This document shows positions 1 through 64,000 of a stretch of 64,000 nt of DNA, one piece after another; positions within the stretch are counted from its first letter, which is position 1; each line of letters opens with the position of its first letter. The position numbers and the translations under genes were made by a program. The notes under the pieces were generated by a model that searched no databases, was not told the DNA's origin, and saw only the letters and a list, made by a program, of their open reading frames with translations. The DNA comes from Prevotella sp. (GTDB taxonomy: Bacteria > Bacteroidota > Bacteroidia > Bacteroidales > Bacteroidaceae): positions 1 to 64,000 of the forward strand of contig JAFZIZ010000004.1 of the NCBI GenBank assembly GCA_017554145.1, read 5' to 3'.

Positions 1-1
1 T

Positions 2-280
2 AATGTTTATGTTCTTGCCAATAAAGAAGAGGGAGTTGGTTTCTATCGCTGGACAGGAGGCCTGTTAGGTTCTGGACGTGTCTATCTGCCTGGAGATACA
101 TCTGCTTTAAGTAATTTCCTTGGTTTCGATGATGAAACGACGGGCATAAAGTCAATTGAAAATGGAAAATTGATAATTGACAATTATTATGACCTCAGTG
201 GTCGTCGTATAGCCAATGGCCAAAAGCCAACAGCTAAAGGTGTTTACATCGTGAATGGTAAGAAGGTGATTATAAAATAA
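2..280 (+). CDS. C-terminal end of a secreted protein with Por-secretion-like tail (partial)
   Basis: The frame is open from base 2 to a TAA at 278-280 and the start lies before the window. The last ~45 residues carry the pattern YDLSGRR...KGVYIVNGKKVIIK, which resembles the C-terminal sorting/anchoring domain of type IX-secreted proteins in Prevotella and relatives. The visible upstream part (FYRWTGGLLGSGRVYL) reads like the end of a leucine-rich-repeat or Ig-like surface protein, but the function cannot be named from 92 residues. The small peptide gene at 300 follows after 19 nt, so the two are probably co-transcribed. Export is inferred from the tail; the protein's role is unknown. Confidence 0.8.
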   Translation, partial: NVYVLANKEEGVGFYRWTGGLLGSGRVYLPGDTSALSNFLGFDDETTGIKSIENGKLIIDNYYDLSGRRIANGQKPTAKGVYIVNGKKVIIK

Positions 281-299
281 AGTAGAGGAGGATTATACA

Positions 300-455
300 A
301 TGAAAAAGAAAATATATCTGAAACCGGAAACAGAAGAGATCGTCCTCCCAGATCAGCCTTTATTGGCAGGCTCACTGGAAAAGAAAGACGGTGATGTGGA
401 GGATTTCAATGAGTTGCTCTCTCGAGACATTGATGACATATTGTTCAATGAATAA
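300..455 (+). CDS. 51-residue peptide with LLAGS motif
   Basis: ATG at 300 is preceded by an unusually good Shine-Dalgarno (AGAGGAGG, about 8 nt upstream), uncommon in this window. The product has a basic start (MKKKIYLKPETEEIVL), then PLLAGSLEKK and a very acidic tail ending DDILFNE. The layout of MKK.Y.KP near the start and LLAGS near residue 21-25 matches a type of short peptide I recall as frequent in Prevotella and Bacteroides next to secreted proteins; I know of no established function. The small-residue motif between a conserved front and a variable back half resembles a leader/core boundary, but no maturase or peptidase gene is in view. It sits 19 nt behind the secreted protein. Confidence 0.75.
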   Translation: MKKKIYLKPETEEIVLPDQPLLAGSLEKKDGDVEDFNELLSRDIDDILFNE

Positions 456-461
456 ATATAA

Positions 462-620
462 GATGAAAACGCCCAGATGCCGTGGCGTGAGTTCTTCATT
501 GACCCGCTACTTCAACAACTCATTGAGCAGGTGCTGGCCAATAACACCGACCTGAACTCTGCCCGTATTGCTGTAGAGAAGAGTGAGGCATCGCTGCCGC
601 TTTTGTCAGTCATATTATAG
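462..620 (+). pseudogene. Remnant of an RND-type efflux outer-membrane factor (OprM/TolC family)
   Basis: Reading from 462 gives about 50 residues containing MPWREFFIDPLLQQLIEQ, then NNTDLNSARIAVEKSEASL, ended by TAG at 618-620. This is the highly recognisable beginning of the mature part of NodT/OprM-family channels (compare LPWRSVFTDPQLRKLIEQ in the intact gene at 10238). There is no signal peptide, lipobox or remaining ~400 residues, so it is a decayed fragment. It differs clearly from the local intact copy and is not a recent duplicate of it. It begins 7 nt after the small peptide gene. Confidence 0.7.
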
Positions 621-724
621 GTCGTACTATTCATTGGGGATATATGCCTGGCATCTTCATCGGTCTCGCCATCATCTTCAGCATTGCCTTCTCGCCACGC
701 TCCGTAAACGTAGCGAGCAGATAA
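602..724 (+). pseudogene. Remnant of a membrane protein C-terminus, fused out of frame to the efflux remnant
   Basis: In the frame starting at 602 the DNA encodes about 40 residues, including the hydrophobic stretch GIFIGLAIIFSIAFSPRS, ending at TAA 722-724. It has no start codon of its own apart from an internal ATG and joins the efflux remnant in a different frame. That looks like a deletion junction, or the last helix of an unidentified transporter left behind. I do not recognise the parent family. Confidence 0.35.
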
Positions 725-906
725 GCAAAACATTCACAGAGAACCTTGCTCAGCGCGACGTGATTCAATGAAGTTAAATCGAAAGAATGAAATACGTATA
801 CTATTGGGATATTTATATTGTTTTTTATATTGACAATCCTTAGTGATTGTCATCACTGCTGCCGCCTCTTCGGTCTAGGAAAAGTTGTGTAATACAAGAA
901 CGGTTC
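725..906. other. Intergenic stretch with one weak hairpin
   Basis: No gene is seen here. Together with the two remnants upstream it makes about 450 nt without an intact gene. An 8-bp inverted repeat (TGACAATC / GATTGTCA, 831-838 and 845-852) with a 6-nt loop lies downstream of the minus-strand gene that ends at 907. It lacks a T-run, so a terminator role is uncertain. Confidence 0.4.
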
Positions 907-1623
907 TTATCTGCTATGGACAGCGCGGATGTAGCAGCCATCGTAGCGAGAACCCTCTAAAATGTTGATGCCAGAACTGGTGAACGTCAGACGATAGGCA
1001 CTATTATGGTTGCTTAACGGCGTTGATGTCCAGTAATAGCCGCTATGGTTCATTTCGTCGATCTTGTTACTTCTGTTGATACCTACAGCTGGCAGGAAGA
1101 TATAGTTACGGTTGATTTTACTAACAATCTTATAGCCCCAGCGACCACTTTCTTTTGCCCACGTCCAGGTGCATTTCTCACGCAGCTCCTTCATCTCTGC
1201 ATAAGTAGGCATGCGCCAACCGTTGCCCCATTGCTGGGCGGCTACATCGAAGTTTACATCACCTTTGATGTCTCCACGTGCTATTCCGTAGTTAGCACTG
1301 GTACTTGGCGTGTAGCTGCTCTTCTCTAGGAGCTCGCCCCAGGCAACGATTCGGCCGTAATAGCCTCTGACATTGGCTGCATCGATATTACTGGTCGCCC
1401 AGATAACACTCAAACCAAGATCGGCACTTTCACGTTTGCCGACAGTTTTTCTTTCTGCAATGTTTCCAATTTCAATAGGGTTCACCCTTGCAGTGGGTGA
1501 CGGTTTAGCACTCGGGAGATCCTTTACAGGACGATCTTCAAACGGATTCTGTGCCATGACTCCTAAACATGCGGTGAATAATAGTATCCCGCATACTATA
1601 AAACCTTTTCCTCTCATAATCAT
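907..1623 (-). CDS. Secreted protein with a FISUMP-like (Fibrobacter major paralogous) domain
   Basis: 238 residues. Residues 1-25 form a signal peptide (hydrophobic stretch FIVCGILLFTACLGVMA, cleavage before QNPF). After a Pro/Ser-rich linker, residues ~67-238 read DLGLSVIWATSNI, later NGWRMPTYAEMKEL, then YYWTSTP and a C-terminal CYIRAVHSR. This is the order of motifs in the FISUMP-like domain (DLGL...WAT.N, WR.P, YWTSTP, R.V) widespread in secreted proteins of Bacteroidales and Fibrobacter; its function is not established. A second Met at residue 3 is an alternative start. The promoter box at 1647-1654 supports independent transcription, divergent from the gene at 1752. Confidence 0.75.
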   Translation of the reverse strand: MIMRGKGFIVCGILLFTACLGVMAQNPFEDRPVKDLPSAKPSPTARVNPIEIGNIAERKTVGKRESADLGLSVIWATSNIDAANVRGYYGRIVAWGELLEKSSYTPSTSANYGIARGDIKGDVNFDVAAQQWGNGWRMPTYAEMKELREKCTWTWAKESGRWGYKIVSKINRNYIFLPAVGINRSNKIDEMNHSGYYWTSTPLSNHNSAYRLTFTSSGINILEGSRYDGCYIRAVHSR

Positions 1624-1646
1624 ATTGTTTTAAGTTATCAACGTGG

Positions 1647-1654
1647 CAAAGATA
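1647..1654 (-). promoter_or_regulatory. Bacteroidales -7 promoter box for the FISUMP-like gene
   Basis: Reverse-strand TATCTTTG fits the phylum's TAnnTTTG -7 element and lies 24 nt before the start codon at 1623. Confidence 0.75.
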
Positions 1655-1665
1655 CGAAAAAAAAA

Positions 1666-1686
1666 ATAATTGATAATGGATAATTG
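1666..1686. repeat. Period-7 tract, AT-rich, intergenic
   Basis: Three consecutive heptads of the form ATAATNG lie between the divergent promoters of the 907-1623 and 1752-3023 genes. Same class as the tracts at 5616, 11625, 17443, 27196, 33094, 33630 and 41686. Confidence 0.6.
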
Positions 1687-1698
1687 AAAATAATTTCT

Positions 1699-1706
1699 TA
1701 TTTTTG
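1699..1706 (+). promoter_or_regulatory. Bacteroidales -7 promoter box for the gene at 1752
   Basis: TATTTTTG matches TAnnTTTG, 45 nt before the ATG at 1752. Confidence 0.6.
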
Positions 1707-1751
1707 CAAAAAGTAACTTAAAACAGTAGTAATAATGGTAGCATTGAAGAA

Positions 1752-3023
1752 ATGAAAATAAACAAATTACTAACCAGATTTTCATGGCTGAAGGGGTTCT
1801 TGGTTAGCCTCCTCGGTACCTCAATAGGTGTGGGACTGACGTTTACGGTGAATCGCTGTGTGGATACTCGCAAGCAGCAGGCTGCCCAACGCGAGACGGT
1901 GATTATGGCGGTGTGCGACATCGATGAAATTACACAGGGCCTCAAGGAAGAGATGCTTATGGAAGATAGTCTGTTCAAGGTGGCGATGTATGTATCAACG
2001 CATCAGGAACTGATTGATTCGCTGCCGATGGACACACTGGATATGGCATTCGAATATCTGTATGACAACCCCATGAAGGTGAAGGGCTGGACTGCTGATA
2101 CGAAGGAGAATGCCTTTAACAGCGGTATCGATGCCCGTATGAATATAGGCAATAACCAGTTCTATGACAATGTGCAGACATGTTATTACGTACGTCGCTC
2201 CCTGATAAAAAGGATGGAGGAGGCTCCTGTGTTTCGCCGTCCTGTCAGCAAAGAGGACTACGAGAAATTCCTACAAAGCCTGAATCCATTAGAGATTGAC
2301 CAAAGCGGTGTTCCGTATCCCCATGCCCAGCGCCGGGTGATGAAACAGATTTTCGCACAGGAATCGACAACGCTCTATCTCAAACGGTTTTTTTCTCGAA
2401 GAGATGCCTATCTGAGAGCAACTATAGATATGGAACGCCTGAACCGCGACAACAAAATGCTGATGAACATCTCCGACGAGGATGTGGAAGCATATATCGA
2501 GAGAAATTCAGGCAATGTTTTGGAACTGGCTTCAGAAGAGCTTATTTTAGGTACTTGGGAAATCAGGCAAGGACAAGATCTGAGGACTTTAGTGTTCAAG
2601 GAAAGCAACATCTCCGAACTAACCGTCCACTTGGTGGGTAATTTTCAGATAATCCTCCAAGAAGAGCATAGGGATGTATTAGTGCTTACTCCATTGACCT
2701 ACCACTTAAAAGGACGATGGGAACTGAGAGGTGACACGCTGATTACCGACTACGATCCTAAAACATTGAAAATGCTGTCGTTCGATTTGGATGCGAGCAA
2801 TTTCCCAAAGACTGCCTTGGAACGTCTGAAAGACAGTCTGGAGATCAAGAAAGAAATGGCCAAAAACTTCATAACTGAGCAATTAAAGCATCAAGACTTC
2901 AAGGATGTCAGTTTGATCTCATTTGACCAGTACGGCAATACGATAAAGATGAAGCAAAAACAGCAGACTCCTGCTGGTAAGAAAGAAGTATTTACGATAC
3001 AATTATATAGGAAACAAGAATAG
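1752..3023 (+). CDS. Hypothetical membrane-anchored protein, 423 aa
   Basis: I do not recognise the family. Residues ~14-33 form a single N-terminal membrane segment (GFLVSLLGTSIGVGLTFTV), followed at once by charged sequence rich in Q, R and E. The rest has no further membrane span. It has a helical, charged middle (residues ~45-270) and a C-terminal ~130-residue part with short strands (LILGTWEIRQ, LKGRWELRGDTLITDYD) that reads like a lipocalin-type or stress-response beta domain. The topology (short cytoplasmic end, one helix, large outer part) resembles anchored periplasmic sensors, but no enzyme or signalling motif is visible. It has its own promoter and stands alone. Confidence 0.6.
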   Translation: MKINKLLTRFSWLKGFLVSLLGTSIGVGLTFTVNRCVDTRKQQAAQRETVIMAVCDIDEITQGLKEEMLMEDSLFKVAMYVSTHQELIDSLPMDTLDMAFEYLYDNPMKVKGWTADTKENAFNSGIDARMNIGNNQFYDNVQTCYYVRRSLIKRMEEAPVFRRPVSKEDYEKFLQSLNPLEIDQSGVPYPHAQRRVMKQIFAQESTTLYLKRFFSRRDAYLRATIDMERLNRDNKMLMNISDEDVEAYIERNSGNVLELASEELILGTWEIRQGQDLRTLVFKESNISELTVHLVGNFQIILQEEHRDVLVLTPLTYHLKGRWELRGDTLITDYDPKTLKMLSFDLDASNFPKTALERLKDSLEIKKEMAKNFITEQLKHQDFKDVSLISFDQYGNTIKMKQKQQTPAGKKEVFTIQLYRKQE

Positions 3024-3117
3024 GATAAATATATTTGTTTTTGCCACAAAAAACATGAATGGTGAAGGATGTGTAAAATTTTCAACAATATTTTCTTGTA
3101 TCTTCGGCAAATAGTCG

Positions 3118-3125
3118 TATCTTTG
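3118..3125 (+). promoter_or_regulatory. Bacteroidales -7 promoter box for the lipoprotein at 3174
   Basis: TATCTTTG, 48 nt before the ATG, with a C at the expected start region shortly downstream. Confidence 0.75.
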
Positions 3126-3173
3126 CCGTGTTAGAACAATAAATATCTTACTAACTCTCAAATTACTAAAACA

Positions 3174-3737
3174 ATGAAAAAGTTTTTTTTGACCCTTGCA
3201 GCCATTATGTGCTGCGCCATGACAACAGCAGTATTCACCTCTTGTGGTGGTGATGATAGTGGCAATAGCGGAGGAGGTGGTGGTGAAGAAGATTTGACTA
3301 CTCCCGCAGCAGCAGTACTGACATTCTCTTTTACTTTTAACGATGAAACGCTCAACTACTTCGACATGACTGCTGAATATTTTGACGAATTAGGTGCTAT
3401 TAAGTCAGAGTCGATAACCTCTAAGAAATGGGAAAAAACAGTTGTTTCTATGTTGCCCGCCAAGCTTGGTGTTCGTTTGAAGGCTACGTTGAAGACCGAT
3501 CTTGATGACGACGAGATATACTCTTTTAAATGGTTGTATGCCTATACTTGTATGATAGTTAATAAAAAAGGTAATTCCTTGGGTGAATATTCTAAATCAA
3601 TTAACGGTGTGACGGGTTTCCCAGACAGGACGGGTCGTCATATCAAAGAGAAACTCGCTAACATGTCTGACGGCGTTGTCTATGCCCTTGTCTACGAAGT
3701 CGACTCCAAAGGCAAGAAGGTCGAAAGTAGTTGGTAA
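3174..3737 (+). CDS. Putative lipoprotein, 187 aa
   Basis: The N-terminus is a signal peptide with a lipobox ending FTSCGGDD (Cys at about residue 24), followed by a Gly/Ser/Asp linker (GNSGGGGGEED) that would spread the protein away from the membrane. The acidic residues right after the Cys fit the surface-export signal reported for Bacteroidota lipoproteins, so outer-surface display is possible. The remaining ~145 residues look like a single beta-rich domain of unknown family. Single gene with its own promoter; no partner is evident. Confidence 0.65.
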   Translation: MKKFFLTLAAIMCCAMTTAVFTSCGGDDSGNSGGGGGEEDLTTPAAAVLTFSFTFNDETLNYFDMTAEYFDELGAIKSESITSKKWEKTVVSMLPAKLGVRLKATLKTDLDDDEIYSFKWLYAYTCMIVNKKGNSLGEYSKSINGVTGFPDRTGRHIKEKLANMSDGVVYALVYEVDSKGKKVESSW

Positions 3738-3798
3738 AAAATGTAATGTCTTCGGATTCTCCACTTGAATCTGCAACATCGTTATTAGTGAAGTACTC

Positions 3799-3838
3799 AA
3801 GTTCGAAAAAAACAAGAATTCTTGTTTTTTTCGAACTT
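3799..3838. repeat. Perfect 40-bp palindrome
   Basis: Two 20-bp arms meet without a loop at the EcoRI-like GAATTC (3816-3821). Each arm contains a run of seven A or T, with AAGTTCG at the outer end. It lies 61 nt after the lipoprotein stop and 69 nt before the fhs promoter box. It could act as a weak bidirectional terminator, a cruciform site or a protein-binding site; which one is not decided by sequence. A second small inverted repeat (AAAAAGT / ACTTTTT) follows at 3866-3881. Confidence 0.7.
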
Positions 3839-3907
3839 ATTGGATAAAATTCTCACGTTCGGCACAAAAAGTACACTTTTTCTGCTCTCGCTTAATCGAA
3901 TTTTTCG

Positions 3908-3915
3908 TACCTTTG
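3908..3915 (+). promoter_or_regulatory. Bacteroidales -7 promoter box for fhs
   Basis: TACCTTTG, 24 nt before the fhs ATG at 3940. Confidence 0.75.
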
Positions 3916-3939
3916 TCGCCGACTTAAAACAATAACGCG

Positions 3940-5619
3940 ATGAAGACAGATATTCAGATTGCACGAGAATGCCAGTTGGAACCGATTGGAAATATCGCTT
4001 CCCAGTTGGGAATTTCCCCTGAGGAGATAGAGCCGTATGGACGTTATATGGCGAAGGTGCCCATCTCACTGATTGATGAGAAACGGGTGAAGAAGAGTCG
4101 CCTGATACTGGTGACGGCGATCAGTCCGACGAAGGCTGGTATCGGTAAGACGACTGTCAGCATCGGACTGACCTTGGGACTTAACCGCTTGGGCAAGAAG
4201 GCGGCAGTGGCTCTGAGAGAGCCTTCACTGGGTCCTTGTTTCGGTATGAAGGGTGGTGCTGCTGGTGGTGGCTATGCCCAAGTACTGCCGATGGAGAAAA
4301 TCAACCTCCATTTCACAGGCGACTTCCATGCGGTGACCTCGGCTCATAATACCATCAGTGCCCTGCTCGATAACTACCTGTATCAGCATCGTAAGGAGGG
4401 TTTTTCGTTGCGTGAGATATTCTGGAAGCGCGTGCTCGACGTGAACGACCGTGCCCTGCGTAACATCGTGACTGGCTTGCGTGGCGATGGTGTCGTGTCA
4501 GAGACGGGCTTCGACATTACTCCGGCTTCGGAACTGATGGCTATTCTCTGTCTGGCAACCAGTGAGGCCGATCTGCAACGACGTATCGAAAACATCGTGC
4601 TGGGTATTACGGCCGACGGCAAGCTCTTCAAAGTGAAAGACCTCGGTGTGGCAGGAGCTATCACGGTGTTATTGCGCGATGCCCTCAACCCCAATCTGGT
4701 GCAGACCACAGAGCATACACCTGCCTATATCCACGGAGGACCGTTTGCCAATATCGCTCACGGATGCTCCAGCGTGCTCGCCACCAAGATGGCGATGACG
4801 TTCAGTGACTATGTGGTGACAGAGGCTGGTTTCGGTGCCGATCTGGGTGCAGAGAAGTTCTTCGATATCAAGTGTCGCAAGACGGGACTCAAGCCCCGAC
4901 TAGTGGTTATCGTAGCGACAACACAGGGTCTGAAGATGCATGGTGGTGTGGCTCTCGAAGATATCAACGAACCTAATGCCAAGGGACTGACGGAAGGACT
5001 GAAGAACCTCAATCGCCATATCCGTAACATGCAGGGCTTCGGACAGCCTGTAGTGGTCACCCTGAATCGTCATGATACAGACCTCGATGAGGAGATAGAT
5101 ATCGTTCGCAAGAACTGTGAGGACTTGGAGGTGGGCTTTGCCGTGAACGAGGCTTTCCTGAAAGGAGGCGAAGGCGCTATAGAACTGGCTCAGACGGTCA
5201 TTGACACCATCGAGCGTCAACAGCCGTTGCCTATCCGTTTCACCTATAAAGAAGCCGACTGTCTGGAAGATAAGATAGAGAAGGTATGTAAGGGTATCTA
5301 TGGGGCTGCAGGCGTGGAATACAGCAAGACGGCAAAAAGGAAACTCGAATCCCTGCGTGCCACCTTTACCGACGAGGATGGAGCCATCGCCCATTACCCC
5401 GTCTGCATTGCCAAGACTCAGTTCTCCTTCTCGGCAGACTCCACTCGCTATGGCTCGCCAGAGGGCTTTACCATTCGTATCCGTGATATCATCCTGAACT
5501 GTGGCAGTGAGATGATTGTAGCCATTGCCGGCGATATGCTCCGTATGCCAGGATTGCCTAAGAGTCCGCAAGCAGAGCGTATTACTATTGAGAATGGTGA
5601 GATAGAGGGGTTATCGTGA
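3940..5619 (+). CDS. fhs: Formate-tetrahydrofolate ligase
   Basis: 559 residues, the usual length. The cytoplasmic enzyme joins formate to tetrahydrofolate with ATP, giving 10-formyl-THF for purine and one-carbon metabolism. The start [16 protein letters not shown] is typical. The ATP-binding loop reads [16 protein letters not shown] (around residue 65-80), and the conserved [20 protein letters not shown] and [11 protein letters not shown] segments follow. Single-gene transcription unit with its own promoter. Its stop codon lies within the first heptad of the period-7 repeat at 5616-5643. Not unusual otherwise. Confidence 0.95.
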
Positions 5620-5643
5620 GTGGTGAAAGGTGAGTGGTGAGTG
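5616..5643. repeat. Period-7 tract overlapping the fhs stop codon
   Basis: Four heptads, three of them GTGAGTG and one GTGAAAG. The first heptad supplies the TGA stop of fhs, and the tract runs on into the intergenic region before the efflux operon. Confidence 0.8.
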
Positions 5644-5682
5644 GAAAGCCACTTTTCTACCTAAAGTTTGTTAAATATCCCG

Positions 5683-5699
5683 TACCTATTACATAGGTA
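5683..5699. promoter_or_regulatory. Candidate operator of the efflux operon (17-bp inverted repeat)
   Basis: TACCTAT, three bases, ATAGGTA: a perfect 7-bp inverted repeat 14 nt upstream of the -7 box at 5714. This places it over the expected -33 region, where a repressor would block transcription. No TetR- or MarR-type gene is adjacent, so the binding protein would be encoded elsewhere. Function is inferred from position and symmetry only. Confidence 0.45.
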
Positions 5700-5713
5700 A
5701 GGATGTTTTTTTG

Positions 5714-5721
5714 TATCTTTG
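5714..5721 (+). promoter_or_regulatory. Bacteroidales -7 promoter box of the efflux operon
   Basis: TATCTTTG, 82 nt before the adaptor ATG, so the operon has an unusually long leader for this window. Confidence 0.7.
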
Positions 5722-5803
5722 CAATTTGAAAACCGAATTTTATTTTCGGGTTTTCAAGTGGCTTAGACATTTATTCGAATAAACAAATTATAGAAAAATA
5801 GGT

Positions 5804-6964
5804 ATGAAAATGAAAAAAGTAATGATGCTTGCAGCTGTGGCTGTAACGCTTGTTTCTTGTGGCGGAGGTGGTGGCCGCCCCAATTTCGGCGACAATGAGT
5901 TTCCTGTGACAACAGTGGGAACTTCTAGTGCTGATATGCAGACCACTTATCCTGCTATGATCAAAGGTGTTCAGGATGTAGAGATTCGTCCGAAGTTACA
6001 GGGTTTCCTGACACGTATCAACGTGAGGGAAGGTCAGACTGTCGGAGCGGGTCAGGTATTGTTTGTAGTGGATAATGAGCAGTATCAGGCTCAGGTACGT
6101 CAGGCTCAGGCAGCGGTGAATACCGCCCAGCAGAATGTGAATACCGCCCAGCTGACTTACGAGAACTCGAAGCAGTTGCACGAGAATAAGGTCATTGGTG
6201 ACTATGAGTTGCAGACTTCCAAGAATTCGTACGAGAGTGCGAAGGCCCAGCTGGCTCAGGCTCAGGCAGCCCTTGCCTCAGCGCGTGAGTCGTTGAGCTT
6301 CTGCTTCGTGAAGAGCCCTGCCTCAGGTGTGGTAGGTACGCTTCCCTTCAAGAAGGGTGCGCTGGTAAGTGCATCGAATGTGCTGACCACCGTGTCTAAT
6401 ATCTCGTCGATGGAGGTCTATTTCTCAGTGACGGAGAAGGATGCTATGACCCTTTCTGCTGCAGGTCTGGAGTCGCTTCCTCCTGTGAAGCTTCAGTTGG
6501 CCGACGGCTCTATCTACGCTCATGAAGGTAAGGTGATTAAGATGAGTGGTGTGATTGACCAGGCTACGGGTACGGTACAGTTGATAGCCACCTTTACAAA
6601 TCCCGAGAAGCTGCTGAAGAGTGGTGGTGCAGGTACGATTATCATTCCACGTCAGGCTACTTCAGCCATCATCATCCCACAGTCTTGTGTTTCTGAGGTA
6701 CAGAACAAGAAGTTCGTCTATACCTTGGGCAAGGATAACAAGGTGAAGTACACGGAAATCAAGGTTGACCCGCAGAATGATGGTAATAATTACATTGTAA
6801 CAGACGGTCTGAAAGCAGGTGACAAGTACGTGACAAACGGTATCACCAAACTGAATGACGGTATGGAGATTGTACCTATCACGCCAGAGCGTTACCAAAA
6901 GAAGATTGAGGAGCAGGCTAAGTCTATGACTGCCGGCGACATTGTAGGAGCGATGAAGAAATAA
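5804..6964 (+). CDS. RND efflux periplasmic adaptor lipoprotein (AcrA/MexA family)
   Basis: 386 residues. A signal peptide ends in a lipobox LVSCG (Cys19) followed by a Gly-rich linker, so the protein is anchored to a membrane by lipid. The lipoyl-like half (EIRPKLQGFLTRINVREGQ), a Gln/Ala-rich coiled-coil hairpin (residues ~95-160, repeated AQLAQAQAALASARESL) and the beta-barrel domain (GVVGTLPFKKGALVS) follow in the order expected for AcrA/MexA. It bridges the inner-membrane pump at 6975 and the channel at 10238. First gene of the operon; 10 nt separate it from the pump. Substrates cannot be told from sequence. Confidence 0.92.
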   Translation: MKMKKVMMLAAVAVTLVSCGGGGGRPNFGDNEFPVTTVGTSSADMQTTYPAMIKGVQDVEIRPKLQGFLTRINVREGQTVGAGQVLFVVDNEQYQAQVRQAQAAVNTAQQNVNTAQLTYENSKQLHENKVIGDYELQTSKNSYESAKAQLAQAQAALASARESLSFCFVKSPASGVVGTLPFKKGALVSASNVLTTVSNISSMEVYFSVTEKDAMTLSAAGLESLPPVKLQLADGSIYAHEGKVIKMSGVIDQATGTVQLIATFTNPEKLLKSGGAGTIIIPRQATSAIIIPQSCVSEVQNKKFVYTLGKDNKVKYTEIKVDPQNDGNNYIVTDGLKAGDKYVTNGITKLNDGMEIVPITPERYQKKIEEQAKSMTAGDIVGAMKK

Positions 6965-6974
6965 TTGAAGAATT

Positions 6975-9900
6975 ATGACATTTACAACATTTATCAAACG
7001 CCCAGTATTGTCGACGGTGATTTCTATTCTCATCGTCTTGCTGGGTGCCATAGGATTGTTTTCACTGCCTATTGAGCAGTACCCTAATATTGCGCCGCCT
7101 ACTGTTGCAGTATGGACCAGCTATCCGGGTGCTGACGCTGAGACGGTGAAGAACTCCGTCATCACGCCGTTGGAAGAGAGTATCAACGGTGTGGAAGGTA
7201 TGGACTATATATCTTCTACCTCTGGTGCTGGTTCGGCACAGATTAGTGTGCTGTTCCGTCAGGGTATGAACCCCGATATGTGTGCCGTCAACGTGCAGAA
7301 CCGTGTACAGCAGGCGCAGGCATTGTTGCCCGCAGAGGTAACGCGTATCGGTGTGACTGTCACGAAGCGCCAGACATCACAGGTGCTGATGTTCACTCTG
7401 ACCAGTGACGGCCGTTATGACGACGAGTTCCTGACGAACTATAATAATATCAATATCATCCCTGCCATCAAGCGTATCCAAGGTGTGGGTGATGTGCAGA
7501 GCCCTGGTATGAAGAATTACTCCATGCGTATCTGGCTGAAGCCCGATGTGATGAAGCAGTATAATCTGATGCCTTCGGATATCTCGAATGTCCTGGCAGA
7601 ACAGAACATCGAGGCTGCACCAGGTTCCTTCGGAGAGCAGTCGGAAGTGGCTTACGAGTATGCGATGCGCTATACAGGTCGTCTGAAGACTGCTGAGGAA
7701 TTTGGCAATATCATCATTTCCAACGATGCCAATGGTCAGACCCTGAAACTAAAGGATGTCGCCCGTATTGAACTGGGTGGTCAGACATACTCTGTAGCGA
7801 TGAAGAACGACAACCTGCCGTCTGTGCTGGGTATGGTACAGCAGATTGCCGGTTCTAACGCCAATGAGATTGCGAAGCAGGTAAAGGCTGAATTGGAGGA
7901 GCAGGCAAAGTTGTTCCCTCCAGGTATGAAATATAAGATCAACTACGATGTAACGGAGTTCTTGTATGCCAGTATCGAAGAGGTGGTATTTACCCTGTTC
8001 TTCACCTTGTTCCTGGTGTTCATCGTCATCTACGTATTCCTGCAAGACTGGCGTTCGACACTCATTCCGTTGATTGCAGTACCTGTATCACTGATTGGTA
8101 CGTTCTTCTTCCTGAGCATCTTCGGATTCTCCATCAACCTGTTGACACTGTCCGCCTTGTTGTTGGCCATTGCCATTGTGGTGGACGATGCTATTGTGGT
8201 GGTAGAGGCTGTCCATGCGAAATTGGATCAGGGATATATGTCGCCGTTGAGGGCCAGTATCGATGCGATGAACGAGATATCGGGTGCTATCATTTCTATC
8301 ACACTGGTGATGGCTTCCGTGTTCATCCCAGTATCTTTCATCGGTGGTACGAGTGGTACGTTCTATCGTGAGTTCGGTGTGACAATGGCTGTCAGCATCT
8401 TTATCTCTGCTTTGAACGCCTTGACGTTGTCGCCTGCCCTTTGTGCCATCTTCCTGAAACCACATGATGAAGAAGGTCATGAGAAGAAGATGTCGATCAT
8501 TGATCGTTTCCATGCATCGTTCAATACGGCGTATGATAAGATTCTTGGAAAATATAAGACACGTGTGGAGAAACTGGTCCACAAGCCAATGATTATTATC
8601 TTGGCAGTTGTGATAGGTATTGTGGCAATGATCGGTACGTTGGCAACAACGAAGACGGGACTGGTGCCTGATGAGGATACTGGTACGCTCTTCTGTACGA
8701 TATCCATGCCGCCTGCAACCTCTGTGGCCCGTACGAAACAGGTGATCAGTCAGGTTGACTCTATCTTGGCTGCCGATCCAGCCATCCAGAGCCGTGAGCA
8801 GATTCAGGGTTATAACTTCATCGCAGGTTCAGGTAGTGACCAGGCAACGTTCATCCTGAAGCTGAAACCGTTCTCTGAACGTCAGAAGGGCTTATGGTGG
8901 AAGATCAGCGGTTTGTGGCAAGGTGATGGTATCTACCGTTTCTTCCTCAATCCGTATGAGTCAACGGGTGTCATCGCCCAGATATTCATCAAGACGGCGC
9001 ATATCAAGGACGCACAGATTCTGGCCTTCGCACCACCTATGATTCCTGGTTTCTCTGCAAACTCTGGTGTATCGATTGTGATGCAGGACCGTACTGGTGG
9101 TTCGTTGAATAGGTTCTTCGGTATTGTGAAAGACTATCTGGCCGAATTGAATAAGCGTCCTGAGTTCCAGGCAGCACAGACTTCCTATAACCCGAACTAT
9201 CCACAGTATATGTTGCATCTGGATGTGGCCAAGTGTAAGCAGGCTGGTATATCACCACAGACGGTGCTTACTACCTTGCAAGGTTACTATGGTGGAATGT
9301 ATGCTTCGAACTTCAATGCGTATGGTAAGCTCTATCGTGTCATGATTCAAGGCTCACCCGAGACTCGTATGACACCAGAGTCGCTGAACAGTATCTATGT
9401 GCGCACCCCAGGTGGTATGGCTCCCGCTCAGGAGTTCTGCCGTATGGAACGCGTCTATGGACCATCGAATATCAACCGTTTCAACCTGTTTACGTCTATC
9501 AATATTACAGCGACGGTAGCATCAGGTTATTCGACGGGTGAGGCTATTAAGGCGGCTCAGGAAGTGGCTGCTGAGATGTTGCCAGCAGGATATTCTTACG
9601 ACTATCAGGGTCTGACTCGTGAGGAAGCAAAGTCTTCGAATACGACACACCTGATCTTCATCCTGTGTTTCATCTTCATCTATCTGATTCTGTCGGCACA
9701 GTATGAGTCGTATATCCTGCCTTTGGCCGTAGTTCTCTCTGTACCGTTCGGATTGGCAGGCTGCTTCATCTTCACTATGATCTTTGGACATAGCAACGAT
9801 ATCTACATGCAGATATCACTGATTATGTTGATTGGTCTGTTGGCTAAGAATGCCATTCTGATTGTGCAGTTCGCCTTGGAGCGCCGTCAGACAGGTATGG

Positions 9901-10232
9901 CGATCTCATGGGCTGCTGTATTAGGAGCCGCTGCCCGTCTGCGTCCTATCTTGATGACCTCGTTGGCAATGGTTGTCGGTCTGTTGCCGATGATGTTTGC
10001 TACGGGTGTAGGTAAGAACGGTAACCAGACGCTGGGTGCCGCTGCTGTAGGTGGTATGTTGATTGGTACGTTGTTACAGGTACTTGTCGTACCAGGCCTG
10101 TTTGTCATCTTCCAGTCCATACAGGAGAAGTTCAAGCCGATGCAGTTTGAGGGTGATGAAGAGAATCCTGATGTGGCTACGGAAATAGCCCAGTATGCCC
10201 ATCGTCCTGTTGACTATAAATTAGAGGAGTAA
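6975..10232 (+). CDS. RND multidrug efflux pump (AcrB/MexB family)
   Basis: 1085 residues. Proton-driven inner-membrane pump of the hydrophobe/amphiphile family. The start FIKRPVLSTVISILIVLLG is the classic first helix. Twelve membrane segments are arranged as 1 + 5, a large periplasmic loop, then 1 + 5. The proton-relay acids of helix 4 are visible in IAIVVDDAIVVVEAVH (Asp404-Asp405). The second half has ILSAQYESYILPLAVVLSVP and LIGLLAKNAILIVQFA. Encoded between its adaptor and its channel (5 nt to the next gene), so all three parts of the tripartite pump are made together. Substrate range unknown. Confidence 0.95.
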   Translation: MTFTTFIKRPVLSTVISILIVLLGAIGLFSLPIEQYPNIAPPTVAVWTSYPGADAETVKNSVITPLEESINGVEGMDYISSTSGAGSAQISVLFRQGMNPDMCAVNVQNRVQQAQALLPAEVTRIGVTVTKRQTSQVLMFTLTSDGRYDDEFLTNYNNINIIPAIKRIQGVGDVQSPGMKNYSMRIWLKPDVMKQYNLMPSDISNVLAEQNIEAAPGSFGEQSEVAYEYAMRYTGRLKTAEEFGNIIISNDANGQTLKLKDVARIELGGQTYSVAMKNDNLPSVLGMVQQIAGSNANEIAKQVKAELEEQAKLFPPGMKYKINYDVTEFLYASIEEVVFTLFFTLFLVFIVIYVFLQDWRSTLIPLIAVPVSLIGTFFFLSIFGFSINLLTLSALLLAIAIVVDDAIVVVEAVHAKLDQGYMSPLRASIDAMNEISGAIISITLVMASVFIPVSFIGGTSGTFYREFGVTMAVSIFISALNALTLSPALCAIFLKPHDEEGHEKKMSIIDRFHASFNTAYDKILGKYKTRVEKLVHKPMIIILAVVIGIVAMIGTLATTKTGLVPDEDTGTLFCTISMPPATSVARTKQVISQVDSILAADPAIQSREQIQGYNFIAGSGSDQATFILKLKPFSERQKGLWWKISGLWQGDGIYRFFLNPYESTGVIAQIFIKTAHIKDAQILAFAPPMIPGFSANSGVSIVMQDRTGGSLNRFFGIVKDYLAELNKRPEFQAAQTSYNPNYPQYMLHLDVAKCKQAGISPQTVLTTLQGYYGGMYASNFNAYGKLYRVMIQGSPETRMTPESLNSIYVRTPGGMAPAQEFCRMERVYGPSNINRFNLFTSINITATVASGYSTGEAIKAAQEVAAEMLPAGYSYDYQGLTREEAKSSNTTHLIFILCFIFIYLILSAQYESYILPLAVVLSVPFGLAGCFIFTMIFGHSNDIYMQISLIMLIGLLAKNAILIVQFALERRQTGMAISWAAVLGAAARLRPILMTSLAMVVGLLPMMFATGVGKNGNQTLGAAAVGGMLIGTLLQVLVVPGLFVIFQSIQEKFKPMQFEGDEENPDVATEIAQYAHRPVDYKLEE

Positions 10233-10237
10233 GAATT

Positions 10238-11626
10238 ATGAAAAAAATCATGATATTTGCAACCGTTACACTGCTCTTGGGCAGTTGCGGTGTCTATAAC
10301 AAATATGAGCGTCCAGAGGTCGATACCAAAGGATTGATCCGTGATGCTGTGTCGGATGTGGATACACTGGTGGTACAGGATACTGCTTCGTTTGGCAATC
10401 TGCCTTGGCGTAGTGTGTTTACTGATCCGCAGTTGAGAAAACTGATTGAACAGGGATTGGAGAAGAATGCCAATTTGCAGAATGCAGCTCTCACCGTACA
10501 GATGTATGAGACCATGCTGAAGGCTGCCAAGCTGGCTTTCCTTCCTGCCATCCAGTTCGGTACTCAGAATGGTATGGGCTCCATCTCTACCATCTATACG
10601 GATCCGTCAGTGACAACGAAGATATACTCGCTTCCTGTATCTGCCAGCTGGACGTTAGATCTGTTTGGTAATATCCTGTCGCAGAAGCGTTCCACACAGA
10701 TGAAACTGTTGGGCTATAAGGACTATCAGATGGCTGTGCGTGCCCAGGTGATTGGTGGTATTGCCAATAGCTATTACACCTTGCTCATGCTGGATCGTCA
10801 GTTGGAGATTGTGACGGAGATGAGTGAGATGGCGAAAGAGACTTGGGAGATGATGAAGCTACAGTATAACTTGGGTCGTGTACGCTCTACCAGTGTCCAG
10901 AGTGCTGAGGCTTCCTATCTGTCAACGTTGACACAAGCTAATGAGTTCAGACGCCAGATCCGTGCTACGGAGAATGCACTTTCACTGCTCATCGGACAGG
11001 CAGGTCAGCAGATTCCTCGTACGACACTTGCTGAGCAGTACTTGCCAAGTGAGTTCTCGACGGGTGTAGGTATTGCCTTGCTGAAGAATCGTCCTGATGT
11101 CCATAATGCCGAGATGAACTTGGCGGCTTGCTTCCATGATGTACAGACTGCCCGTTCACAGTTCTATCCGACCATCACGATTGGTGCTCAGGGAGCGTTT
11201 ACCAACCAGAACGGTGTGCTCAATCCTGGTAAGTGGCTGCTCTCTCTCTTTGGCAGCCTGACGCAACCTATCTTTATGCGTGGTGCTTTGACTGCTAATC
11301 TGAAGGTGAGCCAGTTGAAGTATGAGCAGGCTTTCAATTCTTGGCAGAATGCCATCCTCTCTGCAGGTAATGAGGTATCGAATGCGCTTGTTAACTACAA
11401 CAGTTACGATGCCAACAGTAAGTTGGAAGCACAGCGTATTGAAGTGCTTCAGAAAAATGTGGAGGACACCCGAGCTCTTTATACGAGCAAGGGTTCCAGT
11501 TATCTGGAGGTACTTACTGCACAGACGCAGTTACTCAATGCCCAACTCTCAAAGGTTAGTGACGACTTCAGTAAGATGCAGGCTGTCGTCAGCCTCTATA
11601 CTGCTCTTGGAGGTGGAGGGAAATAA
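10238..11626 (+). CDS. RND efflux outer-membrane channel lipoprotein (OprM/NodT family)
   Basis: 462 residues. The lipobox GSCG (Cys17) gives an outer-membrane lipoprotein. The family hallmark LPWRSVFTDPQLRKLIEQ appears at residues ~54-71. Two structural repeats of long coiled helices (around residues 85-240 and 290-450) would form the trimeric tunnel; LLKNRPDVHNAEMNLAA is the usual second-repeat signature. It completes the tripartite pump. The stop is followed directly by a period-7 tract that fills the gap to the next start. The fragment at 462-620 is a remnant of another member of this family. Confidence 0.93.
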   Translation: MKKIMIFATVTLLLGSCGVYNKYERPEVDTKGLIRDAVSDVDTLVVQDTASFGNLPWRSVFTDPQLRKLIEQGLEKNANLQNAALTVQMYETMLKAAKLAFLPAIQFGTQNGMGSISTIYTDPSVTTKIYSLPVSASWTLDLFGNILSQKRSTQMKLLGYKDYQMAVRAQVIGGIANSYYTLLMLDRQLEIVTEMSEMAKETWEMMKLQYNLGRVRSTSVQSAEASYLSTLTQANEFRRQIRATENALSLLIGQAGQQIPRTTLAEQYLPSEFSTGVGIALLKNRPDVHNAEMNLAACFHDVQTARSQFYPTITIGAQGAFTNQNGVLNPGKWLLSLFGSLTQPIFMRGALTANLKVSQLKYEQAFNSWQNAILSAGNEVSNALVNYNSYDANSKLEAQRIEVLQKNVEDTRALYTSKGSSYLEVLTAQTQLLNAQLSKVSDDFSKMQAVVSLYTALGGGGK

Positions 11627-11652
11627 AGTATAAAGTTTAGAGTTTAAAGTTT
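11625..11652. repeat. Period-7 tract filling the gap between channel stop and lpxA start
   Basis: Four heptads (AAAGTAT, AAAGTTT, AGAGTTT, AAAGTTT). The tract begins inside the TAA stop at 11624-11626 and ends at the base before the ATG at 11653, so the entire gap consists of repeat. Confidence 0.85.
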
Positions 11653-12432
11653 ATGGCAAGTGAAATAAGTCCAAAAGCCGAGATTGACCCCAGAGCGAAA
11701 ATCGGCGATAATTGTAAGATATACCCCTTCGTATATATCGAAGGAGATGTGGAGATTGGTGACGGATGTATTCTCTTTCCCTTTGTGAGTATCTTGAACG
11801 GTACACGCATGGGCCAGAAGAACAAGGTACATCAGGGTGCTGTTATCGGAGCGCTTCCTCAGGACTTTGAGTTCCGTGGAGAGAAGTCGGAGTGTATCAT
11901 TGGTGATAATAATATCTTCCGTGAGAATGTCGTTGTCAATCGTGCTACCCATACGGGTGGACAGACGGTGATTGGTAATGATAACGTACTGATGGAAGGT
12001 GCCCATGTCTCTCACGATACCAAGGTGGGCAACCGCTGTGTCTTCGGTTATGGAACAAAGATTGCAGGTGATTGTGAGATAGAGGATGGTGTTATTTTCT
12101 CATCCAGTGTCATCCAGAATGCCAAGACGCGTGTAGGTAAAGGGTCGATGCTACAGGCTGGTACTACCTTCTCGAAGGATGTTCCTCCTTATATTATCTG
12201 CACAAGGAAATGTCTGTATGGTGGTGTGAATATGCAGGTGGCCCGTCAGCATGGTGTTGACGAAAAGACCTTGAAGCATATAGCCAATGCCTATCGTTTG
12301 GTATTCCTGAGTCAGACCAGCGTCTTTGACGCAGTGAATCAGATTGAGGAACAGGTACCTGATGGTCCCTTTATCCGTCACATCATCGAGTTTATCCGTG
12401 GAACCAAGATCGGTATTATCTCGAAGATGTAA
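11653..12432 (+). CDS. lpxA: LpxA-type acyl-[ACP]-UDP-N-acetylglucosamine O-acyltransferase
   Basis: 259 residues. Residues 1-~185 are hexapeptide repeats forming a left-handed beta-helix (PRAKIGDNCKIYPFVYIEG and so on). The catalytic His region reads MEGAHVSHDTKVGNRC, matching the conserved NAHIAHD around His125 of E. coli LpxA. The C-terminal helical part (LKHIANAYRLVF) is also LpxA-like. The enzyme transfers a hydroxyacyl chain to UDP-GlcNAc in the first step of lipid A synthesis. In Bacteroidota the usual lpxA sits beside lpxD and lpxC/fabZ; this copy follows an efflux operon, so it may be a second paralogue with a different acyl or sugar preference. Family is secure; exact role less so. 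Confidence 0.8.
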   Translation: MASEISPKAEIDPRAKIGDNCKIYPFVYIEGDVEIGDGCILFPFVSILNGTRMGQKNKVHQGAVIGALPQDFEFRGEKSECIIGDNNIFRENVVVNRATHTGGQTVIGNDNVLMEGAHVSHDTKVGNRCVFGYGTKIAGDCEIEDGVIFSSSVIQNAKTRVGKGSMLQAGTTFSKDVPPYIICTRKCLYGGVNMQVARQHGVDEKTLKHIANAYRLVFLSQTSVFDAVNQIEEQVPDGPFIRHIIEFIRGTKIGIISKM

Positions 12433-12435
12433 GGA

Positions 12436-13230
12436 CTAATAACTCGCAGTACAGGGAATCCCTGCTGCAATTACACGGTCGCGAATGGCATCCAGCTGTT
12501 CGCGACTGGCTTTTTGTAAATGGTGGGCAGGAGTTTCTCGATCAATGGTGTAAATCATTACCTGTTGAGGCTTGATCTGCTTGACAACCTCCAGCCAGGG
12601 AGCAACATACTCTTCTCCGGTGTTGTCTACAGACTCCATCTCTCCTTCACTTCTTTTCTCCATCTCTCCTTTCATAAACATCGTCTGGATAATGATATGT
12701 CCGTTGAAGGCTTTCATGCGTTCGATAATGGCGTTGACATCATAGGTTCCGTTAGGTCGGTCCACCTTATTAATATATAAGGGGTCGATGGTGTCGAGCT
12801 TCAGAATATTGTCATCTACCTTCATGAGGGCGTCGTGAACCTGTGGGCGATGGATGTAGGTGGCGTTGCTCAGTACGCAAACCTTCGCTTTCGGACAGTA
12901 TTGGTCGCGCAGGCGGATAGTGTCGTTGATAATCTCTGCAAATTGTGGATGACAGGTGGGCTCTCCATTACCTGCAAATGTCAGTACATCAGGCAGTTGC
13001 TTGTCAGCAGTCATCTCCTGAAGTTTCAGTTCCAATGCCTGGGATACTTCCGATGGCGTGGGCATCGAACGGGTAGGGCGATGGTCTTCATTAAAGCCGC
13101 ATTCACAATAGATACAGTTGAAGGAACATACCTTTCCGTCGGCAGGAAGTAGGTTGATACCTAAAGAGATGCCCAGTCGACGACTGTGGACTGGTCCGAA
13201 AATGGGAGATGGATATATTACTGTACTCAT
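12436..13230 (-). CDS. Radical SAM protein (COG0731-like)
   Basis: 264 residues from the ATG at 13230. An upstream in-frame start at 13290 is possible, but the -7 box at 13239-13246 lies inside that extension, so the shorter form is chosen. The N-terminus FGPVHSRRLGISLGINLLP is followed by the cluster motif KVCSFNCIYCECG (CxxxCxxC), which holds the 4Fe-4S cluster that splits S-adenosylmethionine. Next come TFAGNGEPTCHPQF and a TIM-barrel body. This is the layout of the COG0731 group, related to tRNA-wybutosine enzymes; the substrate in bacteria is not established. A 14-bp direct repeat (12634-12671) encodes an acidic loop in the second half. Confidence 0.8.
   Translation of the reverse strand: MSTVIYPSPIFGPVHSRRLGISLGINLLPADGKVCSFNCIYCECGFNEDHRPTRSMPTPSEVSQALELKLQEMTADKQLPDVLTFAGNGEPTCHPQFAEIINDTIRLRDQYCPKAKVCVLSNATYIHRPQVHDALMKVDDNILKLDTIDPLYINKVDRPNGTYDVNAIIERMKAFNGHIIIQTMFMKGEMEKRSEGEMESVDNTGEEYVAPWLEVVKQIKPQQVMIYTIDRETPAHHLQKASREQLDAIRDRVIAAGIPCTASY
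12634..12671. repeat. 14-bp direct repeat inside the radical SAM gene
   Basis: CTCCATCTCTCCTT occurs at 12634-12647 and again at 12658-12671 (24-nt spacing, in frame). It encodes the acidic loop GEMEKRSEGEMES where family members usually have a shorter loop. Resembles the period-7 tracts in flavour but not in period. Confidence 0.6.
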
Positions 13231-13238
13231 AATGAGTG

Positions 13239-13246
13239 CAAAAGTA
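13239..13246 (-). promoter_or_regulatory. -7 promoter box of the radical SAM gene
   Basis: Reverse-strand TACTTTTG fits TAnnTTTG and ends only 8 nt before the chosen ATG at 13230. The transcript would start almost at the start codon (leaderless or nearly so). Confidence 0.6.
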
Positions 13247-13279
13247 TGCTTTTTTTTTGGGAAAACCAAAAGAAAGTAG

Positions 13280-13287
13280 TAACTTTG
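13280..13287 (+). promoter_or_regulatory. -7 promoter box of the ftsX operon
   Basis: TAACTTTG, 32 nt before the ftsX ATG; divergent from the radical SAM promoter. Confidence 0.7.
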
Positions 13288-13319
13288 CACGAAATTAGGT
13301 GTATTACGTCTAAAAAGAA

Positions 13320-14198
13320 ATGGGAAACAAGAAAAAAAGAACCCGCACCCGTCGTGGAATGCAGGTAGTTACACTTTGTATAAGCACCACGATGGTGCTC
13401 ATTTTATTGGGTATGGTGGTGTTTTCTGTATTGACAGCACGCAACCTGTCCAACCATATGAAGGAGAATCTGACGGTTACTGTCATGTTGAAGGATTACG
13501 TTACCGTCAACCAGGCTCATCGTTTTTGTCGTGACTTGTATCACCGTCCTTATTCACGCAATATCGATTATATCAGTAAGGAACAGGCACAGAAAGACCA
13601 AGCGAAGGAATTGGGCAGCGACCCTTCTGAGTTCTTGGGTTTCAACCCCTTTTCTGCCTCTTTGGAGATACAGTTGAAGTCTGATTATGCCAATCGTGAC
13701 TCTCTGAATTGGATAGTCAAAGAGATACAGAAGGATGCCAGAGTCAGTGATATTGCCTATATGGAGGATTTAGTGGATCAGGTCAATTATAATCTGAGTC
13801 GAATCAGTCTGATTCTTTTGGTGTTGGCAGTATTGTTGACCTGTGTATCATTCTCCTTGATCAGCAATACTGTGCGTTTGAGCATCTATGCCCGTCGCTT
13901 CCTGATTCATACGATGAAGCTAGTGGGCGCCTCTTGGAGTTTTATCCGCCGTCCTTTCTTGCGAAGTGCTGTTACGGTAGGACTGATTGCCGCCATCTTG
14001 GCTAACATCGTGTTAGGTGCTTGTTTCTATGGCTTGTATCTGACGCAGCCTGGTATACTGTCCATCATTCATTGGCAGGAACTCGCCATCACAGCAGGTG
14101 CCATCTTCCTGTTCGGTGTTTTGATTACCTCTCTGTGTGCTTGGCTTGCAGTGAATAAGTTCCTGAAGATGACAGCAGGAGAGTTGTATAAGATTTAA
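13320..14198 (+). CDS. ftsX: Cell division permease-like protein FtsX
   Basis: 292 residues. A basic cytoplasmic start (GNKKKRTRTRRG) leads into a first membrane helix (residues ~18-40). A periplasmic domain follows (residues ~41-165, with FLGFNPFSASLEI), then three more helices with a short motif region LSIYARRFLIHTMKLVGAS between them. This is the FtsX fold and size. With the ATPase FtsE (not in the window) it couples cell division to peptidoglycan hydrolase activation at the septum. First gene of a six-gene run (ftsX-DUF3098-uppP-truB-queA-folK) that I recall as conserved in Bacteroidota. Confidence 0.92.
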   Translation: MGNKKKRTRTRRGMQVVTLCISTTMVLILLGMVVFSVLTARNLSNHMKENLTVTVMLKDYVTVNQAHRFCRDLYHRPYSRNIDYISKEQAQKDQAKELGSDPSEFLGFNPFSASLEIQLKSDYANRDSLNWIVKEIQKDARVSDIAYMEDLVDQVNYNLSRISLILLVLAVLLTCVSFSLISNTVRLSIYARRFLIHTMKLVGASWSFIRRPFLRSAVTVGLIAAILANIVLGACFYGLYLTQPGILSIIHWQELAITAGAIFLFGVLITSLCAWLAVNKFLKMTAGELYKI

Positions 14199-14224
14199 GT
14201 GTCGAAATAACGTCATAACGAAGA

Positions 14225-14479
14225 ATGGAAAGAAAAGATTTAGCGTTTGGTCGTGTCAACTATATCCTATTGGCAATAGGAATGGTCGTGATTGTATTGG
14301 GCTTTGTTCTGATGAGTGGATCGGGTTCTTCTGCAGAAGCCTATAATCCCGATATCTTCAGTGCCCGTCGTATCAAGGTGGCTCCTGTTGTCTGTCTGAT
14401 AGGTTTTGTATCGATGATTTTTGGTGTGATGTATAAATCCAAGGACAAGGATACGCAGTTGAATGATAAAGAAGGATAA
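14225..14479 (+). CDS. DUF3098 small membrane protein
   Basis: 84 residues with two membrane helices (residues ~14-31 and ~55-72) separated by a short loop containing YNPDIFSARRIKVAPVVC, the recognisable core of DUF3098. The function is unknown. It lies 26 nt behind ftsX and 3 nt before uppP, a position typical of Bacteroidota, which suggests a role in envelope assembly; that is inference from context. Confidence 0.88.
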   Translation: MERKDLAFGRVNYILLAIGMVVIVLGFVLMSGSGSSAEAYNPDIFSARRIKVAPVVCLIGFVSMIFGVMYKSKDKDTQLNDKEG

Positions 14480-14482
14480 GAG

Positions 14483-15316
14483 ATGGATTGGTTAGAAGCG
14501 TTAATCTTAGGTCTTATCCAGGGACTGACAGAGTATCTCCCAGTCAGCAGTAGTGGCCATCTTGCCATTGGACAAGCTCTTTTTGGAATGGAAAACGGTG
14601 AAGATAATCTGATGTTTACCGTTGCTGTCCATATTGCCACTATATTGTCAACGTTGGTTATCCTTTGGAAAGAGGTCAACTGGATGCTGAAAGGATTGTT
14701 TAATTTTGCCGTCCATGTTCCTATGGGTGATGCTGACTTGAAAAAGAACGCAGGTACCCGTTATGTTTTGAACATTCTGGTGTCAATGATACCTGTGGGT
14801 ATTGTAGGTGTGTTCTTTAAGGACGAGGTGGAAGCCATCTTTGGTTCTGGCCTGTTAATCGTAGGTTGTTGTCTGATGATTACGGCAGCATTATTGATAT
14901 TCTCATATTATGCCAAACCTCGTCAGAAGGAGAATATCTCTTTGTGGGATGCCTTCGTGATTGGTATTGCTCAGGCTTGTGCCGTGTTGCCGGGTCTTTC
15001 GCGTTCTGGCTCTACCATTGCCACAGGATTGTTATTGGGTGATAAGAAAGAGCAACTTGCTCAGTTCTCGTTTCTGATGGTGATTCCTCCTATTCTTGGT
15101 GAGGCATTGTTGGATACGATGAAGATGATTAAGGGAGAAAACGTATTGGGGAGTATTGAGGTACTGCCTCTCGTCATAGGTTTTGTTGCCGCCTTCCTGT
15201 CGGGCTGCCTCGCCTGTAAATGGATGATCAATATTGTCAAAAAAGGCAAGTTGGTTTATTTTGGTATCTACTGCGCCATCATAGGTGCGATTACCATTGT
15301 ATGCTCATTGTTATAA
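14483..15316 (+). CDS. uppP: Undecaprenyl-diphosphatase
   Basis: 277 residues, polytopic membrane protein. Removes a phosphate from undecaprenyl pyrophosphate to recycle the lipid carrier for cell-wall and polysaccharide synthesis. Both active-site motifs are present: [17 protein letters not shown] near residue 17-33 and [16 protein letters not shown] in the second half. Standard length for BacA/UppP. Overproduction of this family gives bacitracin resistance in other bacteria; nothing here suggests more than the housekeeping role. Confidence 0.95.
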
Positions 15317-15320
15317 GACG

Positions 15321-16037
15321 ATGAATTTTCAAGAAGGCGCATACATTTATATCAACAAGCCCTACCGGATGTCATCGTTTGGTGCTTTGGCATTCGTTCG
15401 TACACGTATCTGTAAGAAGATTGGGGTAAAACGTGTAAAGATTGGACATGCAGGAACGTTGGATCCGTTGGCCACTGGGGTATTGATTCTCTGTACGGGT
15501 AAGAAGACCAAAGAGATAGAGCGCCTGCAATATGATACGAAAGAGTATACGGCAACGCTGCAATTGGGAGCCACCACTCCGAGCTATGACATGGAGCATG
15601 AGGTGGATGAGACCTACCCAGTGGAGCATATCACGAGAGAATTAATTGAAGAGACGCTTCCACAGTTCGTGGGCGATATCCAACAGGTGCCCCCTCAGTA
15701 TTCTGCGGTGAAGATAGACGGTAAGCGTGCCTATAAGTTGAAGCGCAAAGGTAATGAGGTAGAGCTGAAGCCCAAGACGGTACGGGTGGATGAGATAGAA
15801 CTGACATCCTATGATGTGGACAAACAACAATTGTCGATTCGTGTCGTATGTGGGAAAGGTACTTATATCCGTTCTTTGGCACGTGACATCGGTCGTGCAT
15901 TAGGCAGTGGAGCTTATCTGACGGCACTCTGTCGTACAAAAGTCGGGGATATATGCATCGAAGACTGTATCGAGATGGATGCTTTCCCTGCGTGGCTGGA
16001 ACAACAAGACATAGAAGACAACAAGAAAGAAGTATAA
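15321..16037 (+). CDS. truB: tRNA pseudouridine(55) synthase
   Basis: 238 residues from the ATG at 15321, 4 nt behind uppP; the in-frame start 36 nt upstream would overlap uppP and lacks family similarity. Converts U55 of tRNAs to pseudouridine. The N-terminal INKPYRMSSFGALAFVR and the catalytic loop KIGHAGTLDPLATGVLI (catalytic Asp in TLDP) are clear, as is CGKGTYIRSLARDIGRALG. It lacks a C-terminal PUA domain, as do the short bacterial forms. Four nt separate it from queA. Confidence 0.94.
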   Translation: MNFQEGAYIYINKPYRMSSFGALAFVRTRICKKIGVKRVKIGHAGTLDPLATGVLILCTGKKTKEIERLQYDTKEYTATLQLGATTPSYDMEHEVDETYPVEHITRELIEETLPQFVGDIQQVPPQYSAVKIDGKRAYKLKRKGNEVELKPKTVRVDEIELTSYDVDKQQLSIRVVCGKGTYIRSLARDIGRALGSGAYLTALCRTKVGDICIEDCIEMDAFPAWLEQQDIEDNKKEV

Positions 16038-16040
16038 TAT

Positions 16041-17183
16041 ATGAAACTATCACAATTCAAATTTAGGTTGCCTGAGGCACAGGTGGCTTTAGAGCCACCG
16101 CACAAAGTGTTTGAGAACGAAGATGGAACAGTGGAGAAAGTCTATCGTCGTGACGAGTGCCGTCTGATGGTGGTACATCGTAAGAGTGGGACGATAGACA
16201 TGTTCCAGAAGGATGCTGATGGTAAGGATACTGACCAGCCTTTGCTGTTCCGTGACCTTGTGAACTATTTCGGAGAGGGCGATGCCATTGTCCTCAACGA
16301 TACGAAGGTGTTCCCTGCCCGTCTTTATGGTACAAAGGAAAAGACGGATGCCAAGATTGAAGTATTCCTGCTGCGTGAACTTAACGAAGAGTTGCGCTTG
16401 TGGGATGTACTGGTGGAACCTGCCCGTAAGATACGTATTGGCAACAAGTTGTTCTTCGAAGAGGACGGACCTATGGTGGCTGAGGTGATAGACAATACCA
16501 CCAGTCGTGGACGTACACTACGCTTCCTCTACGACTGTCCTCATGAGGAGTTCAAGCAGGAGTTGTTTGCCTTGGGTTCTTCTCCGCTGCCCCGTTATAT
16601 TGTTAACAGACGCGAGGCAACTCCTGATGATATGGAGAACTTCCAGACAATATATGCCCGTAACGAAGGAGCGGTAACCGCCCCTGCTTCCGGTTTACAT
16701 TTCAGTCGTGAGTTGATGAAACGTTTGGAGATTAATGGTGTGAACTTCTCTTATATCACCGTTCATTGTGGTTTGGGTTGCTTCGACCCGATAGAGGTAG
16801 AGGACCTGACAAAACATAAGATGAGTTCTGAACAGATGTTTGTCAAAGCCGATGCTTGTGAGGTTGTGAACGAGGCAAAGAATAGTGGACATCATATCTG
16901 TGCCGTAGGTGTCAGCACGTTACGTGCTACGGAAACTGCTGTAGGTACGGATGGCTTGTTGAAGGAGTTCGATGGTTGGACGAATAAGTTTATCTTCCCG
17001 CCATATGAGTTCGGACTTGCTGATTCGATGATTACCAACTTCTATCATCCTGAGTCAACGATGATGATGGCAACCGCTGCCTTTGGTGGTTATGATTTGG
17101 TGTACGAGGCCTATGAGGCTGCTGTGAAGAACGGTTTCATGTTTGGCTGCTATGGTGATGCCATGCTGATTCTCGATGACTAA
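16041..17183 (+). CDS. queA: S-adenosylmethionine:tRNA ribosyltransferase-isomerase
   Basis: 380 residues. Transfers the ribosyl group of S-adenosylmethionine to preQ1-modified tRNA to form epoxyqueuosine. Conserved segments: [42 protein letters not shown] and the C-terminal [15 protein letters not shown]. Slightly longer than E. coli QueA (356), with the extra residues near the N-terminus ([18 protein letters not shown]), as I recall for Bacteroidota forms. Ends with an 8-nt overlap into folK, so the two are translated together. Confidence 0.94.
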
Positions 17184-17607
17184 AGATTTGTTTCAGGTTT
17201 ATCTGGGATTGGGCTCCAATCTGGGCAACCGTGAGGAGAATATACGGCGTGCTATTGCCTTGATTGATAGTCTGGTGGGAAAGGTAGTGCGACAGTCTTC
17301 CTTGATAGAGACAGAGCCTTGGGGATTTGAATCTACAAATCGTTTCCTGAATGGCGTTATCCTTTGTGAGACCACCCTCACCCCCCGTGAGGTATTGAAG
17401 GCTACACAGAAGATAGAACGGGAACTTGGGCGTAAGAAGAAAACTCACCATTTACCACGCACCACTCGCCATTACAAAGATCGCCCCATCGATATCGATA
17501 TCCTGCTATATGGCGACTTGACAATTGACGAGCCAGATTTGAAGATACCGCATCCGCTGATGCAAGAGCGTGACTTCGTCATGATTCCCTTAAAAGAGAT
17601 ACAATAA
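17176..17607 (+). CDS. folK: 2-amino-4-hydroxy-6-hydroxymethyldihydropteridine pyrophosphokinase
   Basis: 143 residues. Transfers pyrophosphate from ATP to the pterin precursor in folate synthesis. Seen: [18 protein letters not shown] at the start, [14 protein letters not shown] in the middle, and [13 protein letters not shown], which holds the Mg-binding DxD pair. Between GRKKK and DRPID lies [13 protein letters not shown], about 7 residues longer than in E. coli HPPK and encoded by a period-7 tract (17443-17470). The gene overlaps queA by 8 nt and ends the operon at a hairpin terminator. Confidence 0.93.
17443..17470. repeat. Period-7 tract inside folK
   Basis: Four heptads of the form ANNNNCC (ACTCACC, ATTTACC and two further variants), ending 28 bases later. 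They encode the extended loop before the metal-binding DIDIL motif of FolK. Confidence 0.75.
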
Positions 17608-17641
17608 AAAGAGTCCCGTTCCGATTGGAATGGGACTCTTT
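17608..17641. terminator. Bidirectional hairpin terminator between folK and rpsO
   Basis: 15-bp stem (one G-T pair) with loop GATT. A-rich sequence on the left and T-rich on the right mean the hairpin is followed by U's in both directions, serving the folK operon (plus) and rpsO (minus). Confidence 0.85.
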
Positions 17642-17658
17642 CTTTTTCTTTCTACATC

Positions 17659-17928
17659 TTATTTACGCAGACCGAGTTCCTTAATGATAGAACGGTAGCG
17701 GTTGATGTCCTTGTTGTAGAGATACTTCAAGAGCTTACGACGCTGACCTACCATCTTGGTAAGGCTACGAGCAGTACCGAAGTCCTTGCGGTTCTTCTTC
17801 AGGTGCTCTGTCAGGTGACTGATACGGTAAGTGAACAGTGCAATCTGGCTTTCTGCAGAACCAGTGTCTGTTACAGACTTGCCATGCTTCTCAAAGATCT
17901 CTTTCTTTTTAGCTGAATCTAAATACAT
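17659..17928 (-). CDS. rpsO: 30S ribosomal protein S15
   Basis: 89 residues from the ATG at 17928, the standard length; an upstream in-frame start would add 20 residues without family similarity. S15 binds 16S rRNA early in 30S assembly. The sequence is typical: DTGSAESQIALFTYRISHLT, HLKKNRKDFGTARSL, and VGQRRKLLKYL with the basic RNA-binding stretch. A promoter box lies 88 nt upstream, leaving a long leader where translational autoregulation of the kind known for E. coli rpsO could occur; no specific structure was identified. Confidence 0.97.
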   Translation of the reverse strand: MYLDSAKKKEIFEKHGKSVTDTGSAESQIALFTYRISHLTEHLKKNRKDFGTARSLTKMVGQRRKLLKYLYNKDINRYRSIIKELGLRK

Positions 17929-18016
17929 AATTTTGATGATTAAATGATTAATAATATACATCTTTCGGATGCTTACCGCCTTCATCATAAACGGGTTACA
18001 TCGTCAAATGCGGCTG

Positions 18017-18024
18017 CAAAGGTA
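18017..18024 (-). promoter_or_regulatory. -7 promoter box of rpsO
   Basis: Reverse-strand TACCTTTG, 88 nt upstream of the rpsO start; back to back with the typA promoter. Confidence 0.7.
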
Positions 18025-18066
18025 CAACTTTTTTCTTATACTGCAAAGTTTTTCGTGATAAATTCG

Positions 18067-18074
18067 TACCTTTG
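18067..18074 (+). promoter_or_regulatory. -7 promoter box of typA
   Basis: TACCTTTG, 21 nt before the ATG at 18096. It rules out the longer TTG-initiated reading frame, which would begin within the box. Confidence 0.75.
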
Positions 18075-18095
18075 CACCCGAAAAAAGAAAAAGTT

Positions 18096-19898
18096 ATGCA
18101 GGATATCCGTAATATTGCGATTATCGCACACGTAGACCACGGCAAGACAACGCTGGTGGACAAGATGATGCTCGCAGGCAATCTGTTCCGTGAGGGTCAG
18201 AACCTGAGCAGCCAAGTGCTGGACGCTAATGATTTGGAGCGTGAGAGGGGCATCACGATTCTTTCGAAGAATGTAAGTATTAACTGGAAAGGCACAAAAA
18301 TCAATATCATTGATACTCCAGGACACTCTGACTTCGGTGGTGAAGTAGAGCGTGTACTGAATATGGCAGATGGTTGTCTGTTGCTGGTCGATGCCTTTGA
18401 GGGTCCGATGCCACAGACGCGTTTTGTGTTGCAGAAGGCCCTGCAGATTGGTTTGAAACCCATTGTGGTGGTCAACAAGGTTGACAAGCCTAACTGTCGT
18501 CCCGAGGAAGTCTATGAGATGGTGTTCGACCTGATGTTCTCCTTAGATGCAACAGAAGACCAGTTGGACTTCCCCGTTGTCTATGGTTCTGCCAAGAACG
18601 GATGGATGGGTGAAGACTATAACACGCCCACCAACGACATCACTTACCTGTTGGATAAGATTGTCGAGGTGATCCCTGCCCCCCAACAGTTGGAAGGCAC
18701 TCCCCAGATGCTGATAACTTCACTCGACTATTCGAGTTATACGGGTCGTATTGCTGTAGGCCGTGTGCATCGAGGCAATCTGAAGGATGGTCAGCAGGTA
18801 ACGATAGCCCATCGTGATGGTTCGATGGAGAAGACGAAGATTAAGGAATTGCATACCTTCGATGGTATGGGACACTCCCGTATCGATCAGGTGGATTGTG
18901 GCGATATCTGTGCTGTCATTGGACTTGAGAAGTTTGAAATTGGCGATACCATCTGTGATGCGGAGAATCCAGAGGCTTTGCCACCTATCGCTATCGATGA
19001 GCCAACGATGTCGATGCTCTTCACCATCAATGACTCTCCTTTCTTTGGTAAGGAAGGTAAGTTTGTGACCAGTCGTCATATCAACGACCGTCTGGAGAAA
19101 GAATTGGAAAAAAACCTTGCCTTGCGTGTCGAACCTTTCGAGGACTCTACGGATAAGTGGATTGTTTCAGGTCGTGGCGTATTGCATCTTTCCGTACTTA
19201 TCGAGACCATGCGTCGCGAGGGTTATGAGTTGCAGGTTGGTCAGCCACAGGTGATCTATAAGGAGATTGACGGGAAGCGTTGTGAGCCAATCGAGGAACT
19301 CACTATTAATGTTCCTGAAGAGTTCGCTTCGAAGATGATTGATATGGTGACGCGTCGTAAAGGTGAAATGACCTCAATGGAATCTCAAGGCGAGCGTACG
19401 AATATCGAGTTTGATATCCCCTCTCGTGGTATCATCGGCTTGCGTACTAATGTGTTGACGGCATCCCAGGGAGAGGCTATCATGGCGCACCGTTTCAAAG
19501 AGTACCAGCCGTACAAAGGCGACATCGAGCGTCGTGTTAATGGTTCGATGATTGCGATGGAGACGGGTACTGCCTTTGCTTATTCTATCGATAAGTTGCA
19601 AGACCGTGGTAAGTTCTTCATCGATCCGGGTGAAGAAGTATATTATGGTGAGGTAGTCGGAGAACACGTGCATGACAACGATCTCGTGGTGAATGTCACC
19701 AAGGCAAAGCAGTTGACTAATGTCCGTGCCTCTGGCTCCGATGAGAAGGCTCGCATCATCCCCAAGACCGTCATGTCCTTGGAAGAATGCTTAGAATATA
19801 TTAAGGAAGACGAATTGGTAGAGGTCACTCCCAAGTCTATGCGCATGCGTAAGATCATCCTCGATCACGACCAACGAAAGAAAGCGAATAAAGTGTAA
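18096..19898 (+). CDS. typA: Translational GTPase TypA/BipA
   Basis: 600 residues. Ribosome-associated GTPase needed for 50S assembly and growth under stress in other bacteria. G motifs in order: [15 protein letters not shown] (P-loop), RGITILSKN (switch I), [14 protein letters not shown] (G3) and NKVDKP (G4). Then domain II, EF-G-like domains III and V ([18 protein letters not shown]) and the BipA-specific C-terminus ([14 protein letters not shown]). The start at 18096 is chosen because of the promoter position. A K+ channel gene follows 24 nt downstream and may share the transcript. Confidence 0.96.
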
Positions 19899-19922
19899 TA
19901 ATTATATAAAGTCTGTGTGGAA

Positions 19923-20681
19923 ATGGAAATGCGTAATAATATCTATCGAATCATAGAACCTCGAACGAAAGGTCGTTATGCAGGGCTTTATGATGCAATC
20001 ATGCTTCTGGCAATCATTATTGGTATATTCCCATTGATGTTCCGCACTCAATTCAAACTGTTCTGGTGGTTCGATTTGATTTCCGGTTTATGTTTCATCG
20101 TAGATTATATCCTACGCTGGATCACAGCAGACTTAAATTCCAAGAGAAGCAAGGTGGCAGCTTTTTTAATCTATCCTTTTACTCCGATGGCGATTATCGA
20201 CCTATTGTCTATTCTGCCTGTCTTCAATCTGCTCGCCCCATCCTTCAAGATTGTTCGAGTATCACGATTCCTGAAGATTATCCGTGTATTCAAGTTCATC
20301 AGGTATTTCGCACCATTAGGGATTATACTATCTGTTATCCGTAAACAAGGTAAAATACTATGTACTGTCCTATCGTTGGCAATCTTCTATATTTTCATTA
20401 CTGCCCTTATCATGTTTAATGCTGAGGAGGATATCAATCCAGAGACAGGTAAGTATCTCTTTGATAATTTCTTTGATGCTTTCTATTGGGCTGCCTGTAC
20501 CTTGACAACAGTGGGTTATGGAGACCTTTATCCCATTTCGGATACTGGGCGAGTGATTAGTATCATTTCCTCGATGGTTGGAATCGCTATCATCGCTCTT
20601 CCTTCAGGTATCATCACTGCCGGTTATATGAATGAACTAAGGAACAAAAAAGAGCATCAAGACAAGAAAGAGCAGTATTGA
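19923..20681 (+). CDS. Voltage-gated-type potassium channel (six-helix ion transport family)
   Basis: About 252 residues; a GTG two codons earlier or the ATG two codons later are alternative starts. Six membrane helices: S1 LYDAIMLLAIIIGIFPLMF, S2 and S3 with acidic residues, then an S4-like helix with a basic residue at every third position (IVRVSRFLKIIRVFKFIRYF). The pore loop carries the K+ selectivity filter TLTTVGYGDLYP. This is the KvAP/Kch-type architecture of one subunit of a tetramer in the inner membrane. No cytoplasmic RCK domain is present, only a short charged tail. Convergent with luxS; 78 nt separate them. Confidence 0.9.
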   Translation: MEMRNNIYRIIEPRTKGRYAGLYDAIMLLAIIIGIFPLMFRTQFKLFWWFDLISGLCFIVDYILRWITADLNSKRSKVAAFLIYPFTPMAIIDLLSILPVFNLLAPSFKIVRVSRFLKIIRVFKFIRYFAPLGIILSVIRKQGKILCTVLSLAIFYIFITALIMFNAEEDINPETGKYLFDNFFDAFYWAACTLTTVGYGDLYPISDTGRVISIISSMVGIAIIALPSGIITAGYMNELRNKKEHQDKKEQY

Positions 20682-20759
20682 TGATTTAAGAAAGGAGGAT
20701 TTATGGCTCTTGCCTTAGTGGATGACAAAAGCCATATACTGGAATTTTGCCATACTCCT

Positions 20760-21287
20760 TTATGCGTCAGCAAAGACTTTACCGTCGTCGAGGGTAATCT
20801 GGAGCTTGGTATATTCGCAGTGGAAATCGTGCTGAAGGCGGTTGAGATAGCGGGCGCTTTCCCACTTACACATGGGGAGGTCGTGGAGCAAGTAATTGCC
20901 ACAGGCCTCTGGCCGTGTAGCAGGCACTTCATCCTGCGTGAGAATCCACTGAAGACATTCGATGGTGAGGCGACGCATATCCTCTACGGTATATGCTCTC
21001 GATTCCCGACCTTCGGTCGCCGACCCGTTGTCTTTCATGATGATATACATGCCTGTAAGACATCCCATAGGACCTACATAGACCACATCCTCTTTCACCT
21101 CACTATTGCGGAACCATGTCGCCATCAAGTGCTCCAGACTATGCATAGCAGCTGGGGCTACTGCAGGTTCCTGATTCGGCTCTGTGATGCGCAAGTCGAA
21201 AGTAGTAAAACCCTTATCCTCGCGTGAAACGTAAATACCCGGCTTCAAATGGGTATGGTCAATAGTGAAACTTTGTATAACTTCCAT
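20760..21287 (-). CDS. luxS: S-ribosylhomocysteine lyase (autoinducer-2 synthase)
   Basis: 175 residues from the ATG at 21287; the longer frame would overlap the kinase gene. Cleaves S-ribosylhomocysteine to homocysteine and DPD, the precursor of AI-2. Metal ligands are visible in AMHSLEHLMATWFRN (HxxEH) and in the C-terminal ACGNYLLHDL (Cys); the catalytic Cys region reads VGPMGCLTGMY. The start motif FTIDHTHLKPG matches the family. It is the last gene of a tight operon with mtnN and two sensor kinases (13 nt after the kinase stop). The operon delivers both steps from S-adenosylhomocysteine to homocysteine. Confidence 0.95.
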   Translation of the reverse strand: MEVIQSFTIDHTHLKPGIYVSREDKGFTTFDLRITEPNQEPAVAPAAMHSLEHLMATWFRNSEVKEDVVYVGPMGCLTGMYIIMKDNGSATEGRESRAYTVEDMRRLTIECLQWILTQDEVPATRPEACGNYLLHDLPMCKWESARYLNRLQHDFHCEYTKLQITLDDGKVFADA

Positions 21288-21300
21288 TTTTCTTTTACCT

Positions 21301-24105
21301 TTAATCTTTATCCTGTTTACAGGGAATCCAGCACCAGAAGGTGGAACCATGACCTTCGCCTTCACTGGTAACACCGATTGTGCCTCCGCAATGTTCTACA
21401 ATGCTCTTGCTGATGGCTAATCCAAGGCCTGTTCCCTGAACGAACTCATTGAGTTTGACAAAACGCTCGAAGACGGAGGCTTGTTTCTCCTTGGGAATAC
21501 CGGCACCAGTGTCTTCACAGTAAATATAGAGACCTAATTCGGTGGCGCGAGGGGACGAAGGCGTAAGGACGTCTTCGCCTTTACAATAGCGGTATCCTAC
21601 TTTGATATGTCCCTGAGTAGTGTACTTGACAGCATTGGTCACGAAATTGGTGATGACCTGCTGTATACGTCCCTTGTCAAGACGTGTGTTGAACGTCTCG
21701 TAGGGATTGTCTTTGATGAACTGGACACCAGGAATCTGTACGCGCTGCTCAAGTGTTTGGCAGATGTCGTCGAAGGCTTGTGCAAAGTCAATGTCAGTGG
21801 GTGCAATGGTCATGGGTTGAGACTCAATGTCGGAAGCCTCGAGAATGTCGCTAATGAGTCGGATGAGCATATCACAGTTATTGCGGATGATGCGTATGAG
21901 TTCCTGCTTCTCGCTGGCATCGCTAATCATAGGCAACACATCAGAGAATCCAACGATGGCGTTAAGTGGCGTACGTATCTCGTGGGTCATATTGGCGAGG
22001 AAAGCAGCTTTGAGGCGTCCGGAGTCCTTGGCACGTGTCGTCTCTATGCGCAGTTTTTCCTGTGCATCTATGAGCTCAGTAATGTTACGTGAGAGACCAA
22101 AGTATTCTGTGAGTTGTCCATCCTTATTAAAAATGGGTATACCAGAGACTGAGTACCAGGTGGGCTCATCATCGAGTGGTGTACGGTCGAAGGGCAGTAT
22201 CGTTTTGTAGTGTTTGCCTTGTTTCATAGCTCTCTGAATGTCGGCTGCGGCTTGCTCTCTGACATCGGCATTGATAGTTTGTATGTACTCCTCAATGGTT
22301 TCAGTGAATTCTGTCTCTCCAGGGGTGCGTGTCAGAATGACGACATTCTCTGACGGCCTATAGCTCCAGATATACATCTGGCTTTCCTTCAACAGGTAGG
22401 AGAGTTGTGCCTCATAGCGTTTCACGTCCTTGTTGATGGTATGTAGCTGACGGTCGTGATTAAGCTGCTCGCGATACATGCTACGCTCGGCGCTGATGTC
22501 GCGATTGGTAACGATATAGTAAACCAGTTTATCGTCGTCGTCCATCACGGGAAGGGCGCGGAATTCGGTATATTTGTTTAATCCTTGTTTCGGGAAATAG
22601 ATATGTTGGCAAGCGTGGAAAATCTCTCTCGAGCCAGGCAGATAAACACCCTTAATATTCGGAAATTCGAAGAGTGAGGTAGTACGGAAGTACTGCTCGT
22701 TCTCTTTATTAACTTGGCAAAATTCGAGCATTTTTTTGTTAATATCGAGAAGGTTACCGTTGGCATCGTAGAATGACATGGCGACAAGGTTGGTATCAAA
22801 CAGCATCTTATACTTGCTAACAATAGTCTTGATATGGCGGTCTTCGTTGACCTCGTCGGTGATATCCTTTGTGGTGTAGACGATGTATTGCAGCTTACCG
22901 TTTTCCTTCTCGGCGATGGCATTGCCGTAGAAGTTCCTCCAGAGGGGAGACTCGCTAGTTCCCTGATTGAATCTGAGATTCATTTCGAAATGATTGATGG
23001 CGCCAGTAATCAGTTGTGCGTTGAGGTTGTGCAAAAGCTGGGCCTCTTCATCAGGCATGCGTTTGAGAAAATCCTCTGGCGATGACTTTCCCTCTGGTAT
23101 CATCTCTCCATATCTATTGCGTAGCGTGTTACTTTTGAAGTCCCACTCCACCACGAAATAGTCGCCCATATTGAGAACTTGGTTCATCATTTGCCCAAGG
23201 TCAGAACTCTCGTGTACTGACTGTCTGACCCTTTGGCGTACAATGCGTATGAGTACCAGTACGATGATGGTTGCCAGAAGCAGTCCTATGAGGATATAGA
23301 GTGCCACTGGCGATGCATCATCGTGAATACGCTCTGGATGGAACCAGCGGTCGTAGACTTTCTGCAGTTTGCCTGCTTGTTCCAAACGGGTGTATTGGTC
23401 GTCAATGATATTGACCAGGTCTTTGTTGTAACCGATAATTCGAAGTTCACCGGCAGGGATGTCTATCTCGTCAAGGGTGATGCCGTCGAGTCCAAGTTCC
23501 TGAATCTTATGACTAAGGGGTATCTCTCCCCATATATAGTATTTGTATTTACCTTGGACGATGCCAGAAAGACCATCCTTTGGCGTGTGGTACTCTATGG
23601 TAAACGGCAGTTTCCCCCTTTGGGCAAGAGCCAAAGCCGCATAGTCGTCCTCTTTCAGGATGAGCGTGTCTGACGGCAGAAGGTTGTCAATCCGATTCAG
23701 CGGTTTGGCATTAGTACGACGTGCTAATTTCAGGTTGTAATAGTTGATGTACTTGTGGGTAGACACGTAGGGCGCGTCTTTGTAGAAATAGTACAGGGCG
23801 TGGATGAGGTCGGCCTCACGTTTCTTAAACATCTCTGTTGCTACGTGCCATTCCTGCATAACGAACTTATGAGGAATGTTCAGTTGGTCGAGAATTTGGT
23901 TGAGTACGTCAACGTTGTATCCAGCAGGCTTTCCTTCTGCATTGACGAATTCAAAGGGGCGGAAATCCCAGTCACAAACAATGACCAATGGTTTCTCCTC
24001 TGTATAGCCAAAGTTATTGGCAGCGGAGAGGGATGATAACAAGGCAAAAAGGTTGAAGAGTAAAATGATTGACCTTTTCCCGTTTTGGAATATATCTCGT
24101 ATCAT
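21301..24105 (-). CDS. Periplasmic-binding-domain sensor histidine kinase (active type, His708)
   Basis: 934 residues. Order: signal peptide (1-29), an SBP_bac_3-type solute-binding domain in the periplasm (~38-255; WDFRPFEFVNAEGKPAGYNVD is the usual first lobe), a membrane helix (~268-288, ALYILIGLLLATIIVLVLI), and three PAS-like domains (~310-690). Then HisKA with phosphoacceptor His708 in NMTHEIRTPLNAIVGFSD, and HATPase_c with the N box NFVTNAVKYTT, DTGAGIP and GTGLGLAISKSIV. No receiver or HPt domain and no response regulator gene nearby, so the partner must be elsewhere. Paralogous and collinear with the upstream kinase. Encoded between it and luxS; the ligand may be an amino acid or methyl-cycle metabolite (inference). 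Confidence 0.9.
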   Translation of the reverse strand: MIRDIFQNGKRSIILLFNLFALLSSLSAANNFGYTEEKPLVIVCDWDFRPFEFVNAEGKPAGYNVDVLNQILDQLNIPHKFVMQEWHVATEMFKKREADLIHALYYFYKDAPYVSTHKYINYYNLKLARRTNAKPLNRIDNLLPSDTLILKEDDYAALALAQRGKLPFTIEYHTPKDGLSGIVQGKYKYYIWGEIPLSHKIQELGLDGITLDEIDIPAGELRIIGYNKDLVNIIDDQYTRLEQAGKLQKVYDRWFHPERIHDDASPVALYILIGLLLATIIVLVLIRIVRQRVRQSVHESSDLGQMMNQVLNMGDYFVVEWDFKSNTLRNRYGEMIPEGKSSPEDFLKRMPDEEAQLLHNLNAQLITGAINHFEMNLRFNQGTSESPLWRNFYGNAIAEKENGKLQYIVYTTKDITDEVNEDRHIKTIVSKYKMLFDTNLVAMSFYDANGNLLDINKKMLEFCQVNKENEQYFRTTSLFEFPNIKGVYLPGSREIFHACQHIYFPKQGLNKYTEFRALPVMDDDDKLVYYIVTNRDISAERSMYREQLNHDRQLHTINKDVKRYEAQLSYLLKESQMYIWSYRPSENVVILTRTPGETEFTETIEEYIQTINADVREQAAADIQRAMKQGKHYKTILPFDRTPLDDEPTWYSVSGIPIFNKDGQLTEYFGLSRNITELIDAQEKLRIETTRAKDSGRLKAAFLANMTHEIRTPLNAIVGFSDVLPMISDASEKQELIRIIRNNCDMLIRLISDILEASDIESQPMTIAPTDIDFAQAFDDICQTLEQRVQIPGVQFIKDNPYETFNTRLDKGRIQQVITNFVTNAVKYTTQGHIKVGYRYCKGEDVLTPSSPRATELGLYIYCEDTGAGIPKEKQASVFERFVKLNEFVQGTGLGLAISKSIVEHCGGTIGVTSEGEGHGSTFWCWIPCKQDKD

Positions 24106-24141
24106 GTGGCGTTATTTTTTCATTTTTCAACTATACATACT

Positions 24142-26910
24142 TCAATCCAATATCTTTACCACTTCGCTGGTACTGCAGGGGATGATAATCCAGACGATGG
24201 TACCCTTGCCAACCTCAGACTTCAGGCGTATTCTGCCTCTCATCAGCTTGACAACCTCCTGACAGATGGGCAGTCCCAGTCCACTGCTATTGCTATCGGT
24301 GGTGACGAAACGCTCGAAAATTCTATCTAACAGGTCGGAAGGGATACCACAACCCGTATCCTGAATGGCAACGGTGAGGTCTTCACCATTATAGTCGAAG
24401 TGTGCACGGACATAGCCCGAGGAAGTATATTGTATGGCATTGGCAACAATCTGGTCGATGATGACACCCATATTGTTCAAGTCAATGTCGAGTGTGAGGT
24501 GTTCGTATGATTTATCAACGATATATTTGACACCAGGTCGTTGGTTGTGCATCCATGCTGATTGGCAACGCCCCTCAAAGAAGGCGGCAAAGTCAACAGG
24601 TTCGGGCTTGAATTCTATCATACCCGCATCAAGACGTGAGAGGAAGAGGATATTGTTGACCAGATTCAGCAAACTACGTGAGTTCTTCTTAATCTCCTGG
24701 ACGAAGAACTGTTCGTCGTCGTCATTGTGTTTTTGCTCGATGAGTTCAGCGAAGCCAACTACAGAATTGAGCGGAGTACGGATTTCGTAGCACATGTTAT
24801 GCAGGAAGGCGTTCTTTACCTCCTCCACTTCCTGTGCCTTTCTGGTTTCAAGGGCTAGTTGCTCCTCAGTGGCCTTGATGTCGCTGATGTCACGGCACAT
24901 GCCGAAGTAATTGGTGATATGTCCATTGGCATCCGTTACAGGCACAAACGAGAATGACAGACAAAGCAGCTTGCCTCCTTTCATGCGGATGGTGGACTTG
25001 ACGACGGCTTTGACAGGCTGTTGGGTGAGACTGTCCATCGTGTTCATGATGCGTTGGGCTGTACTCTTCGATTCCTCGGCGGTCAGTGATAACAGACGTG
25101 TCTGTGTCAGTTGGTGCTGGATATGCTCAATCTCGCTGAATATTGTCAGGGTATGGGTGTCTGGCGAATAATCAACGATGCGTACGCCTCCGTTTTTCAG
25201 CACGTAGTCAATGTTACGCATGTAGTCTTGCAGCTCATCGGTGGCCTCCTGTAGTTTAATAATCTTTTTCTGAAGACTGGAGTAGGACTTTGCTAACTCT
25301 GTAACGTCGCGCCCCGTACCGAAAATCCCAAGCAGTTTGCCGTCATTGTCACGGAGAGGTACCAACTGTAACTCGTAGTATAACTCGTCACGTTGCAAAA
25401 CCTGATTGAGAGTGCGATTGTCGTCAGGCGACTTGAATACCTGTGTGAGGTAGGTATAATCTAGGTCTTCGAGGGAGAGATTGGGATCTCCCATCACGTT
25501 CTGAACCGAGATGTGTTTATCAATGACTTGCTGGATATCACCGCCGATACCCTTGATGGCTTTATCATTCATGTCTTCAATGATGCCGTGTTCGTCGTAT
25601 AATACTGTGTCGACTAAGGCAGAATTGAAAATATGCTGGTAGCGTAGCATGGTGTCTTTCTGTTGCTGTTGACGCAGATGTGCTTTTGTAATGTCAGTGG
25701 TGGCACCGATAAGAATCTTGGGATTTCCGCTCTTGTCACGTCTCATCACAGAGAAATCGACGGAGAATATATGTGACGTCTTGTCATCTTTCTTGATAGC
25801 ATGAAACTCCATTGTCTCGCGTTCCTTTTTCCGGGTTGCTAACTCATTGAGTAGGATGCACAGCCGTTCAAAGTCTTCAGGAAGCACATAGAACTGGATA
25901 AAGTCCGGTGATAACGGGATAGAAGCCTTCTTGCCTTTATGGTCGATGCTGGTAAGCATTTTGGTAGAGATTTCATACAGCCAGATATGTACCTTACTCG
26001 TATTCAGAATGAGCGAGAGACGGTTGTTGGAGTGTCGTAGGTTTTTGGTCATCCTGCGCTCGTAGAGTCGGTAAGCGACATAGTAGATAAGGAAGGAAAC
26101 GATAACTATCAGCAATGCGATGACAACGTACCACACCCATGATGGGATTCCCGTCTCCGTGTGTTCTGGATAGAACCACTTGTTTTGGATGGGCTGAAGT
26201 CGACCTTCGGAGTTCAGCTTGGCAAAGACACTATCTACCTGCTCCAACAGCCGTTCATCGTTCGACATAAATTTGTATTCTCCATGCGGAATATTGACTG
26301 GTGTCAGTTCTAGGTCGTCATAGCTGAACTTGTGGAGCAGCCATTTCAGCGATAGTGTGTTCCATGCAATCTGACTACCTTTATGGTTGTGAACATATTG
26401 CACGGCTTCTTGCATATCATTATAAGGTATGGCATTCTTTCCCCAGCCCCGTTCTTCCATGAGGTGGTGGCTGAAACTACCATCGTGAACAATGACCCGC
26501 TGTTTGGCCAGGTCATCGACACTCTTGACGAGCACGGGCTCGTTCTTACGGTGAACAATGCTATGGGTGAAAATCTGGATAACACTTCTGCCATATTGCG
26601 CATACTCGTTATGAAAGTGTGCATCCATACCGCACATTAGGTCGGCATGACCATCCTTTAGGTCGTTCAGCGCGTTCTGCGTGGGTTTCAGTTTGATTCT
26701 ATAGGGGATGTCCAACTCACTGAAGATGAGTTTTAGCAGGTCGATATTGAAACCAGTGGGCTCACCTATGTCATTGACAAATGAATACGGCCACAAATCC
26801 CACGCATCCTCATAGACCAATGGATGCTCCTCATCATAGACGCGTGCCGTGGTAATAGTTGGTAGGAGGCTTATGAATATGATAATCAGGATGTAATTTA
26901 ATCTCTGCAT
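24142..26910 (-). CDS. Periplasmic-binding-domain sensor kinase with Tyr in place of the phosphoacceptor His
   Basis: 922 residues with the same plan as the downstream kinase: signal peptide (1-22), SBP_bac_3-like domain (~24-250, WDLWPYSFVNDIGEPTGFNID), membrane helix (~258-280), about three PAS-like domains, HisKA and HATPase_c. In the HisKA motif the sequence is NMCYEIRTPLNSVVGFAE: codon TAC (24787-24789 on the minus strand) gives Tyr708 where its paralogue has His708. The ATPase side looks intact (IVANAIQYTS, QDTGCGIPSD, SSGLGLPICQEVV). It therefore may bind ATP and dimerise but cannot be phosphorylated on the usual His; it could phosphorylate or regulate the paired kinase in trans. Second gene of the operon, 12 nt after mtnN. 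Confidence 0.88.
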   Translation of the reverse strand: MQRLNYILIIIFISLLPTITTARVYDEEHPLVYEDAWDLWPYSFVNDIGEPTGFNIDLLKLIFSELDIPYRIKLKPTQNALNDLKDGHADLMCGMDAHFHNEYAQYGRSVIQIFTHSIVHRKNEPVLVKSVDDLAKQRVIVHDGSFSHHLMEERGWGKNAIPYNDMQEAVQYVHNHKGSQIAWNTLSLKWLLHKFSYDDLELTPVNIPHGEYKFMSNDERLLEQVDSVFAKLNSEGRLQPIQNKWFYPEHTETGIPSWVWYVVIALLIVIVSFLIYYVAYRLYERRMTKNLRHSNNRLSLILNTSKVHIWLYEISTKMLTSIDHKGKKASIPLSPDFIQFYVLPEDFERLCILLNELATRKKERETMEFHAIKKDDKTSHIFSVDFSVMRRDKSGNPKILIGATTDITKAHLRQQQQKDTMLRYQHIFNSALVDTVLYDEHGIIEDMNDKAIKGIGGDIQQVIDKHISVQNVMGDPNLSLEDLDYTYLTQVFKSPDDNRTLNQVLQRDELYYELQLVPLRDNDGKLLGIFGTGRDVTELAKSYSSLQKKIIKLQEATDELQDYMRNIDYVLKNGGVRIVDYSPDTHTLTIFSEIEHIQHQLTQTRLLSLTAEESKSTAQRIMNTMDSLTQQPVKAVVKSTIRMKGGKLLCLSFSFVPVTDANGHITNYFGMCRDISDIKATEEQLALETRKAQEVEEVKNAFLHNMCYEIRTPLNSVVGFAELIEQKHNDDDEQFFVQEIKKNSRSLLNLVNNILFLSRLDAGMIEFKPEPVDFAAFFEGRCQSAWMHNQRPGVKYIVDKSYEHLTLDIDLNNMGVIIDQIVANAIQYTSSGYVRAHFDYNGEDLTVAIQDTGCGIPSDLLDRIFERFVTTDSNSSGLGLPICQEVVKLMRGRIRLKSEVGKGTIVWIIIPCSTSEVVKILD

Positions 26911-26922
26911 AAATAATAACTG

Positions 26923-27573
26923 TTAGAGGGATTCGACAAAGGTTTTGGTGACTTGGAAGGAATTGTCGGCTATCTGATTCCAGAAATCATGATACTGCGA
27001 AGCATCAGTGTCACGAAGAGGAATGTCACTGATGACACGGAAGGAAATAAATGGAACCTTGTTAATATAACAAGTCTGGGCAATGGCACATGATTCCATA
27101 TCCACTGCCTTTGCCTCGGGGAATAGATTGATGATGCTACGCATCTTCTCCTTGGTGTCGACAAACCAGTCGCCAGTGACGATGAGACCTGTATGAATTG
27201 ATAATTGATAATTGATAATTGACAATTGCTGCGCTTTGCTTAGCAGATACGGGTCGGCAGGATAGCGGACAGGGAGACCCTGTACTTGTCCGTAGACGGT
27301 GGTGTTGTCGATAGCAGTTCCGCAATAGACATCATGGTAGGTGACTTCTGTGCTAACGATGACGTCTTGTATGTTGATATCGTCACCATTGCCTCCTGCA
27401 CATCCGCTGGAAATGATGATGTCGGGATGGAACTCGTTAATCATCCGCTGGGTACCAAGGGCGGCATTCACCTTACCGATACCGCATTTTGCTATTCTTA
27501 TATCACTGTCGCTGAAGAGTTCTTTTAACTGCTTCAGTTCCTTATCCATTGCTACGATAATACCTATTTTCAT
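26923..27573 (-). CDS. mtnN: 5'-methylthioadenosine/S-adenosylhomocysteine nucleosidase
   Basis: 216 residues. Hydrolyses S-adenosylhomocysteine to adenine and S-ribosylhomocysteine, the substrate of LuxS, and methylthioadenosine likewise. Catalytic acids are in place: Glu12 in AMDKEL, the Glu of AVDMESCAIAQ, and the Asp of VISDIP. SSGCAGG and GDWFVDTKE are family motifs. Surface residues QQLSIINYQLSIH are encoded by a period-7 AT-rich tract and replace the helix that reads ACIAELNLNAV in E. coli, with about the same length. First gene of the mtnN-kinase-kinase-luxS operon; its promoter is divergent from yfhO. Confidence 0.94.
   Translation of the reverse strand: MKIGIIVAMDKELKQLKELFSDSDIRIAKCGIGKVNAALGTQRMINEFHPDIIISSGCAGGNGDDINIQDVIVSTEVTYHDVYCGTAIDNTTVYGQVQGLPVRYPADPYLLSKAQQLSIINYQLSIHTGLIVTGDWFVDTKEKMRSIINLFPEAKAVDMESCAIAQTCYINKVPFISFRVISDIPLRDTDASQYHDFWNQIADNSFQVTKTFVESL
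27196..27228. repeat. Period-7 tract inside mtnN
   Basis: AATTGAT repeated three times, then AATTGAC and a partial unit. It encodes LSIINYQLSI in MtnN. The cleanest tandem heptamer in the window. Confidence 0.85.
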
Positions 27574-27595
27574 GTTGTTTTGTGGTTATGATTGG

Positions 27596-27603
27596 CAAAG
27601 TTA
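27596..27603 (-). promoter_or_regulatory. -7 promoter box of the mtnN-kinase-luxS operon
   Basis: Reverse-strand TAACTTTG, 22 nt upstream of the mtnN ATG at 27573. Confidence 0.7.
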
Positions 27604-27616
27604 CAAATAAAATTCG

Positions 27617-27624
27617 TATATTTG
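27617..27624 (+). promoter_or_regulatory. -7 promoter box of the yfhO operon
   Basis: TATATTTG, 21 nt before the ATG at 27646; excludes the longer frame that starts at 27592. Confidence 0.7.
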
Positions 27625-27645
27625 CACCCAAAAATTAGAAAAAAT

Positions 27646-30135
27646 ATGAAAACTTTAAAACAATGGCTACCGGATATTCTGGTAGTGGTGTTATTTGCAG
27701 TGATATCGTTTGCCTATTTCTTTCCTGCTGACATTGAGGGACGTATCCTCTATCGGCATGACTCATCGGCTGGACGAGGGGCAGGACAAGAGGCTTCGGA
27801 ATACTATCAGAGGACGGGAGAACGTACCCGTTGGACGAATGCGGTGTTCAGTGGTATGCCTACCTATCAGACATCTCCGTCGTATAAGAGTACAGACACG
27901 TTGGCAAAGGTGGAGAAGGCGTATCACCTGTGGCTGCCCGAAAACGTATGGTATGTGTTTGCCTACTTGTTGGGTTTTTATCTTTTGTTGAGAGCCTTCG
28001 ACTTCCGTTGGTATCTTGCCACGTTGGGTGCCATCGTGTGGGCGTTCAGTAGCTATTTCTTTATTATCATTGCCGCTGGACATATCTGGAAGGTGATAGC
28101 CCTTGCCTATCTGCCACCAATGATAGCAGGTGTCGTACTCGCCTATCGGGGGAAGTATGCTTGGGGATTGATTATTACCGCCTTGTTCTGTTCTTTGGAG
28201 GTGCTCGCCAATCACGTACAGATGACTTATTACTATCTGTTTATTATCCTAGCAATGGTCATCGCCTTTATCATCGAAGGAGCTATGAAGAAGGAGTGGC
28301 AACATCTGTTGAAGGCAACGGGCGTCTGTCTGGTAGGTGCCGCTATCGGTATCAGTATCAATATGTCGAACCTCTATCATACATGGGAGTACGGTAAGGA
28401 GTCGATGCGCGGCAAGAGTGAACTGGTAAAGGAAAATGCCGCTAATCAGACATCGAGTGGATTGGATCGTGACTATATCACACAGTGGAGTTATGGTATT
28501 GATGAAACTTGGACGCTATTGGTACCTAACACAAAAGGCGGTGCCTCTGTGCCAATGGTACTCAACAAGACGGCGATGGCACATGCAGATAATAATTATC
28601 TGGGTATTTATGAGCAGATTGGACAATACTGGGGTGATCAGCCGATGACCTCTGGCCCTGTTTATGTGGGTGCTTTCGTATTGATGCTTTTCTTTTTAGG
28701 GCTGTTTATTGTCAAAGGACCGCTGAAGTGGGCATTGCTTGTCGTTACTATTTTGTCAGTTCTGTTGTCATGGGGTCGTAACTTCATGCCGTTTACGGAT
28801 TTCTTCCTCGACTACGTCCCGATGTATGCGAAGTTCCGTACAGTAGCTTCCATTCTCGTGATAGCTGAGTTTACCATTCCATTGTTGGCGATGCTGGCGT
28901 TAAAGAAAGTGGTGGATGAGCCGGAGTTGTTGACGAAGAAGATGAAATACGTTTGGATTGCCTTTGGACTGACAGGTGGATTGGCATTACTCTTTGCTTT
29001 AATGCCAAAACTCTTCTTCCCTGACTATATCAGTATGAGTGAGATGCGGGCGATGAGTCAAATTCCTGCCGACCAATTGACACCGTTGGTACAGAATCTG
29101 ACGGAGATGCGTGTCGCTGTATTTACGGCAGACTGTTGGCGTTCGTTCTGGATTATCGTTGTCGGAACGGCAGGTCTGTTACTCTACAGATATCGTAAAC
29201 TGCGTGCCGAGTGGCTCACAGGTATCTTAGTAGTGCTCTGTCTGTTTGATATGTGGCAGGTAAACAAGCGTTACCTGAATGATGAGATGTTTGTTTCGAA
29301 AACCGTTCGCGAGGAACCTATCCAGAAGTCGACAGCTATCGATCATATCCTGCAAGACAAGTCGCTTGACTATCGTGTACTGAATCTCGCCTCGAATACC
29401 TTTAACGAGAATGAGACTAGTTTCTATTTGAAGAGCATTGGTGGTTATCATGCTGCCAAATTGCGCCGTTATCAGGAACTGATTGATGCCTATATTGAAA
29501 AGGAAATGACTCAGGTATTCAAAGCTATTGCTGAGGCTCAAGGAGACATGACACAGGTAAAAGGTGACTCCGTATGTCCCGTTCTCAATATGTTGAACAC
29601 GAAATACTTTATCTTGCCGTTACAAGGCGGACAGACCGTTCCTGTGGAGAATCCATATACTTATGGTAATGCCTGGTTGGTAGATAAAATCAAATATGTG
29701 GACAATGCCAATCAGGAACTGGATGGCCTCGCGAAGATTGACCTGCGCCATGAGGCAGTAGCTGATGTCAAATTCAAGGAGCAATTAGGTGAGAGTACGC
29801 AACAAGATACACTGAGTGTGGTACGTATCAAGAGTTATGAACCCAATCAACTCGCCTATGAGGTGGAGACAGGAAAGGGTGGTGTTGTTGTCTTCTCAGA
29901 AATCTATTATCCTGGATGGACGGCAACAGTAGATGGCGTGGAACAGGAACTGGGACGCGTTGATTATGTACTGCGTGCTCTACAGGTAAAACCTGGCAAG
30001 CATGAGGTGGTACTTAGTTTCTTCCCGAAGAGTATCACCACGACGGAAACAATTGCCTATATCGCACTTGCTATCCTGTTGCTGGTACTCATCGTATTAC
30101 TCGTGCAGGCCTATCGTACTCGTCGCAAAGCGTAA
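27646..30135 (+). CDS. YfhO-family polytopic membrane protein
   Basis: 829 residues from the ATG at 27646. A dozen or so hydrophobic segments alternate with conserved periplasmic loops. The front (FPADIEGRILYRHD, then RWTNAVFSGMPTYQT) and the C-terminal beta domain (VVVFSEIYYPGWTATVDG, LRALQVKPGKHEVVLSF) are the marks of the YfhO family. These are GT-C-fold-like membrane proteins implicated in adding sugars to cell-wall or lipoprotein glycans in some Gram-positive bacteria; the role in Bacteroidota is not established. Leads an operon with the GDP-fucose enzyme Fkp 12 nt downstream, which makes a glycan-transfer role plausible (inference). Confidence 0.85.
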   Translation: MKTLKQWLPDILVVVLFAVISFAYFFPADIEGRILYRHDSSAGRGAGQEASEYYQRTGERTRWTNAVFSGMPTYQTSPSYKSTDTLAKVEKAYHLWLPENVWYVFAYLLGFYLLLRAFDFRWYLATLGAIVWAFSSYFFIIIAAGHIWKVIALAYLPPMIAGVVLAYRGKYAWGLIITALFCSLEVLANHVQMTYYYLFIILAMVIAFIIEGAMKKEWQHLLKATGVCLVGAAIGISINMSNLYHTWEYGKESMRGKSELVKENAANQTSSGLDRDYITQWSYGIDETWTLLVPNTKGGASVPMVLNKTAMAHADNNYLGIYEQIGQYWGDQPMTSGPVYVGAFVLMLFFLGLFIVKGPLKWALLVVTILSVLLSWGRNFMPFTDFFLDYVPMYAKFRTVASILVIAEFTIPLLAMLALKKVVDEPELLTKKMKYVWIAFGLTGGLALLFALMPKLFFPDYISMSEMRAMSQIPADQLTPLVQNLTEMRVAVFTADCWRSFWIIVVGTAGLLLYRYRKLRAEWLTGILVVLCLFDMWQVNKRYLNDEMFVSKTVREEPIQKSTAIDHILQDKSLDYRVLNLASNTFNENETSFYLKSIGGYHAAKLRRYQELIDAYIEKEMTQVFKAIAEAQGDMTQVKGDSVCPVLNMLNTKYFILPLQGGQTVPVENPYTYGNAWLVDKIKYVDNANQELDGLAKIDLRHEAVADVKFKEQLGESTQQDTLSVVRIKSYEPNQLAYEVETGKGGVVVFSEIYYPGWTATVDGVEQELGRVDYVLRALQVKPGKHEVVLSFFPKSITTTETIAYIALAILLLVLIVLLVQAYRTRRKA

Positions 30136-30147
30136 CAGTCGATACCG

Positions 30148-32607
30148 ATGAAAAAATTGCTGTCCTTACCTCCTAATCTGGTGGATTGTTTCCACGACAT
30201 CACGGGATTGAGTCGTGATGAATACTTCTGTACGTGTGACCCTAAAGGACACCGACTGGGTTCTGGGGGAGGCACTGTATGGTTGTTGGAGTCTTGTCAT
30301 CAGGCAGAAAGCAAACATTCTTTCGAGAAATGGCTGTCGCAAGAGAAGCGCATCATTCTTCATGCAGGTGGACAGAGTCGCCGATTGCCGTCCTATGCTA
30401 CTAGCGGTAAGATACTTACTCCTATTCCTGTTTTCCGATGGGAAAGCGGACAACGACTTTCTCAGACTCTGTTAGAATTACAATTACCTCTCTATGAACA
30501 GATGATGGAGGTAGCACCAGAACGACTACATACTATGATTGTCAGCGGTGATGTCTATATTCGTGCGTCAGAGAACATCGGACCTATTCCCGATGCTGAT
30601 GTGGTTTGTTATGGATTGTGGCTCGATGCTTCTATTGCTAAGAATCATGGAGTATTCGTCAGTGACCGCCGTACTCCGACCGTCCTTAAACAGATGTTGC
30701 AAAAACCGTCAGTAGAAAAACTGAACGAACTGTTGCACGATCATTATTGTCTGACTGACATTGGTATCTGGCTGTTGAGTGATAAGGCGGTGGAGTTGTT
30801 GAAAAAGCATTCTGAAAATTCAGAAAACTTAGATTTTCCTCTCAAGGAATACGACCTCTATAGTGAGTTCGGTTGTACGTTAGGTACTCATCCTACGATA
30901 GAAGATGCAGAACTACGTGACCTGAAGGTGGCTGTTATACCGCTGCCAGGTGGTGAATTTTATCATTTCGGTACTTCTCGGGAGATGATTTCCTCTACGT
31001 TGGCAATACAGAATAGCGAGTCTCATTCTTCTGTCTTCACGCAGAATGCAGTGGTTCACTGTCCGTTTACACAAGAGAATAAGAATATCTGGATAGAGAA
31101 TAGTTGGGTAGGGGAGCATTGGACGCTGACTCATGACAATATTGTGACGGGTGTTCCGAAGAATGATTGGGAACTGCGTCTCGAACCTGGTGAATGTATT
31201 GATGTAGTACCAGTGGGTGAAGAGGACTATGAGGTGCGCCGTTATCGTATGGATGAGGCTGTGAATAGTAATGAGGTGGCTGAACGTGCTAATCTACGAC
31301 GACTCTTTGCCCAGCGAGAGGCTTTCCGTAAGGAGAATGAGGAAGAGAGAGCTCGAAAGTGGCAACATTTGGGGTTGATGTCCCGTATTCATGAGGCAGT
31401 AGAGCATAATGATAAAGACAAGGCTTTCTCTATGTTACGTGAGGGAATGACGGCAGAAGTGATTGCTCAAAAACAATTACCTCGTATGTCTGTCTATCAA
31501 GACCAGATAGTGTGGGGACGCTCTCCTGTTCGTATCGACCTTGCCGGTGGATGGACAGATACTCCTCCGTTCTGTCTGATGGAAGGCGGTCGGGTGGTGA
31601 ATATCGCCATCGAACTGAACGGACAACCACCCTTGCAGGTTTATGTAAAACCTTCGAAGGACTACCATATCATATTACGAAGTATAGACTTGGGTGCCTC
31701 GGAGGTCGTTGAGACCTATGAGCAATTGGGTGATTATATCCATGTAGGTTCACCGTTTAGTATTCCAAAGGTTGCTCTTGCCTTGGCAGGATTCCTTCCT
31801 TCGTTCTCAGCAGAGACCTATCCGTCGCTGAAGTCCCAGTTGGAGGCTTTTGGATGTGGTATAGAACTGACGTTGTTGTCAGCAGTTCCAGCAGGTAGCG
31901 GATTGGGTACCAGTAGTATCCTTGCAGCAACAGTATTGGGTGCCGTTAGTGATTTCTGTTCTTTAGGTTGGGATAAGAATGAGATAGGTAAACGAACGTT
32001 GGTATTGGAACAACTATTGACGACGGGTGGTGGTTGGCAAGACCAGTTCGGTGGTGTGCTGGGTGGCGTGAAACTCTTGGAGACCACGAAGGGTTTTGAG
32101 CAGAATCCGATGGTGCATTGGTTACCTGACGACCTCTTTACTCAACCAGAATACCAGTCTTGTCATCTGCTTTATTATACAGGCATTACTCGTACGGCGA
32201 AGAAGATTCTTGCTGAGATAGTGCATCGTATGTTCCTCAGTCAGCACGAACAAATGGTTTTATTACGTGATATGAAGGCTCATTCGTCGGAATTATATGA
32301 GGCTATCAAGCGGAAAGACTTCATAGAGATGGGACGGTTAGTACGTAAGACATGGGAACAGAACCAATTATTAGACAGTGGAACGAATCCTGAGTCAGTA
32401 CGTCATATTACGGATATGGTAGACGATCTATGCTTAGGCTATAAATTGCCTGGGGCAGGAGGTGGCGGTTTCCTTTATATGGTGGCGAAAGATCCTGTGG
32501 CAGCTGCACGTATCGTACAGATTATCCAGCAACATGAACAGAACCCGAATGCCCGTTTTGTGGATATGTCGCTAAGCAAAAAAGGACTGCAAATCAGTAG
32601 AAGTTAA
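30148..32607 (+). CDS. fkp: Bifunctional L-fucokinase / L-fucose-1-phosphate guanylyltransferase, short form
   Basis: 819 residues. Converts L-fucose to fucose-1-phosphate and then GDP-L-fucose, used to decorate surface polysaccharides and glycoproteins. The N-terminal guanylyltransferase part (1-~360) has GSGGGTVWLLE and RRLPSYATSGKILTPIPVF. The C-terminal GHMP kinase has GRSPVRIDLAGGWTDTPP (from ~456), PAGSGLGTSS (~581) and LPGAGGGGFLYMVA. Similarity to B. fragilis Fkp is strong at both ends, but that protein is about 949 residues as I recall it. The ~110-130 missing residues fall in the middle, between the beta-helix and the kinase (around EVRRYRMDEAVNSNEVAERA). Overlaps nothing; 1 nt to the next gene. 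Confidence 0.92.
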   Translation: MKKLLSLPPNLVDCFHDITGLSRDEYFCTCDPKGHRLGSGGGTVWLLESCHQAESKHSFEKWLSQEKRIILHAGGQSRRLPSYATSGKILTPIPVFRWESGQRLSQTLLELQLPLYEQMMEVAPERLHTMIVSGDVYIRASENIGPIPDADVVCYGLWLDASIAKNHGVFVSDRRTPTVLKQMLQKPSVEKLNELLHDHYCLTDIGIWLLSDKAVELLKKHSENSENLDFPLKEYDLYSEFGCTLGTHPTIEDAELRDLKVAVIPLPGGEFYHFGTSREMISSTLAIQNSESHSSVFTQNAVVHCPFTQENKNIWIENSWVGEHWTLTHDNIVTGVPKNDWELRLEPGECIDVVPVGEEDYEVRRYRMDEAVNSNEVAERANLRRLFAQREAFRKENEEERARKWQHLGLMSRIHEAVEHNDKDKAFSMLREGMTAEVIAQKQLPRMSVYQDQIVWGRSPVRIDLAGGWTDTPPFCLMEGGRVVNIAIELNGQPPLQVYVKPSKDYHIILRSIDLGASEVVETYEQLGDYIHVGSPFSIPKVALALAGFLPSFSAETYPSLKSQLEAFGCGIELTLLSAVPAGSGLGTSSILAATVLGAVSDFCSLGWDKNEIGKRTLVLEQLLTTGGGWQDQFGGVLGGVKLLETTKGFEQNPMVHWLPDDLFTQPEYQSCHLLYYTGITRTAKKILAEIVHRMFLSQHEQMVLLRDMKAHSSELYEAIKRKDFIEMGRLVRKTWEQNQLLDSGTNPESVRHITDMVDDLCLGYKLPGAGGGGFLYMVAKDPVAAARIVQIIQQHEQNPNARFVDMSLSKKGLQISRS

Positions 32608-32608
32608 T

Positions 32609-33421
32609 ATGGAGTTCAGAACGATAGTAGATATAGAGGAGCCTGGTTTCCAGATAGAACCGATGGCGCAGATTCTGTTGGTGGGCTCTTGTTTTGCTGA
32701 TAGTATTGGACAGCGTTTCCAGAAAGAGAAATTCAGTGCAGTCGCCAATCCTTTTGGCGTGATGTATAATCCTGCCTCGATTCTTCATACCATAGAAAGG
32801 ATAGAGGAAATTCCTCGAATTGTATTCCTGACATTAGGTACCAATCACGTCTATCGACTGAAAGAGACTGGAGAGATTGTCGACAACTGTGAGAAGCGTC
32901 CTCAGAGACTTTTTCAGGAGGAGGAACTGACTGTTGAGGAATGTGTGGATTATCTGCGTAAGGCTGTGGAACTGCTTATCAGTCGTAATCCGGAGGTGCA
33001 GATAGTTCTGACTGTCAGCCCTATCCGTTATCAGAAATACGGTTTTCATGTTAGTCAGTTGTCAAAGGCAACCCTATTACTGGCAGTCTCTCAACTTACT
33101 TCTTCCTTCTTACCTCTTTCTTCTCACCTTCACTATTTCCCTGCCTACGAAATTGTGAATGATGAACTTAGAGACTATCGTTTCTATGCTGCAGATATGC
33201 TACATCCCTCTGCTCAGACGGTTGACTATATCTGGGAGCGCCTTTCAGAGCATTATTTCAGTGAGGCGACCAAACAGTTTTTAAAGGAGTGGCAACCTAT
33301 CCGGCAGGCACTTGAACATAAGCCTTTCCATCCTGATTCGGAGGAATATAGGGCATTTATGGATAAAACTATGTTAAAAGTGGAGGAGTTAAAAAAGAAA
33401 TATCCTACCTTTGCACTATGA
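32609..33421 (+). CDS. GSCFA domain protein
   Basis: 270 residues. The name-giving motif appears as ILLVGSCFADSIGQRF (residues ~22-37), followed by ANPFGVMYNPASI, LTVSPIRY and the C-terminal YRFYAADMLHPS, which together resemble an SGNH/GDSL-like hydrolase fold (Ser in GSCF, Asp-His in DMLHPS). Substrate unknown; in polysaccharide contexts such enzymes are often esterases or acyltransferases. A period-7 CT-rich tract encodes the stretch QLTSSFLPLSSHLH. Starts 1 nt after the fkp stop and overlaps murF-alr by 4 nt (ATGA), so coupled translation is likely. Confidence 0.88.
   Translation: MEFRTIVDIEEPGFQIEPMAQILLVGSCFADSIGQRFQKEKFSAVANPFGVMYNPASILHTIERIEEIPRIVFLTLGTNHVYRLKETGEIVDNCEKRPQRLFQEEELTVEECVDYLRKAVELLISRNPEVQIVLTVSPIRYQKYGFHVSQLSKATLLLAVSQLTSSFLPLSSHLHYFPAYEIVNDELRDYRFYAADMLHPSAQTVDYIWERLSEHYFSEATKQFLKEWQPIRQALEHKPFHPDSEEYRAFMDKTMLKVEELKKKYPTFAL
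33094..33128. repeat. Period-7 tract inside the GSCFA gene
   Basis: Five heptads of the form NCTNNCN (TCTTCCT, TCTTACC and variants). Encodes a surface loop roughly 5 residues longer than in related proteins as I recall them. Confidence 0.7.
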
Positions 33422-35895
33422 TATATACGATTGAAAAAATCACAACACTGATAGGAGCGCGTCGCATTGGTCATGCTGACGCCAAAATAGGGTGGCTGTT
33501 GACGGACAGTCGTTCACTCTGTTTCCCTGAAGAGACTTTGTTTTTCGCCTTGCGTTCACAACGTAATGACGGACATCGCTATATTGAGGATCTCTATCGC
33601 CGAGGCGTGAGAAACTTCGTAGTAGAGAATTTTCAGTTTTCATCTTTCAATTTTCAATTTGAAGATGCCAACTTCCTTGTAGTCCCTTCTCCGTTGGAAG
33701 CCTTGCAACGCTTGGCTGAACGCCATCGTGATGAGTTTGACATACCCATTGTCGGTATTACGGGCTCGAATGGTAAGACGATGGTGAAGGAGTGGCTTTG
33801 CCAGTTGTTGGCACCTCAGATGGTAGTGACTCGTTCTCCGCGGAGTTATAATTCCCAGATAGGTGTACCTCTCTCTGTATGGTTATTGAATGAACAGACA
33901 GAGGTGGGTGTCTTCGAGGCTGGTATCAGTGAACCTGGAGAGATGCAGTCGTTGCATGATATCATTCAACCGACTATCGGTGTCTTGACCTCTTTGGGTG
34001 CTGCCCATCAGAAAAATTTCCGTTCGATGGATGAGAAATGTATGGAGAAACTGCAACTCTTCCACGGAGCAAAGGTTGTTGCCTATGATAGTGATAACGA
34101 TACCATCAGCCGTTGCATCCGTCGCTCAGGTTATAAGGGTGAGAAGATAGGATGGAGCCGTGAGAACCCGTCGGCACCATTATATATTTCTATTGTCTCT
34201 AGTTCATCTAGTACTTCAAGTATTTCCTATACCTATAAGGGAACCCGTGGCGAATACCATCTGCCGTTTATCGATGAGGCTTCTATTGAGTGTTCTTTTG
34301 CTTGTGCTGCTGTGGCTCTTTATGTTGGTGTAACACCAGAAAATCTGGATGCCCGTATGTCGCAGTTGGAACCTGTTGCCATGCGACTGGAAGTAAAGGA
34401 GGGACAACATGGTTGTACACTTATCAATGACTCTTATAACTCAGATATCAATTCCTTGGATATCGCCCTCGACTTTATGAACCGTCGTCCTGATCATCAG
34501 GGGCGTCGACGTACGTTAATACTCAGTGATATCCAACAGACAGGCATGGAGAAATCGGCTCTTTACAAGGAGGTGAGTGACCTCTGTTTGAAGAGAGGGA
34601 TCGATCGCCTGATAGGTATTGGTACATCTATCCAACGGCATGCTGATGTGATTGCCGTTCCCGATAAGGTGTTCTTCCCTGGCGTAGAACAGTTTATTGA
34701 GAGCGACACGTTCCGTAGTCTTCATTATGAAGTGATATTGTTGAAGGGTGCCCGTGCTTTTGGTTTCGACCATCTGACAGAACTTTTGGAGCAGAAGGTA
34801 CATGAGACGATTCTGGAAGTGAATCTAAATGCCGTCGTGGATAATCTGAATTTCTATCGCTCTTTCTTGAAGCCAGAAACTAAACTGGTATGTATGGTGA
34901 AGGCAGATGCCTATGGTGCTGGTGCCGTGGAGGTGGCCAAGACGTTGCAGGACCATCAAGTAGATTATCTTGCTGTAGCTGTTGCCGATGAAGGTGTAAC
35001 GCTCCGTCGCAATGGTATCACGCAGAACATCATGATTATGAATCCTGAAATGACGGCTTTCAAGACGATGTTCGATTACGATTTGGAACCTGAAGTCTAT
35101 TCCTTCCGACTGATGGATGCGTTGATACATGCTGCCGAGAAAGAGGGTATAACGGGGTGGCCTGTACATATCAAACTCGATACAGGCATGCATCGTTTGG
35201 GTTTCGATCCCGAGAAAGATATCGACGAGGTGATTGCCCGCCTGAAACGACAAAATGCAATTATCCCCCGTTCCGTATTCTCTCATTTCGTAGGTTCCGA
35301 CAGTGATGACTTCGATCATTTTTCTGCTATGCAGTTTGAGAAGTTCGACAAGGCAAGCAAGAAACTTCAGGCTGCCTTTACGCATAAGATTCTGCGCCAC
35401 ATGGATAACTCTGCTGCTATTGAGCATTTCCCAGAGCGACAGATGGAGATGTGTCGCTTGGGATTGGGACTCTATGGCGTTGATCCTCGTGATAATCGGA
35501 TGTTGTCAACGGTATCGACCTTGAAGACCACCATTCTTCAGTTGCGTCATGTGCCGAAGGAAGAGACGGTAGGGTATAGCCGTAAGGGTGTATTGATGCG
35601 TGATAGTGTAATAGCCGCCATTCCGATTGGGTATGCCGACGGACTGAATCGTCATCTGGGACGAGGTGCTTGTTATTGTCTCGTCAATGGTCAGAAAGCC
35701 CCTTATGTTGGAAATATCTGTATGGATGTTGCTATGATTGACGTCACGGATATCGACTGTCAGGAGGGTGATATGGTGGAGATCTTCGGAGAGCATCTGC
35801 CTATCACGGTGCTTTCCGATGTGCTTGGTACCATTCCATACGAAGTGATGACAGGTATTAGCAACCGAGTGAAGAAAGTGTATTATCAAGATTAA
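33418..35895 (+). CDS. murF-alr: Bifunctional MurF / alanine racemase fusion
   Basis: 825 residues. Residues 1-~455 are the Mur ligase that adds D-Ala-D-Ala to UDP-MurNAc-tripeptide: P-loop GITGSNGKTMVKEWL (~113-127) and the ligase segment TLINDSYNSDINSLDIAL. Residues ~460-825 are a fold-type III alanine racemase: PLP-binding Lys495 in CMVKADAYGAG, KLDTGMHRLGF, and the catalytic Tyr in VGYSRKG. The fusion joins production of D-Ala to its use and is characteristic of Bacteroidota. The N-terminal domain has a loop encoded by a period-7 tract (QFSSFNFQFED). Start overlaps the GSCFA stop (ATGA). Ends 27 nt before the transporter. Confidence 0.94.
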   Translation: MIYTIEKITTLIGARRIGHADAKIGWLLTDSRSLCFPEETLFFALRSQRNDGHRYIEDLYRRGVRNFVVENFQFSSFNFQFEDANFLVVPSPLEALQRLAERHRDEFDIPIVGITGSNGKTMVKEWLCQLLAPQMVVTRSPRSYNSQIGVPLSVWLLNEQTEVGVFEAGISEPGEMQSLHDIIQPTIGVLTSLGAAHQKNFRSMDEKCMEKLQLFHGAKVVAYDSDNDTISRCIRRSGYKGEKIGWSRENPSAPLYISIVSSSSSTSSISYTYKGTRGEYHLPFIDEASIECSFACAAVALYVGVTPENLDARMSQLEPVAMRLEVKEGQHGCTLINDSYNSDINSLDIALDFMNRRPDHQGRRRTLILSDIQQTGMEKSALYKEVSDLCLKRGIDRLIGIGTSIQRHADVIAVPDKVFFPGVEQFIESDTFRSLHYEVILLKGARAFGFDHLTELLEQKVHETILEVNLNAVVDNLNFYRSFLKPETKLVCMVKADAYGAGAVEVAKTLQDHQVDYLAVAVADEGVTLRRNGITQNIMIMNPEMTAFKTMFDYDLEPEVYSFRLMDALIHAAEKEGITGWPVHIKLDTGMHRLGFDPEKDIDEVIARLKRQNAIIPRSVFSHFVGSDSDDFDHFSAMQFEKFDKASKKLQAAFTHKILRHMDNSAAIEHFPERQMEMCRLGLGLYGVDPRDNRMLSTVSTLKTTILQLRHVPKEETVGYSRKGVLMRDSVIAAIPIGYADGLNRHLGRGACYCLVNGQKAPYVGNICMDVAMIDVTDIDCQEGDMVEIFGEHLPITVLSDVLGTIPYEVMTGISNRVKKVYYQD
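33630..33657. repeat. Period-7 tract inside murF-alr
   Basis: Four heptads of the form NTTTCAN (TTTTCAG, TTTTCAT and variants) encode the loop FQFSSFNFQF of the MurF N-terminal domain. Confidence 0.75.
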
Positions 35896-35922
35896 TATAA
35901 AACCTAAAAAACAAAGAATACA

Positions 35923-37371
35923 ATGGCTCCTATACGAACCTTTAAGATGACGAATTTCCGCTGGGTAATCTGCGGACTACTTTTTCTGGCAACTACCATA
36001 AACTATATGGACCGTCAGGTATTGTCGCTGACGTGGAAAGACTTTATCGCTCCAGAGTTTCACTGGACGGATGCCAACTATGGTAAGATCACTGCCTACT
36101 TCTCCGTCTTTTATGCTATTGCTAACCTCTTCGCTGGTAAGTTCATTGACTGGATGGGAACAAAGAAAGGTTATCTTATCGCCATCTTCGTATGGTCGGT
36201 CGGTGCCTGTTTGCATGCTGGATGTGGTTGGGTAGCCATGGAGTGGGAGGGTTATGACTCTATTGCCCAACTCGGACAGTTGACGGGTGATGCTGCCGTG
36301 ATGATAGCCACCGTATCGATGTATCTGTTTCTGGCATGTCGTATGGTTCTTGCCCTTGGTGAGGCAGGTAACTTCCCTGCTGCCATCAAGGTGACGGCAG
36401 AGTATTTCCCCAAGAAAGACCGTGCTTTTGCCACCTCTATCTTCAATAGTGGTGCCTCTGTAGGTGCTCTTGCAGCTCCTGCCACTATCCCTCTATTGGC
36501 ACGTGTCTATGGATGGGAACTGGCCTTTATCATCATTGGTGTGTTGGGTTTCGTCTGGATGGGACTATGGCTTTGGCTGTATGACAAACCCATTAGGAGC
36601 AAACGTGTGAATCAGGTTGAATTGAACTATATTGAGCAAGACTGCGATTTGGCAGAGGTGCAGGATCGTACCTTCTCGAAACAAGAGAAGACTATTTCGT
36701 TCTGGAAGTGTTTCACTTTCCGTCAGACATGGTCGTTCATTGTGGGTAAGTTTATGACGGATGGTGTATGGTGGTTCTTCTTGTTCTGGGCTCCTGCCTA
36801 TTTCAGTGATGTGTATAAGTACACGAGTGACTCAACGATGGGTATCCTGCTCATCTTCACACTCTATGCGATAGTGACCGTTGTATCTATTGGTGGTGGT
36901 TACTTGCCTACCTATTTTGTCGAGAAGTTAGGCATGAATCCCTATCTGGGTCGTATGCGTGCGATGTTTATTTTTGCCTGCTTCCCTCTGTTAGGTCTTT
37001 TCGCACAGCCTCTCGGTGCCTATAGTGCATGGTGGCCTGCTATTCTCATAGGTTTCCTTGGCGCAGGACATCAGGCATGGAGTGCCAATCTTTACTCTAC
37101 TATCGGTGATATGTTCCCCAAGTCTACCATTGGTACCATTACAGGTATCGGTACGATGGCTGGTGGTCTTGCTTCTTTTGGTATCAACTATAGTTCTGGT
37201 GAGTTCTTCGATTGGGCAGAAGCTCAGGGTGGAGCTTTTTCATTCTTCGGATTTGAAGGAAAGCCTGCCGCCTATATGGTTGTCTTTTGTATCTGCTCTG
37301 TAGCTTATCTCATAGGCTGGTGTATCATGAAGACTCTCGTACCGAAATACAGACCCATTGTCGTGAAGTAA
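35923..37371 (+). CDS. MFS anion:cation symporter, ExuT-like (hexuronate)
   Basis: 482 residues with twelve membrane segments. The N-terminal FRWVICGLLFLATTINYMDRQVLSL and the signature RMVLALGEAGNFPAAIKVTAEYFPKKDRA are typical of the ACS family that includes ExuT hexuronate transporters of Bacteroidetes. The long insert after helix 3 (GCGWVAMEWEGYDSIAQ) also fits that subgroup. Likely imports glucuronate/galacturonate with protons, but sialate or other organic anions cannot be excluded. It ends a five-gene run beginning with yfhO, although no uronate catabolism gene is close. Followed by the 21-bp repeat array and a terminator. Confidence 0.85.
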   Translation: MAPIRTFKMTNFRWVICGLLFLATTINYMDRQVLSLTWKDFIAPEFHWTDANYGKITAYFSVFYAIANLFAGKFIDWMGTKKGYLIAIFVWSVGACLHAGCGWVAMEWEGYDSIAQLGQLTGDAAVMIATVSMYLFLACRMVLALGEAGNFPAAIKVTAEYFPKKDRAFATSIFNSGASVGALAAPATIPLLARVYGWELAFIIIGVLGFVWMGLWLWLYDKPIRSKRVNQVELNYIEQDCDLAEVQDRTFSKQEKTISFWKCFTFRQTWSFIVGKFMTDGVWWFFLFWAPAYFSDVYKYTSDSTMGILLIFTLYAIVTVVSIGGGYLPTYFVEKLGMNPYLGRMRAMFIFACFPLLGLFAQPLGAYSAWWPAILIGFLGAGHQAWSANLYSTIGDMFPKSTIGTITGIGTMAGGLASFGINYSSGEFFDWAEAQGGAFSFFGFEGKPAAYMVVFCICSVAYLIGWCIMKTLVPKYRPIVVK

Positions 37372-37404
37372 GAGAAAAAGATTATTTCTCGATTGAAAAG
37401 TTAT

Positions 37405-37488
37405 GTTCACGGCCTGAGAACATAAGTTCACGGCCTGAAAACATAAGTTCACGGCCTGAGAACATAAGTTCACAAGTTATGAACATAA
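37405..37488. repeat. Four tandem 21-bp units, each with inverted ends
   Basis: Units start at 37405, 37426, 37447 and 37468. Each reads GTTC, nine bases, GAAC (AAAC in unit 2), ATAA. The nine-base spacer is ACGGCCTGA in units 1-3 and ACAAGTTAT in unit 4. Every unit could form a small hairpin. It lies in the 3' region between the transporter and nagB, just before their shared terminator. Confidence 0.9.
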
Positions 37489-37529
37489 AATTCTTAGAAT
37501 AAAAAATAAAATAGTATTATAACTTACAC

Positions 37530-37565
37530 AAAGAAGCTTCCAGCCGAATGGTTGGAAGCTTCTTT
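37530..37565. terminator. Bidirectional hairpin terminator between the exuT-like gene and nagB
   Basis: 16-bp stem (one G-T pair) with loop GAAT, followed by TTTTAT on the plus side; lies between convergent genes. Confidence 0.85.
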
Positions 37566-37582
37566 TTATGGGGTAGAGGGAC

Positions 37583-38377
37583 TTAGAGCAGATTGTCCTT
37601 CTCGATATCCTTGAAGTATTTGTAGGTGGCCACCTTCAATTCATCAGTTGCAGGCTCATCGGCAACGATGATGCCATGCTGGTGCATCTGAAGCGCAGAG
37701 ATGGTCCACTCATGAGTAACAGCACCTTCGATGGCGGCTTTTAGAGCACGTGCTTTATGATGGCCATTGACAAGAATCATCACCTCGCGGGCATCCATCA
37801 CTGTACTTACACCAACAGTAAGAGCCAACTTGGGCACCTTGTTGACATCATTGTCGAAGAAACGAGAGTTAGCAATGATGGTATCAGTAGTCAAAGTCTT
37901 CACACGGGTACGGCTTGTCAGAGACGAGTACGGCTCGTTGAAAGCGATATGTCCATCAGGTCCGATACCTCCAATGAAGAGATCGATACCACCAGCCTCC
38001 TTGATCATCTCCTCATAGTGTGCACACTCGGCAGCGAGATCCTTGGCATTGCCGTTGAGGATGTGGATGTTTTCTTTGGGACAGTCGATATGGTCGAACA
38101 GGTTGCGAGCCATGAAAGAATGGTAACTTTCAGGATGCTCCTCTGGCAGATTGACATACTCGTCCATATTGAATGTCAGGACATTCTTAAAGGATACACG
38201 ACCTTCTTTGTTAGCTTTTACCAAACATGCATACATACCCTCAGGTGATGAACCGGTGGGAAGACCTAAAACGAAGGGTTTCTCCTTGGTAGGCTGGAAG
38301 GCATTGATACGCTCGATAACATGCTCAGCAGCCCATTGAGACATTTTCTGATAATCAGATTCGATAATTACTCTCAT
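37583..38377 (-). CDS. nagB: Glucosamine-6-phosphate deaminase
   Basis: 264 residues, standard length. Converts glucosamine-6-phosphate to fructose-6-phosphate and ammonia, the entry of amino sugars into glycolysis. Seen: [37 protein letters not shown] (catalytic Asp in NMDEY), and [14 protein letters not shown]. Single gene; promoter box at 38414-38421, divergent from hflX. No nagA in the window. Confidence 0.95.
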
Positions 38378-38413
38378 AAGTTAAATAAATTAAGTTGTGT
38401 CTGTTTGTGTGTG

Positions 38414-38421
38414 CAAAGATA
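38414..38421 (-). promoter_or_regulatory. -7 promoter box of nagB
   Basis: Reverse-strand TATCTTTG, 36 nt upstream of the nagB start. Confidence 0.7.
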
Positions 38422-38494
38422 GTAAAATTCAAGAAAAAAGTGCAAATTGTTTCCGTTTTTTTACATTTTTCTCTGCTAATTCGGAATTTTGTAG

Positions 38495-38502
38495 TATCTT
38501 TG
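38495..38502 (+). promoter_or_regulatory. -7 promoter box of hflX
   Basis: TATCTTTG, 24 nt before the hflX ATG at 38527. Confidence 0.75.
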
Positions 38503-38526
38503 TCCCATTATAATTATAATGATTGA

Positions 38527-39798
38527 ATGAAAGAATTTGTGATATCCGAAGCCAAGGCAGAGACTGCTGTGTTAGTGGGTTTAATCACGCAGGAGCAGGA
38601 TGAAGCCAAGACAAAGGAATATCTCGACGAGTTGGAATTCCTCGCTGATACTGCTGGAGCTGTTACAGTGAAGCGCTTTACGCAGAAAGTACAGGGACCG
38701 AGTCAGGTGACTTATGTGGGAAAGGGCAAACTCGATGAGATTAAACAATATATTAAGCAGCAGGAAGATGCAGCAGACGATGACCCCACGGGTGAGACAC
38801 AGCCTGTAGGTATGGTCATCTTTGACGACGAACTATCTGCTAAACAGATTCGCAATATCGAGGCAGAACTGAAGGTGAAGATACTCGACCGTACCTCGCT
38901 GATCCTTGATATTTTTGCTATGCGTGCCCAGACTGCCGAAGCAAAGACACAGGTGGAGTTAGCACAATATCGTTATATGCTGCCTCGTCTGCAACGCCTT
39001 TGGACTCACTTGGAGCGCCAAGGTGGTGGTTCAGGTAGTGGTGGCGGAAAGGGTTCCGTAGGTCTTCGTGGTCCTGGTGAGACGCAGTTGGAAATGGACC
39101 GCCGAATCATTCTGCATCGTATCACCTTGCTCAAACAACGTTTGGAGGAGATTGACAAGCAGAAAACCACCCAGCGGAAGAATCGCGGAAGGTTGATTCG
39201 TGTGGCATTGGTGGGTTATACTAATGTGGGTAAGTCGACGATGATGAATTTGTTGGCCAAGAGTGAGGTGTTTGCAGAGAACAAACTCTTTGCCACCCTC
39301 GACACTACCGTACGCAAGATGGTGATAGACAATCTGCCCTTCCTGTTGGCTGACACCGTAGGTTTCATCCGTAAGTTACCTACTGACTTGGTCGACTCTT
39401 TTAAGTCAACGCTTGATGAGGTGAGAGAGGCAGACTTGTTGGTACATGTTGTGGATATTTCGCATCCTGGCTTTGAAGACCAAATCAAAGTAGTAGAAAA
39501 GACACTTGCTGACCTTGGCTGCGCAGACAAGCCTTCGATGCTGGTATTCAACAAGATTGATGCCTATACATGGACACCACAAGACGAAGACGACCTGACG
39601 GAGCCAACGAAGGAGAATATCTCTTTGGAGGAGTTGAAGAAAACATGGATGGCCAAAATGCAAGGTGATTGTCTTTTTATCTCAGCGAGAGAGAAGCAGA
39701 ATATCGACGAGTTGCGTGAGGTGCTTTATCAGAAGGTACGTGAATTGCATGTACAGAAGTATCCTTACAACGACTTTCTGTATAACGTAGAAGAATAA
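38527..39798 (+). CDS. hflX: GTPase HflX
   Basis: 423 residues. Ribosome-splitting GTPase that rescues stalled ribosomes under stress in other bacteria. The N-terminal HflX domain contains YVGKGKLDEIKQYI and FDDELSAKQIRNIE. A Gly-rich linker (GGGSGSGGGKGSVGLRGPGE) follows, then the GTPase motifs VGYTNVGKSTMMN (P-loop), DTVGFIRKLP and NKID. First gene of a long plus-strand run ending at 49309, though the later genes may have internal promoters. Confidence 0.95.
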   Translation: MKEFVISEAKAETAVLVGLITQEQDEAKTKEYLDELEFLADTAGAVTVKRFTQKVQGPSQVTYVGKGKLDEIKQYIKQQEDAADDDPTGETQPVGMVIFDDELSAKQIRNIEAELKVKILDRTSLILDIFAMRAQTAEAKTQVELAQYRYMLPRLQRLWTHLERQGGGSGSGGGKGSVGLRGPGETQLEMDRRIILHRITLLKQRLEEIDKQKTTQRKNRGRLIRVALVGYTNVGKSTMMNLLAKSEVFAENKLFATLDTTVRKMVIDNLPFLLADTVGFIRKLPTDLVDSFKSTLDEVREADLLVHVVDISHPGFEDQIKVVEKTLADLGCADKPSMLVFNKIDAYTWTPQDEDDLTEPTKENISLEELKKTWMAKMQGDCLFISAREKQNIDELREVLYQKVRELHVQKYPYNDFLYNVEE

Positions 39799-39820
39799 AC
39801 TTACACAACACATATTACTT

Positions 39821-41674
39821 ATGAGAGATTACAGACATTTGACACAAGACGAGATTGAGGTGCTCGAGCGTAATAGTTGCTGGGCAGAGAATTGGGAGCA
39901 TGTAATGGTGGCAGAGACTTTCAAGCCATACGGTTTCCATCGTGTCCTATTCTATGGCGATATTCGTCTCGGTTCTTTTGATAAGCAGGTGGAGGTGACC
40001 AAGGGTTTCACCAAGCATGCAGGTATCAACGATGCTACGTTGCGTAACGTAACAGTGGGCAATGATTGCCTTATCGAGAAGATAGGCAACTTCATCAACA
40101 ACTATACCATTGGTGACGACTGCTATATTTCCAATATCTGCACGTTGGAGACGACAGAGGGTGCTACCTATGGTGAGGGACATTTGGTATCTGTACTGAA
40201 TGAAATGGGTGATGGCAATGTGATTCTATTCCATGACCTGAACTCTCAGTTGGCTGCCTTTATGGTGAAGCATTTCCAAGACAAGACGCTGAAAGATAAT
40301 ATCACCAGACTTATCAATGAGGAGATCCGCTTCACATTGCCAGAGCGTGGTACGATTGGTAATGGCGTGAAGATTATCAATACCAAGGAGATTACCAATA
40401 CGGTCATCAAAGACGATTGTGAGGTGAGTGGTGCCGCTCGCTTGAGCGACTGTACGATCATGAGTACGAAGGATGCCTCCGTCTATATCGGCACTGGTGT
40501 TATCTGTGAGAACTCTATCATCTCGAATGGCTGTTCCATTACGAACTCCGTGAAGATGCAGGATTGTTTTGTAGGTGAGGCTTGTCAGATTACTAATGGA
40601 TTCACTGCTGAGGCAAGTGTGTTCTTTGCCAACTCGTTTATGGCAAATGGTGAGGCATGTGCAGCTTTTTGCGGACCTTTCTCTGCTTCTCACCATAAGT
40701 CGAGTTTACTAATCGGTGGTGAGTTCTCGTTCTATAACGCTGGTTCGAACACGAACTTCTCGAATCACGCCTATAAGATGGGTCCGATGCACTATGGAAT
40801 ACTGGAGCGTGGTTCGAAGACTGCCAGTGGTGCGTATGTGCTGATGCCCGCAAAGATTGGTGCTTTCTCTGTCTGTTTTGGAAAACTGATGAACCATCCA
40901 GACATGCGTTGTCTGCCTTTTGCTTATCTGATGGCTTATGGCGACACGATGTATATTGTGCCAGGACGTAATATCACAACGGTAGGTCTCTATCGTGATA
41001 TCAAGAAATGGCCTAAACGTGACAAGCGTACTGCTTCATCCCGAAAGAGTATTATCAACTTCGATTGGCTGAGTCCTTTTACTGTTGGAGAGATTGTTCA
41101 AGGAAAGAAGATTTTGGAAGCTTTGCGTCAGGCTGGTGGCGACAATGTATCATCGTATAACTATCATGAGTATATCATCAATGCCACTTCTCTCCGTAAA
41201 GGTATTAAGTATTACGATATCGCTCTGCGTATCTATATGGGTGCTGTTTTGAAGCGTGCCGTCAAGGAAGGATTCTTGGGTAAACCAACTTCTGACGTAG
41301 GTCTTGGTGATTGGAACGATTTGTCTGGCTTGTTGTTGCCAGCTTCAGAGGAACAGCGCCTGTTGGAAGACATCAAGAGTGGTAATATCGAGAGTGTGAA
41401 GGATATCCTGAGTCGTTTCAAGGAGATAGACTCTCACTATCGTGAATATCAGTGGACGTGGACTTATCGGATGATTCTCGACTATTATGGACTGGATGAG
41501 TTGACAGAGACTGCCATGGATCGCATTCGTGAAGACTATGTACGAGCTCGTCGTGCTTGGATTGCTGAGATTCGCAAGGATGCGGAGAAGGAATTTGCCA
41601 TGGGAGATGTCGAGCAGGACGTCTTTGATGATTTTATCTCGAAATTAGATCATGAAATAGATTATGAAGATTAA
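39821..41674 (+). CDS. DUF4954 protein with left-handed beta-helix
   Basis: 617 residues. Residues ~60-350 consist of hexapeptide-like repeats (NDATLRNVTVGNDCLIEKIG, VIKDDCEVSGAARLSDCTI) that would fold as a left-handed beta-helix, as in sugar-nucleotide acyl- and nucleotidyltransferases. The C-terminal third is helical. The full pattern (YRHLTQDEIEVLERNSC at the start, then SSLLIGGEFSFYNAGSNTNF) is that of DUF4954, a Bacteroidota family of unknown function. It overlaps the M16 peptidase gene by 11 nt, which implies joint translation. A sugar-nucleotide role is suggested only by the fold. Confidence 0.85.
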   Translation: MRDYRHLTQDEIEVLERNSCWAENWEHVMVAETFKPYGFHRVLFYGDIRLGSFDKQVEVTKGFTKHAGINDATLRNVTVGNDCLIEKIGNFINNYTIGDDCYISNICTLETTEGATYGEGHLVSVLNEMGDGNVILFHDLNSQLAAFMVKHFQDKTLKDNITRLINEEIRFTLPERGTIGNGVKIINTKEITNTVIKDDCEVSGAARLSDCTIMSTKDASVYIGTGVICENSIISNGCSITNSVKMQDCFVGEACQITNGFTAEASVFFANSFMANGEACAAFCGPFSASHHKSSLLIGGEFSFYNAGSNTNFSNHAYKMGPMHYGILERGSKTASGAYVLMPAKIGAFSVCFGKLMNHPDMRCLPFAYLMAYGDTMYIVPGRNITTVGLYRDIKKWPKRDKRTASSRKSIINFDWLSPFTVGEIVQGKKILEALRQAGGDNVSSYNYHEYIINATSLRKGIKYYDIALRIYMGAVLKRAVKEGFLGKPTSDVGLGDWNDLSGLLLPASEEQRLLEDIKSGNIESVKDILSRFKEIDSHYREYQWTWTYRMILDYYGLDELTETAMDRIREDYVRARRAWIAEIRKDAEKEFAMGDVEQDVFDDFISKLDHEIDYED

Positions 41675-44576
41675 GTTTATTTTGTTGTTGGCTATTAGCT
41701 GTTGGCTATTGGCTATTGATGGCGTTCATGCCAAAGATTACAAGTATCAAACCGTCAATGGCGATTTGACCAAGACACGTATTTATACTTTAGATAATGG
41801 ACTGAAGGTATATCTCAGTGTCAACAAAGAAAAACCACGTATCCAGACCTATATCGCTGTGCGTACTGGTTCGAAAAACGACCCTGCTGAGACAACAGGA
41901 CTGGCTCACTATCTGGAGCATCTGATGTTCAAGGGCACCAATAAGTTTGGTACAAATAACATGCAGGCAGAGGCTCCTTTGTTGGCAGAGATAGAGCAGC
42001 GTTACGAAAAGTATCGTCTGTTGACTGACTCTATAGCCCGTAAACAGGCTTATCATGAGATAGACAGTGTGTCACAGGTGGCTGCCCAGTACTTTATTCC
42101 CAATGAGTACGACAAGCTGATGGCGGCCATTGGTGCCGAGGGTACCAATGCCTATACTTCAAACGATGTGACTTGCTATACAGAGAATATCCCATCTAAT
42201 GAAATAGAGAACTGGGCGAAGATACAGAGCGACAGGTTCCAGAATATGGTAATCCGCGGTTTCCATACGGAACTCGAGGCAGTGTATGAGGAGTATAACA
42301 TCGGTCTGACAAGTGATTTCCGCAAACTCTATGCAACAGCCAGTAAGATGCTTTGGCCGAATCATCCATACGGAGTTCAGACCACTATTGGTACACAGGA
42401 GCATCTGAAGAATCCTTCGATAACGAATATCAAGAATTATTTCAATAAGTGGTATCGTCCCAATAACGTAGCTATCTGTATGGCTGGTGACTTGGATTTT
42501 GACAAGACTATTGCGATTATCGACCAGTATTTTTCTGATTGGAGGCCAGGTGCCGATGTACGTCAACCCGTATTCCCTGCATTACCTCCATTGACATCTC
42601 CAAGAGATACGACCGTTATTGGTCAGGAGGCTGAGCAGATATGGGTAGCATGGCGTGCTGAACAGGCTAACTCCTTGCAGGCTGATACCCTCGAACTGAT
42701 GGAGGATGTATTGAGCAACGGACGTGCTGGGCTTTTTGATCTGGATCTGAACCAGACGATGAAGGTACAGCGTGCCAATGGTGGTTGTCAACTGATGCAT
42801 GACCATGGCGGTTTCTTGTTGATGGGTACTCCCAAGCAGGGACAGAGTCTTGATGAAGTCAAAGCATTGATGCTTGGTGAAATTGAAAAATTGAAAAAGG
42901 GCGATTTCCCAGATAACTTGCTTCCCAGCATTATCAATAATAAGAAGCGTCGTCATTATCAGGTATTGGAGAGTAACGAAGGGCGTGCTGATATGTTTGT
43001 GGATGCCTTCATCAATGAGGTAGAATGGCAACAGGAAGTAGGAAAAATTGATCGTCTTTCGAAGATTACTAAACAAGAGATTGTTGACTTTGCCAACAAA
43101 TTCTTTACCGATGGTTATATCGTTGTCTATAAGAAACAAGGCATAGATACTACGCAGAAGAAGATTGACAAGCCTGCCATCACTCCGATTCCTACGAATC
43201 GTGATCAGATGAGTCAGTTCGTGAAGGATATTCAGAACGCAAAGGTAGAGCCTATCCAGCCGAAGTTCGTAGACTTCAAGAAGGATTTGACAACGTTGAA
43301 GACCAAGAAACAGCTACCACTTTACTATGTGAAGAATAATGATAATGGTCTGTTTAACCTGATATTCTATTACGATTTCGGACAGAGTGCAGATAATCGT
43401 TACGATGTTGCTGCGGACTATATCAGCTATCTGGGTACGGATAAGCTGACTGCCGCTGATTATCGTCAGAAATTCTATGAGTTGGCATGTGATTGGAATG
43501 TGAATGTGGGTCCTGAGAATATCGCTGTTTCTTTGTCAGGATTGAGCGAGAACATGTCTCAGGCTCTTGCCCTGTTGGAGGATTTATTGCAGAATGCCAA
43601 GGTCGACCAAGAGGCATATGACAATATGGTGAACCTGATTCTGAAAGGACGTGATGATGCCAAGAAGAATCAGGGTGGTTATTTTGGTTATCTGTATTAC
43701 TATGCTACAGCAGGAGAGAGAAACCGCTATCGTGATGTAATGAGCGAGCAACAGTTGAAGGAAACTAATCCTCGGGTGTTGATTGACTTGTTGAAGGGAC
43801 TTAACGATTTGAAACATCGAGTGGCTTATTATGGCCCAATGGAAGAGAACGAGATAATGGGTGTTATAGACAATGTTCACAACACTGCCAAACAGTTGAC
43901 TGATGTTCCTGAGAACAAGCCTTACCTTGAGCAGATAGCCAATCAGAATGAGGTATGGATTGCACCTTATGATGCTAAGAATATCTACATGCGTATGTAT
44001 CATAACGAGGGTCGTAGTTGGAATCCTGATGAGGCTGCTGTGCAAGAAGTATTCAACGAGTATTTCGGTGGTGGTATGAACGGTGTAGTATTCCAAGAGA
44101 TGCGTGAGGCTCGTGGATTGGCATATAACGCCTATGCCTACTACTATCAACCCGAATGGAAGAATCGTAAGGAGTCAGTGATGACCCATATCATCACTCA
44201 GAATGACAAGATGGTAGATTGTATCACTCACTTCAATGAGATTCTTAATGATATGCCTGCCGGAGAGACTGCTTTCCAGATAGCCAAGGATGCTGTCACC
44301 AAGCGTCTTGTCAGCGGACGTACTACGAAGACGGGTATCTTCTATGCTTATCTTAGTGCTCAGAAGTTGGGACTTGATATCAGTACCAACGAATTGATAT
44401 ACAAAAAACTGGCAAAGGTAACTCTTCAGGATATCGTCAATTTTGAGAAGGCGACCATGGCAAATAAGCCGTATCGCTATATCATCCTTGGCGATGAGAA
44501 AGAACTCGATATGAAGGCGCTGGAGAAGATTGGTCCTATCAAGCGTCTGACAACAGAGGAAGTTTTTGGATATTAA
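41664..44576 (+). CDS. M16-family (insulinase/pitrilysin) zinc peptidase, exported
   Basis: 970 residues. The signal peptide (1-~24) is partly encoded by a period-7 tract ([11 protein letters not shown]). Zinc-binding HxxEH appears as [19 protein letters not shown] near residue 80, with the third-ligand Glu region YTSNDVTCY and [13 protein letters not shown] second, inactive M16 half occupies roughly residues 530-960 and contains [20 protein letters not shown]. These peptidases act as two-domain clamshells in the periplasm and degrade peptides. Overlaps DUF4954 by 11 nt; the fumarase ATG lies 31 nt after its stop. Confidence 0.9.
41686..41713. repeat. Period-7 tract inside the M16 signal peptide
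   Basis: Four heptads of the form TNTTNGC (TGTTGGC, TATTAGC, TGTTGGC in part) encode the hydrophobic core of the signal peptide. Confidence 0.75.
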
Positions 44577-44607
44577 AAAACATAGAATAATCCGAATAAA
44601 TATTATT

Positions 44608-46257
44608 ATGGCAAATCCAGTTGAATTCAAGTATGCCCCGATGTTCCAGATGGGCAAGGACAACACAGAGTACAGACTGCTCTCAAAAGAGGGAGTCAGC
44701 ACAGCTGAGTTTGAAGGTAAGGAAATCGTGAAGGTTTCCAAAGAGGCTTTGACATTGCTTGCTCAGCAAGCATTCCATGATGTTGAGTTTATGCTGCGCC
44801 GTGAGCATAATGAGCAGGTGGCACAGATTCTCAAAGACCCTGAGGCCAGTGAGAATGATAAGTACGTGGCTCTTCAGTTCCTTCGTAATGCAGAAGTAGC
44901 ATGTAAGGGTATCTTGCCTTTCTGTCAGGATACAGGTACGGCTATTATTCATGGCGAGAAAGGACAGCAGGTCTGGACAGGTTTTGAAGATGAAGAAGCC
45001 CTGAGCCTTGGTGTGTTCAATACTTTTACCCAGGACAACCTGCGTTACTCTCAGAATGCACCGCTGAATATGTATGACGAGGTAAATACCCGTTGTAATC
45101 TGCCTGCCCAGATTGATATCGAGGCAACAGAAGGTGCTGAGTATCGTTTTGTGATGGTGGCCAAAGGTGGTGGCTCTGCTAATAAGACCTACTTCTATCC
45201 GATGACGAAGGCAACTATCCAGAATGAAGGTACGTTGATTCCTTTCCTCGTGGAGAAGATGAAAAGTCTGGGAACTGCTGCTTGTCCTCCTTATCATATT
45301 GCTTTCGTGATTGGTGGTACATCAGCTGAGAAGAACCTGCTGACAGTAAAACTCGCTTCCATTAAGTTCTACGATGGTCTGCCTACGACTGGTGATGAGA
45401 CAGGTCGTGCTTTCCGTGATGTTGACTTGGAGCAGAAACTGATTAAGGAGGCTCAGAAGATTGGTCTGGGTGCTCAGTTCGGTGGTAAGTATCTGGCTCA
45501 TGATGTTCGCGTCATCCGTCTGCCTCGTCATGGTGCTTCTTGTCCTATCGGTATGGGTGTATCTTGCTCTGCAGACAGAAATATCAAGGCGAAGATTAAT
45601 CGTGATGGAATCTGGTTGGAAAAGATGGATGCAAATCCCACAGAGTTAATTCCAGAAGAACTGCGTCGCCCAGGTGAAGGTGGTAAGGGTATTGAGATTG
45701 ACCTGAATGAGGGCATTGATGCTGTTCGCAAGGAACTCTCTAAGTATCCTGTTTCTACACGTGTGAACCTGAAGGGTACTATTATAGTGGCTCGTGACAT
45801 TGCTCATGCTAAACTGAAGGCTCGTCTAGATGCTGGTGAGGGTATGCCTGAATACTTCAAGAAGTATCCCGTGCTCTATGCAGGTCCTGCTAAGACGCCA
45901 GAGGGTTATCCTTGCGGCTCAATGGGTCCCACCACGGCTAACCGTATGGATCCCTACGTAGATGAGTTCCAGTCTGTGGGTGCTTCTCTCGTGATGATTG
46001 CCAAGGGTAACCGTAGCGATGTGGTAACAGAGGCTTGTAAGAAGCATGGCGGCTTCTATTTGGGAACCATCGGAGGTGTTGCTGCAGTTTTGTCTCAAAG
46101 TAGTATCAAGAGTATTGAGTGCGTAGAGTATCCTGAACTCGGTATGGAGGCTGTGTGGAAGATTGACGTAGAAGACTTCCCCGCCTTTATCCTCGTTGAT
46201 GACAAGGGCAATGACTTCTTCAAGACGTTGAAGCCGTGGTGCCCGAACGCGAAATAA
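44608..46257 (+). CDS. Fumarate hydratase, class I (iron-sulfur)
   Basis: 549 residues from the ATG at 44608; an in-frame start 42 nt upstream overlaps the M16 stop and adds no family similarity. Interconverts fumarate and malate using a 4Fe-4S cluster, as expected in an anaerobe that ferments to succinate. Cluster-region motifs: [18 protein letters not shown] (first Cys), and in the second half [19 protein letters not shown]. The C-terminal beta domain has [15 protein letters not shown] and FYLGTIGG. The two halves found as separate alpha and beta subunits in some anaerobes are fused here, as in E. coli FumA/FumB. Standard length. Confidence 0.94.
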
Positions 46258-46263
46258 TTATTG

Positions 46264-47829
46264 ATGAAGAGAATACTCTTATATGGAATGTTGTTGATAC
46301 TTCTGCCTCTGCGCTTAATGGCACAGGGGGAGGAGTTGACAATCATAAAAGGTGATTGTATGCCAGAAATCTTTAATGATGGCGACTCTCATCGTGCTTC
46401 CCGTCGTTTGCATAAGCGAAAGACTGACTGGGATGCGTCTAAGACGTATAAGCAGATGGTGGTTCTCTTCTCTTTCTCTGATCAGGATTTCTCTGAAAAC
46501 GATCCTAAGGCGTATTATCAGAAACTGTTTAATGAAACTGGTTTCAATGATGGTTTAGGTCCTGGTTGTGTGGCAGACTATTATCTGGCACAATCGGCTG
46601 GACTTGTCCATTTCGAGTTTGATATCTATGGACCAGTACAAGTAAGCAGTAAGGCACAACCTTATGAAGATCCTAAACCTGATGATAAAACACGAAATTA
46701 CGGAAGGGAGCCGATAAAAGAGGCGACCAATTTGATATTGGAGGCAAATCCTGACGTAGATTATTCTCAGTACGATTGGGATGGTGATGGAAGGATAGAG
46801 CAGGTAATCTATGTGTATGCTGGTTATTCAGGAAATACTGGTTCAGCTTATGGGTATATTTGGCCTAACACAGCGAGTTTCTCAACGATCACGACTCCTG
46901 ATGGAATGAAAATATCCAACTATACCGCGAGCGGTGAGCAATGGTCACCTAAAACACCACGTTATTGTGGTCTTGGTACCATTTGCCATGAGTTCTCTCA
47001 TAGTTTGGGACTGCCAGATATTTATCCTGTAGGAAATAATTTGCCTTATAGTGCTGTTGACGAATGGGATTTGATGGATGGTGGTAATTTTACCAATTAC
47101 GGTTGGTGTCCTCCTAACTTTTCTCCATTGGAGAAGATGCTGTTAGGTTGGTTGACACCTATAGAACTGGAGGATGCGGCTACCATTACAGAAATGATAC
47201 CCATAGAGGATGGAGGACCTGTCTATCAGATTAAGCATACGGATACGGAGTATCTTCTTTTAGAGAATCGTCAATGGAAAGGCTGGGATTTGGGCATCCC
47301 AGGGAAAGGACTTGTTGTTTATTCTGTGAATTTCGAGGAGTCGGCTTGGACGAGTAATAGAGTCAATAGTTTTTCGGAAGAGTCGCAGTTCCATTATAGG
47401 ATCATCCATGCAGACAATCTGACTTATGATGGATGGGAAGATAAAATAAAGGAAGATAAATATCCTTACCAGAATAGTGAACGGATGAATAGAACTCATC
47501 TCAGTACATCTCCTTATCCCTATCAATCTAATGAGGAGTTAACTAATACTTCTGTCCCTGCGGCTCAAATGCAGACGGAAAATGAAAAAGGTGAAATACT
47601 TCTGTCGAAACCCATTACTAATATCCAGATTTCGGATGATGGCACGGTATCGTTTGAGTTTAACGAAGTGGCGGGAATAAATACGATTCGTCAGTCTGTT
47701 GATGATGACAGTGAAGGAATATATGATTTGCAAGGTCGTCTGGTTCCAACACCGACATCAGGACAGGTATATATTATCCGTAAGAAAGACGGAACAACTC
47801 GAAAACAGACTCAAGTAGGTGCGAAATAG
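46264..47829 (+). CDS. Secreted M6-family metalloprotease (first of a tandem pair)
   Basis: 521 residues from the ATG at 46264 (a TTG lies one codon earlier). Signal peptide 1-~20 (ILLYGMLLILLPLRLMAQG). Zinc site TICHEFSHSLGLPDIYP (HExxHxxGxxD) near residue 240, and YDWDGDGRIEQVIYVYAG is a Ca-binding-like stretch. WDLMDGGNF supplies the downstream Met turn. The layout is that of M6 (immune inhibitor A-like) peptidases. The C-terminus EGIYDLQGRLVPTPTSGQVYII is a sorting-domain-like tail, so secretion by the type IX system is likely. Its stop overlaps the GTG start of the second copy. Confidence 0.88.
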   Translation: MKRILLYGMLLILLPLRLMAQGEELTIIKGDCMPEIFNDGDSHRASRRLHKRKTDWDASKTYKQMVVLFSFSDQDFSENDPKAYYQKLFNETGFNDGLGPGCVADYYLAQSAGLVHFEFDIYGPVQVSSKAQPYEDPKPDDKTRNYGREPIKEATNLILEANPDVDYSQYDWDGDGRIEQVIYVYAGYSGNTGSAYGYIWPNTASFSTITTPDGMKISNYTASGEQWSPKTPRYCGLGTICHEFSHSLGLPDIYPVGNNLPYSAVDEWDLMDGGNFTNYGWCPPNFSPLEKMLLGWLTPIELEDAATITEMIPIEDGGPVYQIKHTDTEYLLLENRQWKGWDLGIPGKGLVVYSVNFEESAWTSNRVNSFSEESQFHYRIIHADNLTYDGWEDKIKEDKYPYQNSERMNRTHLSTSPYPYQSNEELTNTSVPAAQMQTENEKGEILLSKPITNIQISDDGTVSFEFNEVAGINTIRQSVDDDSEGIYDLQGRLVPTPTSGQVYIIRKKDGTTRKQTQVGAK

Positions 47830-49309
47830 AAGATATATATTCATACTGCTCTTATTGTTGATGTCCATCGCAACAATGGCGACAGAGCATGAACGTCCTC
47901 AATGTTCAAGAGGGCGTCATCCTCATCATGCAGTGGTAAAAGCGAGTCGTGTCGGTACTGCTATGCGTTCCGTAGGTGATATGTCTCAACGTACCAAAGA
48001 GTATATAGGTGAAAAACGTCAATTGGTATTCTTGGTGGATTTCAGTGACCTTTATTTTCAGGATTCTGAACCTTTGACGTTATGGAATAAGATATTCAAT
48101 CAAGAGAACTTTCAGGAGGAGCCTTTCCGGGGTTCTGTCTATGACTACTTTAGAGACCAGAGTTTTGGACAGTTTAACCTTCAGTTCGATTTGTACTATG
48201 TGCACATGGACAAGGAACATGCAGAGTATCGGAGTGGGGATATAGACTATTATGACGATACTCGTTCAGGATTGCTCCTTACGGAAATCCTCGATCAACA
48301 CAAGGAAGAGATTCCCGACTGGTCTGTCTATGACTGGGATAAAGATGGGGATATTGAACAGGTGCTTATCTTGTTTGCAGGAAAAGGACAGAATGACGGT
48401 GGGGACAACACTACTATTTGGTCACACCAATGGTCACTTAGTGCTCATGCTGACGAACCTTATTGCAGAGAGTGGGGACATCCGTATGCTATCACCAGTG
48501 GAGAAAAGGAGTACTTTGTAGATAATTATGGAGTTTTTCCAGAACTGGAAGGTTCTGGTACTTATGGTACTTTTGGTACGCTCTGTCATGAGTTTTCTCA
48601 TAGTCTAGGACTGCCTGATCTTTATTATGGTAGCACGAATTTTGTAGGTACGTGGGATATTATGGATTGTGGTAACTATAATGAGGGTGGTTTCTGTCCT
48701 CCTGGCTATAGTGCCCATGAGCGTATGTATTTAGGATGGATGAATGTAACGGAACTCTCGGAGCCTCGGACTATTACCAATATGGCATCACTTAGCGATG
48801 GACAGAAAGAAGCTTATTTGATTCGTAACGATGGTTATGCTAACGAGTATTATATCGTGGAGAATCGCCAGCAGACAGGATGGGATAGTTCTCTTCCTGG
48901 TAGCGGTATTGTTATCTTCCATATTGACTATGATGAGCAAGTCTGGAGTTTTTCCAATCCTAATACTTTAACTGGTAAACGCTATTCCATTATTCCTGCT
49001 AATGATAATACAAGTACGTCTAATCAGGCAGATTGGGCATATCCATACGAAGACAATAATGCTTTGACAAACGAGAGTTCTCCTGCTGCCACATTGTTAC
49101 ATGATAATGTGGATGCTACACAGAGCATGTCAAAGCCACTGACCAATATAAGTGTCATAGATGGATTGGCCTCGTTTGACTTCATGGGAGGTTCTACAGG
49201 AATCTCTGAAAAAAAAGTATGGGGACAGCCAAAGATTCTCTATGATTTTAGTCCTATATATATAATAAAGTATGCAAATGGAGAAACGAAAAAAGTGATG
49301 AAGCGTTAA
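47819..49309 (+). CDS. Secreted M6-family metalloprotease (second of a tandem pair)
   Basis: 496 residues from a GTG at 47819 that overlaps the previous gene by 11 nt. This start gives a complete signal peptide (YIFILLLLLMSIATMA), which an ATG further in would cut. Zinc site TLCHEFSHSLGLPDLYY near residue 260, and SVYDWDKDGDIEQVLILFAG and DIMDCGNYNEGG are as in the first copy. The two proteins align over their length but are well diverged, so the duplication is old. The C-terminal tail is shorter and the YDLxGR motif is lost (ILYDFSPIYIIKYANG remains). Ends at a hairpin whose loop contains the stop codon. Confidence 0.88.
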   Translation: MRNRRYIFILLLLLMSIATMATEHERPQCSRGRHPHHAVVKASRVGTAMRSVGDMSQRTKEYIGEKRQLVFLVDFSDLYFQDSEPLTLWNKIFNQENFQEEPFRGSVYDYFRDQSFGQFNLQFDLYYVHMDKEHAEYRSGDIDYYDDTRSGLLLTEILDQHKEEIPDWSVYDWDKDGDIEQVLILFAGKGQNDGGDNTTIWSHQWSLSAHADEPYCREWGHPYAITSGEKEYFVDNYGVFPELEGSGTYGTFGTLCHEFSHSLGLPDLYYGSTNFVGTWDIMDCGNYNEGGFCPPGYSAHERMYLGWMNVTELSEPRTITNMASLSDGQKEAYLIRNDGYANEYYIVENRQQTGWDSSLPGSGIVIFHIDYDEQVWSFSNPNTLTGKRYSIIPANDNTSTSNQADWAYPYEDNNALTNESSPAATLLHDNVDATQSMSKPLTNISVIDGLASFDFMGGSTGISEKKVWGQPKILYDFSPIYIIKYANGETKKVMKR

Positions 49310-49322
49310 GCTTCATCACTTT
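49292..49322. terminator. Hairpin terminator between the M6 gene and clpB
   Basis: 13-bp perfect stem, loop GTTAA that includes the TAA stop of the M6 gene. Convergent with clpB; flanked by A and T runs on both sides, so likely used in both directions. Confidence 0.85.
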
Positions 49323-49326
49323 CTTC

Positions 49327-51834
49327 TTAGTTTCTGAAAATCAATCCTTCACCAAATTCATCTATGATGATCGGTTTTGAACGATCAACCTCATCGGCAA
49401 GTATCTTGCGCGAGAGATCGTTCAATACCAAATGTTGGATAGCACGCTTCACAGGACGGGCACCGAAGTCTGGATCATAACCCTCTTGGGCAAGATACTT
49501 GATGGCGGCTTCTGTGATTTCCAGCTTGATTCCCTGTGGCTCCAACATATCCGTTACTTTCTTCATCTGCAATCGTACCACATCGGCTATCTGTTCCTGT
49601 GTCAGTTGCTGGAAGGTAATGGTCTCGTCGATACGATTAAGGAATTCTGGACGCATAGTCATCTTCAACTGTTCACGTGTGGCATTCGAGGTCATGATGA
49701 TAATCGTGTTTTTGAAGTTGGCAGTCCTTCCTTTGTTATCCGTCAAACGACCATCGTCCAGTACTTGCAGTAAGATGTTAAAGACATCAGGGTGTGCTTT
49801 CTCGATTTCGTCGAAAAGAACGACGGAATACGGTTTACGACGTACAGCCTCTGTCAATTGTCCACCCTCGTCATATCCTACATATCCTGGAGGCGCACCA
49901 ACCAGACGGCTAACGGTATGCTTCTCTTGATATTCTGACATATCGATACGCGTCATCATCGTTTCATCATTGAAGAGATACTCGGCAAGGGCTTTGGCAA
50001 GTTCTGTCTTACCGACACCTGTAGTGCCGAGGAAAATGAATGAGGCGATAGGGCGTTTCGGGTCTTGCAGACCTGCACGGCTACGGCGTACGGCATCACT
50101 AACGGCAACGATTGCCTCGTCCTGTCCGATGACACGTTTGTGGAGTTCCTCCTCTAAGTGCAGCAGTTTCTCCCGTTCACTTTGCATCATACGGGTAACG
50201 GGGATGCCAGTCCAACGACTTACAACCTCAGCGATATCGTCTGCAGTGACTTCCTCACGTACCATAGCATTACCATCTTGGGCAGAAGCAAGTTGCTGTT
50301 GGATGCTCTTGATATCATCTTCTAAAGCCTTCAGTTTCGAGTAGCGAATCTCTGCCACCTTTCCATAGTTGCCCTCACGTTCTGCACGCTCAGCCTCGTA
50401 TTTCAGGTTTTCCATCTCTTGTTTGTTCTGCTGAATCTTATTGACGAGTTGTCGCTCTCCTTCCCATTTGGCACGGTACTGCTGTTCCTGTTCCTTGAGT
50501 TCAGCGATGTCCTTGTCCAATTGGGCAATCTTAGGCTCGTCACCTTCACGCTTGATAGCCTCACGCTCGATTTCGAGTTGGGCGAGTCTACGCATGACCT
50601 CATCAAGTTCTTCTGGTACACTGTCACGTTCCATACGTAACTTAGCAGCCGCCTCGTCCATCAGATCAATCGCTTTATCTGGCAGGAAACGCTCACTGAT
50701 ATACCGTTCTGAGAGTTGTACAGCAGCAATACAAGCATCATCCTGAATACGTACCTTATGGTGATTCTCGTAACGTTCTTTCAATCCACGGAGGATCGAG
50801 ATAGCTGATAGCTCGTCTGGTTCATCTACCATCACTGTTTGGAATCGGCGTTCTAGTGCCTTATCCTTTTCGAAGTATTTCTGGTATTCATTCAGTGTAG
50901 TGGCACCAATAGAGCGTAATTCTCCACGGGCGAGTGCAGGTTTCAGGATGTTTGCAGCATCCATAGCACCTTCGCCACCGCCAGCGCCTACCAAGGTGTG
51001 AATCTCATCAATGAAGAGAATAATACGTCCATCACTTTTTGTCACCTCATTGATAACGGATTTCAGTCGCTCCTCAAACTCACCCTTATACTTCGCACCA
51101 GCCACCAGTGCTCCCATATCCAAAGAGTAGAGTTGCTTGTCCTTCAGATTCTCGGGTACGTCACCACGAACAATACGCTGGGCAAGTCCTTCAACGATAG
51201 CTGTCTTACCAGTACCTGGTTCACCTATTAATATAGGATTGTTCTTGGTACGTCGGGAGAGGATTTGCAGTACACGACGAATCTCGTCATCACGGCCAAT
51301 CACAGGGTCAAGTTTACCTTGACGGGCAAGGTCAACGAGGTTCTTGGCATATTTCTCCAACGACTGATAATTGTCATCAGCAGATTGAGACTGTACTTTT
51401 TGTCCCTGTCGCAGATTCTGGATAGCTGCACGGAGGTCTTTCTCCGTAATACCAGCATCTTTTAGGATACGTCCTGCTGTTGCCCCTTCTGTGAGTAATG
51501 CTAACAAGATAGGTTCAACGCTGACGAACTCATCGCCCATCTTCTTTGCATTATCCTGTGCCTTCAGCAGTACTTTGTTGGTGTCACTTGAAAGGTAAGG
51601 TTCACCACCTTGTACTCTTGGCAGGTGTTGTAGCTCCTGCTGAATAAGCAGATCTATTTGCTGACCATTGATGCCGAGTTTCTGAAAAAGAAAGTTCACA
51701 ACATCTTTTGCCTTTGCCATCACACCGGCCAGCAAGTGTGTAGGCTGTATGGTCTGTTGACCATTACGTTGCGCTATGTTGACTGCCTCTTGGACAGCCT
51801 CTTGCGCCTTGATAGTGAATTTGTCAAATGTCAT
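49327..51834 (-). CDS. clpB: Chaperone disaggregase ClpB (short between sensor 1 and RPEF)
   Basis: 835 residues; E. coli ClpB has 857. N domain (1-~145), AAA-1 with [16 protein letters not shown], a long coiled middle domain (~400-520, e.g. [20 protein letters not shown]) and AAA-2 with [19 protein letters not shown]. Uses ATP to pull proteins out of aggregates together with DnaK. After the AAA-2 sensor-1 motif IIIMTSN the sequence is [20 protein letters not shown]. About 10 residues separate TSN from RPEF where E. coli has about 30, so a helical segment is missing. A good Shine-Dalgarno (AGGAGGA) precedes the ATG; no clear TAnnTTTG box, so a heat-shock-type promoter is possible. Confidence 0.95.
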
Positions 51835-51904
51835 TGTTTTGTCCTCCTATTCTTTTATTATTATCTGTTGATGGATGGACAAACTTTGTGCCTATCATAA
51901 AAAA

Positions 51905-51940
51905 CCGACAGAATGACGGATTTAAATGTCATTCTGTCGG
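51905..51940 (-). terminator. Hairpin terminator of the giant BspA-like gene
   Basis: 13-bp perfect stem (CCGACAGAATGAC and its complement) with a 10-nt loop. On the minus strand it is followed by six T's. Lies 26 nt after the stop at 51966 and upstream of clpB. Confidence 0.9.
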
Positions 51941-51965
51941 TCTTATGAGTATTCGATGTAAAGGA

Positions 51966-54900
51966 TTATTTGACTCTAACCTTCTTCATCTTCTTGTTCT
52001 TATCACGTAGGATATAAACACGCTTCTGTGTAGGACGGTTAATACGCTGTCCATTCAAATCAAACCATTGTCCTTCCAGTTCGTCAATGGTCATGTGATC
52101 AATACCAGTAGCAGGAATGATATTGAAATGATAATCTCTCCAACTACCATAATAATTGTTGACGGGTTTAACAGTAACCTTTGCTGTTCCCACTTCAATG
52201 TTATTTTCACAGATGAGTTCATAATCGGTATCATTTACGATATTCACACCATCAACCATATCTGTAATCAGAATGTTAGTAGGAATGATCGGATTACCTG
52301 TATACTCCTGATCAGGTATTGGTTCCTTGACAGTGACATTACTGAAATCACGCTTTCCAATAGAGAACTCAGCATGTGTGCTACCCATGAGGAAACCCTT
52401 TCCTGTGATGATAACACGTGGCTTACCAGCATTTGTGTTGTTCTGATAAGTGACAGTATAATAAGATGGGGAAACCGTAGTACCGTTGCAAGTGATTATG
52501 TCTACTCTTGGTGTCTTTGCTTTGCCGTCATAGACAAGGTCCTTTATATCTTCAGCATTAAGGGTGACAACAGGATTACTGATTTCAGGCTTAGATAAAT
52601 CAATACGCTTTTTGAAGTTTACTGTTACTTGATAATTGTAATTCTTATCATACTTGAACTTGTATTGTGTCTTTTTGCTAGGATCGGCAGTGGCTTTGAC
52701 AGGAATGACTTCAACCAGGGTATTCTCTATGCCAGGAGCTCTGTTGCGAGAAGATGCCTGACCTGAATTCTTGATACTGCGCACCACTCTGATTTCGTCC
52801 TTAGTAGCATAAAGTACTGAAGCAGGAGTAATGGTAATCGTTTTATATCCATCGGTACCTACCTTTGATACGGTAACGGTACCGGCAGTCTTGCTACTCT
52901 CACCCTCTTCCAGAATAATAATACCATTGGCATCATCTCCCTCAACATGATTGATCCCTTCTTCGTCATCATTGCTTATGAAGACGTAACAACGGTTAGC
53001 AGGCAGTGGACCTTCGATAGTTTGTATGAAGCGATCGTTTACAAGAATGTATTTGATACCGTCTATGGTCTTCATATCTTCGATACCTATTGAGGTGCCT
53101 CGGAATAGGTCAGTGTCAGGCGTCACGTTCTTCAACGTCGTATTACTTGGCATGGTCAGACCTGTGAATGTGGTCTTGGTATTGTCAGTACGTTGCAATA
53201 GTACACCAATGTTTTTGGGTATAAATTTTATTGCTTCTGTCTTGAGATCAATGTCCTGCCCTTTGTTAAGTCCTGTGACTACAAAAATATTCAGTCCTTC
53301 CACATTCTTCAAATCAATAGGAGAGTAGTAGGTAATCCATTCATCATTGCCAAAGTCAACATTGAGTGTCTTTCTTTCTTCTTTGAATTCAATTTTGAAT
53401 GTGGTCTTTGCAGTACCTTTATAGTTACCCTTGAAGGTGATGTTGACAGTAGCCTCTCCCTCGTTGATGTTATTGCTGTATTCCACATCGTAGTTGTCTG
53501 CAGGAATGGTTAGATTGCCGTCTTTTATCACTAATTCGGGCTTGATAGGCTCACCTGTATAGTACTGAACTTTGATGGGCTCGATAGTGGGTTTGTTGCC
53601 TTTTAGTGAGAGATTCTTAGGGATAATATTAAAGAAGACATCTCTCTGACTGGTGTAGTTGGTCTCTTTACTTTTTATAGTAACCGTTGCATTACCTACA
53701 TTGATGTTGTTAATATAAACAAGTTCGTAGTCATTGTCTGTAATGATATTATTAGTACTACCCTCAATAATATCTTTGATAACGACATTGGGTTTAATAG
53801 GTTCTCCATTATATGTCATATTAGGAATAGCCTCAATGGTAGCCAGTTTGATGCTACGCTTCTTGATGCTAAATGTACTATGAAAATCGCTGGTAAATAT
53901 GCATTTTCCAGTAATGTGGACTTCGCCTGATCCAGCATTTACGTTATTTTGGTAGCTGATAGTGTAGTTATTGGGATCAACGATTTCCCCATCATAAGTG
54001 ACAGAAATGACTTTTGGTCTCTTTTCTGTTCCATCGTATGTAAAATTATTCGATTCCAGATTGATTACTCTTTTAACATTATTGTTTTGGAAACTCTTCC
54101 GTTTTTGGAGGTCAACAATAACTTGATAATTATATCCTTCCTCATATTTGAAAGTATAATAGGTCGTTCCACTCGGGTCGGAATTTGGACTAATTGCAGT
54201 AATCTTTATATTGTCATCGAATTTGGGAGCACGTGCGCTTTTAGCACTGATGTTCCGTACAACAGTGATATTATCTACCGTAGCGTAGAGAAGGTTATTC
54301 GGTATGACAGTGATAGTGGCCAAATCGCCTGTTACAGCAAGGCTTGCTGTGCCGATGTTTTTCATTTCTTTGCCTTCTTCTAAGAGAATTATATCGTTTG
54401 GTCCTTTCCCGATGAAAAGGGTGTCAAGTCCTTCAATTTTTGTATCTCCTAGATTGAGATAGCAACGTGATGGTAACAGTGTTCCACTAGCAACTCGCAT
54501 AAACTTGTCGTTGAACAGCACAAACTTGTTTCCACTGATGTCTGCCAAATCATTAATACCTGTAGTAGTTCCGATGAACAAATCTGTATTAGGTGTAACT
54601 CCATCCAATTTGGTGCCCTTAGGCATGGTGTGTCCCTCGAACGTGTTCTTTGATTTGTCAGAACGTTGTAGCAAAACAGCTGTATTCTTCGGGATAAAGT
54701 TCACTTCTTGAGTAACGAGTGAGTTGTTTGTAAATCCAGTAACTACGAATATCTTTAATCCCTCTTCTTTGGGGATGGAAATATTCTCGTTTCTAATATA
54801 TGTTGCCCATTCTTCTTCACCATTAAAGACATTTTGAATCTTACGAGGCAGTTCAGCGTCTTTAATCTGGAATGTTATCGAAGACGTACCAGAGTAGTTC

Positions 54901-57870
54901 CTCTTGAAGGTGATATTAATAGTAGCTGTACCAGCCTCTACATTGTTAGAATAGACAGCGTCATAGTCGTCTTTGGTTACGAAGAATTCGCCATCCATGA
55001 TGACAAGGTCAGGTTTAATAGCACTTCCTGTATAGGCTTGGTCCTCAATCTCCGTAATCTTTGCTGTCTCCGTAATGTCCTTTGGTAGAATATTGAAGAA
55101 AACGTCTTTGCTTTCCTTGTAATTTATCTTTTGGCTCTCTATAACGACTGTTGCCTTACCTGCATTTTTGTTGTCTATATATTTGATGGTATAGTCATTT
55201 TCTTTAATAATATTCTTCCCACCCTCTATATCGGTAATTGTCAACTTCAGATCCTCAGCGTTGTATGAAGTGCCTCTATATGTCTGGTCGGGAATAGGAT
55301 TAGGGGTGACACTTACTTTGCTGATGTCACGCTGTTTGATATCGAAGGTAGCTTCTTTCGTATTCATGAAATAGCGCTTACCCGTTATAATGACCTTACC
55401 CTTACCGGCATTGACGTTATTATCATAGGTAATCTCGTAGTTGCTGGGGTCAACGGTTTCTGTCTTTCCATTAACTTCGACAGTAACAGATTTAATATCT
55501 GGCTTATGTTCTGTTCCGTCATATTCGAAGTTTGTGTTCTTCAAAGTTACGACAGGCTTATAGGAAGCCTTCTGCAAATCAATACGCTTTTGGAAGTCGA
55601 CAGTAATCTGATAACTATAGCCTTCTTTATAATTAAATTTATATTGTGTCGTACCGCTTGGATCGGCCTTGGGGTTCACTGCAGTCACAGTGACTTTACT
55701 ATCGTCGAACTGAGGTGCGCGTGCACTTGTTGTCTTGGCACTTCTGACAACAGTAATGTTATTAAGCTCTGCATAGAGCACGCTGATAGGTGTGACAGTA
55801 ATAGTCTCAATACCATCTTTTTTAGAGATTTCAACTTTACCTGCATTTTTGTTCTCCTTGCCTTCCTCCAACTTAATCACATCTTCAGGATCTTTTTCGG
55901 AGTTGAGTGGAATGACACCCTCAATAGTAGCATCTCCAAGATTGAGATAGCAGCGGTTTTCTTCTAACTTACCTCCTGCGGCTTGTACGAACTTATCATC
56001 TACGAGTACGAACTTGTTGCCGCTAAGTTTGCTAAGGTCATTAATGCCCTCTACTGTCCCTTGGAAGATGTCGTTGGGAGTGACTCCTGCTGGCAATGTG
56101 GCATCTTTCGAAAACATGGTTTTTCCTTTGAAGTCTTTCGTCTTTGTACCAGTGCGCTGCAAAAGCACAGCTGTGTTCTTCGGGATGAAGTTGACTTTCT
56201 TGGTGACAACGGCTTTATTGGTGCCGTCGAGTCCTGTGATGACGAAGATGTTTAATCCTTGTCCCTCAACGAGTCTAAGGTTCTCTGAAGCATAATAAGT
56301 AGCCCACTGTTCTGTACCATTGAATATAAGATTGAGGCCACGTTCAATTTCATTATCCACAATCTGGAATGTCGCTGAGGTGGTCCCCGTATAATTACCT
56401 TTGAAGGTGACGTCAACGGTTGCTGTACCTACATTGATATTATTAGAGTGTACGGCATCATAGTTATTCTTATCTACCGTAAGTTCTCCGTCCTTGATGA
56501 CCAGAGTCGGAGTGATGGGGTCACCAGTATAAGGCTGCTCATCGATAGTAATTTTGATACCTGTAAGATCCTTAGGATTAATGGTAAAGTAGATAACCTT
56601 TGTGCCTTTGTAATTAGAGGCCGCCTTACTCACGATATTGATTCTTGCTTTCTGTGATTTTATGCTTACGTCTGTTATGTTTTCGAAAGAGACATCATAA
56701 TCACCATTTTCACCATCTTTGATAATGTTTTTACTGTTTATGATATCTTCGATGGTTAAGTTGTCTTTACTAAATATAGGGTTACCCGTATAAATAGTTT
56801 CATAATTATTATCAACAAGATTGCCTTTGCTGTCTTTCACAGAAACTAAATTGATGTCGCGCTTGCCAATAGAAAATGTCTTGTCGAGAGTGCCTATGAA
56901 TTCTCGCTCACCTGTGATGCGTACAATACCTGTACCGGCATTGATGTTATTCACCCAGCCAACATTATAGTTCTTGGCGTTAACTTCCTCATTATCGTAA
57001 TTCAAACGTGTTACATTGGGCTTGTGAGATTTGCCGTCATAAGTATATGATGATTGTGACAATTCGACATTCTTCGCAACGCTGGTATTATTTAAACTCT
57101 TACATTTATGGAAGTTGACAGTTATTTCAAAAGCAGTTGCTCCTTTGGAATCAAATTCTTTAGGATCAAAGGTGTATTCTATGGTCTTACTTGGATCAGG
57201 GTCTTGGTCATTACCTACAATTGTGAGACTGTATGTGGTGTTATCAAGTGATGGTGCACGTCCATGTGCTGCGGTCGTGTTTTTTCTTATTGTAATATCA
57301 TTCTTGTAAGCATAATAGAGTTCTCCTGGTATAACGGTCAACTTCTTTTTTCCGTCATCGGTGTCAGAAAGGCTTACTGATCCGATTGCTGTGTTATTTT
57401 TGTTAATCAATTTCCCCTCTTCTTGAATAATGATAGTATTGTTATCATCATTGATGTACAATACGGAGGCAGGAACTGCTTCTTCGTCAGTAACTATATA
57501 GCAACGGAAGGGAGGCAAAGAGCCTTGATGTACTTTTACGAACTGGTCGTTTTCCAATACATATTTGTTGCCACTAAGTGAAGAGAAGTTTTTAATGCCT
57601 ATAACAGAACCTTTGAAAATGTTTGGATCGGATTTCTTTCCATTATCTTCCGTTTTTGCATCTTCAGTAGGCGCGCCACACCAAAGATCTTCTTGCAAAC
57701 TACCTGTTTTATGGAGCAGTATAGCTTCTTCTTTATGAATATAACTCAGTTTAGTAAGATTTAATTTGGTTGGATCATCAGGCTTAAACCCCGTAATAGC
57801 ATGTGCTTCCAATCCGTCAGGTAATTCCAAATCTTCCATAGAATAATATGTAGCCCATTCCTTTCCTTCA
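51966..57870 (-). repeat. Four tandem ~1.5-kb coding units in the giant gene
   Basis: The WATYY-type motif recurs near 57857, 56307, 54810 and 53338 (minus strand), giving steps of about 1550, 1497 and 1472 bp. Protein similarity between units is high in the head and Ig-like parts, but the DNA is diverged, so the duplications are not recent. Boundaries are approximate. Confidence 0.8.
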
Positions 57871-59180
57871 AAATCGATGTTTAATTTGTGTTGTTTAATA
57901 ACTCCATAAGGGAAGGCAGTCTCATGAATTGTTGTGACTGAAGCGGGAATCTTGACATGACCAGGGATATAACTCAGTTCAGAATTGAAGTCGTCGCTAA
58001 CATTGAAGGCATATTGCTGAATGGTGACAACTCCATCTGGTATTCTAAATGGAGAGTATAACTTACAATTATAAAATGCGTATCCAGAAATGGTCTTTAA
58101 TGATGTACCATTGAAAGTAAGATTTTCTAATAATTTACAACCAGAAAAAGCACTTGCTCCTATTTTCTCAAAAGAAGAAGGGAATGAGATAGAAGTTAGC
58201 TGCAAGCACTCCATAAAGCCTTGTTCCCCAATTTCTTTCAATTTAGATTCTTCCAGATTTATATGGGTGATACCACTACGTTGGAAGGCCGCTCTCCCGA
58301 TAATCTCCAACTTACTGCCAGAAACGAGAGTGATGTTAAGAGCAGATGCGTCAGCACCTGCCAAATTAAATGCGCTTTCGCCAATTGTTTTTACAGTAGC
58401 CGGAATAGTTATAGAAGAGAGATTCCTATGGCAGAGAAAAGCATTAGGTCCAATAGAAGTAATGCCATCAGCCCAGATACTAGAATAACTAGACTTAACA
58501 GGGCAGGTAATTAATTCTATTTCATCATCCACTTTAGAATATAAAGCACCGTTTTTAGTGAAAAATTTGGTATTCCCGTTTGATACGATGATATTTGAAA
58601 GTCGGTTGGCATTGTCAAGCGAACCATTTGTGAATTTAGTGAATGCTTGGTTACTAATAGTAGTTATATTCTCAGGTATAGTAACCGTCTTATTGGACAA
58701 TCCGCCAAGAGCATTTTTTGCGATTTCCCTGACAGGAATATTATTAATAGCGTTTATAATAGTGTAGTTGCCAGAATCCGTGTGCCCCGTAACTTTAAAA
58801 ATGTCTCCATTGTTCCAAGTGCTCCCTTGGTGGGTGTACTCAATACCATCAAAGGTGATTTTAAGATTCGGTCGTAAACCATTGAAGACATTAGTTCCCC
58901 AAGTGGTAGGGAAGGAGGTGCCCTCAAAGATCACATTCGTTAGTTGTGTACATCCTTTGAATGCGTTATCACCAATGACAGTCACATTATAATCAGTTTC
59001 GCTAACAGTAATTATGCTGGGAATTGTAATAGAAGTGACAGTGTTGTCAGAGACTCCAATGACTGTGGCAGTTGCGCTCTCATAACGATATGTTACGCCA
59101 TTAATTGTTTTTTCTGCTGCCCACAATCCCTGTGGCAAAAGGGCTAATAGTGTGAATAATACTAAAGTAAACTTCTTCAT
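51966..59180 (-). CDS. Giant secreted BspA-like repeat protein, 2404 aa
   Basis: Signal peptide (1-21, FTLVLFTLLALLPQGLWA). Residues ~25-430 hold BspA-type leucine-rich repeats (LRR_5: GDNAFKGCTQLTNVIFEG, then ITSIGPNAFLCHRNLSSITI). Then four units of ~490-515 residues follow, starting near 441, 958, 1457 and 1947. Each has a head (WATYY...VTGF...FIPKNTAVLLQR, NKFVLVNDKF, RCYLNLGD), a middle (VLYA..NITVVR...ARAP) and three Ig-like segments of the pattern YTGNPI.P...Y.NN...G.A.V.I. The C-terminus WFDLNGQRINRPTQKRVYIL is sorting-domain-like, so type IX secretion and surface display are likely. Adhesion is the usual guess for such proteins; binding partner unknown. Own promoter and terminator. 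Confidence 0.85.
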   Translation of the reverse strand: MKKFTLVLFTLLALLPQGLWAAEKTINGVTYRYESATATVIGVSDNTVTSITIPSIITVSETDYNVTVIGDNAFKGCTQLTNVIFEGTSFPTTWGTNVFNGLRPNLKITFDGIEYTHQGSTWNNGDIFKVTGHTDSGNYTIINAINNIPVREIAKNALGGLSNKTVTIPENITTISNQAFTKFTNGSLDNANRLSNIIVSNGNTKFFTKNGALYSKVDDEIELITCPVKSSYSSIWADGITSIGPNAFLCHRNLSSITIPATVKTIGESAFNLAGADASALNITLVSGSKLEIIGRAAFQRSGITHINLEESKLKEIGEQGFMECLQLTSISFPSSFEKIGASAFSGCKLLENLTFNGTSLKTISGYAFYNCKLYSPFRIPDGVVTIQQYAFNVSDDFNSELSYIPGHVKIPASVTTIHETAFPYGVIKQHKLNIDFEGKEWATYYSMEDLELPDGLEAHAITGFKPDDPTKLNLTKLSYIHKEEAILLHKTGSLQEDLWCGAPTEDAKTEDNGKKSDPNIFKGSVIGIKNFSSLSGNKYVLENDQFVKVHQGSLPPFRCYIVTDEEAVPASVLYINDDNNTIIIQEEGKLINKNNTAIGSVSLSDTDDGKKKLTVIPGELYYAYKNDITIRKNTTAAHGRAPSLDNTTYSLTIVGNDQDPDPSKTIEYTFDPKEFDSKGATAFEITVNFHKCKSLNNTSVAKNVELSQSSYTYDGKSHKPNVTRLNYDNEEVNAKNYNVGWVNNINAGTGIVRITGEREFIGTLDKTFSIGKRDINLVSVKDSKGNLVDNNYETIYTGNPIFSKDNLTIEDIINSKNIIKDGENGDYDVSFENITDVSIKSQKARINIVSKAASNYKGTKVIYFTINPKDLTGIKITIDEQPYTGDPITPTLVIKDGELTVDKNNYDAVHSNNINVGTATVDVTFKGNYTGTTSATFQIVDNEIERGLNLIFNGTEQWATYYASENLRLVEGQGLNIFVITGLDGTNKAVVTKKVNFIPKNTAVLLQRTGTKTKDFKGKTMFSKDATLPAGVTPNDIFQGTVEGINDLSKLSGNKFVLVDDKFVQAAGGKLEENRCYLNLGDATIEGVIPLNSEKDPEDVIKLEEGKENKNAGKVEISKKDGIETITVTPISVLYAELNNITVVRSAKTTSARAPQFDDSKVTVTAVNPKADPSGTTQYKFNYKEGYSYQITVDFQKRIDLQKASYKPVVTLKNTNFEYDGTEHKPDIKSVTVEVNGKTETVDPSNYEITYDNNVNAGKGKVIITGKRYFMNTKEATFDIKQRDISKVSVTPNPIPDQTYRGTSYNAEDLKLTITDIEGGKNIIKENDYTIKYIDNKNAGKATVVIESQKINYKESKDVFFNILPKDITETAKITEIEDQAYTGSAIKPDLVIMDGEFFVTKDDYDAVYSNNVEAGTATINITFKRNYSGTSSITFQIKDAELPRKIQNVFNGEEEWATYIRNENISIPKEEGLKIFVVTGFTNNSLVTQEVNFIPKNTAVLLQRSDKSKNTFEGHTMPKGTKLDGVTPNTDLFIGTTTGINDLADISGNKFVLFNDKFMRVASGTLLPSRCYLNLGDTKIEGLDTLFIGKGPNDIILLEEGKEMKNIGTASLAVTGDLATITVIPNNLLYATVDNITVVRNISAKSARAPKFDDNIKITAISPNSDPSGTTYYTFKYEEGYNYQVIVDLQKRKSFQNNNVKRVINLESNNFTYDGTEKRPKVISVTYDGEIVDPNNYTISYQNNVNAGSGEVHITGKCIFTSDFHSTFSIKKRSIKLATIEAIPNMTYNGEPIKPNVVIKDIIEGSTNNIITDNDYELVYINNINVGNATVTIKSKETNYTSQRDVFFNIIPKNLSLKGNKPTIEPIKVQYYTGEPIKPELVIKDGNLTIPADNYDVEYSNNINEGEATVNITFKGNYKGTAKTTFKIEFKEERKTLNVDFGNDEWITYYSPIDLKNVEGLNIFVVTGLNKGQDIDLKTEAIKFIPKNIGVLLQRTDNTKTTFTGLTMPSNTTLKNVTPDTDLFRGTSIGIEDMKTIDGIKYILVNDRFIQTIEGPLPANRCYVFISNDDEEGINHVEGDDANGIIILEEGESSKTAGTVTVSKVGTDGYKTITITPASVLYATKDEIRVVRSIKNSGQASSRNRAPGIENTLVEVIPVKATADPSKKTQYKFKYDKNYNYQVTVNFKKRIDLSKPEISNPVVTLNAEDIKDLVYDGKAKTPRVDIITCNGTTVSPSYYTVTYQNNTNAGKPRVIITGKGFLMGSTHAEFSIGKRDFSNVTVKEPIPDQEYTGNPIIPTNILITDMVDGVNIVNDTDYELICENNIEVGTAKVTVKPVNNYYGSWRDYHFNIIPATGIDHMTIDELEGQWFDLNGQRINRPTQKRVYILRDKNKKMKKVRVK

Positions 59181-59221
59181 ATTACGTAATATTTTTGTTA
59201 CAGATTAGGGTATAGATGTTG

Positions 59222-59229
59222 CAAAGATA
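59222..59229 (-). promoter_or_regulatory. -7 promoter box of the giant BspA-like gene
   Basis: Reverse-strand TATCTTTG, 41 nt upstream of the start at 59180. A 7-bp inverted repeat (TTGTCCC / GGGACAA, 59309-59329) lies further upstream, at the end of the AraC-type gene. Confidence 0.7.
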
Positions 59230-59329
59230 CATATAATATTTCTAAAAAGGAACTTTTTAGTAGGGAAAAATATTATATACGTCTTTATTTTATATTAAGA
59301 GGTTTATTTTGTCCCATCCCTTGGGACAA

Positions 59330-60454
59330 TTAACAAGTGCTGTTCTTTTGTTGGTACTTCTTCAGGTTTCGGTAGAAAGAACTGAGTGATGTGTAGCCTG
59401 AATGCAGTGCTACGTCGTTGATAGGCATTCCGGGATTCTCAGCCATGATTCTTTCTGCATGTTCGATACGTTGACGGTTGATAAACTCATGGAACGAGAT
59501 ACCCATCTGTTGATTGATGGCTTGATAGATGTAGGTACGGTTGGTATTCATCAGCCTGGCAAGGTCTTCAATCTTCAAATTGGGTTGCAGATATATCCTT
59601 TCTTGTTTAACTCGTTGGATAATGTTGTTCTTTAGATTCTCTTCTTGTGGTAAAATGCTGCCAGATAGGGTTTCTTCTTCCAATTCTTTTTCATTAAACT
59701 CCAAATCCTGAAAAGAGAAATAGCGATGTATGCCCACATAGCCAATATAGAATAATAATGACGAGAAGATAAACGAGGGAACAGCCAGCAGCCAGACGGA
59801 ATCGATAAAACGATAACGCCCGATGATATTAAAGATGAAAGAAAGGGATGCTGTGATGATGATGAGATAAAGGATGGTGCGTATTTTCCGTGAGGATTTC
59901 TCTTCAGTGTCGGAATAGAAAGAGTCTACCATACGGTCGTAACGACGGGTATAACGAATACCAATAATGACAGTGAAGATTACTTCTATGGCGAAAATAA
60001 TCCTACATACGATATGTGTCATCGCCAAAATATAAGGAATACCAATGAGTTCTGTCCTGTTATTCTTATAGAGAAACGTATTAATGAATTGGTCGATTTC
60101 CTCAGACGGCATATTTGTATAGAGGATACCTGTAATGATACCTCCTATGAAAGCAGGTAGTAACAGCAGCCAGTAGTGTGGTAGGAAGCGTGTCGTCAGT
60201 CTTATTATATAAATAAGGTATAAAGGATAGACCGCAAGGTTTGCTGTTACATAGATGGTATCACTGATGGGTATAAGAGATAATACACGATTGAAAAAGA
60301 TGTAGTGACCTACATAGAGAACCGTTGCCGTCAACATATAAAATAGCAACGATTTCTGCTCGCGAAGTCTGACATCGCATATTCCCAGTGCAATGAGCAC
60401 TGAGAAAAATGCGCATGTCATCATTGGTAGCGAGGTTATGAGGTGCAGCAACAT
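59330..60454 (-). CDS. Membrane-bound AraC-family regulator
   Basis: 374 residues. Residues 1-~245 contain about seven hydrophobic helices (e.g. SLLFYMLTATVLYVGHYIF, LLLLPAFIGGIITGILY). The C-terminal ~100 residues are an AraC/XylS DNA-binding domain: IEDLARLMNTNRTYIYQAIN is the first helix-turn-helix and INDVALHSGYTSLSSFYRNLKK the second. A DNA-binding domain tied to a multi-helix membrane sensor is a recurring Bacteroidota architecture. It is 14 nt behind the cellobiose phosphorylase gene and directly upstream of the giant surface-protein gene, so either could be its target (inference). Confidence 0.88.
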   Translation of the reverse strand: MLLHLITSLPMMTCAFFSVLIALGICDVRLREQKSLLFYMLTATVLYVGHYIFFNRVLSLIPISDTIYVTANLAVYPLYLIYIIRLTTRFLPHYWLLLLPAFIGGIITGILYTNMPSEEIDQFINTFLYKNNRTELIGIPYILAMTHIVCRIIFAIEVIFTVIIGIRYTRRYDRMVDSFYSDTEEKSSRKIRTILYLIIITASLSFIFNIIGRYRFIDSVWLLAVPSFIFSSLLFYIGYVGIHRYFSFQDLEFNEKELEEETLSGSILPQEENLKNNIIQRVKQERIYLQPNLKIEDLARLMNTNRTYIYQAINQQMGISFHEFINRQRIEHAERIMAENPGMPINDVALHSGYTSLSSFYRNLKKYQQKNSTC

Positions 60455-60468
60455 CTCTTTTCCTTGCT

Positions 60469-62907
60469 TTACATGGTTACTTCTACGGTGTGCTTGCCGG
60501 CAGAGTAGGGGATGACGGTTCCATCAACAGGATTGCCATCGAGGGTGATGGTCTTAACACCCTTCTGCTTGCCGTTAGGATGGATGGTAATCTCGTACTC
60601 AGCATCGCGGAACTTACGCTGAACGGTATAATCGGTAGCCGTCTCAGGCAGACATGGGTCGATGCGGATACCATCGTAGTCGGGCTTGATACCGAGGATG
60701 AACTCGCTGACGGTGTACCACATCCATGCGGCAGTACCTGTGAGCCATGAGTTCTTACCCTCACCTGGTTTGTAGGCGTCCTTACCTGCTACCATCTGGC
60801 AGTTAACGTATGGTTCAACCTTGTGCAGCGTCTGATACTTCTCCTCGACGTAAGAGGGCAGAATCTTAGCGTAGTGGCTCCAGGCATCGTTACCGCGACC
60901 TGCGATACATTCGCCAATGATGACCCAAGGATTGTTGTGGCAGAAGATACCTGCGTTCTCCTTGTAGCCCTCGGGATATGAAGAAATCTCACCGTACTCG
61001 TAGATGTACTTGGTGAAGGCGGGGTTGTTGAGCACCATACCATGTTCGCACTCCAGATACTTCTTACAGCTGTCAAGCGACTTGGCAACCATACCATCTT
61101 CAGCACCAATCTCAGCCATCGTACACCAACCCTGGCTCTCGATGAAAATCTTAGCTTCGTCGCACTCGTTGCTACCAATCTTGCGGCCATAGAAGTCGTA
61201 AGCGCGCAGATACCACTCGCCATCCCAACCGTGCTTCTTAACGGCCTCGATCATAGCGTCGACAGCCTTCTGCATGCGCTCAGCTTCGGCGTCCTTACCA
61301 ATCTTCTTGCAGAGAGCCACGTAATCTTTACCTGTAACTACGAAGAGACCTGCAATCATCAGAGACTCGGCCTTGGTGCCCTCGCTAACGTTCTCGGTGG
61401 TTTGGAAACTCTCGTTAGGATCCCACGAGAAGCAGTTAAGGTTCAAGCAGTCGTTCCAGTCGGCACGACCAATGAGTGGCAACATGTGAGGACCAAGGTT
61501 CTTGATGACGTGGTCCATAGAGATCTTGAGGTGCTCGAAGAGTGTTACCTCAGAACCAGGCTGATTGTCGAACGGAACCATCTCGTCGAGAATTGAGAAG
61601 TCGCCCGTCTCCTTGATATAAGCCACGGTACCGAAGATAAGCCAGCATGGGTCGTCGTTGAATCCACCGCCAATGTCGTTGTTACCACGCTTGGTGAGTG
61701 GTTGATACTGGTGATAGCATCCACCATCGGGGAACTGGGTAGAAGCGATATCGATGATGCGCTGACGTGCGCGAGGTGGAATCTGATGAACAAAGCCCAC
61801 GAGGTCTTGGTTAGAATCGCGGAAGCCCATGCCACGGCCTACACCACTCTCGAAGAACGAAGCCGAACGAGAGAAGTTGAAGGTAACCATGCACTGATAC
61901 TGGTTCCAGATGTTAACCATACGGTCGAGCTTGTCGTTACCTGTGTGTACCTTATAGATATTAAGCAGTGCATCCCAATATTCGCAGAGTTCAGCGAAAG
62001 AATTGTCAACCTTCTCTGTCGTATTGAGTTTCTCAATGATAGCAAGCGCCTTCTCTTTGTTAATGACTTGTGGCGCTATAAACTTCTTATCCTGTTCATT
62101 CTCTACATAGCCCAGCAGGAAGATGAAGTCTTTTGACTCACCAGGTTTCAGTTCTACTTCTATATAATGGGAAGCAATAGGACTCCAACCATGTGCGTGA
62201 CTGTTACGGGGCTTACCTTCCATCACGGCATCAGGATTGGCAAACTCATTATATAGACCTACGAAGGTCTCACGGTCAGTGTCGTAGCCTTGTATTTCTG
62301 TGTTCACATGATAGAAAGCGTAGTGGTTACGACGCTCGCGATACTCGGTCTTGTGGTAGATGGTGCTGCCTTCGATCTCCACCTCGCCAGTAGAGAAGTT
62401 ACGCTGGAAATTCTCCATATCGGTAGCGGCATTCCAGAGGCACCACTCCTCGAACGAGAAGAGCTTGAGACTCTTAGTCTCGTTTGAATCGTTCTTAAGT
62501 GTGAGTTTCTGTACCTCGGCCCACTTTTTGAGTGGTACAAAGAATAGCACTGAGGCCTCTACGCCATTTTTGCGACCTGTGATGCGGGTGTAGCTCATAC
62601 CGTGGCGGCACTCGTAGAAGTCGAGTGGCGTCTTGCAGGGTTTCCATCCCGGATTCCATACGGTATCGCCATCCTTGATATAAAAGTATCGGCCACCGTT
62701 ATCCATTGGTACATTATTGTAACGATAACGGGTAATACGGCGGAATTTTGCATCCTTGTAGAAGCTGTAGCCACCTGCGGTATTAGAGATGAGTGAGAAG
62801 AAATCCTCATTGCCCAGATAGTTAATCCAAGGCCACGGTGTCTGCGGGTCTGTGATGACATACTCGCGATGCTGGTCGTCGAAATGACCGTAACGTTTAT
62901 TGTCCAT
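60469..62907 (-). CDS. Cellobiose phosphorylase (GH94)
   Basis: 812 residues. Cleaves cellobiose with phosphate into glucose-1-phosphate and glucose in the cytoplasm, saving ATP compared with hydrolysis. The match to characterised cellobiose phosphorylases is strong throughout: [20 protein letters not shown] at the start, [38 protein letters not shown], and the catalytic region [16 protein letters not shown] (Asp general acid in ADWND). [13 protein letters not shown] and [15 protein letters not shown] complete the barrel. No signal peptide. The sequence favours cellobiose over chitobiose phosphorylase. Followed at 14 nt by the AraC-type regulator; 35 nt after the acyl-CoA synthetase stop. Confidence 0.94.
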
Positions 62908-62942
62908 AGTAGTTCTGTTTTATGATTATTATTAATAATTGT

Positions 62943-64000
62943 TTATTTCTCAATAAGTATTCGGGCATCTACAGCTACCACATCTTGTTCGTCAGCCAAT
63001 AATGGGTTGATGTCCATTTCCTTGATTTCTGTAGCAAACCGGAGAAGGGTAGAGAGACGGACAATAATCTCGGCATACTTCTGTTCGTTGATGCCTTGTT
63101 GTCCGCGTGTACCTTTTAATATTTTGTAGCCACGCAGTGAGCGGATCATAGAGAAGGCTTCTGCATAGGAGAGTGGTGCCAGTCCAGACTGTACATCTTT
63201 TAATACTTCTACGAAGATACCACCAAGACCGCAAAGCACCACATGTCCGAAACGCTCCTCATATTTTGCGCCTATAAAGAGTTCTGTACCTTTCAACATT
63301 TTCTGAACCATCACCGCATTGGCATCTTCAATTTGCATCATACGATCAAACTCCAGTGCAAGATGTTCTGGGGTACGGATATTCAAGGTTACACCACCTA
63401 CATCACTCTTATGGACTGGTCCTACGACTTTTGCCACAACAGGATAGCCCACTTTCTGAGCAAAGGCGATGAGTGTATCTTTGTTTGCCGATACTAATTC
63501 GGGTACCATCGGTATGCCAGCACAAGATAGAATCTCATGAACGATATCAGGGGTAAGATAACCATTGGTGACGCCCTCAAACTTCAGTCGGTTGGTCTCT
63601 CGGTAGATGATATCTCTTATCTTCGGCACATCCACTCCAAAGAGTTCTATCTCAGGAGGTGCTGGCGGCGGTGTTTGCATAATCTGTGATAGTGCTGTGG
63701 CGAGTGTTACCTCATCGGAGAAGTTGACATGACCTTTGGCAAGAAACTCTGCAACCTCTGGACCTGCTGTATGGAGACTCGGAAGGATAGGGAAGATAGG
63801 TTTTTTGCAGGTGAGCATTTTCTGATGCAGCACCTCATACGCTTCATAGAGTGTTGTTAATCCTGGTGTTCCATAGATGACAGCGATGGCATCAATATTA
63901 TCGAAGCGGTTCTCACAATAGTCGATAGCAAGCCCTAATATCTCGGCTGTTCCTGTAGCAAGGATGTCAATAGGGTTAGCCACACTGGAGCCTGGTAACA
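62943..64000 (-). CDS. ADP-forming acyl-CoA (acetyl-CoA) synthetase, C-terminal part
   Basis: The frame stays open to the window edge, so the gene starts beyond 64000; the GTG at 63983 is internal. About 352 residues are visible. First, the end of the CoA-ligase part (LPGSSVANPIDILATGT, DAIAVIYGTPG). Then an ATP-grasp domain (LSCAGIPMVPELVSA, GYPVVAKVVGPVHKSDVGGV, ERFGHVVLCGLGGIFVEVLKD, EMDINPLLA). This is the fused form of NDP-forming acetyl-CoA synthetase, which makes ATP from acetyl-CoA and yields acetate during fermentation; other acyl groups are possible. Probably the first gene of the minus-strand run with cellobiose phosphorylase. Confidence 0.9.
   Translation of the reverse strand, partial: LPGSSVANPIDILATGTAEILGLAIDYCENRFDNIDAIAVIYGTPGLTTLYEAYEVLHQKMLTCKKPIFPILPSLHTAGPEVAEFLAKGHVNFSDEVTLATALSQIMQTPPPAPPEIELFGVDVPKIRDIIYRETNRLKFEGVTNGYLTPDIVHEILSCAGIPMVPELVSANKDTLIAFAQKVGYPVVAKVVGPVHKSDVGGVTLNIRTPEHLALEFDRMMQIEDANAVMVQKMLKGTELFIGAKYEERFGHVVLCGLGGIFVEVLKDVQSGLAPLSYAEAFSMIRSLRGYKILKGTRGQQGINEQKYAEIIVRLSTLLRFATEIKEMDINPLLADEQDVVAVDARILIEK

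Follow-up and report, generated by a model that had tools for sequence, protein, structure and literature searches.

A candidate pseudokinase-kinase receptor pair of Prevotella, placed between mtnN and luxS in one genome

Described kinase pairs and the mtnN-luxS locus

In the RetS-GacS system of Pseudomonas, one kinase is regulated by a partner kinase through heterodimers, although its sensors and architecture are other than those of K1 and K2, the pair of Prevotella kinases described here. By analogy, the closest working precedent for K1-K2 is FasB-FasC of group A Streptococcus, neighbouring kinases for which the accessible part of PMC12675982, where RetS-GacS is also mentioned, gives two-hybrid evidence of a heterodimer and proposes a pseudokinase partner. 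Likened by description, both systems consist of two adjacent kinases of which one is defective. They differ in that FasC keeps its His (H246) and has a dispensable kinase domain, FasB being the kinase (PMC12675982, same part), whereas in the Prevotella pair the upstream K1 has lost its His and K2 is complete, and in that the Fas locus has a response regulator (PMC12675982, same part) whereas none was found at K1-K2. DivL of Caulobacter, as described in the accessible part of PMC4211667, is a PAS-containing pseudo-histidine kinase that carries Tyr in place of His and keeps its N, G1, F and G2 boxes, a combination of changes that is also seen in K1. DivL, however, is made up of PAS domains and a kinase module, with DivK~P as its binding partner and CckA as its target (PMC4211667, same part), whereas K1 senses through a periplasmic SBP domain and has K2 as its neighbour. 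A hybrid kinase without the His is noted in the accessible part of PMC11481889, with a heterodimer as one suggested possibility. Within the open-licence PMC literature, we found nothing on histidine-kinase pseudokinases of Prevotella, and nothing that brings together any two of Prevotella, paired or tandem kinases and a luxS operon.

With respect to their sensors, K1 and K2 resemble the BvgS type, in which a periplasmic SBP_bac_3 (VFT) domain drives the kinase, but each of them has a single SBP match, neither matches a receiver or HPt domain, and the system is split over a pair. Compared with LuxP-LuxQ, the luxS and mtnN genes of the Prevotella locus are real, but the kinases gave no match to a LuxP-type or dCACHE sensor and the linkage is not conserved; the LuxQ kinase core is among the NCBIfam matches of both kinases, far below the cut-off (128.6 and 156.3 versus 1200). 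According to the accessible part of a human-gut survey, Bacteroidota have none of the known AI-2 receptor genes although luxS is common (PMC12503165), and that of a rumen survey names Prevotella as one of the genera with the most AI-2-related genes, with emphasis on dCache receptors (PMC9540692).

The window, by which we mean the whole stretch of 64,000 nucleotides analysed here, comes from contig C36 of a draft Prevotella genome of 2.80 Mb in 38 contigs that is 83.5% complete with 5.1% contamination. Examination of the coordinates confirmed the four-gene layout given in the original prediction, with mtnN, K1, K2 and luxS following one another in that order on the minus strand (Table 1), separated by 12 nt (mtnN-K1), 36 nt (K1-K2) and 13 nt (K2-luxS). 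The claim that the four genes have a single -7 box ahead of them also held: the box, of what we take to be the Bacteroidetes type, is the sole TA..TTTG outside coding sequence on the minus strand between 20700 and 27750, and a motif scan of this interval placed just one other, at 24016-24009, within K2. The identities proposed for mtnN and luxS agree with Pfam and with NCBIfam models over their cut-offs (142.3 versus 73.8 with TIGR01704 for MtnN; 169.9 versus 158 with PRK02260.1-4 for LuxS). The luxS start was taken as the ATG at 21287, as the alternative, longer form in the ORF list, which begins with a GTG at 21374, would run into K2. Pfam likewise found the predicted SBP_bac_3-type domains in both kinases, each followed by PAS, HisKA and HATPase_c domains. 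K1 and K2 are probably transcribed together with mtnN and luxS in the window species.

Table 1. Features of the mtnN-K1-K2-luxS locus in the window.
Feature	Coordinates	Strand	Remarks
-7 promoter box TAACTTTG ahead of mtnN	27596..27603	(-)	Presumed Bacteroidetes type
mtnN (pfs), methylthioadenosine/S-adenosylhomocysteine nucleosidase, 216 aa	26923..27573	(-)	PNP_UDP_1 6e-40; TIGR01704
K1, sensor pseudokinase, 922 aa	24142..26910	(-)	Periplasmic SBP_bac_3, PAS, HisKA with Tyr for His, HATPase_c
K1 SBP_bac_3-type sensor domain	26161..26841	(-)	Residues 24-250
K1 degenerate H-box NMCYEIRTPL	24770..24798	(-)	Tyr708 codon 24789-24787
K1 HATPase_c domain	24175..24465	(-)	N/G1/F/G2 motifs intact
K2, canonical sensor histidine kinase with SBP_bac_3 sensor, 934 aa	21301..24105	(-)	
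K2 SBP_bac_3-type sensor domain	23326..24009	(-)	Residues 33-260
K2 intact H-box NMTHEIRTPLN	21961..21993	(-)	His708 codon 21984-21982
luxS, S-ribosylhomocysteine lyase, 175 aa	20760..21287	(-)	Pfam LuxS 3.4e-42; PRK02260.1-4

Sensor domains and kinase cores of K1 and K2

Comparison of the sensor profiles with the PDB returned 3h7m (a kinase sensor domain), glutamine/arginine binders and BvgS, with the K1 profile matching the BvgS structures 3mpl and 4q0c as well as 3h7m. Structure models generated from 4-row alignments reached a pLDDT of 67 (weak) for the K1 sensor and 81 (fair) for the K2 sensor and are too weak for reading the ligand pocket. For these models Foldseek listed 3h7m and amino-acid binders with GlnBP-like folds, at query-normalised TM-scores of 0.38-0.61 in the list for K1. 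Modelling of the two domains for comparison with SBP_bac_3 and LsrB/LuxP structures had been put forward as a check of the original prediction, and the models did not favour an AI-2 sensor: the fold is of the amino-acid-binder type, neither LuxP nor LsrB is among the 50 listed Foldseek matches of either sensor domain, and Pfam, yielding SBP_bac_3 alone, gave no LuxP-type or dCACHE sensor match in K1 or K2. As modelled, the sensors match amino-acid-binding-protein folds. Amino-acid binders of this kind clamp the alpha-carboxylate of their ligand with an Arg and bind its amine with an Asp. In the printed alignments the clamp Arg has no counterpart in the K1 sensor and is not conserved in the K2 sensor, and the position of the clamp Asp is taken by Trp-Asn in K1 and Trp-Gly-Glu in K2, where the alignment is ambiguous by two residues. 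Conservation is striking in the K1 sensor, where 24 columns are invariant across 29 sequences, and lower in the K2 sensor, with 4 such columns across 28 sequences.

The H-box of the window K1 reads NMCYEIRTPLN, with Tyr708 where the phosphoacceptor His is expected, a point that the original prediction had missed; K2 has His708 at this position, and the ATP-site motifs N, G1, F and G2 are intact in both kinases. Similar kinases at other loci mostly stand as B1-B2-K1-K2 or as K1-K2, B1 and B2 being relatives without the SBP domain, and K1 has K2 beside it wherever the fetched stretch runs far enough. A census of the H-box at 63 loci and the window, covering rows over 300 bits, revealed that 49 of the 59 readable K1 rows (of 60) have a residue other than His (Tyr 39, Phe 5, Gln 2, and Glu, Ser and Asn 1 each), with His in the other 10, and that the same applies to 30 of 32 B1 rows (Tyr 30, His 2), whereas His is kept in all 59 K2 and all 35 B2 rows; some of the rows are near-identical (G273, G318, G282), and these counts are not independent. 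B1 is doubly defective, as it has the N-box Asn in 7 of 32 rows and the second Gly of G2 in none (26 have Asp). Loss of the H-box His is not required everywhere in K1 and B1, as 10 of 59 and 2 of 32 rows, respectively, keep it. The outlying K1 proteins of L044 (G015) and L052 (a Prevotella MAG) keep the His and have lost N-box, F and G2 residues of the ATP site, so that in them the defect is in the opposite half.

B1-B2 of the window genome is located on another contig, C14, beside a GH36 gene, and in G035 B1-B2 is also beside a GH36 gene, with K1-K2 still following. At L035 in G022, two extra fragment-like ORFs lie between B2 and K1 (8526-10976), one of which, a 400-aa ORF (9774-10976) with Gln at the H-box, has K2 as its best match at 247 bits and falls below the 300-bit cut, so that it is outside the census; the kinase array seems to grow and decay at this locus.

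A tree of 185 kinase rows, made by a quick search with the H column left out, split {K1,B1} from {K2,B2} at an SH-aLRT of 100. Within each side it also set K rows apart from B rows, the exceptions being L044, L052 and the B2 of L051, which suggests that the kinase pair was duplicated as a unit. All non-His rows fall in the K1/B1 clade, and the tree calls for a minimum of 7 His/non-His changes, gain and loss not being told apart. Over the last 245 residues of K1, dN was 0.05-0.18 versus a dS of 0.9-2.3 in 12 comparisons, the high dS values being rough; 11 of the 12 involve a non-His K1, and the remaining one, L163-L165, is between His-keeping members. K1 is under purifying selection and is not merely decaying. 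With the signal of the flanking RRF and RsgA genes removed, the distance matrices of 25 loci correlate at 0.82 for K1-K2 and 0.74 for B1-B2, compared with 0.40-0.49 for the cross-pairs, a co-variation that may also stem from linkage and joint transfer.

Genomic distribution and neighbours of the kinase pair

K1-like proteins, defined by an E-value of at most 1e-160, were found in 111 of 299 genomes of the genus, and in 34 of the 130 with at least 90% completeness and at most 5% contamination. The best 80 of 587 relatives from a scan of contigs included near full-length K1 relatives just at L051-L053, all from Prevotella MAGs. Of 298 genomes of the genus, 99 contain the exact DNA motif of the Tyr H-box. 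In a sample of the order covering 295 genomes and 184 genera, the genome of the window alone has it and the other 294 lack this exact motif, which misses other codons and residues. Judged by this motif, the Tyr form is genus-restricted in the samples searched.

Gene positions were taken from 80 of the 111 K1 genomes, all on draft contigs, in which luxS was found 76 times and mtnN 79 times. K1 lies between mtnN and luxS in the window alone among these 80, and the conserved order expected from the original prediction was therefore not borne out. In 46 of the 76 genomes with both genes, mtnN and luxS are direct neighbours, at most 700 nt apart on the same strand; they are equally close on opposite strands in 4 and apart in 26, the window included. 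K1 has luxS within 10 kb in 3 of the 80 genomes (window, G273, G098) and mtnN within 10 kb in 7 (window, G191, G244, G273, G007, G098, G107), a count that includes deleted mtnN copies in G191 and G244. The four-gene operon does exist, but it was seen in one species, and the draft genome of the window is the sole assembly showing the K2-luxS junction. The mtnN-K1 junction recurs in the nearest species, G191 and G244, where K1 is 82% identical to that of the window and the 3' end of mtnN comes 26 nt before the K1 match. The mtnN copy preceding K1 in these two genomes is without its middle part (L131 about 17270-17543; L133), and further on after K2 comes a TypA-like gene with the same protein start as in the window, which we take to be TypA in all three. 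An intact mtnN stands beside YfhO, 13 kb off on the same contig in G191 but on a different one in G244. In both genomes luxS and K1 are on separate contigs, and the G244 K1 is frame-broken near its end on the draft contig. As luxS, mtnN and YfhO follow 2.6 kb after the kinase array in G273 and the distance is 5.2 kb in G098, a short-range event would be enough to give the window order, which is most simply explained by neighbouring blocks having been rearranged locally. Among 36 genus members, luxS is present in 14 of 14 with K1 and is common also without it (18 of 22). LuxS proteins of the genus fall into two score classes, about 143-161 and 181-207 bits, and G028 has two copies.

Common flanks of the 63 kinase loci are RsgA-RRF (34) and a CitMHS transporter (24), with the array often between both. 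An O-acetylhomoserine sulfhydrylase gene (metY, homocysteine synthase) and/or cysK stands beside the kinases at 7 of the 63, within 1.3 kb at six (L031, L043, L053, L146, L166, L167) and, as metY with cysK, 2.4-3.4 kb upstream of the array at L052. L043 and L053 have metY with cysK upstream of the array and L031 has cysK alone, while at L146, L166 and L167 a second sulfhydrylase, 41-45% identical to the first, lies divergently beside K1. All five of the proteins scanned, the metY products of L043, L146, L166 and L167 (TIGR01326) and the cysK product of L031 (TIGR01139), score over the NCBIfam cut-offs. The fetched stretches of the remaining 56 loci gave no metY or cysK match, and this sulfur theme was picked post hoc, after the neighbours had been seen. 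With mtnN in the window clade counted in, such genes stand beside the kinases in several contexts that are apparently separate. A further histidine kinase lies directly upstream of K1 at L042 (4444-5598) and L044 (5875-7275).

An AraC-family regulator is found directly downstream of K2 on the same strand at 18 of 54 loci with room for it (e.g. L033:16102-16965), 5-82 nt away and overlapping in one case, and the sulfhydrylase loci L146, L166 and L167 are among these 18. A search of 16 genomes found the regulator or relatives of it in 4, two of which, G016 and G024, have no K1; the window genome (E up to 1e-20) and 11 others are without it. It was thus rejected as the output of K1-K2 and is a frequent neighbour of the module, not a fixed part.

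In agreement with the claim that no response regulator is linked, none of the 12 receiver-domain matches of the window genome lies in the operon, and a scan of 20 proteins encoded near the kinases at other loci, which falls short of a full census, found no receiver domain. An orphan 117-aa receiver (L176) occurs in 100 of the 111 K1 genomes versus 18 of 187 others (Fisher p 7e-47), in a total of 298 genomes (299 in the K1 search) and with 10 of 128 genomes dropped that have a weaker-class best match only (E above 1e-36). A control orphan receiver (L173) behaves alike, being present in 82 of the 111 K1 genomes (p 1e-32), and when the comparison is confined to the 131 genomes that have any of the three, the association of L176 with K1 disappears (p 1.0); the co-occurrence therefore reflects shared lineage, and L176 was rejected as the partner of K1-K2. 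The control itself (L173:1489-1857; C37:24140-24505 in the window genome) is a stand-alone 122-aa receiver directly upstream of a Bac_transf sugar transferase and is 93-100% identical in the 97 matching genomes of 298, which is unusually conserved for a receiver.

Explanations for the kinase pair and its placement

We hold with moderate confidence that K1-K2 is a pseudokinase-kinase receptor pair, a two-gene module of one Prevotella lineage with a tentative tie to homocysteine/cysteine. With its periplasmic binding domain, DHp region and usually its ATP-site motifs kept and its phosphoacceptor His mostly lost, K1 would probably work only together with an intact K2. The two proteins may form a heterodimer in which binding of a ligand by K1 (and K2) would control phosphorylation of His708 of K2, served by the ATP site of either subunit, and K2 would then hand the phosphate to an unlinked response regulator. 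In the window species, a local rearrangement would have put the pair between mtnN and luxS. The K1 and B1 rows with His, the Gln-bearing K2-like fragment of L035 and the frequent AraC neighbour weigh against this module. Homocysteine/cysteine status is suggested as a possible link by the genes that adjoin the pair in some genomes, mtnN and luxS in the window and cysK and the O-acetylhomoserine sulfhydrylase gene at other loci. The earlier suggestion of an input tied to sulfur amino acids fared unevenly in this respect: metY and cysK at 7 of 63 loci speak for it post hoc, whereas the unrelated flanks elsewhere, the AraC regulator after K2 at 18 of 54 loci and a clamp Arg that is conserved in neither sensor speak against it. 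A more far-reaching version, in which Prevotella has obligate receptor heterodimers, often in two-pair arrays, whose upstream periplasmic sensor has repeatedly changed its His, with the downstream partner kept intact, and which report sulfur amino-acid status and are wired into mtnN-luxS here, appears rather unlikely to us.

The original prediction read the four genes as one functional system in which the kinases sense AI-2 or a metabolite of the methyl cycle. Tight packing in the window fits this reading, as do mtnN within 10 kb of K1 in 7 of 80 genomes (two deleted copies counted), luxS in 3 of 80, and a gut survey that, in its accessible part, reports common luxS in Bacteroidota but none of the known AI-2 receptor genes (PMC12503165). 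The order, however, occurs in a single one of the 80 K1 genomes, which are on draft contigs and include 4 in which luxS was not found, the nearest species have a deleted mtnN copy at K1 and luxS on another contig, luxS is carried by genus members without K1 as well as by those with it, and the sensor fold is that of amino-acid binders, with no LuxP or LsrB among the 50 listed matches per domain. As almost all relatives have the kinases at a distance from luxS and mtnN, an outcome that the original prediction had itself set against the idea, the four-gene reading fails, and we rejected K1 and K2 as AI-2 receptors on grounds of both linkage and sensor fold; that they form an AI-2 or methyl-cycle system is very unlikely.

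It is fairly plausible, though less so than the main reading, that the rearrangement brought an unrelated kinase pair into an mtnN-luxS operon that lent it a promoter only, with no sulfur tie, in which case the pair may still be a pseudokinase-kinase unit. The short distances in G273 and G098 suffice for such an event, the mtnN adjacent to K1 in G191 and G244 is internally deleted while K1-K2 remain (with the frame-broken K1 of G244), and the many loci without a metY or cysK match and those with an AraC regulator after K2 point the same way. The recurrence of metY, cysK and mtnN beside the kinases argues against pure chance, by a rough, uncomputed expectation of well under 1 for a theme chosen post hoc. 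A chimaeric window contig, with the four-gene order nonexistent, is scarcely credible: the genome is an incomplete and partly contaminated draft, its K2-luxS junction is in no other assembly, and its K1-K2 is closest to G191/G244 whereas its B1-B2 is closest to G035 among the loci compared, but the mtnN-K1 junction recurs in two other assemblies, in G191 on one contig with the YfhO and TypA-like genes that flank the window operon, and reading frames are intact across the gaps of 12-36 nt.

What lasts, we suggest, is that Prevotella has a conserved receptor pair of pseudokinase and kinase, tentatively linked to the metabolism of sulfur amino acids, and this corrects the tempting AI-2 sensor reading of the mtnN-luxS neighbourhood. 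Pseudo-histidine kinases are known from a few cases, and as the K1-K2 family has an invariable gene order, intact members by the dozen, repeated one-sided changes of the catalytic residue and His-keeping natural controls, the role of the dead partner is directly testable in it. If K1 and K2 are obligate heterodimers reporting sulfur status, they would represent a new bacterial receptor architecture and, on the same reading, would give Bacteroidota a first candidate for a sensor with a tie to the AI-2 pathway.
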